Of a DNA stretch of 35,937 nucleotides, positions 1-35,937 are shown one piece after another. How positions within the stretch are numbered: the first letter of the stretch is position 1; the number at the start of each line of letters is the position of its first letter. A model generated the notes under the pieces. It did not search any database. It was not told the DNA's origin and saw nothing but the letters and a program-made list of their open reading frames with translations. This DNA comes from Terriglobia bacterium (GTDB lineage Bacteria > Acidobacteriota > Terriglobia > UBA7540): contig JAIQEZ010000041.1 in NCBI GenBank assembly GCA_020073545.1, positions 1 through 35,937 of the forward strand, in the 5' to 3' direction. The translations under genes were made by a program, and so were the position numbers.

Positions 1-37
1 TTGTGGCTACCCGTAGGAAAAATCGCATGTCACGGTC

Positions 38-68
38 TTGACAACTGTCGGGTGATTACTGCTAGGCT
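38..68 (+). promoter_or_regulatory. possible sigma70-type promoter
   Basis: A perfect TTGACA at 38-43 is followed by TAGGCT at 63-68 (19-nt spacer) or GCTAGG at 61-66 (17-nt spacer). The -10 match is mediocre. It would read toward the remnant gene at 291. The string GACAACTGTCGG just here recurs near 4168 without a convincing -10 box, so part of this may be a dispersed repeat and not a promoter. Confidence 0.3.
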
Positions 69-290
69 ATGAATGTGAGGAGTTGCGCCGTGATGCGCTC
101 GGGCGCAACGCGTTTTGGAGGGCGGGCGGCCTGCCCTGTACCCTATGGTGCAGGGCCTGCCCTGCCTTGGCGGGGTCCGCCGGTTCGTCGAAAAACTAAA
201 GGCCGGCGCTCATCAAGCGCCGCTACAAAAGGCCGCCGCCAAGGGTGGCCGTTTCTAACACGAGACAGGTCCTTGATCCGAAAACCAGAA

Positions 291-599
291 ATGACGGAGA
301 AAAACTTGGCAGCGCATCAGTTGAACAGCCGCAAGTCGCGGGGTCCGGCGACGCCCGGGGGCAAGGCTCGCTCCGCGCTGATGGCTCCCAAGGACGAAAA
401 CGCGCTGCTCATGCAAAGGATGGAAGATTCCAACTTTCGCCAAGTTGCGCGCGTGACGAGCCTGCTCATGAGGATGAGACGCCAGGAGCGTCAGATGGAA
501 GCTTTAGAAAATATCGCGGTTCTCCACGATGTACCAGAAACAAAAGGGGTTAGCGATGGAGATCCAAAACCTTGCGAAAGTCTATGTCATTTAAATTAA
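291..599 (+). pseudogene. short conserved hypothetical protein, probably internally deleted remnant
   Basis: Reading from the ATG at 291 gives about 102 residues. The first 30 (starting MTEKNLAAHQLNSRKSRGP and continuing into a GGKAR motif) look like the N-terminus of a small-protein family I associate with Acidobacteriota, where an 'N..NA..S.GP.T..GK' opening is usual. Residues 37-70 (DENALLMQRMEDSNFRQV and a basic stretch) look like its C-terminal part. The usual middle segment seems to be absent, which suggests an internal deletion. The last 20 residues run into the degenerate repeat tract and are probably not conserved. An upstream in-frame extension to 69 is Arg/Gly/Pro-rich low-complexity sequence and is not supported. 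No function is known to me. Family recognition is from memory of the pattern only. Confidence 0.4.
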
Positions 600-788
600 A
601 GGGGTTAGTTGATTCTGTTGCAACTAGGCTCACGAAAAAAAGGGGGCCCCAGAATGAAGGTAAGTCTCAGGATGTTGATGAAAACAAATGGAGAAAAAAT
701 GTCAATTTTCCGGTTCTCCACGATGTTGTTGAAAAGAAGCAAGTTATAGCCTTTATCCCACGATGTTGATGAAAATAAAGGGGTAAAG
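518..788 (+). repeat. degenerate direct-repeat tract (HDVDENKG-coding units)
   Basis: At least five diverged copies of a ~35-bp unit lie in direct orientation at about 40-90 bp intervals. Units are seen at 518-553, 581-608 (partial), 668-690, 712-748 and 755-788. The core is close to 'cacgatgttgatgaaaa' followed by 'aaaggggttag'. Read in one frame the core gives HDV(D/P/V)E(N/T/K)KG, and in another PTMLMKIKG. Units sit in different frames relative to each other and stop codons intervene, so this is a DNA repeat and not a repeat protein. Spacing and sequence are too irregular for CRISPR. Confidence 0.5.
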
Positions 789-1075
789 CGCTAGACAGCA
801 GACGGTAGGTGGCACCCGGGACGTCGAAGGTGGTAGTTGGCAGGTGGTAGATGGGGAAACCAAAGTGACGGCAGAAGGCACATTCCACAGGCGCGGCGCA
901 GCGACGCGCCGCCTCACCACGAGCCTCCCAACCCCCCCGCATCGACCTCCGCACCCACCGGGCAGCTCGAAGTTCCGAAACGGCCCTTTCGCTTGGCCTT
1001 CACTTTCGCGCCCGGAGGGCATGTGATAGACTATGCCTCCATCATAAAGGACTGGACGGCTTCCGGAGTACCTTC
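789..1075. other. intergenic, no gene seen; short GT-rich direct repeats
   Basis: No supportable coding region. Around 800-852 the motif GGTGGTAG followed by TTGG or ATGG is repeated ('gaaggtggtagttgg', then 'caggtggtagatgg'), a simple-repeat patch. The rest (about 890-1020) is C-rich. The start codon at 1076 has no strong Shine-Dalgarno; the upstream stretch reads 'ccggagtaccttc'. Confidence 0.4.
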
Positions 1076-1759
1076 ATGAAACGGTACGGCGAGCATCGGT
1101 TTCCCGGGAAGCTTTTCGTGGTTGAGGGAATCGACGGCTCAGGAAAATCCACTCAGCTCCTGCTCCTCCATCAGTGGCTGCAGGCCGAGGGCTATGGAGT
1201 GGTCTTCAGCGAGTGGAACTCCTCCCCGCTGGTTCGCGAGACCACCAAGCGGGGCAAAAAGAAGCAGATGCTCACCCCGGCGACGTTCTCCCTGATCCAC
1301 GCCACGGACTTCGCCGACCGTATGGAGCACAACATCCTCCCCTTGCTCAAGGCCGGCGCCGTTGTGCTGTGCGATCGGTACATCTACACGGCGTTCGCGC
1401 GCGATGTGGTGCGCGGGATGGGCCCACAGTGGGTGCGCGAGCTTTACAGCTTCGCCGTTAAGCCGACGGGGGCTTTTTACTTCCGCGTTCCGCTGGGCGT
1501 GGCCATGAAGCGTATTCTGGATGGGCGGAGGGGTGTCAAATTTTACGAAGCCGGGATGGACCTAGGTCTGAGCGAAGACCCCGAGGAGAGTTTTGCCATC
1601 TTCCAGGGCCGGATCCTGGATGAGTACGAGAAAATGGTCCCGGAGTTCGACTTAACCACCGTGGATGCCACCCTTCCCATCGAAGAGCAGCAGACCCACA
1701 TGCGCCAGATCGTGAAAGCCAAGCTGGCCCAGGCAAAGAGATTGAGGGTAGCGCCGTGA
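1076..1759 (+). CDS. thymidylate kinase-like P-loop nucleotide kinase (canonical Walker A)
   Basis: The 227-residue product has the size and layout of dTMP kinases, which transfer phosphate from ATP to dTMP in the cytoplasm. The P-loop EGIDGSGKST is at residues 17-26 with the catalytic Lys at 24. The CDRYIYT motif (family DR[YF], substrate phosphate contact) is at about 100. A basic lid-like segment with Arg-rich DGRRG lies near 150. The C-terminal third (FYEAGMD, then SEDPEESFAIFQ) is unlike E. coli Tmk and is shared with the next gene, so the two are paralogs. The downstream start codon overlaps this stop (GTGA at 1756-1759), implying translational coupling. dTMP kinase activity is likely but not certain. 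A specialised nucleotide kinase is possible, because a housekeeping tmk might be elsewhere. The gene symbol is therefore left empty. Confidence 0.85.
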   Translation: MKRYGEHRFPGKLFVVEGIDGSGKSTQLLLLHQWLQAEGYGVVFSEWNSSPLVRETTKRGKKKQMLTPATFSLIHATDFADRMEHNILPLLKAGAVVLCDRYIYTAFARDVVRGMGPQWVRELYSFAVKPTGAFYFRVPLGVAMKRILDGRRGVKFYEAGMDLGLSEDPEESFAIFQGRILDEYEKMVPEFDLTTVDATLPIEEQQTHMRQIVKAKLAQAKRLRVAP

Positions 1760-2613
1760 GAGAAACCTATGGGGCCATCCTGCCGGGCATGAACTTGGCG
1801 GAAATGACCGGCAAACTGATTGTCGTCGAAGGTACGGACGGGGTGGGCCGCTCCACGCAGATCAAGCTGCTGCGGCCGTGGCTGGAGCAGCAGGGCCGAG
1901 CGGTGCTGGACACGGCGATCAAGCGGTCGGAACTCGCGGGGAACGGCATCCAGCAGGCGCAGGAAGGGCACACGCTGGGGCGCATCACCCTGAGCTTGTT
2001 CTATGCCACGGATTTTGCCGACCGGCTCGAACACGAAATCGTCCCCGCGCTGCGGGCGGGATTCGTGGTGCTGACGGACCGCTACATCTATTCCCTGATG
2101 GCGCGCGCCATTGTGCGCGGCGCCGATGCCACCTGGGTTCGGAACGCCTATAGCTTCGCGTTGAAGCCGGACGCAATCTTCTATTTGCGCATTGGTGTGG
2201 ATGATTTGATTCCTCGCGTGGTTTTCTCGCGCGGCTTCGACTACTGGGAATCCGGCATGGATATTCATCCCAGCGAGGACATGTACGACAGCTTCCGGAA
2301 GTACCAGACGGAGCTGCTGGCGGAATTCGACAACTTGGCCAAAGAATTCAACTTTGAGGTCATCGACGCCACGCCCGACCTCCGCACGGTGTTTGAGGGG
2401 CTGCGCGCCGGGATCGCGCGAGTCTTGAGCGGCGAGCCGCGCGAACCGCTGTTTTCCGTGACACCTTCGCCCTCCGCGGAGGCTCCCGAGGCAGCTTCGA
2501 AGAAGGTCGTGGAAATGCCAGCCACCGGCAAGCCCGCGGCTTCTTCCGAGGACGAAACGCAGCCGGTCGCTCAGGCTTTGGCGAGAGCCGCGGAAGGCGA
2601 CGCCACCCGGTAG
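1756..2613 (+). CDS. thymidylate kinase-like paralog with Arg in the Walker A motif and acidic/Pro-Ala tail
   Basis: The 285-residue product is a paralog of the preceding gene. It has the same order of motifs: VVEGTDGVGRSTQ near residues 23-35, YATDFADRLE, TDRYIYSLMARAIVRG, YWESGMD and SEDMYDSF. The Walker A Lys is replaced by Arg (R32, codon CGC at 1849-1851). This either lowers phosphoryl transfer or marks a conserved variant subfamily. Residues from about 225 on form a Pro/Ala/Ser/Glu-rich, probably disordered tail. The GTG at 1756 overlaps the previous stop and has GAGGG upstream; in-frame ATGs at 1789 and 1804 are alternatives, and the one at 1804 gives an N-terminus closer to the family norm. 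The last 43 bp overlap the convergent CHAD gene. It could be a regulatory or scaffolding partner of its neighbour, but that is inference. Confidence 0.8.
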   Translation: MRETYGAILPGMNLAEMTGKLIVVEGTDGVGRSTQIKLLRPWLEQQGRAVLDTAIKRSELAGNGIQQAQEGHTLGRITLSLFYATDFADRLEHEIVPALRAGFVVLTDRYIYSLMARAIVRGADATWVRNAYSFALKPDAIFYLRIGVDDLIPRVVFSRGFDYWESGMDIHPSEDMYDSFRKYQTELLAEFDNLAKEFNFEVIDATPDLRTVFEGLRAGIARVLSGEPREPLFSVTPSPSAEAPEAASKKVVEMPATGKPAASSEDETQPVAQALARAAEGDATR

Positions 2614-3620
2614 GAAACCCAGTCCTTCAGGCGCCGCATTTCGAGGGATTCCCGCGACATCCGGAAATACCTCTCTTCGAACCCCACTTTGTTTTCCCGG
2701 TTGCGCAGAATCAGCCTTTCCACTTCCAAGGCCAGGGGCAGGTGGTCGCGCAGGAATTCCGGCCGCGCGACCATCTCGATCATCATCTGCTCCAGAACTT
2801 CCAGGTCGTGCCAATCGCCCAAGTGCTGCTGGAGCTCGCGGAGCCAAGCCAGGGCCTCAGCGCTACCGGCCACGTTGAACTCGTGGAGAACCTCCAGGAG
2901 ATAGCGCACCCGCTTGGTGGCGATGCGCGCCCCGTGGATCACCGCGGGACGGGAATCGCGAAGCGAAAGCGTGACCTGATCTTCAAAAGCGGTCCAGACG
3001 GATTGGAGTACGTGCGTGAGGTGATTCGAGAACGCCGGGCGCGTCGCCGGCGAGCCGTGCTGACGGTGCTCGGCGGAGCGTTCGTGCGCCCCGTCGTGAG
3101 CCAGGAACTCCTTCAGGTTCACGTAGAGGACGGCCAGGTTGATCTTGCCGAATCTCCGCATGGCCCGCAGGAAACTCTCCGACCGACGCAGCAGCAGGTA
3201 GTGTTGCACAGCCGTCCAGGCCTCGCGTCGCGCGGAGCGCTTCCTCCCCAGAGAACGCTGCGCGTGCTCCAGCAGAACGTCGCAGTTGCGGACGTCTCCC
3301 AAGACTCGGCGGCACCGGCGAATCTGACGGCGAAGCCTGCGGAGTTCCTGGGGCCGGGGCTTGGGATAAAGCAGATCGAGCACCTGTTGCAGCCTTCGGC
3401 TGGCCACGCGCATGTCGTGGATGGCATCGGGATCGTCACCCTTCAGCACCTTGGCCTCGTAGGACATGAAGCGGTTGAGCTGCCGCAGGGCCAGCTCCCG
3501 GACCTTCTTCCAGCTTTCCTCATCGGAGGGGAGCGAAGCGACCTCGGGGATTGGCGGCTCCACGCTTGGGGCGGGCTCGACAACGGCGGGTATGTGGACT
3601 TCTGTTGCCTGGTCGTCCAT
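2571..3620 (-). CDS. CHAD domain-containing protein (polyphosphate-binding type)
   Basis: The 349-residue protein begins with about 35 Pro/Glu/Val-rich residues and then an all-helical CHAD domain. Diagnostic signatures are IHDMRVASRRLQQVLDL near 68-84, a run of basic residues (LRRLRRQIRRCRRVLGDVRN) and the second-half repeat HGARIATKRVRYLLEVLHEF. The conserved His and the rows of Arg/Lys are the residues that line the basic groove of CHAD proteins, which are known to bind polyphosphate granules. No TTM/CYTH triphosphatase domain is fused. The ATG at 3620 is preceded by GAGG at a good distance. The gene converges on the kinase pair, and its last 43 bp overlap the upstream kinase gene tail-to-tail. 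A polyphosphate link is known for the family; the link to the kinases is inference. Confidence 0.9.
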   Translation of the reverse strand: MDDQATEVHIPAVVEPAPSVEPPIPEVASLPSDEESWKKVRELALRQLNRFMSYEAKVLKGDDPDAIHDMRVASRRLQQVLDLLYPKPRPQELRRLRRQIRRCRRVLGDVRNCDVLLEHAQRSLGRKRSARREAWTAVQHYLLLRRSESFLRAMRRFGKINLAVLYVNLKEFLAHDGAHERSAEHRQHGSPATRPAFSNHLTHVLQSVWTAFEDQVTLSLRDSRPAVIHGARIATKRVRYLLEVLHEFNVAGSAEALAWLRELQQHLGDWHDLEVLEQMMIEMVARPEFLRDHLPLALEVERLILRNRENKVGFEERYFRMSRESLEMRRLKDWVSYRVASPSAALAKA

Positions 3621-4372
3621 GGCAAGTGCCTCGGGGAAGTTGGGCGGGGAAAAAGCCGCCCGACCAGAGTTTCTGAGGATGCCTCGGCGCTGAGGATCCG
3701 AAAAAGCCCAGGAAGAATCTCAGCTTCTGAAGGCCCTAGTCTACCGCGCGCGCGGCCAACTTACAACGCCTCGTATTCGCGGGTTGGGGCCAGTATGTGG
3801 GAAGGCGACTTTTCGGGCGGAATCGTGAGCGGGGGTCGCAGCTGCCCAGCCGGCGTCGACTTGCAACGAATCGAGACCTGCGAAGAGGCGCCCCCGGGAT
3901 TGGGACCACGCCACGGCGAGTGTTGGCTGAACCGATGTGGCTCGGTCGCCATATCAGCAAATGGGGAAGCGCCGCCTTTCTGATTCTTTGGGTAGCGACT
4001 CCGCCCAAGTGATTCCCCAGCTTTATGTGGCGCTCGCGGGAAAATGACTTCCGAGTGCGCGACCATTCGTGCAGAACCGGTCCAACGCGCGGCGGAACGG
4101 TGGCAAACGAGTCCGGCCGCCACCTCGACGGTACGAGACATTATCCGGCAACTCGCCTTCGGTTTCCCGCGGTTTCGACAACTGTCGGTCGCTGTATACC
4201 CAGACTCACGCACTGATCGACCTCGGTCACAAGGCACCATGTAGCCGGAATTAACGCCGAGAACCGGCACAGTTCAAATCTGCCTGAAAACGGTAATTTT
4301 TACCGACTCGGGTTGCGACGGCCCCATACAGAAGCTCCCGGTAGCCGATAGAAGGCATTAGGCTTAACGGAA
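3621..4372. other. 750-bp intergenic region, no convincing gene
   Basis: Open frames on both strands here lack any recognisable motif and have no good ribosome-binding site, so I call none. A short perfect hairpin, CGGTAA-TTT-TTACCG, is at 4291-4305. GACAACTGTCGG near 4168 repeats a string found at about 41-52. The region must contain the divergent promoters of the CHAD gene and the small membrane protein gene, but I cannot place -35/-10 boxes with confidence. Confidence 0.4.
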
Positions 4373-4705
4373 ATGTGGCGAAAGCGGGGGGCAACCTGCA
4401 TTGGTTCAGGGTGCAGTTACGTGATCGGAAAGACCGAGGGAGCGTATCTGCACATCCTTTGGTGGCTCCTTGTAGGACGGATTGCGGGTTGGGCAACTGG
4501 GGAAATCATGCGGGGCGCCGGATACGGTATTGTCGCGGAGATCGTGCTCGGCATAGTGGGAGCCATGACCGGTGGTTACCTTATGCGCTGGATGGGTTAT
4601 ACGGGCGAAGGCGGTCTACTCTGCACCGTCGGCGTGGCGATTGCTGGCGGCATAACCCTTACGGTAGTCGTTCGGTTGATCACGGGGAGGGGAGTCAGCG
4701 TGTAA
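4373..4705 (+). CDS. GlsB/YeaQ/YmgE family small membrane protein
   Basis: The core from HILWWLLVGRIAGWATGE onward has the three-helix, Gly-rich pattern of the transglycosylase-associated (GlsB/YeaQ) family: a first helix ending GRIAGW, then G-A-G-Y-G-I-V-A-E-I-V-L-G-I-V-G-A and a third Gly-rich helix. The family is an inner-membrane protein linked to general stress; its biochemical role is unclear. From the ATG at 4373 the product is 110 aa, about 27 longer than typical. A GTG at 4421 (CAGGGTG upstream) would give a more normal 94 aa and may be the true start. It sits just upstream of a SYLF protein gene, another stress/membrane-associated family. Confidence 0.75.
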   Translation: MWRKRGATCIGSGCSYVIGKTEGAYLHILWWLLVGRIAGWATGEIMRGAGYGIVAEIVLGIVGAMTGGYLMRWMGYTGEGGLLCTVGVAIAGGITLTVVVRLITGRGVSV

Positions 4706-4835
4706 GCCGGGGGCCCGGACGGAGCGCTCAGTCTCGAAAGCAGACCAATGCCAACCGGCAATTCTATGACTCGTGAACGGAAATATGCGGCACGCCGGTG
4801 AGAAAGTGCAACGACTTAGGTTAAGGAGGAACCCG

Positions 4836-5525
4836 ATGAAAGGGCTAACGGTGGTTTTTCTGTTTCTCACAATCTGTGCGCCGGCTTTCGCTGGCGAGAC
4901 ACAATTGGACAAAGCAACCAACGTCGTCAATGAGATCATGGGAACTCCCGACAAGGGGATTCCCCAGGACTTGTTGGACAAAGCCGTGTGTGTTGGGATC
5001 GTCCCTTCAGAGTTGAAGGGTGCCTTGATTTTCGGCGGCGCTTATGGACGAGGGATCCTAGTGTGCCGCGAAGGCGGGAACGGTCCGTGGGGTGCCCCGT
5101 CTATGTTCACCCTCGGCGCGGGGAGCGTTGGATTTCAGATTGGCGGTAAGGCCACCGATGTGGTCTTCATCGTGATGAACCCCGAAGGCGCACGAAAGCT
5201 AGTTCAAGACAGTGTCAAGCTGGGCGCAGAAATATCTGTGGCGGCCGGGCCGGTGGGTCGATCTGCGGAAGGCGCCACGGACGTCCAGCTTCACGCCGAG
5301 ATTCTTAGTTACTCGCGGACGCGGGGGTTGTTTGCCGGGCTCTCGCTCGACGGAGCTGTAGTAAAGCAGGACAGGGACGATAACGAAAAACTCTACGGAC
5401 GGAAGGTCGGCGCCGAAGAGATTTTGATCGCCGGCGCGGTACCCGTCCCTCCCGAGGCTCGGGCTTTGGACGAGGCGCTGGCCAAGTACTCTCCCAAGGG
5501 TGGACAAGCGTTCGCGCGAGCGTAG
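4836..5525 (+). CDS. secreted SYLF/YSC84-domain lipid-binding protein
   Basis: The start at 4836 is fixed by a strong AAGGAGG six bases upstream. The 229-residue product opens with a Sec signal peptide (MKGLTVVFLFLTICAPAFAG, cleavage after about residue 19). A SYLF (YSC84/DUF500) domain follows. Its family features are the helix 'KATNVVNEIM', then AVCVGIVPSELKGALIFGGAYGRG, VCREG...WGAPSMFTLGAGSVGFQIGG, VVFIVMNPEGARKL and the closing RGLFAGLSLDGAVVKQD. SYLF domains bind phosphoinositide/anionic lipids in eukaryotes; bacterial secreted versions are mostly uncharacterised and probably periplasmic or envelope-attached. The length is usual for the family. Confidence 0.9.
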   Translation: MKGLTVVFLFLTICAPAFAGETQLDKATNVVNEIMGTPDKGIPQDLLDKAVCVGIVPSELKGALIFGGAYGRGILVCREGGNGPWGAPSMFTLGAGSVGFQIGGKATDVVFIVMNPEGARKLVQDSVKLGAEISVAAGPVGRSAEGATDVQLHAEILSYSRTRGLFAGLSLDGAVVKQDRDDNEKLYGRKVGAEEILIAGAVPVPPEARALDEALAKYSPKGGQAFARA

Positions 5526-5544
5526 CGAACGATCGAGCCTCCAA

Positions 5545-5589
5545 CAGGGGGTTCGAGCGCGGTCGACACTATTTGAAGACCGCCCCCTG
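5545..5589 (+). terminator. stem-loop after the SYLF gene, terminator-like
   Basis: CAGGGG (5545-5550) can pair with CCCCTG (5584-5589), and GCGGTC (5559-5564) with GACCGC (5578-5583), leaving a small bulge on one side and a 13-nt loop. It lies 20 bp after the stop at 5525 and before the next gene. No T-run follows, so it may act as an mRNA 3' stabiliser or a Rho-type end and not an intrinsic terminator. Confidence 0.4.
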
Positions 5590-5665
5590 GGGAGGGTTTG
5601 TAAGTTGTGCTGGATATGATCTCTCCGCCGTCATTAGACGGAACTCCAGTTGAGGGGAGGTTGAC

Positions 5666-6268
5666 ATGAAAGGACCTGTCGGACTTGTTGCAGTGACGTT
5701 GATTTTTTGTGTTTGTGCTACTGCGGGGCGCAAAGACGAAGGCGACAGGAAGCCTCACGGTGGCGATCAACATGCTGGTGCTGGAGACATTCCTCGTCAT
5801 GGTCCACCGCATGCCCGGGTTCACCCGCGAGAACAGGAGCGGGGCCCTGCACAACCGCATGGTTCGGCGCCCGCTCGAGTGGAAGGGACCCACCCTCCAG
5901 AGGCGCCCGACTATCGCGGCCAACAGGGACATCCAAACGATCCTCACGTCTACCAGAAGGGTCGGTGGATCGGGCACGATACCGGTCGTGGCGATGTCCG
6001 ATACCACCTCGACCATCCCTGGGAGCATGGGCGGTTCAGGGGTGGCTTTGGCCGCCACCATGTCTGGAGGCTAGCAGGAGGAAACGGGGAACGCTTCTGG
6101 TTTAGCGGCTTCTACTTCCGCGTTGCCCCAGTCGACTACGACTACTGTAATGACTGGCTTTGGGATTCTGACGAGATTGTGATTTACAATGACCCAGACC
6201 ATGTGGGTTGGTACCTGGCCTATAACGTCAGGCTGGGCATCTACATCCACGTCTTGTTTCTCGGGTGA
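5666..6268 (+). CDS. secreted His/Gly/Pro-rich hypothetical protein
   Basis: The ATG at 5666 has GGGGAGG upstream. The 200-residue product starts with a signal peptide (about 1-20, [20 protein letters not shown]). Residues 22-95 are hydrophilic and rich in His, Gly, Pro and Arg. The C-terminal half is aromatic: [19 protein letters not shown], then [23 protein letters not shown] and [17 protein letters not shown] do not know a function. I recall similar C-terminal halves in secreted Acidobacteriota proteins, but that is memory of a pattern. The many His residues suggest metal binding, which is inference. Other open frames over this stretch lack a signal peptide and do not end in the conserved-looking segment. 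Confidence 0.75.
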
Positions 6269-6434
6269 ACTCACCGCCTCCCAATCGTCAAGGGCGAGAA
6301 TCTGCGGTTGAGGGTCGCTTCCCTTCGCCCCACTCGCCCTGTGGCTGACTTTGGATACCGGCAAGTTCGAGAGCGCGGAGGTGAATGCCCACGCCGGCAT
6401 TGCGCGCGTGGGCCTGGCCGCCGCCAAGGTGTCT

Positions 6435-6560
6435 ACGCCAACCGCGCGCCTCCGCATCGACCAGGCGGCTGTGACTGGGAAACTCCAGCGCGATCCGTTG
6501 CAGGGCGTCGCGGAGTTCCCTGTCCGGATCCGGGCCCGGCGGGCCGGAATGCTCGCCCCC
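6435..6560 (-). pseudogene. relic of an IS3-family transposase (OrfB helix-turn-helix segment)
   Basis: On the minus strand, reading down from about 6560, one frame gives PDPDRELRDALQRIALEFPS followed by a degraded stretch ending in RGWR. Members of the IS3 family carry a close match in the HTH_21 region of OrfB ('ELRDAIQRIALEFPSYGRPR...ELRRRGW'). The reading frame loses all similarity after about 6435, and no DDE catalytic core or terminal inverted repeats are visible. It fills the 300-bp gap between the His-rich gene and the SixA gene, whose stop lies immediately upstream on the same strand. Confidence 0.5.
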
Positions 6561-6577
6561 GACGTGTGGCCCAATGG

Positions 6578-7135
6578 TCAGGCCAGCTTTCGCATGATGC
6601 GGGGCGTGAGCCACCACACCAGCCGGCCCGGGGATTTGGGGGGGAACTCATTAAAGGCGATCAGACAGCAGCCGCCTTTCTTGAACGGCATGTTGGCGTT
6701 GCGGCCGGCCCCGATCAGCCGCGCTGCCAATTCGCCGAGGTCCGGCTCGTGACCCACCACGAGCACGCGGCGACATTTGGGACGCTTGGCGAGAAACGCG
6801 ATCAGCGCCTCGCCGGACCCGCCGGGACGGAGCGCGTCGCAAAAATCCAAGGGAGGTTTCAAACTCAACACCTCCCCAACGATCTCCGCGGTCTCGACGG
6901 CCCGAACCAGAGGGCTCGAGACGATCCAATCCAGGTCAAATCCCATGCGCACCAGTCCGGAAGCGATATTGCGCATCTTCTGCTTGCCCTCGGGCGTGAG
7001 GGGCCGCTTCGTATCGTCGATGAAGGCAGTGGCGCCGCGCATGACGGCGATGCCGTGCCGCATGATGTAGAACTCGTAGTTGGCCGGACGCTCGGTCCGG
7101 CCCTCGTCGGATTCCTTGGTGGTCATAGGTCGCAT
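6578..7135 (-). CDS. sixA: SixA-type phosphohistidine phosphatase (histidine phosphatase superfamily)
   Basis: The 185-residue product has the histidine-phosphatase signature: YIMRHGIA (RHG at 26-28, His27 the phospho-acceptor), RPLTPEGKQK, SSPLVRAVETAE (Arg78) and VVGHEPDL (His129). SixA proteins remove phosphate from phosphohistidine on signalling or PTS proteins in the cytoplasm; some relatives act on other phosphoesters. The length is near the family norm of about 160 plus a charged N-terminal 20 residues. The start is uncertain: in-frame ATGs occur at residues 1, 4 and 25. It lies 36 bp downstream of the PLD-like gene on the same strand, a likely two-gene operon. SixA and CHAD genes are often neighbours in bacteria; here a CHAD gene is about 3 kb away. 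Confidence 0.9.
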   Translation of the reverse strand: MRPMTTKESDEGRTERPANYEFYIMRHGIAVMRGATAFIDDTKRPLTPEGKQKMRNIASGLVRMGFDLDWIVSSPLVRAVETAEIVGEVLSLKPPLDFCDALRPGGSGEALIAFLAKRPKCRRVLVVGHEPDLGELAARLIGAGRNANMPFKKGGCCLIAFNEFPPKSPGRLVWWLTPRIMRKLA

Positions 7136-7171
7136 CCCGAACGGATATTTCAGAGGGCGCTGCCTTGACTT

Positions 7172-7630
7172 CTAGGGATTGTCCCGTCCCGCGCCCGTCC
7201 ACAAGGCCTCGAACTCTCGGATGTAGGCCTCGACCGGCTGCGCTTCTTCGAGGATGACAAGATTCTCGTAGTTTTCGTCCTCAGATTCCAGCGTCCAGTT
7301 GTAGCTCCCGGTGAGAACGGTCTGCTGATCCAGGATTACGAACTTGTGATGCATCTTCGAACCGGGTCCCTGCCGCCCATACGCCAGCCGAAAAGGGATA
7401 ATGGCACGGGCGAGGATCTCCTGGGTGGCGCGGCTCTCGGTGTACTTGTTCCCGTCCACCACCAAGCGAACCCGGACGCCGCGTTCCACCGCCTCTTCCA
7501 GCGCGCGCGCCAGCCGAGGATGATTGAGGCGATAAAGCGCCGCGTCAATGGAGCGGGAGGTCGCGCGAAGCAAAGACATAAGGGCCTCCGCGACCGACTC
7601 ACTTCGCGCGAATTTCACTTCCATCATCAC
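7172..7630 (-). CDS. single-HKD phospholipase D-like protein
   Basis: The 152-residue product carries one HKD motif, KMHHKFVILD (His94, Lys96, Asp101), followed by the family's TGSYNWT at 106-112 and the downstream acidic segment ENYENLVILEE. One-motif PLD proteins (Nuc endonuclease, MitoPLD, PLDc_2 proteins) act as homodimers and usually cut phosphodiesters, DNA or lipid. No signal peptide is visible, so it is probably cytoplasmic. It has two consecutive ATGs at its start, with GAAGGG upstream. The next gene downstream is the SixA-type phosphatase at a 36-bp gap. The substrate cannot be deduced from sequence. Confidence 0.88.
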   Translation of the reverse strand: MMMEVKFARSESVAEALMSLLRATSRSIDAALYRLNHPRLARALEEAVERGVRVRLVVDGNKYTESRATQEILARAIIPFRLAYGRQGPGSKMHHKFVILDQQTVLTGSYNWTLESEDENYENLVILEEAQPVEAYIREFEALWTGAGRDNP

Positions 7631-7957
7631 CCTTCGAGTTGAGAACCGCGATTCTATTTGGAAGCGGGCCAGGATTCAAGCGCCACCTTCGGAAGGGTCG
7701 ACCCAGGTCAGGGCACTGCGTTTTTCGAGAGACCGCGGAGAGGCTGTCATGGAGACGGCTCCCCTCCCCGGCTGAGGAGGGGGCCGCGGTCGTGGCCGTC
7801 GCCCACCACGGTGGGTGCCAGCCCGCGGCCGACACGGCCGTGAACGGTCATTCCCGCCCCGAAGCAATCGGGGCAGGCTCCAGCGGGAATCCAGGTTGTC
7901 AGTGGACCCCCGCCTGCGCGGGGGTGACAACGAGAGGCGCGGCGGTGAAACGGGTCT
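7631..7957. other. intergenic region dense in palindromes
   Basis: This 327-bp gap follows the GNAT gene and precedes the PLD-like gene, both on the minus strand. It contains a perfect hairpin CCCCTCC-ccggctga-GGAGGGG at 7761-7782, then GGCCG/CGGCC-type inverted repeats through about 7840, then the bipartite REP-like element at 7847-7929. I see no gene. The PLD promoter must lie near 7640-7700. Confidence 0.55.
7847..7929 (+). repeat. bipartite REP-like palindromic element (intergenic copy)
   Basis: The left palindrome opens gtcattcccgc (7847-7857) and closes gcgggaatcca (7883-7893), with a Pro-type insert 'cccgaagcaatcgggg' inside. The right one is 'gtggacccccgcctgcgcgg' onward, closing gggggtgac, at 7902-7929. 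The same two parts in the same order occur on the other strand at 34267-34334, where they lie inside a coding sequence. Confidence 0.75.
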
Positions 7958-8779
7958 TCAGCCGCGCGGGCTGCGGCGCAGCAGATAGAAGCAGCGGTCT
8001 TCGCTGGCCGGCTGCGGCGGAAGGAAATCCTCCACGCGGAATCCCGCCGACAGATAGCGTTCGAAGATGCGCCGCGTTTCCAGGCGCCAACGGCGGGCCA
8101 AGGGCAGGGCTCGCGACCGCATGTCACCGGTGTGGGCGGGAATCTCCACCAGCAAGCCGGGATGGGTCAGGTCAAGCCGAATTACGCGGTTCTCCGGGAA
8201 TCCGCGGGCGGTCAACCGAGTCTCGTTCACGCGAGGAAGCGAGGCGTCCACAGGCGGAGATTCACCCTGCAGCCGCGCTCGAACCCGCGCCGTGGCAATG
8301 CGCCAGTTGACCACCAAGCGATCGCTGGGCAAGCCTTTCTCAAGCAAGCTCGGAAAGTGGCCGTAACAGTCCGGCACGTATTGATCGACGACGGCGCCCA
8401 GGCGCGAGATGTTCAACCTGGCGTTCCGGCTCTGTAACGGGTCGTACGTCCAGCAAATGGATTTGAGGCCGCGTTCGAGTGCGAGCTTGCGGTGAAAGAG
8501 CTTCATCCGGAACCCGAACCCCCGGTCTCGGAACCTGGCCTCCACGGCCATCATGTGCGACCAGTGAACCAGGCGGCCGTGGAAATGGGCGAGAAACGCG
8601 TAGATAAAACCTGCGACTCTGCCCTCGACAATCGTCCCCACGACCGCCCCACCGTATTTTTGCGTTACCGCCATGACTTCGCTGCCCACACCGAGCGTGC
8701 CCCAAACGCGCCTCTGGATGGGCTCGCATTGACGGTACTCCTCGAGATTCTTCAGCAGCCTGATCTCGGCCCGAGGCAT
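7958..8779 (-). CDS. GNAT-superfamily acetyltransferase (COG3375-like)
   Basis: The 273-residue protein has an N-terminal GNAT fold. Visible are the opening IRLLKNLEEYRQCEPIQRRV, the beta-4 segment GRLVHWSHMMAVEARFRDRG and the acetyl-CoA loop RDRGFGFRMKLF (R-x-x-G-x-G/A type) near 83-95. After it comes KSICWTYDPLQSRNARLNIS, with LNISRLGAVVDQY. This order, with the 'WTYDPL.S.NA..N...LGA' segment, is typical of the predicted acetyltransferases of COG3375. The C-terminal 110 residues carry no recognised domain. The substrate is unknown. GGAG lies just before the start codon. The gene ends in front of the palindrome-rich gap. Confidence 0.8.
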   Translation of the reverse strand: MPRAEIRLLKNLEEYRQCEPIQRRVWGTLGVGSEVMAVTQKYGGAVVGTIVEGRVAGFIYAFLAHFHGRLVHWSHMMAVEARFRDRGFGFRMKLFHRKLALERGLKSICWTYDPLQSRNARLNISRLGAVVDQYVPDCYGHFPSLLEKGLPSDRLVVNWRIATARVRARLQGESPPVDASLPRVNETRLTARGFPENRVIRLDLTHPGLLVEIPAHTGDMRSRALPLARRWRLETRRIFERYLSAGFRVEDFLPPQPASEDRCFYLLRRSPRG

Positions 8780-8811
8780 GGCTATCTCCAGGAACTCTTA
8801 AGATCGGGAGG

Positions 8812-8892
8812 TCAGATGATCCGGTGATCGGGTGAACCAAAACCAATTCGGTTTGGATTGTTCTTCGTTCACCGGATCATCGGATCATCAGA
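8812..8892. repeat. large imperfect inverted repeat between two minus-strand genes
   Basis: The arm at 8812-8837 (tcagatgatccggtgatcgg then gtgaac) and the arm at 8867-8892 are reverse complements at 23 of 26 positions, with a 29-nt loop that itself holds CCAATTCGGTTTGG. The units 'gatgatcc' and 'ggatcatc' are repeated inside each arm. The stop codon of the DUF72 gene (8869) lies inside the right arm, so the last residues GSDDPMIR of that protein are encoded by the repeat. No T-run follows on the minus strand. Confidence 0.7.
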
Positions 8893-9735
8893 TCCTCCGA
8901 TTCCATTCTCGACCGTGCCGTCGCGCGACCGTTCCCATTCCTGGTAGAAGAGTTCGATCGATCCGGGAGCGAAGCCGGCGTAGTGATTGTTGAAATATCC
9001 CAGGATGCGAATACCGCGCTTCAGAAGTTGGCGAATCGCGGGGATCCAGGTCCGCATTTCATCTTCGCGGTCGATGATGATGCGGTCCCAGTGCTGGGTT
9101 TTCGCCTCGATGCCTTTGCGGTCGCCAGGCCAGCGGATGTAGACGAAGTCGGCCGTGACCACATCCTGCCTGCTCAGCAGTTGCCGCACCGGCGTCATCC
9201 AGGGATGGTCGATCAAGGCCAGCGCTACTTTCTTCTTGTGGAGTAGGTCGAGCAGGCGCGCGTTGATCCAGTATTTGTTGCGGACTTCGACCGCGTAAGA
9301 AAATGCCTGGGGCAGCTCCTCGAGAAAGCGCCCGAGGCGGTTGAGGAAATCCTCCGGGCGCGCGAACGCCTGCTTGTTGAAGTAAGGAAACTGCAGCAGC
9401 AGCGGGCCCAGGCGGTCTTCCAGCAGCCCCATGGTGCGGAGGAAGTCCGCCAGCTCCCGGCGGCAATCCTGCAGGACCTTTTCGTGGGTAATCGCTTGCG
9501 GAAACTTGGCGGCGAAGATGAATCCTGGGGGTGTGCGGGCACGCCAGTTTCTGACCATGGACTCGGAGGGAATCCGGTAATAGGTAGAGTCCACTTCGAC
9601 GGTGTCAAAGTGTTGGGCGTACTCGCTGAGGAAATCTGCTAGCGGAGTGCCGGGCGGGTAAAAGGTTCCCACCCAATCTTCGCTCGACCAGCTCGAGGTG
9701 CCGAGGCGCAGGTTGGGGATACGGGGTTGGGTCAA
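8869..9735 (-). CDS. DUF72 (YecE-like) family protein
   Basis: I start this gene at the TTG at 9735, giving 288 residues, because the frame upstream overlaps the well-supported FmdB gene in another frame and reads as Arg/Pro-rich noise. The family features are LRLGTSSWSSEDWVGTFYPP, FDTVEVDSTYYRIPS, WRARTPPGFIFAAKFPQAIT, LGPLLLQFPYF, YAVEVRNKYW and GYFNNHYAGFAPGS. DUF72 proteins have a TIM-barrel fold with a conserved acidic/aromatic cavity; their reaction is not established. The C-terminus runs into an inverted repeat. A TTG start with only weak GAGTGG upstream is a soft call, but the region from LRLGTSS onward is certain. Confidence 0.85.
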   Translation of the reverse strand: MTQPRIPNLRLGTSSWSSEDWVGTFYPPGTPLADFLSEYAQHFDTVEVDSTYYRIPSESMVRNWRARTPPGFIFAAKFPQAITHEKVLQDCRRELADFLRTMGLLEDRLGPLLLQFPYFNKQAFARPEDFLNRLGRFLEELPQAFSYAVEVRNKYWINARLLDLLHKKKVALALIDHPWMTPVRQLLSRQDVVTADFVYIRWPGDRKGIEAKTQHWDRIIIDREDEMRTWIPAIRQLLKRGIRILGYFNNHYAGFAPGSIELFYQEWERSRDGTVENGIGGSDDPMIR

Positions 9736-9820
9736 GTTCCACTCGCAGGCAGGAACGCAACCTGCACCGTCGTCCAGGGAAGAGCCGTCGCGGCGCGGCC
9801 GGCGCCGGGGGAAGGGCGGC

Positions 9821-10042
9821 TCACTCGCCGCACATTCCGCGTCGCGCTGCGCCGCAGGCACCGCAAGGGCCGGGCTCAAGGGAGGCAGGGGAGCGCGACG
9901 ATCCGACCACGGCGAAAACCGACAACAACTTCTCCACGCGCGGGCTCTCGCATTGCTTGCAGACCACGTCGGTGGTCGAAGAGGCGACGATTTTCTCAAA
10001 TGTTGTTCCGCAGTCCCGGCACTTGTATTCAAAGAGCGGCAT
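9821..10042 (-). CDS. FmdB-type zinc-ribbon protein
   Basis: The 73-residue product starts MPLFEYKCRDCGTTFEKIV at the ATG at 10042, with a clear AGGAGG five bases upstream; the longer frame to 10144 is not needed. The two CxxC pairs (CRDC near 8-11 and CKQC near 29-32) form the regulatory-protein FmdB zinc ribbon. A third Cys-rich tail (PCGACGAARRGMCG) closes the protein, as is common in the family. The role is unknown; formamidase regulation in Methylophilus gave the family its name. It lies 85 bp upstream of the DUF72 gene on the same strand and may be co-transcribed. Confidence 0.88.
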   Translation of the reverse strand: MPLFEYKCRDCGTTFEKIVASSTTDVVCKQCESPRVEKLLSVFAVVGSSRSPASLEPGPCGACGAARRGMCGE

Positions 10043-10181
10043 CCGAACCTCCTGTTTGGAATATAGCCAAACCACGGCAGGTTTGCAAATGCTGGACCGC
10101 AAATTTCGGCGGCGCCCCGTGCGGAGCCTCCGCCGCAGGCGCATTTCTCGTGGCTCCTACGTACGCGCCAGCTAAAATGTC

Positions 10182-10210
10182 TTGACAGCTTGCTAGTAAT
10201 TGACTACATT
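10182..10210 (+). promoter_or_regulatory. sigma70-type promoter of the HU gene
   Basis: TTGACA (10182-10187), exactly 17 bases, then TACATT (10205-10210). It lies about 60 bp upstream of the HU start codon and is one of the best consensus matches in the window, consistent with high expression of a nucleoid protein. Confidence 0.75.
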
Positions 10211-10271
10211 GTCGCGCGGCAATCATGTAACGGCCCCAAGCGTAAACCAGCATTGAGGAGAGGAGCACCAA

Positions 10272-10571
10272 ATGGCGAAAGTGATGACCAAATCTCAAGT
10301 GGTATCACACCTGGCGGAGAAGGCGGGTATCCAGAAGAAAGCGGCGGCGGCGGTTCTGGAGGAACTCGTCGGGCTAGCAACTAAGGAAGCCAAGGGAGGG
10401 GGTCAATTCGTAATCCCCGGGTTGGGTAAAGCCGTCAAGGCGAACCGGAAAGCCCGGATGGGCCGAAACCCCCAAACCGGCGAGCCGATCAAGATTCCGG
10501 CCAAGACCGTCGTGAAGTTCCGTCTGGCCAAGGCGTTCAAAGACGCCGTTGTGCCTCCCAAGAAGAAATAG
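10272..10571 (+). CDS. HU-family DNA-binding protein
   Basis: The 99-residue basic protein matches the bacterial HU/IHF fold. Helical N-terminus: MTKSQVVSHLAEKAGIQKKA. Saddle: FVIPGLGKAVKANRKARMGRNP, with the DNA-minor-groove arm GRNPQTGEPIKIPAKTVVKF. C-terminal helix: RLAKAFKDAV, ending in PPKKK. The Pro of the arm tip (family RNPxTG) is present. AGGAG-like sequence ('gaggagaggag') precedes the ATG, and a consensus promoter sits at 10182. It bends and compacts DNA in the nucleoid. It is slightly longer than the usual 90 residues because of an added MAKV start and a Lys tail. Whether it is HU or a specialised paralog cannot be told. Confidence 0.95.
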   Translation: MAKVMTKSQVVSHLAEKAGIQKKAAAAVLEELVGLATKEAKGGGQFVIPGLGKAVKANRKARMGRNPQTGEPIKIPAKTVVKFRLAKAFKDAVVPPKKK

Positions 10572-10578
10572 CCTTTCG

Positions 10579-10606
10579 GCCGCGGGTCGCAGACGCGATC
10601 CGCGGC
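10579..10606 (+). terminator. GC-rich hairpin after the HU gene
   Basis: GCCGCGGGTCGC (10579-10590), a 4-nt loop AGAC, and GCGATCCGCGGC (10595-10606): a 12-bp stem with one G-T pair, starting 8 bp after the HU stop. No T-tract follows, so the strand of action and the mechanism are uncertain. Confidence 0.55.
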
Positions 10607-10820
10607 GCCCACCTGCGGCGACGGGCACCCGAGGAGTCCTGCGGCACGGGAAGAACTTCTAAGTCTCAGGACGCGACAGAAAAGGGGTTCCTGCGCGAGG
10701 GCGTTAAACGCGTCCGAGGGAACCTGCGCCTTGTCGTTGCAGGCAGTTCCTGTTCCTCGGAACTCCGCAACTCAGCCAACCGCTCGTGCGGGTGGGTCTT
10801 ACCCAGGCGGGGAAGAAAGC

Positions 10821-11279
10821 TCAGCGCGTATAGCGCGCGGGCTGGGGGCCTTCCTCGAGCGCCTGCCGGTCCCAGATCATGCCCTCCCGCGTGTAGTGGG
10901 CAATCTCGAAGTCCTGCGTCAGCTCCAGCGCGTCCACCGGACAGGCGTCCTCGCACAGCCCGCAGAACATGCAGCGCGAAAGATCGTACGTGAACGTGGT
11001 CAGCCGCTTTTTGCGATCCTCCGTGCGCGCCCACCCCACCACAATCAGGTTCTCTGGACAGGCCAGCGCGCACAGGTTACAGGCGATGCACAGCGTCTCG
11101 CCCGTCTCGGGATGATTGTTCAGGCGCGGCGCGCCGCGATAACGCTCCGCGACGGGAGGCCGCTCGAGTGGATATTGCTCGGTGTAAACAGCCCCCGGGC
11201 GCTGGTAGGAAAACGTCAGCCGCAGACCGTTGATCAGGTCAATGAGAAAAATCCGCCGCAGAAAATCCTTCCAGTTCAT
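10821..11279 (-). CDS. nuoI: NADH-quinone oxidoreductase subunit I (2x[4Fe-4S])
   Basis: The 152-residue protein from the ATG at 11279 begins MNWKDFLRRIFLIDLINGLR, the NuoI amphipathic start, then GETLCIACNLCALACP and RCMFCGLCEDACP. These are two complete CxxCxxCxxxCP clusters binding the N6a and N6b [4Fe-4S] centres of complex I, on the cytoplasmic arm next to NuoB/NuoD. The closing EIAHYTREGMIWDRQALEEG is also typical. The in-frame extension upstream to 11555 overlaps the promoter and start of the divergent peptidase gene and is not real. It stands alone: neither flanking gene is a complex I subunit, which is unusual for nuoI. Confidence 0.93.
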   Translation of the reverse strand: MNWKDFLRRIFLIDLINGLRLTFSYQRPGAVYTEQYPLERPPVAERYRGAPRLNNHPETGETLCIACNLCALACPENLIVVGWARTEDRKKRLTTFTYDLSRCMFCGLCEDACPVDALELTQDFEIAHYTREGMIWDRQALEEGPQPARYTR

Positions 11280-11428
11280 AATGGCAACCCCATAGGGCCG
11301 CGGGCCTGCGGCGCATGTGGGCCGAGCCGCGGTCGATGAGCGCAATCCTGCCAGACTCCGCTCCACTTGAGGGTACATTCCGGTTCCGAGCAGGCCAAAG
11401 ACATAAGTCGACCCGCCCGCACCGCGCA

Positions 11429-11457
11429 TTGACAGCCCTGGCCCTTTGCGATAATTT
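11429..11457 (+). promoter_or_regulatory. promoter upstream of the S9 peptidase gene
   Basis: TTGACA (11429-11434) is followed after 17 bases by TAATTT (11452-11457). An overlapping GATAAT at 11450-11455 preceded by TGC looks like an extended -10. Transcription would start about 55 bp before the ATG at 11519. Confidence 0.55.
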
Positions 11458-11518
11458 CGGCGCTCAGCACCCTTCGGAGAGCCGACGGGCTGGCAGCATA
11501 CCTCTTGTGGGAGGCCGT

Positions 11519-13564
11519 ATGAATCTCGGCTTGAAAAAAGTCCTGGGTCTTGCATCCGGTTTTTGCTTGATGATCGGGAGTCTGGCGCTCGGCCAGGAAA
11601 AGCGCGCGCTGAGGCCGGAGGATCTGGCGGATATTCGATCGCTCAGCAACATTCAGATTTCTGCCGACGGCAGGCGCGTGGCCTTCGTGGTGACCGAGCC
11701 CGCAGATCCCGCCAAGCCGCAGAAACCGCGCGACACGAACATCTGGGTCGTGCCCGCCGATGGCAGCGAGTCCGCCCGGTTGTTCGCTGCAAGCCCCAAG
11801 AGTGATACGCACCCGCGTTGGTCTCCGGACGGCCGCTACCTGGCGCTTCTCTCGGACCGTGGCGAGCCCGCGGGCGATGAGAAAGAGACGAAAAACCAGG
11901 TTTACCTGATGCGCACCGACGGTGGCGAAGCGGAGCAGCTCACCAACCTCAAGGGCAGCGTCGAAGACCTCCGATGGTCCCGCGATGGGAAGATGATTGC
12001 CTTCACGGCTCGCGATCCGGAGACAGACGCCGAGCAGAAAAAGCACAAGGAAGGCTACGACGAGAATTTCGTCGATCACCTTTACAAGTTCGCGCGGCTC
12101 TGGGTGCTGACCCTCGCCGAGCGCAAGGCGGAGCAAGTGATCAAGCAGGACCTCCACGTCAGCGGCTTCGATTGGTTTCCCGACGGCGCCGAGCTCGCCG
12201 TGCGCGTTTCTTCTACGCCCCGCAACGACGATGTTTACTGGCATGCGCGGGTCGTGGTCGTGCGCCGGCTTACAGGTGAAATCGTGCGCACCCTCAGCGA
12301 GAACGTTGCAGGGGACGCGAGGTGGTCACCCGACGGGCAAACGATCGCCTTCGAAGAGTATTCGCCCAACCGCATTGCCTCCTGGCTGGTGGTGGCCCCG
12401 GCGGCAGGCGGGCCGGCGCGACCGCTGCTCAAGGACTACGCAGGGACCGTGCGCGACTTCGAATGGGAAGCGGATTCGAAGCATCTGGTGGCGGAAGTCA
12501 ATGAGCGGACTCGCGACAAGTTCCTGCGCGTGGATTCCGGGGATGGATCCGCTACCGAAATCCCTGCCGAGACGGCCCTGGCGGGTGCGGATTTCGCAAT
12601 TAGCCAGGATGGGCGGGTGCTCGCCTATGCCCGCGGCAACGAGGACCATCCTCCCGATGTGTTCTCGTGGTTCAGACAGGAAAGCCCTCAAAGCACACCA
12701 ACGGGCGAGCCTATGGGTCCGCGCCTCCCACGGCGACTTACTGATCTCAACCCCCAGTCCAAAACCTGGCGGCTGGGCGCGGTGAAGGAGATCAGTTGGA
12801 AAAGCAAGCGGGACGGCACGGCCCTCTATGGCGTGCTGGTGACGCCGCCGGATTTCAAGCCCGCCCAGACGTACCCGACGATCGTGGAAGTCCACGGTGG
12901 CCCTGAGTGGGCGTGGTGGAGCGGCTGGCTGGGTTCCTGGCACGAGTGGGCGCAGTTGCTCGCCTCGAACGGCTACGTTGTATTCCTGCCTAATCCACGT
13001 GGCTCGACGGGGCAGGGCTGGAAGTTTGCAGAAGCCAATCGCGACGATTGGGGCGGCGGGGACTTCCGCGACATTATGGATGGGGTTGATGATTTGATCG
13101 GCCAAAAGATCGCCGACCCGAACCGCCTGGGCATCGGCGGGTGGAGTTACGGAGGATTCATGACCTCCTGGGCCGTCACCCAGACCAACCGCTTCCAGGC
13201 GGCGGTGGTGGGCGCGGCCGTGACGAATCTCTTTAGCTTTGACGGCACGACCGACATCACGCCCACTTTTCTACGCAATTACTTCCTGGACCTTCCCTTC
13301 GCCCGACGCGCCGACTATGACAATCACTCGGCCATGACCTTTCTGAAGAACTGCAAAACCCCTTCGCTGATTCTGCACGGCGAGTCGGATGAACGTGTCC
13401 CCACCAGCCAGGGATGGGAGTTTTATAACGGCCTGCGCATGCTGGGCGTGCCTGCCGAAATGGTGACCTATCCGCGTGAGCACCACGGCTTCCGCGAGCG
13501 CGCGCACCAGGTCGAGCTACTCACGCGCCTGCTGGCCTGGTACGACAAATATCTCAAGCAGTGA
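11519..13564 (+). CDS. secreted S9-family prolyl oligopeptidase (acylaminoacyl/dipeptidyl-peptidase type)
   Basis: The ATG at 11519 has GGGAGG upstream and begins a 681-residue protein with a signal peptide (MNLGLKKVLGLASGFCLMIG...ALG, about 1-24). Residues 30-430 form a beta-propeller with repeated WSPDG / FSADG-like blades (ISADGRRVAFV, HPRWSPDGRYLAL, LRWSRDGKMIAF, ARWSPDGQTIAF). The C-terminal alpha/beta-hydrolase domain starts near 430. The catalytic triad is visible: Ser543 in GGWSYGGFMTSW, Asp624 in GESDERVP and His656 in REHHGF. It would cleave short peptides from the N-terminus in the periplasm. Which specificity (DPP IV-like or acylaminoacyl peptidase) cannot be set from this. It diverges from nuoI and is likely a single-gene transcript. 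Confidence 0.93.
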   Translation: MNLGLKKVLGLASGFCLMIGSLALGQEKRALRPEDLADIRSLSNIQISADGRRVAFVVTEPADPAKPQKPRDTNIWVVPADGSESARLFAASPKSDTHPRWSPDGRYLALLSDRGEPAGDEKETKNQVYLMRTDGGEAEQLTNLKGSVEDLRWSRDGKMIAFTARDPETDAEQKKHKEGYDENFVDHLYKFARLWVLTLAERKAEQVIKQDLHVSGFDWFPDGAELAVRVSSTPRNDDVYWHARVVVVRRLTGEIVRTLSENVAGDARWSPDGQTIAFEEYSPNRIASWLVVAPAAGGPARPLLKDYAGTVRDFEWEADSKHLVAEVNERTRDKFLRVDSGDGSATEIPAETALAGADFAISQDGRVLAYARGNEDHPPDVFSWFRQESPQSTPTGEPMGPRLPRRLTDLNPQSKTWRLGAVKEISWKSKRDGTALYGVLVTPPDFKPAQTYPTIVEVHGGPEWAWWSGWLGSWHEWAQLLASNGYVVFLPNPRGSTGQGWKFAEANRDDWGGGDFRDIMDGVDDLIGQKIADPNRLGIGGWSYGGFMTSWAVTQTNRFQAAVVGAAVTNLFSFDGTTDITPTFLRNYFLDLPFARRADYDNHSAMTFLKNCKTPSLILHGESDERVPTSQGWEFYNGLRMLGVPAEMVTYPREHHGFRERAHQVELLTRLLAWYDKYLKQ

Positions 13565-13644
13565 AACGCCCCGGGACGCCGACTCTCATGACCACGGCGG
13601 AAGTGGGGAGGTGTGACCCATAGTCTTGTCGGCAAGGGCCTTGC

Positions 13645-13673
13645 TTGACATCCTGAGACCCTTCGGCTAGTTT
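13645..13673 (+). promoter_or_regulatory. sigma70-type promoter before the flippase-like gene
   Basis: TTGACA (13645-13650), 17 bases, TAGTTT (13668-13673), about 30 bp upstream of the ATG at 13704. Confidence 0.65.
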
Positions 13674-13703
13674 GGGTCAGAAGAACCTCGACGAGTCCCG
13701 TCT

Positions 13704-14777
13704 ATGAAAAAAGCTTGGCGACGATGGGTGTGGCTAGCTGTGGGGGCCATCGTCATCGCGCTGATCTTTTACAACCTGCGCCAGAACCCGGAGTGGCGCA
13801 ATTTCCGTTGGGGCCGCCTGTGGGCTTCGATCGCGGGGGCACGGCCGGGCCTGCTGCTGATTTCCCTCTTGGCGGTATATGCCACCTACTTCGTTCGGGC
13901 CATTCGCTGGCAGTTTTTCCTGAATCCCATCAAGCACGCTTCCCTGTGGGTTTTGTTCGCAGGCCAGATTCTGGGTTTCAGTTCTATTTATCTGGTCGGC
14001 CGCCCGGGCGAGCTGGTGCGTCCGGCGTACATCGCCAAGAAAGAAAACGTACCCATGAGCGCCATGCTTGCGGTGTGGCTGCTCGAGCGCGCGTTCGACA
14101 CCGTCGCCATGGTGGCGCTCTTCGCCGCGGCACTCTACTTCGAGCCCGTCGGCCCGGCCACCGCCAGGGGAGTCTCGATATTGGGGGTGATGCGTAAGGG
14201 CGGCAACTTGCTGTTCGGCTTCACGGGCCTGCTGGTAGTAGGCTTGGTGCTTTTCCGTCTGAAGGCTGGGAGCATGACCGCCGGGACGCTCAAGCTGTTT
14301 TGGTTTCTCCCGGATCGCGCCCTGCAGTCCTTCGGCCGTTTCTTGCGGTCCTTCGGAGAAGGCCTGAGCGTGATTCGCGACTGGCGGGGACTGACCGGCA
14401 GCGTGGTCACCACTCTGGTTTTGTGGGCGCTGAACACCACCATCTTCTGGCTGGTGTTCAAGAGTGTGCGGCACGGACTCGGGCGCGTGTCGTGGCTCGG
14501 CGCGGGCCTGACGCTCTTCTGCGCGGCCCTGGGTTTGGTGATTCAGTTTCCGGGGATTGGCGGAGGCTACCAAGTGGGCGTGATTCTGGCCTTGGTCGAA
14601 ATCTTCAACGTTCGGGCCGAGCCTGCGACCGGCGCCGGCATATTGATCTGGATCATGATGTCGGTCCCCTGCCTGGCGCTTGGACTGGTCCTGCTCGTCC
14701 ACGAAGGCTTGTCCTTCCGCAAGCTGGAGGCGATTGCAAAAGCCGAAGAGCAGGCCGCGACGGTGGAAAAAGTCTGA
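13704..14777 (+). CDS. lysylphosphatidylglycerol synthase TM-region / flippase-like membrane protein
   Basis: The 357-residue protein has about eight hydrophobic helices (first at 10-25). It bears the signatures of the LPG-synthase transmembrane/UPF0104 family: RAIRWQFFLNPIKHASLW, LGFSSIYLVGRPGELVRPAYIAKKE, MLAVWLLERAFDTVAM and the late FPGIGGGYQVGVI. No cytosolic aminoacyl-transferase (MprF) domain is attached, so it corresponds to the stand-alone flippase-like part. Proteins of this type move or handle lipid-linked intermediates at the inner membrane; the substrate is unknown here. The only same-strand neighbour nearby is nrdR, 70 bp downstream. Confidence 0.88.
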   Translation: MKKAWRRWVWLAVGAIVIALIFYNLRQNPEWRNFRWGRLWASIAGARPGLLLISLLAVYATYFVRAIRWQFFLNPIKHASLWVLFAGQILGFSSIYLVGRPGELVRPAYIAKKENVPMSAMLAVWLLERAFDTVAMVALFAAALYFEPVGPATARGVSILGVMRKGGNLLFGFTGLLVVGLVLFRLKAGSMTAGTLKLFWFLPDRALQSFGRFLRSFGEGLSVIRDWRGLTGSVVTTLVLWALNTTIFWLVFKSVRHGLGRVSWLGAGLTLFCAALGLVIQFPGIGGGYQVGVILALVEIFNVRAEPATGAGILIWIMMSVPCLALGLVLLVHEGLSFRKLEAIAKAEEQAATVEKV

Positions 14778-14847
14778 CCATCACAGGGCCGCCTTGGTCC
14801 GCGTGGTGAGCGCGAAGCTTTCAAACTTCCCGAGGTGAACGACCACG

Positions 14848-15309
14848 ATGAGATGTCCATTCTGCGGGCATGTGGAAGACAAGGTGGTGGACTCGCGCGA
14901 GGCGAAGGTAGGTGACACGATTCGCCGTCGCCGCCAATGTGGAAAATGCCGCCGGCGCTTCACAACCTACGAGCGCATCGACGAGATCCCTTACATGATC
15001 GTTAAGAAAGATGGCCGGCGGGAGAAATTCGACCGGCAGAAAGTGCTGGCGGGTTTGCTGAAGGCTTGCGAGAAGCGCCCCGTGCCCATGGGCAAGCTCG
15101 AGCAGATCGTCAACGAGGTTGAAGCGCATGTGGCCGAGTCGCCGGATCGGGAACGCCCAGCGTCGGAACTCGGCGAGCTGGTGATGAACGAGTTGAAGAA
15201 ACTTGATAAAGTCGCCTACGTGCGCTTCGCGTCCGTGTACCTGGACTTCAAGGACGTCCGGGAATTCATGGACGAACTGAAGGACCTGCTCAAGGCAAAA
15301 GGGAAGTGA
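14848..15309 (+). CDS. nrdR: transcriptional repressor NrdR
   Basis: The 153-residue protein has the N-terminal zinc ribbon (Cys3, Cys6, Cys31, Cys34) with VVDSREAKVGDTIRRRRQC and RFTTYERID, then an ATP-cone domain beginning PYMIVKKDGRREKFDRQKV. These are hallmark NrdR elements. NrdR binds ATP/dATP and represses ribonucleotide reductase genes by binding NrdR boxes. The C-terminal 25 residues (FKDVREFMDELKDLLKAK) are usual. GAGGTGA lies nine bases before the ATG. No ribonucleotide reductase gene is in the window, so the regulated targets are elsewhere. Confidence 0.97.
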   Translation: MRCPFCGHVEDKVVDSREAKVGDTIRRRRQCGKCRRRFTTYERIDEIPYMIVKKDGRREKFDRQKVLAGLLKACEKRPVPMGKLEQIVNEVEAHVAESPDRERPASELGELVMNELKKLDKVAYVRFASVYLDFKDVREFMDELKDLLKAKGK

Positions 15310-15380
15310 GCGGGATAGCACATCCCGCCTCACGGGATTGCGGCTTTCCCAGCGGTGCGGGTGACGGCCTATTCCTTGTC

Positions 15381-16958
15381 CTACTTCCTCTGCAGCACGC
15401 GTTCATAGTCCTGCTTAAACTCAGAGTTCTCCGGCTCAAGAGTCGTGGCGGTGCGAAGTTCCTCGATGGCGCCCTCCCGGTCGCCTTTGCGTTCCAGATA
15501 CAAGCCGATCAGGTAATGGGCCCGGGCGTTTTTGGGGTCCAGCCGCACGGTTTCGCGAAGTTCCGGCACTGCCCCATCCAGATCGTGTTTTAGGAGGAGC
15601 GCGTTGGCGAGGTAAAAGTGGGCTGCGGCGTAGTCGGGGTTCAGGCGCAGGGCTTCGCGGAGCTCCGTCACCGCGCCGTCGTTATCGTCCTTGAGAAAGA
15701 GCATCACACCGAGGCCGAAGCGCACACTGGCGTTGTGGGGATTCAGGCGCGCCGCTTCGCGAATCTCCGCCAGCGCGCCGTCCTGGTCGCCCTTTGCCTT
15801 TAGCGCACCTCCCAGGCCGAAATGTGCCAGGAAGTTGTCGGGCTCTAGCCGCACGGCCTCACGATACTCGGCCAGGGCGCCGTCCCTGTCGCCCTGGTCG
15901 GTCAGGAGACTGGCGATTTGGATGTGAGCATTGGCATTCTTGGGATCCAGGCGCACCGCCTCTCGATACTCCGCCAGCGCGCCCTCCCGGTCGCCCTTGT
16001 TCTTCAGCACGCTGCCGGCCCGGGAGTGGGCAACTGGATCCTCGGGGTTTAGGCGCTGCGCTTCGCGATATTCGGCAAGGGCGCCGTCCCGGTCCCCCTT
16101 GGTCTCAAGTGTGTTGCCGGCGCGGAGATGTGCATTGTCATTCGCGGGATTCAGTCGCAGCGCTTCGCGATACTCGGCGAGGGCGCCATCCAGGTCACCC
16201 TTGAGTTCCAAGGCTACTCCAAGCAAGACGTGAGCGTCTTCGTTGCTGGGGTTTAGGCGCAGAGCTTCGCGGGCCTCCCCCATAGCTTCATCCGCCTTCT
16301 TCTGGTTGCACAGCACACTGGCCAGAGCCACATGCAAGTCAGGATTCTGTGCGTCGAGCGGGAGCGCCGCGCGATACTCGGCCTCGGCTTCCGCATATTG
16401 CTTCTTCTGAAGAAACTCCGCCCCGCGCGCGGCATGTCGCCGCAGTTCGACCAGCCTGGCCTCCGCGGCAGGATCCACGGCAGAGGGCTTCGTCACTCGG
16501 GCGGATTCGAGGGCACGAATCAGTTCCTCGTCGCCGCCGGCCAGGCGCACAGAGGCGAGATAATCCTCCTTGGGTTCGAAGTCGATGCCGCGTTCCTCGG
16601 CCAGTATGGACACGCGGTGGGTCGGCACCTGGCCGGCCAGCAGCGCGAGAATCTGTACCTGATTGAGCGGTTTTTTTACCGGCTCGCCCCCCGATCGCAC
16701 CTGCTTCACCGTGCGTAGAGCCCGTAGGAAAGCGTCACTGGCGCCGGCCTCCTTGAGACTTTGCAGGAAGTCGTCCGCCGGCTTGAAGTCGATTCCCCGC
16801 TGGAGGAGGGTCGGAATCGCCACCTCGTCACCAACTTGGCTGCGGACGAGGTTCTGGACTTGCTCCTGAGTGAAGGGTTTCCGCTGCCCCGCCGTGGGCA
16901 CCGCAGCACCCAACACCACAATAATTAAAAGCAAGCCGATGAGTTCCCGGAGTTTCAT
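15381..16958 (-). CDS. secreted TPR protein with two N-terminal RGIDF repeats
   Basis: The 525-residue protein starts with a signal peptide (about 1-24). Two copies of a small module follow: RGIDFKPADDFLQSLKEAGA at 54-73 and RGIDFEPKEDYLASVRLAGG at 123-142. Ten consecutive 34-residue TPRs then run from about 172 to 510. The middle units are very alike (consensus KGDxDGALAEYREALRLNP; Trp-Leu-Gly/Ala TPR positions are filled by A-H-x-x-L-G). TPR solenoids bind peptide partners, so this is likely a periplasmic or secreted scaffold. GAGAGG precedes the ATG. It is flanked by intergenic gaps of 70 and 140 bp and looks monocistronic. The RGIDF module resembles a short domain I have seen before TPR arrays in acidobacterial proteins; I do not know its function. 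Confidence 0.9.
   Translation of the reverse strand: MKLRELIGLLLIIVVLGAAVPTAGQRKPFTQEQVQNLVRSQVGDEVAIPTLLQRGIDFKPADDFLQSLKEAGASDAFLRALRTVKQVRSGGEPVKKPLNQVQILALLAGQVPTHRVSILAEERGIDFEPKEDYLASVRLAGGDEELIRALESARVTKPSAVDPAAEARLVELRRHAARGAEFLQKKQYAEAEAEYRAALPLDAQNPDLHVALASVLCNQKKADEAMGEAREALRLNPSNEDAHVLLGVALELKGDLDGALAEYREALRLNPANDNAHLRAGNTLETKGDRDGALAEYREAQRLNPEDPVAHSRAGSVLKNKGDREGALAEYREAVRLDPKNANAHIQIASLLTDQGDRDGALAEYREAVRLEPDNFLAHFGLGGALKAKGDQDGALAEIREAARLNPHNASVRFGLGVMLFLKDDNDGAVTELREALRLNPDYAAAHFYLANALLLKHDLDGAVPELRETVRLDPKNARAHYLIGLYLERKGDREGAIEELRTATTLEPENSEFKQDYERVLQRK
15420..16437 (-). repeat. 102-bp tandem coding repeats (TPR array)
   Basis: The stretch coding for the ten TPRs is a run of 102-bp units at DNA level. 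Words such as 'gcgatactcggc' and 'cgcttcgcg' recur unit after unit on the plus strand. Units four to seven are the most alike, which suggests recent slippage or gene conversion within the array. Confidence 0.75.
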
Positions 16959-17098
16959 GGCGACCTCTCAAGGCCGATTGGGGTACCGATCGTGGGTGGT
17001 CACGACGAGCGTTCTCCGCTTCGTGGGTCTTGCATCAAGCATCGTCGACACGATTGGTGGCCACGGCAAATCCGCATTTTGATTTTCTGTGGGCTCGT

Positions 17099-18094
17099 CT
17101 AAACCACTCCCTCGCGGCTGTACGCAAATGCCCCAAAGGTCTTGAAGGTTTCGAATCCTATTCGCTCGTAGAGCCGGACAGCGCCGGCGTTCGCGTCCGT
17201 CACAGTTAGCGTGACTTCCTTGAAGCCCTCCCGCGCCAGGTCTCGAAACGCCGCCTCCATCAACGCTGAGCCGAGGCCGCGTCCCTGAAAAGGGACGGCC
17301 ACCGCAACCTGCGGAATATGTGCCGTGCGCGGACGGATGCGGGTGACGGTGAGAATTCCCGCCAATTGTTGACCGGGACGATGCACGGCGAGGCGCGACA
17401 GGCGCGGCAGGAACTCGCCGCACCCTTGATGGTGGACGATGTTCTCGATCAGGCGTGTCGCTCCCGTGACGGAGGCGTACTGATCGTTGATGACCGCGTC
17501 CACGTGATTCCGGTACGACTGGTAAAGCAACTCCGCCGCCTCCTCATCGAAGCGCCTCTCCCAGGGAATCAGTTGGATGTTCTCTGGCACCAAGAGCTTT
17601 TCCGAAACCTGCGCGGACGTGTGCTCCGGTCCCGCGGTGACCGAGCGGCGCCGGTTTTCCAGGGAAAGGCTCATGAAGCGGCGGAGGTAGCTTTGAAACT
17701 GCCGGGAGAGAAAGCAGGATTCCAGATCTTCCCGCTCGAAGTGTGGAAGTTGCGCTTCGACCCGGCGCAAGCCGGGAGTTCCTAGTAGCGTTTCCACGGC
17801 GTGATCCAGCAGCCGGTACTCATGGCCGCGTCCGGCCATTTCTGGGTGCACGAAGAGATCACCGATCAGACCTTTCTCGCCGTCGTAGAAAAAAAAGCAA
17901 TAGCCGCAAATCCGGCCCTCGCAAACCAGGGCGTACCCGGAAAGCCGTTTTTCGCGCAGGCAGGCATTGAGGACGCGAACCGTAGCGGCAAAGTCCCAGC
18001 GCAGCTTTTCGTACCAGGCCTGAGATTCAGCTTCCAGGAGAGTCGAGAACTCCTCGGGCTCAAACTGACGGATATCGATGATTTCGAGTCCCAA
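17099..18094 (-). CDS. tandem-domain GNAT acetyltransferase
   Basis: I start at the TTG at 18094 (331 residues), which has AAGGA seven bases upstream and gives an N-terminus GLEIIDIRQF like other GNATs; the frame upstream to 18289 is Arg/Pro-rich without similarity. Domain 1 (about 1-150) is a weak GNAT: SGYALVCEGRICGYCFFFYDGEKG, LFVHPEMAGRGHEYRLLDHAVE. Domain 2 (about 180-331) is a good one: LAGILTVTRI, the loop VAVPFQGRGLGSALMEAAFRD with Q-G-R-G-L-G, and NAGAVRLYERIGF. The first domain's acetyl-CoA loop GRGHEYRL lacks the usual second Gly, so only the second may be active. The layout resembles mycothiol-synthase-type double GNATs. The substrate is unknown. Confidence 0.8.
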   Translation of the reverse strand: MGLEIIDIRQFEPEEFSTLLEAESQAWYEKLRWDFAATVRVLNACLREKRLSGYALVCEGRICGYCFFFYDGEKGLIGDLFVHPEMAGRGHEYRLLDHAVETLLGTPGLRRVEAQLPHFEREDLESCFLSRQFQSYLRRFMSLSLENRRRSVTAGPEHTSAQVSEKLLVPENIQLIPWERRFDEEAAELLYQSYRNHVDAVINDQYASVTGATRLIENIVHHQGCGEFLPRLSRLAVHRPGQQLAGILTVTRIRPRTAHIPQVAVAVPFQGRGLGSALMEAAFRDLAREGFKEVTLTVTDANAGAVRLYERIGFETFKTFGAFAYSREGVV

Positions 18095-18506
18095 GCCGGG
18101 TTCCTTTCTTGCGTGGAGCCTTCGGGCTCTCCTGAGACCCGCCCTCCAAGGAGGCGAGGAAGGCAGATGGCCCGTCGCCAACCAGACAACACCAGGGCAA
18201 GTATAACCCAAATCCGAAGGGCTACGTGGCGCTGGGGGACCTCCATGGACAGAACTGCCCACGCTCGCGTGGACTGGTCGTCCGGGCAAACCGGGATTTG
18301 CGGTGCTTCCTCACCAGGGGACTGGGGGGCGCACACGCCACGCGAAATGTTGTCGCGCCGGGTTGAATTCCGACCCTCCGGTTCCGTGGATGATACGCTT
18401 CTTGCCCCAGCCTAACGAGGCGGACACAAAGTCGCGTTTTTCAGGCCCCTGAACTTTTCTGTTACCTCGCCCGGCAAGTTGCATTTATGTGTGTGAGGTG
18501 AGGGAA

Positions 18507-19313
18507 ATGCACGCAGACTCGCGGGTTCAGGAAACTTGGTTGCGTTTGCTCGGCGGGCCCGCTGCTTCGCAAGTTGCGAGTGTGGAGAAGATTGAAGAAG
18601 GCTACTTCGCGGTGGTGCGCGCGGCTGCCAAGCCCGCGCCCTCGCCTGCCGCGTGCGGCGGCCCGGATTTCAGGGCGCTCGAATCCCTTATTACCAACCT
18701 CGCCCGTACCCGCGCTGTTTACCTGAACCAGGAAAGTGCTTACCGGCTTGCGAAGACGGAGAGCCTGCGCGACTGGGCAGGCCCACTCGCGGAGCAAGTC
18801 GAGCGCGGCATTCGCCATGCTTTCGCCGTCGTTGACCCGGAGGTTTACGCACGGCGAGTCAGCGTCGGCCTCCAGGCGTCGGGTTGGAAGGTCGAACAAC
18901 TGCAGCATGACCTCCGGGTCAGCGACGGGCGATTCACGGAGAACGCCAATCTGCTTCGTGCTATTGTGCAGATGGTTCTTTCACGGGGCAGCTTTGCGGC
19001 AGCCGAGGTCGCTTTAAAGGCCGAACTCAGCGAGCGATTCGCTATCGATGCGGCCTTGTTCGCGCGCTTCGTGGAGCGCTTCGCCAGATACCGGCCCGCG
19101 GTCTTCGACCACTACTTCACGGCTTACCCGGAATGCTCCTGCGTGGCCGCGGGTTGGGACTACTGGCAGGTCTCCGGGCACGACGCCCACGAGGCGACCG
19201 AGATCTTTGAGCAGGCGATGAAAGAGTTTGAGAGTTTCCTCGCCATGCCGCCGGAGGACTGGCTTCCAACCTTGGCGGTGGATTGTTGCGGACCGAGCAT
19301 TACAGAAAACTGA
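18507..19313 (+). CDS. unrecognised 268-residue protein, first gene of the efflux operon
   Basis: The ATG at 18507 has GAGGTGAGG five bases upstream. I do not recognise the family. The protein is soluble and largely helical, with no signal peptide. Notable are a central segment RHAFAVVDPEVYARRVSVGL, a helical VQMVLSRGSFAAAEVALKAE and a C-terminal aromatic/Cys region: FDHYFTAYPECSCVAAGWDYW, then a closing DCCGPS. The stop is 8 bp before the OsmC start, and the OsmC Shine-Dalgarno overlaps it, so co-transcription is very likely. Its role must be tied to the OsmC/RND system, but no function can be named. Its Cys pairs could be redox- or metal-active, which is inference. Confidence 0.75.
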   Translation: MHADSRVQETWLRLLGGPAASQVASVEKIEEGYFAVVRAAAKPAPSPAACGGPDFRALESLITNLARTRAVYLNQESAYRLAKTESLRDWAGPLAEQVERGIRHAFAVVDPEVYARRVSVGLQASGWKVEQLQHDLRVSDGRFTENANLLRAIVQMVLSRGSFAAAEVALKAELSERFAIDAALFARFVERFARYRPAVFDHYFTAYPECSCVAAGWDYWQVSGHDAHEATEIFEQAMKEFESFLAMPPEDWLPTLAVDCCGPSITEN

Positions 19314-19321
19314 GGTGACCT

Positions 19322-19768
19322 ATGATTGAAGGCAAACTGCGCTTGGCCACCATTGAAGGCACCGGCCGGCAGTTCGTAGCCCAATCAGGCACTGGGCACA
19401 CGTTTGTTATGGACGACGCCGAGGGCCATAGCGGCCCCAAGCCGATCGAATTCGCGCTGCTGGCGCTGGGTGGCTGCACGGCTTTCGACGTTATCGGCAT
19501 TTTGCGCAAGAAGCGTCAGAAAGTGACCGGTTACGAGATCGAGCTGCGCGCACACCAGAACCCCGAGCCGCCGACCTATTTCACGCGCGTAGAGATCAAG
19601 CACCGGCTGCGGGGCAAGATCGACCCCGAGGCCGTGCAGGCCGCCATTCATCTCTCGGAAACCAAGTACTGCGCGGTCGGGGCGATGATTTCGAAGACCG
19701 CCAAGATCGAGACGACGTTCGAAATCCTCCCGGACGAAACCCCGGGATCTCACCTTGAGGCAGCCTGA
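19322..19768 (+). CDS. OsmC/Ohr-family protein
   Basis: The 148-residue product has the two conserved Cys of the OsmC family: Cys52 in LALGGCTAFDV and Cys117 in ETKYCAVGAM. The family's central helix LRKKRQKVTGYEIELRA lies between them. The family reduces organic hydroperoxides with reactive cysteine thiols (Ohr/OsmC), but the YhfA-like branch, to which this compact form is closer, is uncharacterised. It is cytoplasmic. It is the second gene of a six-gene operon and its stop overlaps the TolC-type gene start by one base (TGATG). The pairing of OsmC with an RND pump suggests protection from a toxic thiol, sulfide or peroxide stress. Confidence 0.9.
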   Translation: MIEGKLRLATIEGTGRQFVAQSGTGHTFVMDDAEGHSGPKPIEFALLALGGCTAFDVIGILRKKRQKVTGYEIELRAHQNPEPPTYFTRVEIKHRLRGKIDPEAVQAAIHLSETKYCAVGAMISKTAKIETTFEILPDETPGSHLEAA

Positions 19769-21141
19769 TGACACGCGTTGTGTTGGCCCGAACGCTTCTG
19801 GTTTTCTTCCTGTCCGCGCCGGTCGTCGCGGCCCAGGCACCGGCGCCCCCCGCGCCGAGCTTGACGCTGGCGGAGGCCGTGCGCGTGGCGCTCGAAAAGA
19901 ATCCTACCGTGCAGGCCGCCGACGCCTACGCCCGGTCGGTCCAAGAGGGAATTGGGGAAGCCAAAGCCGCGCGTTTGCCGCGCGTGGATTTTTCCGAAGG
20001 CTTCACGCGCGGCAATAATCCCGTTTACGTTTTCGGGGGATTGCTCACCCAGCGGCAGTTCACCGCCGGGGACTTTGCGCTGGGTTTTCTGGACACGCCT
20101 CCGCCGCTTGATATTTTCCGCACGCAATTCAGCGCCGCTCTGCCTTTGTATGATGCCGGGCAGACCGGCCGCAGGATCAAGGATGCAAAACTGAGCGCCC
20201 AAAGCGCCACCGAGACCCGCCAACGCACGCGCCAGGAAGTGATCTTCAACGTGGTGAAGGCTTATACGGATGAACTTCTGGCGTGCGAGAACGTGCGCGT
20301 GGCGGAAGCGGCGGTGCAAGCGGCGCAGTCGGACCTGGCGCGCGCGCAGGCACGACAAGACCGGGGGTTGGCGGTTCCATCGGATCTCTTGAGTGGGCGC
20401 GTGCGACTCGCCCAGGCACAGCAAGATTTGTTGCAGGCGAAGAGCAGCGTGGACCTTGCTCATGCCGCACTCAACGTAGCCATGGGGTTGCCCGAGGACG
20501 CGACGATAGAGATCGAACCGGGGCTCAAGGAAGCCAACTTTGAAGCCGGCCTGCTCGCCGAGCGCCAGCAGCGTGCGCTCCGCGCCAGGCCTGATTTTCT
20601 TGAAGTCGACCTGGGCCGCCAGCGCGCCGCCAATGGTGCACATATGGCGCGCGCGGAGTTCCTGCCCAAGGTGAACGTGTTCAGCTCCTGGGAAGAAGAC
20701 AATCAAACTTTGCTGGCGCGCGGCGGCAACAACTGGACCGCCGGCGTCAGCCTGAACTTCAACGTCTTCGACGGCGGTGCGAATCGCGCGCGCCTGGCGG
20801 CGGCTCGATATCGTCAGCGTCAGGCGGAAGCGCAGCTCGCGCAAATGGCCGCCGCGGTCAAACTCCAGGTGCGCGAAGCGTACCTGAACTTGAACACAGC
20901 GCAGCAGCGCGTGGAGGTCTCGCGCCAGGCACAATCGGAAGCCGCGGAAAGCCTGCGCATCATCCAGAATCGCTATGAAGCGGGTCTGGCGACCATCACC
21001 GACTTGTTGCGCGTGGAGAGTGCGCGCACCGCCGCACAGAAGAATTACCTGAACGCGTTGTTCGACTATCGCCTCAGCTACGCGGCGCTGGAGCTGGCCA
21101 CGGGCGAACTGGCGCCCGATTCGCCGGCCGTCATCCGGTAG
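19768..21141 (+). CDS. TolC-family outer membrane efflux protein
   Basis: The 457-residue protein starts with a signal peptide (about 1-22, ending VVAAQA) and has the two repeated outer-membrane efflux (OEP) halves. The first opens LTLAEAVRVALEKNPTVQAA. Long alpha-helical coiled-coil stretches such as VFNVVKAYTD-type and DLARAQARQDRGLAVPSDLL follow, with QVREAYLNLNTAQQRVEV in the second half. These form the trimeric channel-tunnel across the outer membrane for the RND pump encoded two genes downstream. It overlaps the OsmC gene by one base and is followed by the adaptor gene after 111 bp. Confidence 0.93.
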   Translation: MTRVVLARTLLVFFLSAPVVAAQAPAPPAPSLTLAEAVRVALEKNPTVQAADAYARSVQEGIGEAKAARLPRVDFSEGFTRGNNPVYVFGGLLTQRQFTAGDFALGFLDTPPPLDIFRTQFSAALPLYDAGQTGRRIKDAKLSAQSATETRQRTRQEVIFNVVKAYTDELLACENVRVAEAAVQAAQSDLARAQARQDRGLAVPSDLLSGRVRLAQAQQDLLQAKSSVDLAHAALNVAMGLPEDATIEIEPGLKEANFEAGLLAERQQRALRARPDFLEVDLGRQRAANGAHMARAEFLPKVNVFSSWEEDNQTLLARGGNNWTAGVSLNFNVFDGGANRARLAAARYRQRQAEAQLAQMAAAVKLQVREAYLNLNTAQQRVEVSRQAQSEAAESLRIIQNRYEAGLATITDLLRVESARTAAQKNYLNALFDYRLSYAALELATGELAPDSPAVIR

Positions 21142-21252
21142 GAGTCTGTGTGCAATCCTCATTGCAGGAGCGGCTGTTCCGCTGAGTCTCACCGCACTCT
21201 CCCACAGCCGCGGTCGAGTCACCATCACAGTTCACAAAGGACGAATCGCTAT

Positions 21253-22404
21253 ATGCATGGGAAGAGAATCCGTTCCTTGCTCTTGATCGTGGTCGCGGCG
21301 GGATTGCTTCCTGCCTGCAGTTCGAACGAAAAACGGCTTGCGGAAACCGGGCCGGTGATCAGCGGAGTGCGCACTGAAACCGTGCGCCTGGAGTCCGCGC
21401 CATTGCTCTACGAAGCGGTGGGCACCATCCGTTCCGCCAACACCAGCATCCTGGCGGCGCAGTTGGGCGGCTCCGTCCGCGAGATACGTGTGAAGGCCGG
21501 AGACCGTGTAAAGCGGGGCCAGCTTCTGGCGGTGCTCGACGACCGCAGCCCGCTTGCGCAACTCCACGCCACCGAAGCTGGCGTCAGCGAAGCCACCGAG
21601 GGACTGGCGGAAGTCGAGCAGGCGCTCCAGGCCGCCACCGCCGACCGGCAATTCGCCGAGGTCACCTACAATCGATACAAAGACCTGCTCGCGAAAAATT
21701 CCCTGAGCCGGCAGGAATTCGACGGTGCCGAGGCCCGCTACAAGGCGGCGCTCGCGGGCGAGCGCGCGGTGGAAGCGAAGAAGCAGCAAGTTGTGGCTCG
21801 CCAGCAGCGGGCGCGCTCGCAGCAGGATTCCGCCGAGACATACTTCAGCTACTCGCGTATCCTTTCGCCCCTGGACGGAGTGGTGACCGCGAAATCCGTG
21901 GACGCCGGGACCGTGGTGATGCCCGGCACGCCGTTGGTGACTGTGGAGGACACTTCCCACTATCGCCTGGAAGCGAGCCTGCCGGAAGAGTATCTCCCCA
22001 ATGCCAAGGTTGGTGAAGCCGTCTCCGTTGCCACAGATCATGGCCAATTCGAGGGGCGTGTGGCGGAAGTTGTCCCGGCGGCAGACACCGCCAGCCGTAC
22101 GTTCCTGGTGAAGATTGATCTCCCGCGCGACTGTAATTGCCGCTCCGGCGGATACGGCCACGCGAGCTTCCCGATTGGCGACGCAAAGCGCCTGGCCGTG
22201 CTCAGCTCGGCGGTGGTCGAGCATGGGGAGTTGCAGGGAGTCTTCGTCGTTGCCGCGGAGGGCAAGGTGGAATACCGGTTGGTCAAGACGGGGAAGATCT
22301 TCGGGAACCGCGTGGAGATTCTCTCCGGCCTCGCCGAGGGCGAGAAGGTTGCCGTCTCTCCAACCGATCGCTTGCGTGACGGCGCGCGCGTGGAGGGTCT
22401 ATGA
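21253..22404 (+). CDS. RND efflux periplasmic adaptor (membrane fusion protein), lipoprotein
   Basis: From the ATG at 21253 (AAAGGA upstream) the product has 383 residues. A lipoprotein signal ends LLPAC (lipobox, Cys22). Next comes the barrel-sandwich lipoyl half [26 protein letters not shown] and a helical hairpin of about 100 residues rich in Glu/Ala/Gln. The second lipoyl half is [20 protein letters not shown]. The beta-barrel and membrane-proximal domains end [12 protein letters not shown]. It links the pump to the TolC-type channel. An odd feature is CNC in the beta-barrel domain (RDCNCRSGG), where the family usually has a Gly-Leu-Arg-Pro-Gly-type loop. It overlaps the pump gene by four bases (ATGA). 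Confidence 0.93.
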
Positions 22405-25400
22405 GCACGCGGAAGCTGGGCGCCGCCGGCCGCATCGCCCACTACTTCATCAACTCCAGGCTCACCCCGCTGATCATGGTGTTTTCGATTCTGCTGGGCG
22501 CGTTTGCCGTGCTCGAGACGCCGCGCGAGGAAGAGCCGCAGATCGTCGTTCCCATGATGGACGTCTTTGTCGAGATGCCCGGCGCGACCGCGAAGGAGGT
22601 CGAGCAGCGCGTCACCACGCCGATGGAAAAGCTCATGTGGGAAATCCCTGGCGTGGAGTATGTGTACTCCACCACGCGGCCGGGGCTCAGCATGGCCATC
22701 GTGCGCTTCAAGGTGGGGGAGAAGGAAGAAGACTCCATTGTCAAACTCTATAACAAGCTCTATTCGCACTTCGACCTGATTCCTCCCGGCGCCTCGAAGC
22801 CGCTCATCAAGCCGCGCTCGATCGACGATGTTCCCGTCCTGGCGCTTACTTTCTGGAGCAACCGTTACGACAGCTTCACGCTGCGCCGCGTGGCCAGCGA
22901 AGTTGAACGCGAGGTCCAGAGCGTTGACGATGTTTCCCAAACGCAGGTGATTGGCGGGGAGCGCCAGCAGATTCGCGTGCTGCTCGATCCCACCAAGATG
23001 GCGGGTTACGCGGTTGCGCCGGCCATGGTGATGGGCACGCTCGAGCGTGCCAACCAACGCCTGCAGGTCGGGGAATTCGCTGCCGCGAATCAGGAGTACA
23101 ACGTCGAGATGGGCGACTTCCTTCACAACGCCGACGACGTGGGGCGCGTGGTCGTCGGGGTTTCCGCCGGCCGGCCCGTTTATCTGCGCGACGTGGCCGA
23201 GATTCGCGATGGCCCCGAGGAGCCTGCGAACTACGTGCTCTTCGGGTACGGCGCGAGCGCCAAAGTGAAATCAGCCAGCGCCATAGGAGAGTCAGGGGCG
23301 GTCACGCTCACCGTTTCCAAGCGTAAGGGCAAGAATGCAGTGGCGGTGGCCGAACGCGCCATGGAAAAAGTAGAGAGTCTGAAAGGGACTTTGATTCCGG
23401 CCGGGGTCGAGGTTACGGTCACGCGGAATTATGGTGAGACCGCCCAGGAAAAATCGAACGAGTTGTTGAAACACCTTCTGCTCGCGACGCTTTCGGTCAC
23501 AGCGCTCATCGCGCTGGCGCTCGGCTGGCGGTCGGCAATGGTAGTGCTCGCCGCCGTGCCGGTCACCCTGGCGCTGACTTTGTTCCTCTATTTCATCTAT
23601 GGCTACACGCTCAACCGCGTCACCCTTTTCGCGCTGATCTTCTCCATCGGCATCCTGGTGGACGACGCCATCGTGGTCGTGGAGAACATCACCCGGCACT
23701 TCCACCTCCCGGAGAATAGGGGTCGCCCCCTTGCGGACGTCGCGGTGGAGGCTGTGGATGAAGTTGGGAATCCCACCACCCTCGCGACCTGGACCGTTAT
23801 CGCCGCCATCCTGCCCATGGCGTTTGTGGGCGGATTAATGGGGCCGTACATGCGGCCCATTCCCGTCGGCGCATCGCTCGCCATGTTGTTCTCGCTTTTC
23901 ATCGCCTTCGTGATTTCTCCCTGGGCGGCGCTCCGAATGCTCGCGCACTCAGACGGAAGCCACGCGGAAGGCGAAGAAGGGCGGGAAGGCTGGACAACCC
24001 GCCTCTACCGGCGGCTGATGATGCCCTTGCTCGGCGATGCTCGCAAGCGCCACATGTTCCTGGTGGGGGTGGTGCTCCTTCTGCTGCTGGTGTTCACACT
24101 GCCCCTCCTCAAGATTGTGCGCGTCAAGATGCTTCCCTTCGACAACAAGAGCGAGTTCCAGGTGATCATCGACATGCCGCAAGGGACGACGCTCGAACAG
24201 ACGACGCGCGTGGCGCGCGAGGTGGCGCGCCGCGTGGCCCAGGAGCCGGAGGTGATCAATTACCAGGTGTACGCCGGCACGGCCGGGCCTTACAACTTCA
24301 ACGGGCTGGTGCGTCACTACTTCTTGCGGCAAGGCGCGAACGAGGCAGACATCCAGGTGAACCTGCAGCCCAAGGGCGACCGCTCGGCGCAAAGCCATGA
24401 CATCGCCAAGCGCATGCGCGACGCCATTGTGCCGATCGGCGAGAAGTACGGCGCCAAACTGAAAGTGGCGGAAATTCCGCCGGGCCCCCCTGTGTACCAG
24501 ACGCTGGTGGCGGAGGTTTACGGCCCCGAATACAGCCAGCAGATCGACATCGCCCGGCAGATTCGCGACGAGTTCAAGAAGACTCCGGGCGTGGTGGACG
24601 TAGATTGGACCGTTGAGGACCCTCAGCCGCAATTTCGCTTCGTGGTGGACAAAGAGAAGGCGGCGCTGACCGGTGTCTCCGCCGACCAAATCGCGCAAAC
24701 GCTTCGCCTGGCGCTCAGCGGTGCAGTCGTCGGCTTGGCGCATCAGCCGAAGGAGAAGGAAGACGTCGATATCGTGCTGGAAGTCCCCCGGGCCGAGCGC
24801 AGCAGCCCGACCGACCTTGGAGAAATTCGTGTGGCGTCGGCCTCCGGCGCCCTCGTGCCGCTGAGCGAGTTGACCCATGTTGAAACCGGCGTCATCGAGA
24901 CGTCCATCTACCACAAGAACCTGAAGCGCGTCGTGTACGTCACGGGCGACGTGGCGGGGAAAGAGGAGAGCCCGGTGTATGCGATTCTCAGCCTTTCCAA
25001 ATCACTCGACAAGATTCACGGCCCGGGCGGCTACGCGATCGAGCGCTACGCCACGCACTTGTCGTTCCTCACTGACAAGGTGAGCATGAAGTGGGACGGT
25101 GAGTGGCACATCACCTACGAAGTTTTCCGCGACCTGGGATTGGCCTTCGCTGTGGTGCTGGTGTTGATTTATGTCATCGTGGTCGCGTGGTTCCAATCCT
25201 TTCGAGTGCCGCTGGTCATCATGGCGCCGATTCCGCTGACGCTCATCGGCATTATCCCAGCGCATGCCTTGATGGGAGCGTTCCTGACGGCGACAACCAT
25301 CATCGGTTTCATCGCCGGGGCGGGAATTATTGTGCGCAATTCCATCATCCTGGTGGACTTCATCGAACTGCGCCGCCAGCAGGGAATGCCCCTCGAAGAA

Positions 25401-25634
25401 GCCGTAGTGGACGCGGGCGCCGTGCGCTTTCGCCCCATGCTGTTGACGGCGGCCGCGGTCGTCGTGGGGGCATTCGTCATTCTCTTTGACCCGATCTTTC
25501 AGGGCCTGGCGATTTCTTTGATGGCGGGCGAGGTGGCATCTACCTTTCTTTCGCGCATGGCGGTGCCGGTGCTCTATTACCTGAACGCCCGGCACGAACA
25601 GAAAAAATCTACAGGCGAAGTCGTGGCGCCGTGA
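22401..25634 (+). CDS. RND efflux transporter permease (AcrB-like family)
   Basis: The 1077-residue protein has the RND layout: TM1 near 20-40, a large periplasmic domain, TMs 2-6, a second large domain and TMs 8-12. Periplasmic landmarks are [20 protein letters not shown] and [19 protein letters not shown]. The proton-relay Asp pair is present in TM4 ([13 protein letters not shown]421 and D422). The position of the AcrB TM10 Lys is Arg here ([13 protein letters not shown]979). That still carries a positive charge but is uncommon in drug pumps. The pump exports small molecules across both membranes using proton motive force. The substrate cannot be read from sequence. It is the fifth gene of the operon; a DUF2892 gene follows after 52 bp. 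Confidence 0.93.
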
Positions 25635-25686
25635 TCAGCGGTGGCGACGGTTTCTCGCTTTCACAAAACACTAAGGAGGAAACATC

Positions 25687-25875
25687 ATGGATTTGAATCG
25701 TTGGTTGCGGCTGGTTGCCGGAGCTTTTGTTCTGGCTTCGCTGGCTCTGGGTTACTGGGTGAGCCCGAAGTGGTATCTGTTTACAGCTTTCGTCGGACTC
25801 AATCTGTTCCAATCGGCGTTCACGAACTGGTGCCCGATGATGACCTTCCTGCGCAAGCTGGGCGTGAGGCCCTGA
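25687..25875 (+). CDS. DUF2892 (YgaP-like TM) small membrane protein
   Basis: A 62-residue protein from an ATG with AAGGAGG eight bases upstream. Two hydrophobic helices (about 8-22 and 30-45) are followed by FQSAFTNWCPMMTFLRKLGV, the DUF2892 signature with a conserved Cys (C49). In E. coli YgaP the same membrane domain is fused to a rhodanese sulfurtransferase that handles sulfane sulfur and SCN-. Here it stands alone as the last gene of the OsmC/TolC/RND operon. Its presence is the best hint that the pump handles sulfur-related compounds, but this is inference. Confidence 0.9.
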   Translation: MDLNRWLRLVAGAFVLASLALGYWVSPKWYLFTAFVGLNLFQSAFTNWCPMMTFLRKLGVRP

Positions 25876-26182
25876 CGCGGTCGCTCGTGCGCTGGGCGGC
25901 TTTTGTGAGCTGGTGATTTTGTGGGTGAAGAAGAGATCCTTCGCCCGTCCCGACAAGGCGGGGCACTCTGTCCCCGCGGGAGAGGGTTGTGGATTTGATG
26001 TGGTTGGAGGTCTGCTCGTCGACGCACCCGGCAACAGACGGTGCAGGGCGAGCCGACGGCTATTTCAAACGACGAATTAGCCGTCGCCACCCCTCCCTTG
26101 CGCCTCGCCCTCATTCTCTCTATTTCACCGGGTGGCTTAAAGCGCCACATGCCTCGCATAGCTGGTTCCGCGCAATTCTGTT
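25876..26182. other. intergenic region between the efflux operon and the glycosylation locus
   Basis: No gene seen. The stretch holds a GC-rich fragment 'cccgcgggagaggg' at about 25973 resembling the CCCTCTCCC repeats found at 32674, and a perfect 9-bp inverted repeat at 26054-26086 (CGACGGCTA ... TAGCCGTCG, 15-nt loop) that could end the operon transcript. Confidence 0.5.
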
Positions 26183-26211
26183 GTGACAATCCACTCTACT
26201 GGGAATAGAAT
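26183..26211 (+). promoter_or_regulatory. promoter of the glycosylation locus
   Basis: GTGACA (26183-26188), 17 bases, TAGAAT (26206-26211). It lies about 75 bp before the ATG at 26288, and is a plausible start for the aminotransferase transcript. Confidence 0.55.
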
Positions 26212-26287
26212 CGCGAGTTCGTGTTTTGTGGGTGGCGGGCTGCATCGCTTGCGTGTTAGTTTCGGCCACTCGACTCTGAGGATTCCC

Positions 26288-27394
26288 ATGATTGTTCCCT
26301 ACTTCGATTTGAAAGCTCAATATGCCACCTTGCGCGAGGAGACTCTGGCGGCGCTCGACCGCGTGGGTCGCAGGGCGGCATTTATCTTGGGTGAAGAGGT
26401 TCAGGAGTTTGAGAAGGAATTTGCGGCCTACTGTGGTGTGAAGCACTGCGTGGCCGTGAATTCCGGGACCAGCGCCTTGCACCTGGCGCTGCTCGCGGCG
26501 GGTGTGAAGCCCGGCGATGAAGTCATCACCACACCGAATACCTTTGTCGCCACGGCGGAAGCCATTTCTTATACGGGCGCGAAGCCCGTATTTGTGGATA
26601 TCGACCCGCGTACGGCCAATATAGATCCCAGGCACATTGCGCGAGCTGTCACTTCTCGCACGCGGGCAATTCTTCCGGTGCATCTTTACGGCCTTCCCGC
26701 GGAGATGGATCCGATTTTGGAGATTGCCTCACGCCGCAACCTCGCCGTCATGGAGGATGCTTGCCAGGCGCACGGTGCACACTATCGCGGCAGGCGGGTG
26801 GGCAGCCTGGGGAGGGCGGCGGCGTTCAGCTTTTATCCCACCAAGAACCTGGGCGGCTATGGCGAAGGTGGAGCGCTTACGACGAACGATGACGAGATGG
26901 CAGCCCTGGCTCGCACGCTTCGCTCCCACGGCGAGGCGCGCCACTATGCGCACGAGCACATCGGGTACAACTATCGGATGGATGGCTTCCAGGGCGCGAT
27001 TCTGCGCATCAAGCTGAAACGGCTCGACCCATGGAACGCGCGTCGCAAAGAGATCGCTGAGATCTACCGTCGCGTCCTGGCGAGCGCGCGTGTGGAGGTG
27101 CAGGAGGCCGCGACGTGTGAGGGGAGGGTTTATCATGTGTTTGCCGTTTATGTCGATGGCCGCGACGCCGTCCGCGCGAAGCTTGAAGAACGCGGAGTGC
27201 AGACCGCGATCCACTACCCGCTTCCGATTCATCTGCAGAAGGCCTATCAGTTTCTTGGCTACCCGGAGGGGAGTCTCCCGCACGCGGAGCGCGCCTGCGA
27301 ACGTGTGATCACCATGCCGCTTTATCCTGAGCTGACCGATGAGCAGGTAATCTACGTCGCGAAAACTCTTTTGGGAATTGTGGGAGAGAAATAG
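26288..27394 (+). CDS. DegT/DnrJ/EryC1/StrS-type sugar aminotransferase
   Basis: From the ATG at 26288 (GAGG upstream) the product has 368 residues. It shows the PLP-dependent type-I-fold sugar aminotransferase pattern: FDLKAQYATLREE at the start, AVNSGTSALHLAL, GDEVITTPNTFVAT, MEDACQAHGA, then the catalytic PLP Lys in SFYPTKNLGGYGEGG (Lys186) and GYNYRMDGFQGAIL. It adds an amino group to a nucleotide-linked keto-sugar, making an amino sugar for envelope polysaccharide. The genes that follow (GT2-GtrA, three GT-C) suggest the amino sugar is a donor for lipid-linked transfer. The longer frame upstream to 26183 covers the promoter and is not used. Confidence 0.92.
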   Translation: MIVPYFDLKAQYATLREETLAALDRVGRRAAFILGEEVQEFEKEFAAYCGVKHCVAVNSGTSALHLALLAAGVKPGDEVITTPNTFVATAEAISYTGAKPVFVDIDPRTANIDPRHIARAVTSRTRAILPVHLYGLPAEMDPILEIASRRNLAVMEDACQAHGAHYRGRRVGSLGRAAAFSFYPTKNLGGYGEGGALTTNDDEMAALARTLRSHGEARHYAHEHIGYNYRMDGFQGAILRIKLKRLDPWNARRKEIAEIYRRVLASARVEVQEAATCEGRVYHVFAVYVDGRDAVRAKLEERGVQTAIHYPLPIHLQKAYQFLGYPEGSLPHAERACERVITMPLYPELTDEQVIYVAKTLLGIVGEK

Positions 27395-27432
27395 CAGAAA
27401 GAGTTTTCAATAAACAGTCATCTCCGATTTCA

Positions 27433-27459
27433 GGAGTCCGATGGACTCCATCGGAGTCC
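27433..27459. repeat. three alternating GGAGTCC/GGACTCC units (mutually exclusive hairpins)
   Basis: GGAGTCC-gat-GGACTCC-atc-GGAGTCC: the middle unit can pair with either outer unit, giving two alternative 7-bp hairpins with 3-nt loops. It lies 39 bp after the aminotransferase stop. It may be a transcript end or an attenuator-like structure ahead of the GT2 gene. Confidence 0.55.
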
Positions 27460-27491
27460 CGCAATCGGACAGTTCTCAGCAGAGCACCCAG

Positions 27492-27536
27492 CTGACTACT
27501 GAGACAACTGACTACTGACCACTGACAACTGACGAC
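27492..27536 (+). repeat. short tandem repeat of actgac/actg units
   Basis: About 45 bp built from variants of 'ctgactactg' and 'ctgacaactg'. The translated minus strand reads like SQWSVVSC repeats. I recall such repeats as common intergenic filler in Acidobacteriota and some other phyla. Confidence 0.6.
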
Positions 27537-27608
27537 TTTTGTGCTACCTTCGCCAGCGAAATCGGTAGTGGCAGACTTCACGAACGCGAACCTTCATAGG
27601 CGCCACGG

Positions 27609-28715
27609 ATGATTTCAGTCGTCATTCCCACGTACAACGAGGCGGCGGTTATCGAGGAGACGCTTCGGCGCGCGGCCGCCGCGCTGCGCACCGCAGCCGA
27701 GGATTTCGAACTTGTGGTGGTGGATGATGCTGGCACGGATGGGACGGCGGAGCGGGCGGAGTCTCTGGCGAGTGAAATCCCCGTGCACGTGCTGAGGCGC
27801 CCGGGCCGGCTGGGGCTGGCCACCGCGGTGCTCGATGGATGGGCGATCGCACGGGGGGAAGTCCTGGGGGTGATGGACGCGGACCTCCAGCACCCTCCCG
27901 AGGTGTTGACGGGTCTCGCCCAGGCGATTCGCAAGGAAGGGGCGGACCTCGCGATCGGCAGCCGTTACGTACCCGGCGGTGGCACCTCCGATTGGACCTG
28001 GATGCGCCGCATGATCTCCCGCACGGCGACGCACATGGCCGCGACTGTTTTGCCGCTCAAGCTCGCAGCGGTCGGTGACCCCATGTCGGGAGTGTTTCTG
28101 GTTCGAGCTTCAGCCCTTTGTGACGCCCACCTGAACCCGCTGGGTTACAAAATCTTGTTGGAGGTTCTGGCGAAGGCGCATTACCAGAAGTTGGTGGAAG
28201 TGCCTTACATTTTTCAGGAACGCGAGCGCGGCAGCTCCAAGCTCGGTGCTCGCCAATATCTGGAATATCTCCTGCACCTCGTGCGGCTGGCAGTGGGAAC
28301 GGGCCAGCTCTATGCTGGGATTCGGTACGCGCTGGTGGCGCTGGTCGGCGCGTTGATTGACGTGGGTTTGGTCTGCGCCTTGGTGCAACGCCAAGGCTGG
28401 CCTGCCATCGCTGCATTACCGCTGGCGATCGAGGTGGCGCTCCTAAGTAATTTTGCTTGGAGCGAAATCTTCACGTTCCGGTCATCGCCGACTTCCAGAT
28501 TCCGTTCGGGCATGTGGGGGAGGTTGCTTCGATACGAAGGAATATGTATTCCCGGAGCGCTTCTCAACATACTCGTGGCGCTGGTTTGGCTTTCGCAAAT
28601 CGGGAAACTCATCACGGGAGCCGCCCTGGGGGTGGTGTCGGGCGGCGTGTGCAACTTCCTTTTCAACATTCCATCGATATGGAGAACCTGGGGCAGATGC
28701 GTTTACAGCCGATAG
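27609..28715 (+). CDS. GT2 polyprenyl-phosphate glycosyltransferase fused to GtrA domain
   Basis: The 368-residue protein has an N-terminal GT-A glycosyltransferase of the dolichol-phosphate mannose synthase type (about 1-225): SVVIPTYNEAAVIEETL, VVVDDAGTDGTAE, the metal-binding DAD at 90-92 (MDADLQHPPE), IGSRYVPGG and GYKILLEVL. A C-terminal GtrA domain (about 235-365) follows with four hydrophobic helices. DPM1-like proteins load a sugar from a nucleotide donor onto polyprenyl phosphate; the GtrA part is thought to help move the product across the membrane. It follows the aminotransferase and precedes three GT-C genes that would use the lipid-linked sugar. There is no clear Shine-Dalgarno before the ATG. 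Confidence 0.9.
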   Translation: MISVVIPTYNEAAVIEETLRRAAAALRTAAEDFELVVVDDAGTDGTAERAESLASEIPVHVLRRPGRLGLATAVLDGWAIARGEVLGVMDADLQHPPEVLTGLAQAIRKEGADLAIGSRYVPGGGTSDWTWMRRMISRTATHMAATVLPLKLAAVGDPMSGVFLVRASALCDAHLNPLGYKILLEVLAKAHYQKLVEVPYIFQERERGSSKLGARQYLEYLLHLVRLAVGTGQLYAGIRYALVALVGALIDVGLVCALVQRQGWPAIAALPLAIEVALLSNFAWSEIFTFRSSPTSRFRSGMWGRLLRYEGICIPGALLNILVALVWLSQIGKLITGAALGVVSGGVCNFLFNIPSIWRTWGRCVYSR

Positions 28716-28853
28716 CTCGCTAAGCGTCGCATGAGCAAAAGCATTTCTGTGTCAACAGCGCCAGCTTGCGGCCCCCCTTCAGCGTAGTGGTTTAAGAGGA
28801 CTCGACCCACTCCGCTTGCCCCATAGGCACGCCGCACGGCTACAGGGTTCAAC

Positions 28854-30491
28854 GTGAATAACGGTTCGGTTGGTTCGCTGCAATCCGCTGTTTCACCGCG
28901 CTCACGCATGTGGCTCGGGATGTCACTTCTTTTTGTTCTGCTGAGGGCATTTCCATGTATTTGCTACCCCATCGGGCGTGACCAAGCTACTTATTGTTAT
29001 ATTGGTCAGCGGCTGCTGGAGGGGAAGCGGCTTTATCTCGACCTCTGGGATAACAAACCCCCTGGCATCTTCTATTTTTATGCCCTCATTGTGAAGATCT
29101 TCGGAACCGCCATGTGGTCGGTGGGCGTGGTGGATATCCTGTGGTTGCTGGTCATCTCCTACTTCATTTTCAGATTCACCGAACGGTTTCTGGGGACAGC
29201 GGCCGCGGTAACTGCCGTGGTCTTTCATGCGACATGGCGTGCCTGGATGGGCTATTGGGACGCGGCACAGCCTGAAAATTTCCTAGTGCTCTTCGTCATC
29301 GTTGCCTACTTCCTGTCGTCGTATGCCGGCAGGAGGCGGTGGGTTTGCGATGCCTTGTCCGGGTTCCTTTTCGGAGCTGCCTTTTGGCTCAAATACAACG
29401 CTGTGACCTTCATTCCACTGCTGCTTCTTATTCCCTATCTCGATTTCGCGCCGCTCGATGCGGGCTCACGTCTCCCGCGCTTCACCGTGTCTGGCGAGGA
29501 GTGGATCAGGCGCGTGGGAGTCTGGGCCGCGGCCTTCGCCCTGGCCGTGGCGGGAGTGCTCGCGTACTTTTGGTGGGTCGGCGCGTGGCCGGCGATGAGG
29601 GAAATACAATTCGAGGTGTTGCCCCGCTACAACGCCATGGCAGCCGAGCGCTACCGACCCTATTGGCTTTATGTGTATAACCTCATGAGTGTGAACCTGG
29701 GACCCTGGACATTGATCCTAGCGCTCGCGGCGATCATCGTGGCTCGGCGCACGAGGACTCTCGTTCAAACCATGCCGGTGTTCTTGGCCACAGCGATGGG
29801 TACCCTGTGCACCGCGATGCAAACCCGTCTGCCGACTTATGCTTTTGAAACCTGCTATCCCTTCTTCGCCATGCTCTGGGGCTACATGGGAGTGAAGGTC
29901 TTCGAGGGCTTCCGATTTGTCGCGCGGAGGTGTTGGGGCCGTGGCTGGCGGGTTGCGGCAGTCATGGTCTGGCTCATCTTCGCCAATTTGATTTACTTGC
30001 CCTTGCCCAACGAAGCCGTTCAGTTGAAGCTCTACTTCTACGATCTAAAGGAATGGTGGCAAGACCGCGACGCTTTTTACGCCAATTACCCCTGGGCGCG
30101 TCCGATCTCTCATTATGACGGCCAGATACGGGTTATCGAGTACCTGCGCGAGAATTCCACCCCAAAGGATGGGGTGTTTATCTGGGGCAGCGAGCCGCTG
30201 ATTTATTTCCTGGCCCAGCGCAATCCGCCCACGCGGTTTGTTTCGAACCTTGGGCTACTCTCGCTTTGGACGCCACCCGCCTGGCGCCTGGAGCTGATGC
30301 GCGATCTGCAAGCGTCTCCCCCCAAATACATGATCGTGGAGCGCGAAGACTGGGTGCCGATGATTTCTTTCAACTTTCTGGATTCCGAGGAGTATCTTCA
30401 GCAGCGGTTCCCTGCACTCTCACGATTCGTGACGGACCGCTATCAGAAGGTCGCCGATTTCAAAGCGTTCGTGATCTATCGTCATGACTAA
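28854..30491 (+). CDS. GT-C family (ArnT/PMT-like) membrane glycosyltransferase, paralog 1
   Basis: The 545-residue protein has about 10-12 hydrophobic helices. Its first loop holds the PMT_2-like acidic motif GRDQATYCYIGQRLLEGKRL (Asp43), then LWDNKPPGIFY (Asp66, KPPG). This is the arrangement of lipid-phosphate-sugar-dependent GT-C enzymes, whose catalytic Asp sits in this loop. Other shared blocks are FGAAFWLKYNA, GAWPAMREIQFEVLPRYN, FETCYPFFAMLWGY and a C-terminal VFIWGSEPLIYFLAQR...RFVSN. It would transfer a sugar from a polyprenyl donor to an acceptor at the outer face of the inner membrane. A GTG start with weak AGGG is used. It overlaps paralog 2 by 8 bp. Confidence 0.88.
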   Translation: MNNGSVGSLQSAVSPRSRMWLGMSLLFVLLRAFPCICYPIGRDQATYCYIGQRLLEGKRLYLDLWDNKPPGIFYFYALIVKIFGTAMWSVGVVDILWLLVISYFIFRFTERFLGTAAAVTAVVFHATWRAWMGYWDAAQPENFLVLFVIVAYFLSSYAGRRRWVCDALSGFLFGAAFWLKYNAVTFIPLLLLIPYLDFAPLDAGSRLPRFTVSGEEWIRRVGVWAAAFALAVAGVLAYFWWVGAWPAMREIQFEVLPRYNAMAAERYRPYWLYVYNLMSVNLGPWTLILALAAIIVARRTRTLVQTMPVFLATAMGTLCTAMQTRLPTYAFETCYPFFAMLWGYMGVKVFEGFRFVARRCWGRGWRVAAVMVWLIFANLIYLPLPNEAVQLKLYFYDLKEWWQDRDAFYANYPWARPISHYDGQIRVIEYLRENSTPKDGVFIWGSEPLIYFLAQRNPPTRFVSNLGLLSLWTPPAWRLELMRDLQASPPKYMIVEREDWVPMISFNFLDSEEYLQQRFPALSRFVTDRYQKVADFKAFVIYRHD

Positions 30492-32121
30492 CCGGCCTCC
30501 GGAAACAAATCCCTCACCGCGTGCTAACCCCTGGAGGTGGCTTGGGGGAGCGCTGGTGTTGGTCATCCTGCGCGCTCTCCCCAGCCTTCGCTATCCCCTC
30601 GGACGAGACCAAGCCACCTACTGTGTGATCGCCCAAGGGCTGCTTCACGGTCGGCTCCTTTATCGTGACCTTTGGGACATCAAACCCCCCGGTATCTTTT
30701 ACATCTATGCCGTGATCGTCAGGATCTTTGGGCCGGTGATGTGGTCGATCGGGATTGTCGACATCCTCTGGCTCGTGGCGATTTCGATTTGCATCTCCTG
30801 CTTTGCGAAGCGCTACCTGGGTGCGCCGGCGGCTGCGATCGCCGTGGTCTCTAATGCCCTGTGGCACTGCTCGTGGGGTTACATCCACGCTGCACAGTCT
30901 GAGACTTTCGTGACGCTGTTTGTCTTTCTGGCGTACTTCCTCCTGATGTCCGCAAAAGCGCGGAACTGGAGGGGCAACCTCGCTGCCGGTCTGCTGTGCG
31001 GTGCCGCGTTCTGGGTGAAATACAACGCCGCACCGTTCTTTCCGGTGTTGGCCTTCCTGCCCTATCTGGATCTTAGCCGTTTTGATGAGCAGCCGCGGCG
31101 GGCTCGATTGACCATCACTTGGTGGGTGTGGTTTCAGCGGACGCTGGTCATTGTAGCGGGCTTCCTGCTGATGATTGTCGCAGTCCTTGTCTACTTTTGG
31201 GGCGTCGGCGCGTGGCCCGCACTGAAAGAAGGGCACTTCGAGGTTCTGCCTCGTTACGGCTCCATGTTTCTGGCGCGTACGCCCCATTACTACCGACTGG
31301 CGATCGATCTGACTCACCTTCATCTTGGCGTGTGGGCGGAAGCTGTTTTCGGAGCGGCGTTGCTGATCGCCTGGAGGCGGCGGCAGTTGCGAGTTGTGGG
31401 GCCGGTTCTGATCATGGCCATCGCGGGTATTATCTCCACGGCTTCCCAGGCACGCTTCAGCTCGTTCAGCTTTGAAACGGCCTATCCTTTCTTTGCCATG
31501 CTCTGGGGGTACGTGATCGTCAAACTTTACGAAGGCTTTGTGCATCTCCGTGAATCCTTTGCCCGACGAAGCTGGCGCGTGGCGGGCGTGCTGTTGTGGC
31601 TGGTGGCGGCGGAAGTGGTCTACTACCCGCTGCCCGACTATGCTTTCGAAATCGCAGAAGAGTACAATGGCCTGGCTGGGTGGATGCACGACCCTCACCG
31701 GTCCTATGAGGATTACCTCTTTCCAGCCCCTTTCGAAAAGCTTCACGACCAGATGGCGATCATTGATGATCTGGAGAAGAATTCTGCCCCGCAGGATGAA
31801 GTCTTTGTTTGGGGCACAGCGCCGCTGATCAATTTTCTGACGCAGCGTCCAAACCCCAGTCGGTTTGTCTCGAATCATGCCTTGATTTCCCCCTGGGGGC
31901 CGGCGCGCTGGCGGCAAGACCTGATTGCCGAATTGAATCGAAAGCCGCCGCGTTTCATCGTCGTGGAGCGTCACGACGAGATCCCCCTCGTGGCTCTGAC
32001 CTATGACGATTCCGAGCAGTGCCTGAAGAAATACCCCTCGTTGGCTTCGTTCATCGCGGGTCGTTACGAGTCTGTCAAGAATTTGTCCGATTTCGAGGTC
32101 TATCGCCTCATGCGACCGTGA
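30484..32121 (+). CDS. GT-C family (ArnT/PMT-like) membrane glycosyltransferase, paralog 2
   Basis: 545 residues, the same length as paralog 1, with the same blocks: GRDQATYCVIAQGLLHGRLL (Asp42), LWDIKPPGIFYIYA, CGAAFWVKYNA, GAWPALKEGHFEVLPRYG, FETAYPFFAMLWGYV and VFVWGTAPLINFLTQR. It starts inside the end of paralog 1 (ATG at 30484 before its TAA at 30489-30491), indicating translational coupling. In the first loop it is closer to paralog 3 than to paralog 1; the nucleotide sequence of that loop is nearly the same as paralog 3 for about 90 bp. It lacks the insertion seen in paralog 3. Acceptor and sugar are not known. Confidence 0.88.
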   Translation: MTNRPPETNPSPRANPWRWLGGALVLVILRALPSLRYPLGRDQATYCVIAQGLLHGRLLYRDLWDIKPPGIFYIYAVIVRIFGPVMWSIGIVDILWLVAISICISCFAKRYLGAPAAAIAVVSNALWHCSWGYIHAAQSETFVTLFVFLAYFLLMSAKARNWRGNLAAGLLCGAAFWVKYNAAPFFPVLAFLPYLDLSRFDEQPRRARLTITWWVWFQRTLVIVAGFLLMIVAVLVYFWGVGAWPALKEGHFEVLPRYGSMFLARTPHYYRLAIDLTHLHLGVWAEAVFGAALLIAWRRRQLRVVGPVLIMAIAGIISTASQARFSSFSFETAYPFFAMLWGYVIVKLYEGFVHLRESFARRSWRVAGVLLWLVAAEVVYYPLPDYAFEIAEEYNGLAGWMHDPHRSYEDYLFPAPFEKLHDQMAIIDDLEKNSAPQDEVFVWGTAPLINFLTQRPNPSRFVSNHALISPWGPARWRQDLIAELNRKPPRFIVVERHDEIPLVALTYDDSEQCLKKYPSLASFIAGRYESVKNLSDFEVYRLMRP

Positions 32122-32211
32122 TCTCAGCAAAGCTGCAAGAGCGACCTGCTCGGGCGCGAGGATCTTGGGCGCCGTCGCTCGGAGTACACCGCATAGCGGG
32201 TTTCCAAGCCG

Positions 32212-33981
32212 ATGATTGATGAATCCGTACCCCAGCTTCAACGCTCCCGCACCTGGTTTTTGGCCGGGCTTGTGGTGGTTTTTCTGCGCGCGCTCCCCAA
32301 CCTCCGCTATCCCCTCGGACGGGACCAAGCCACCTACTGCGTGATCGGGCAAGGGTTGCTGCACGGCCAGCTCCTTTATCGCGATCTCTGGGACAACAAG
32401 CCGCCGGGGATCTTCTACGTCTACGCGTTGATCGTGAAAATCTTCGGGCCCGTGATGTGGTGCGTAGGCGTGGTGGATATTCTGTGGTTGCTCGTCATCT
32501 CCTGCTGCATCTTCTATTTTGCCCGGCGTTATTTGGGGACGCCGGCCGCGACCCTGGCGATAGTCTTCAACGCTGCGCGACACTGCCGGCAGGGATACAT
32601 CCATGCGGCCCAGCCCGAAACGTTCTTGATGCTCTGCGTGTTTGCCGCTTGGTTCCTGTTATGTGGAAGTGATCCCTCACCCGCCCTCGTACCTCGGGCA
32701 CCCTCTCCCCAAGGGAGAGGGTTGGAGCTGAAAACACGTCGGATGCCAGCCCTCTCCCTTGGGGAGAGGGTGGCGAGCGTAGCGAGCCAGGTGAGGGGTT
32801 TCTTCTCTCGGGGGCAGGGATGGACCCTGCGGGTGATCCGGTACTTTGCGGCGGGTCTGTTGTTGGGCGCGGCGTTCTGGTTGAAGTACAACGCGATTGC
32901 CTTTTTCCCTTTTGTGGTGCTCCTGCCGTTTTTGGACTTCCGCGAGTTGGATCGGGGATCAGGGCACGTGCGCCTGGAGATCCCTTGGAGAGACTGGTTC
33001 GTGCGAGCCCTGATCGTGGGCGCCGGTTTTCTTCTCGCTGTCGTTGGGGTCTTGGCCTATTTCTGGGTTTCGGGAGCGTGGCCGGCCATGAAGGAGGTCC
33101 AGTTTGAGGTGCTGCCGCGCTACGGAGCCAAGGTCTTCCATTGGAGTTTCTATTTTGTCCTCTGGGCTCTCTGGCAAACCCAGAACCACATGGGAATTTG
33201 GAACGAGGTTATGCCTGCACTTACCCTGTTGTTTGCCTGGAAGCGCCGTGAACTGGGCTTGGTTGCGCCGGTATTACTGCTGGCGTTCGCCGGATACGTT
33301 TCCGTAGTAATGCAGGGGCGTTTTCATCCCTATTATTTCGAAACCTGTTTTCCTTTCTTTGCGATGTTCTGGGGATATGTCTCGGTCAAGACTTACGAAG
33401 GCTTCAAATACCTTCAGCGAGTGTTCGCGCAACGAGGATGGACTTTGGCCCGGGCCATGCTGTGGCTGGTGTTAGCGGGACTCGCCTTCTCGCTGCTTCC
33501 CGAAGAGAGCGTGCGCGTTGTGCAGCAGTACGAATTCCTGGCTGACTGGTGGCGGGATCCAGAGCTTTCCTACAAAACATACTGGTGGGAACTTCCGCTG
33601 GAAAAGCTCGGGGAACAACTGCGCGTGATTGACTACCTGAAAAAGAATTCCGACCCTAGGGATGAGGTTTACGTTTGGGGAACTGCTCCCCTCATCAATT
33701 TTCGGACGCAACGGAGAAATCCCAGCCGGTTCGTGTCCAACTTGGCTCTGATCTCCACATGGGCGCCGGAGCGCTGGCACCAGGAGCTAGTTCGCATACT
33801 GGAGGCGAAGCGGCCGCGCTATATCGTGGTGGCGCGCCACGATTCAGTCCCTACCCTCACCTTCACCAGGATGGATTCAGAAGAATACCTGCAAGTGTAT
33901 CCCGCCTTGGCTGACCTGTTGAAACGCCAGTACCAGTTAGATGTCAACTACTGGGATTTCGAGATTTACCGTTTGAAGTAG
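32212..33981 (+). CDS. GT-C family (ArnT/PMT-like) membrane glycosyltransferase, paralog 3, with in-frame palindromic insertion
   Basis: 589 residues with the shared blocks GRDQATYCVIGQGLLHGQLL (Asp38), LWDNKPPGIFYVYA, LGAAFWLKYNA, GAWPAMKEVQFEVLPRYG, YFETCFPFFAMFWGYV and VYVWGTAPLINFRTQR. It is 44 residues longer than paralogs 1 and 2. The excess falls at residues about 154-196 (DPSPALVPRAPSPQGRGLEL through SQVRG), between a membrane helix and the AAFWLKYNA block. It is coded entirely by a double palindrome (see 32674-32798), and the frame stays open through it. The protein may tolerate this as a cytoplasmic or periplasmic loop, or it may be impaired. The 3' end overlaps the convergent YfhO-type gene by 16 bp. 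Confidence 0.87.
   Translation: MIDESVPQLQRSRTWFLAGLVVVFLRALPNLRYPLGRDQATYCVIGQGLLHGQLLYRDLWDNKPPGIFYVYALIVKIFGPVMWCVGVVDILWLLVISCCIFYFARRYLGTPAATLAIVFNAARHCRQGYIHAAQPETFLMLCVFAAWFLLCGSDPSPALVPRAPSPQGRGLELKTRRMPALSLGERVASVASQVRGFFSRGQGWTLRVIRYFAAGLLLGAAFWLKYNAIAFFPFVVLLPFLDFRELDRGSGHVRLEIPWRDWFVRALIVGAGFLLAVVGVLAYFWVSGAWPAMKEVQFEVLPRYGAKVFHWSFYFVLWALWQTQNHMGIWNEVMPALTLLFAWKRRELGLVAPVLLLAFAGYVSVVMQGRFHPYYFETCFPFFAMFWGYVSVKTYEGFKYLQRVFAQRGWTLARAMLWLVLAGLAFSLLPEESVRVVQQYEFLADWWRDPELSYKTYWWELPLEKLGEQLRVIDYLKKNSDPRDEVYVWGTAPLINFRTQRRNPSRFVSNLALISTWAPERWHQELVRILEAKRPRYIVVARHDSVPTLTFTRMDSEEYLQVYPALADLLKRQYQLDVNYWDFEIYRLK
32674..32798. repeat. double-palindrome REP-like element inside a coding sequence
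   Basis: Two imperfect inverted arms of about 50 bp (32674-32725 and 32748-32798) each contain an internal hairpin built on CCCTCTCCC/GGGAGAGGG. The outer ends are 'ccctcaccc' and 'ggtgaggg'. The arms share 'caccctctccccaagggaga' in their inner parts. It lies inside paralog 3 and keeps the frame. Confidence 0.8.
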
Positions 33982-35937
33982 AGCGCGATCAGCGCCGCCA
34001 GGGTGACGAGCGAAACGATCAAGCCCCCGCGCAAGCCGCGCTGGCGGTAGTCAAAGCGGATTTCGTGACGCCCGGCCTCGGCGTAGACGGCACGAAAGGT
34101 CTGGTTGGCGCGCCAGACGGTCGTTTCGCGGCCGTCGATCGTGGCTTGCCAACTCGGATCGTATCGGTCCAGCAGGACAACGTAGGCGGGGCGGGAGAGC
34201 TGCGCCTGAAGGGTGACGGAGTTGGGATCGCGGTGCGTGACTTCCACTTGGCCAGCAGCCGTATAGTCACCCCCGCGCAGGCGGTGGTCCACGTCCGCTG
34301 GTCCTCTGTGGATTCCCGCTTTCGCGGGAATGACCGCAAGAGCGCGAGGGTCGCTCACTGCGGGTGCGGAGCCCGCTGGCGCGGCGAGAATGACCGTGTT
34401 GAGTGCGTCGAAATCCCGCGCCGCGAGCAGGTTCAGCGTCTCGAAGGAGTTCGTTGAGAACAGGGAATTGCCCGCCACGTAGGTCCGGGGAACAAAGCAC
34501 AGGTCCTCATACAAACGACTTGGCAGCGGGGAGCCATTGAACACGTCGCCGATCAACCGCGTGGCAGTGGAATCGGCTGGGGTGGGCCGAATGATGTACT
34601 TCACATTCGTGCGGCCCAGCAGGCAGTCGGCGCGCAAGGGGTCCGAGGCCTCACGGCTGAGGTAGATTTCGACGTCGTAGAGATAAGGCGGCAGCGAGCG
34701 TTCGAGGTCCAGGTTGATGCTTCCCTCCACTTGGTTGAGCATGGAGCCGGTGGCCAGTTGCAGCCGGGCCTGGAATGCCCCTTGGGCGATCGGCGCCAGT
34801 TCTGCAGCTTCCGGGATGGATTGGAAGTTGATGTAGGTTTGCAGGTTCTTGGTATCGGGCGTCAGGGTGATCGGCCAGAAGGAAGTGACGCGATAGGTTC
34901 CGGGCGGATCCTTGAACTCAGCAAGCACCGGGGGGCGATAGGTGAGGAAGCTCTTCGGGACCGTAGGGTTTGCTCCGGAATTCACCAGGACTAGTTGGGC
35001 CATGGCCAGAAGCGCAAAGGCGTACAGACCCGGACACGCCCACTTCTTTCCTTGTTCCAGGCCGGACGCCAGCACGAGCCCGCCCAAGCAGAACCCCGCC
35101 AGCCCGGGAAGCTGAAGCCGGAGCATGGCGTTCAGAAAATTCGGCATTTGGTCGAGATTAAACGGGGTCTCCCCGAGGGCGTGGAGCGCCCAGCGGGTAG
35201 GCGAGGCAATGAGACCGGGCACAATCCATGCCATGGCCAGAACAATGACGACACAGCCCAGAAGGATTTGCAGAGGCAGCACCAGCCGCCGGCGGTGGGC
35301 CCTCCACGGGCAGGCGGCGGAGCGCAAGGCGTCGAGCCCCCAGCCGGCGAGGAGCGCCACAAGGAACGTGACGAGCACCAATAGCTTGATGGGATAGCGC
35401 ACGAACATCAGGGGCGGCAGAAGTAAATACCCCAGGGCGAAGACAGGCGTGAAGTGACCGAAGCAAAACAACAGGAAAATCCCGGCGGCACCCGCGACGA
35501 AATGGCGGCGGCGGTCAGTGCCCAGGCGCCAGCCGCCCAGCGCAAAGTAGAGCGGCACGAATCCCAGGAATACCGAAAGAAAATAGGGAACGTTCCGGTC
35601 TGACATCAGCCACAGCCAACCGGTGGGAGAAGCGATGCCGGAGCCGAAGAAATCCGGTATGACGATTTCCGGCAAAGAGAATGGATTGAGCGCCCAATTG
35701 GCGGTTTCGCGAAAGCGCAAGCCTTGCACGCCGCGACGAGAATGGCTGAGCAGGTCGGAGGCGGGCAGAAACTGGACCGCACAGAGCAACAACATGCCAC
35801 AGCCGACCAGGAAGAAGATCGCGAGCAGCCGCAGGTTCGGCTTGGACCAGAGTTTGTTCAATGTGCCGCGCTGATAGAGAGCGTAGGCGAACGAAAGGCC
35901 GAATGTCGCGAGCATGGTCATCGGCTCTCCGGCCAGC
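33966..35937 (-). CDS. YfhO-family multi-pass membrane protein, 5' end outside the window
   Basis: The frame is open to the window edge: before the first visible Met (35921) come codons for LAGEP, which look like the mid-protein 'L.G.P' segment of YfhO proteins, so about 100 or more N-terminal residues are missing. Visible features are many hydrophobic helices, LPASDLLSHSRRG, PEIVIPDFFG (family FPDFFG-like block), FVRYPIKLLVLVTF and a C-terminal periplasmic part ending in DRYDPSWQATIDGRETTVWRAN (family YDPGW.A.VDG). The protein ends with a last membrane helix. YfhO relates to bacterial membrane glycosyltransferases of the GT-C type and is linked to lipoteichoic-acid glycosylation in Firmicutes. 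An in-frame REP-like element is inserted at 34267-34334. Confidence 0.85.
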   Translation of the reverse strand, partial: LAGEPMTMLATFGLSFAYALYQRGTLNKLWSKPNLRLLAIFFLVGCGMLLLCAVQFLPASDLLSHSRRGVQGLRFRETANWALNPFSLPEIVIPDFFGSGIASPTGWLWLMSDRNVPYFLSVFLGFVPLYFALGGWRLGTDRRRHFVAGAAGIFLLFCFGHFTPVFALGYLLLPPLMFVRYPIKLLVLVTFLVALLAGWGLDALRSAACPWRAHRRRLVLPLQILLGCVVIVLAMAWIVPGLIASPTRWALHALGETPFNLDQMPNFLNAMLRLQLPGLAGFCLGGLVLASGLEQGKKWACPGLYAFALLAMAQLVLVNSGANPTVPKSFLTYRPPVLAEFKDPPGTYRVTSFWPITLTPDTKNLQTYINFQSIPEAAELAPIAQGAFQARLQLATGSMLNQVEGSINLDLERSLPPYLYDVEIYLSREASDPLRADCLLGRTNVKYIIRPTPADSTATRLIGDVFNGSPLPSRLYEDLCFVPRTYVAGNSLFSTNSFETLNLLAARDFDALNTVILAAPAGSAPAVSDPRALAVIPAKAGIHRGPADVDHRLRGGDYTAAGQVEVTHRDPNSVTLQAQLSRPAYVVLLDRYDPSWQATIDGRETTVWRANQTFRAVYAEAGRHEIRFDYRQRGLRGGLIVSLVTLAALIALYFKR
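34267..34334 (-). repeat. bipartite REP-like element inside the YfhO-type gene
   Basis: On the minus strand this reads gtcattcccgc-gaaa-gcgggaatccac, then a gap, then gtggaccaccgcctgcgcgg and closing gggggtgac. This is the same order as the intergenic copy at 7847-7929. It codes VIPAKAGIHRGPADVDHRLR and GGD in frame, between two segments typical of the family (NTVILAAPAG and VEVTHRDPNSV). Confidence 0.8.

Follow-up and report, generated by a model that had tools for sequence, protein, structure and literature searches.

Short palindromic repeats dispersed through bacterial genomes have been described in several forms, and two bear directly on the locus reported here. TM_ECO, an intrastrand triplex motif (Hoyne/Maher PIT) published as CCCTCNCCC-N3-6-GGGNGAGGG-N3-GGGNGAGGG, has 3610 occurrences in 262 proteobacterial genomes; in E. 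coli K-12 it is always intergenic and forms five inverted pairs, and the database search for it allowed a second loop of 1-6 nt (PMC4666352). Repeats of the GTAG/CGTC type, in turn, are known to enter reading frames: in-frame REP dimers have been published for Opitutus terrae, Rickettsia conorii, Thauera, Xanthomonas, Sphingomonadales, and others, tRNA synthetases and repair genes are among the targets, dimers or groups that encode 20-30 residues make up over half of the intragenic inserts (43-82 residues for larger clusters), and the ends of the Rickettsia RPE carry CGTC (PMC3733652). The initial annotation of our locus had supposed that palindromes tolerated within genes are rare outside Rickettsia. 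Since in-frame REP dimers are published for several bacteria, such insertions are already established there and are no rarity, and the family described below adds in-frame copies in other genomes.

The window (the whole stretch of 35,937 nucleotides of Terriglobia DNA that was analyzed) contains three tandem forward-strand genes, all encoding PMT_2-type (PF13231) membrane glycosyltransferases. Paralog 1 (28854-30491) and paralog 2 (30484-32121), each of 545 aa and without insert, are built-in controls for paralog 3 (32212-33981), a PMT_2/ArnT-like GT-C glycosyltransferase of 589 aa that combines PF13231 with a GT-C fold (AlphaFold model, mean pLDDT 82.5; top Foldseek match ArnT 5f15, E 4.9e-8). 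The PF13231 match stops at residue 150 in paralog 3 and extends to 195-196 in paralogs 1 and 2. Paralog 3 carries, in frame, an inserted copy of a dispersed palindromic repeat. A single clean gap of 50 residues, visible also in the DNA alignment, sets it apart from 15 of 15 homologs (the two paralogs and 13 homologs from relatives), none of which has a conserved, non-palindromic loop at this site; relative to all of them the net insertion is 150 bp (32662-32811, + strand; residues 151-200, CGSDPSPALVPRAPSPQGRGLELKTRRMPALSLGERVASVASQVRGFFSR). The initial annotation, which had recognized the inserted repeat, measured it as a 43-codon stretch accounting for the 44 residues by which paralog 3 exceeds its neighbors. 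That agreement is coincidental, for subtracting the insert leaves 539 aa of paralog 3; its orthologs are 541 aa long, the closest insert-free ones being ~70% identical overall. The bounds first given for the element, 32674-32798, also need to be widened: the family sequence starts sharply at AAGWGACCCCTCACCC, so the inverted dimer is placed at 32667-32804 (+ strand; 138 bp, 46 codons), where the covariance-model matches are 32666-32724 (+) and 32747-32805 (-). The consensus ends of the family are AAGWGACCCC and CTG, and a search for a target-site duplication at the empty site of paralog 3 gave nothing convincing.

The two inverted arms noticed at the outset (32666-32725 and 32746-32805) are 60 nt each, 75% complementary, and separated by a spacer of 20 nt; each holds one CCCTCTCCC/GGGAGAGGG hairpin. 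Unit 1, on the + strand, consists of a CCCTCACCC block (32674-32682), which supplies a third-strand-like block GGGTGAGGG on the opposite strand as in the TM_ECO pattern, a second-loop hairpin GCCCTCGTACCTCGGGC (32683-32699) whose helix covaries in the family, and the core hairpin CCCTCTCCC-CAA-GGGAGAGGG (32701-32721). Unit 2 is inverted, on the - strand, with its core hairpin at 32750-32770 (arm match and covariance model), its second-loop hairpin GGCGAGCGTAGCGAGCC at 32772-32788 (sequence and family helix), and a GGTGAGGGG block, recognized by sequence, at 32790-32798. The repeat unit is roughly 58 nt with two hairpins, and the element has terminal inverted repeats GAAGTGATCCCTCACC / GGTGAGGGGTTTCTTC. 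The predicted RNA fold of the 150-nt insert reaches -104.6 kcal/mol (z = -10), a value equaled by 0 of 200 shuffles. Across the family the hairpin that separates the GGGTGAGGG block from the core stem keeps its pairing despite sequence variation; over the whole structure 99 cells are changed on both sides, versus 35 in shuffles, mostly in the second-loop helix, although fitting the alignment to the structure biases this count upward.

Like TM_ECO, the element has a GGGTGAGGG block after a CCCTCTCCC-loop-GGGAGAGGG hairpin, is dispersed, and sometimes occurs in inverted pairs. The 9-nt C-rich/G-rich stem CCCTCNCCC...GGGNGAGGG with a loop of 3-6 nt is present at both 32701-32721 and 32750-32770, and the second G-rich block GGGNGAGGG is matched by CCCTCACCC in unit 1 and, with one mismatch, by AGGTGAGGG in unit 2. 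Where TM_ECO has a second loop of 3 nt, however, a covarying 17-nt hairpin plus 1 nt lies between the blocks, and because this departs from the published definition we regard the family as resembling TM_ECO, not as belonging to it. The host range differs as well, since TM_ECO was described in proteobacterial genomes and the present family is found also in Acidobacteriota, Planctomycetota, Verrucomicrobiota, and others. Similar reservations apply to the other described families. As with the Rickettsia RPE, a palindromic repeat lies in frame within unrelated genes, is absent from orthologs, and codes for an extra, tolerated peptide; unlike the RPE, it lacks a CGTC end and resides in another host group, a separation drawn from the published RPE ends. 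The intragenic GTAG/CGTC REP dimers are likewise inverted dimers within open reading frames of free-living bacteria, but the present family is without both tags and longer per unit. The element shares with MITEs its short, non-autonomous form, terminal inverted repeats, and occasional in-frame position in genes, and differs from them in that neither a target-site duplication nor a parent transposon was found. Rfam holds no match to the family, and a literature search, mostly outside subscription journals, returned nothing relevant on the exact two-hairpin sequence. Since GTAG/CGTC tags, target duplications, an Rfam match, and copies near the eight Y1_Tnp loci tested are all absent, the family is not a classical REP, and it is not evidently the Rickettsia RPE either. 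The earlier designation "REP-like" therefore holds in the sense of a dispersed palindromic repeat and is unsupported in the strict sense.

The repeat is abundant. The genome that carries the window has 34 BLAST matches to the element and, by a covariance model of the unit (E<0.01), 48 elements comprising ~55 units. A search for the exact hairpin pattern gave 19 matches on each strand, versus 0 for a reversed control pattern. Within the same bacterial family the repeat is present in 36 of 39 genomes, at 0-134 copies each. Units are paired in the '+-' order 60 times and in the '-+' order twice, which indicates that the head-to-head dimer is the normal compound form. At least 120 stretches from named genomes carry the family, and among the matches listed 77 are from Pseudomonadota, 14 from Planctomycetota, 9 from Acidobacteriota, and the rest from about a dozen phyla. 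A weaker copy lies in the window itself (25930-25989), between RND transporter and aminotransferase genes, and is apparently intergenic.

How often such copies are found within genes was estimated by means of a codon model for which 8702 codons from the window served as the training set. In the own genome 1 of 47 testable elements, the paralog-3 copy, clearly lies inside a gene with one coding frame on both sides; long open reading frames over the other copies are mostly spurious by the coding model. Among relatives, 4 of 121 elements are inside genes in one frame: in a sulfotransferase (L154), an anhydro-N-acetylmuramic acid kinase (AnmK; L194), an M56/DUF3738 protein (L052), and a reverse transcriptase (L224). 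The AnmK copy supplies 49 residues where a solved homolog has about 12. These numbers are approximate, since a coding test with 150-bp flanks missed the paralog-3 and M56 copies and one with 300-bp flanks flagged both, and the percentages are rough because they derive from a simple coding model and the best-scoring copies.

Further in-frame copies are present among the matches listed from named genomes: two within one gene for a Limisphaerales type I restriction subunit, one in a Hyphomicrobiales helicase, one in an alphaproteobacterial terminase, and a dimer (L312, 4009-4136) in the isoleucyl-tRNA synthetase (IleRS) of a cultured strain, Sphingomonas changbaiensis NBRC 104936. The interrupted enzyme is the sole full-length IleRS found in that genome, a solved IleRS structure is without the inserted segment, and the predicted tryptic peptides of the insert include WEGEGDQTLSPSPR and SPEASRPLPMGEGSNAPTLR. 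From the wider collection we discarded L253, L299, L303, L310, and L314, where the element lies before the gene start or past the gene end, together with flagged open reading frames that have stops within the element. Twice, repeat elements were met adjoining a DUF559 segment: the Limisphaerales subunit (L259, 5545-6988) has an inserted DUF559 domain between its two copies, and in Roseomonas (L310, 551-607) a RuvC frame reads through the element into a DUF559-like segment. A specialized coding capacity of the element can be ruled out. It is G+C-rich, and the mean number of open frames per dimer, 2.4 of 6, does not exceed that of dinucleotide shuffles (2.42 versus 2.53), so that a length divisible by three and an open frame reflect chance followed by selection, not design.

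In the AlphaFold2 model the insert is predicted to form a largely disordered loop between TM4 and TM5, in keeping with its original description as a loop beside a conserved block. Residues 154-178 have pLDDT <50 and lie between helices 135-151 and 183-224, the second half of the insert lengthening the next helix at low confidence. From the helix count, a cytosolic N-terminus, the conserved GRDQ loop outside, and GT-C topology, the loop probably faces the cytosol.

It is conceivable, though we think it unlikely, that a recent insertion inactivated paralog 3, with the frame left open by chance and the loss masked by the two intact paralogs that adjoin it. The hairpin of extreme stability within the message would fit such an event, as would the closeness of both arms to the family consensus, which suggests youth. 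Against this, the frame from 32212 to 33981 crosses the insert with neither a stop nor a frameshift in its 589 codons, and values of dN/dS (NG86, against three orthologs) of about 0.09-0.14 on either side of the insert, with dS near saturation for several pairs, indicate purifying selection as averaged over both gene halves, with no sign of decay in the sequence. Because the arms are near consensus the insertion may be young and these ratios may mostly predate it, and as the insertion is undatable a dN/dS of ~0.1 is no proof of function afterward. Measured against outgroups, paralog 3 nevertheless evolves no faster than orthologs without the insert (57.0/57.0% identity to two outgroups, versus 54.4/53.1% for an uninterrupted ortholog), and at positions that are otherwise invariant it has only 3 changes of its own, as normal members do. 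An insertion of the same kind in another bacterium, where it interrupts the only full-length IleRS, argues in the same direction. We suspect that the insert peptide is translated and that the enzyme remains active. The stable fold might instead mark a retained regulatory device acting on RNA stability, pausing, or attenuation, a suggestion we consider very improbable since the hairpin is restricted to this gene copy, other intragenic copies occupy unrelated positions in unrelated genes, and Rfam has no such family. Least probable is a misjoining of the repeat into the gene during assembly: the genome is a draft of 261 contigs with the element repeated within it, but both flanks align uninterrupted to one ortholog in a single frame, which an artefact would rarely preserve, and comparable in-frame copies occur in independent assemblies, one of them from an isolate.

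A separate question is how the element moves. Movement of the IS200/IS605 type is expected to leave no target duplication. A classical REP/BIME mobilized by a RAYT (REP-associated tyrosine transposase) would agree with the short palindromic units paired inversely, with nine Y1_Tnp (PF01797) matches in the genome, and with the result for 57 '+-' dimers, whose flanks share no k-mer clearly beyond noise. This explanation is doubtful, however, because the family consensus has no GTAG or CGTC end tag and no significant family unit lies within 1.5 kb of the eight Y1_Tnp loci tested; such a transposase may nonetheless act on the element in trans. In the absence of a target-site duplication and a family-linked transposase, we infer mobility from the distribution of the family.

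A second type of palindrome lies close by, at 34267-34345 in the minus-strand gene 33966-35921 (PF09586, YfhO-like) adjacent to paralog 3. It consists of GTCATTCCCGCGAAAGCGGGAATCC with a degenerate partner arm, is in frame, codes for VIPAKAGIHRGPADVDHRLRGGD, and is CGTC-repeat-like; it is absent from four same-genus orthologs, in which the loop is of variable length, and the genome contains 26 exact hairpins of its family. Elsewhere in this genome another ATTCCCGC palindrome is in frame in a gene for a helicase (L372, 1501-1522), and translations with SPAKAGAQIV and PAGACPDCFGAGMT at about 4616-4981 and 7747-8127 of the window suggest more degenerate ATTCCCGC-type palindromes.

Taken together, these observations suggest, with a probability we would put at roughly 0.8, that a TM_ECO-like dimer inserted into paralog 3, that the frame was kept, and that the added peptide is tolerated by selection. 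The palindromic element that entered the gene in this lineage is dispersed and non-autonomous, a head-to-head pair of the ~58-nt two-hairpin unit, probably moved in trans by some enzyme encoded elsewhere. Its 138 bp are divisible by three and free of stops in the frame in which it landed, and its landing site is the short TM4-TM5 connection, away from the catalytic extracytoplasmic loop; these properties together would account for the maintenance of the frame and the tolerance of an extra, largely disordered peptide. The broader proposition, that triplex-motif-like dimers with an extra hairpin are mobile and repeatedly coding across phyla, with a few percent of copies translated within unrelated or essential enzymes, we consider evenly balanced.

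Palindromes that lie in frame may be a source of new protein segments, and the family reported here, which lacks the tags of the described repeats, goes in frame in several phyla. The S. changbaiensis IleRS belongs to a cultured strain, so mass spectrometry offers a direct test of whether its insert is translated. For a membrane enzyme, the three tandem paralogs provide a clean natural before-and-after comparison.
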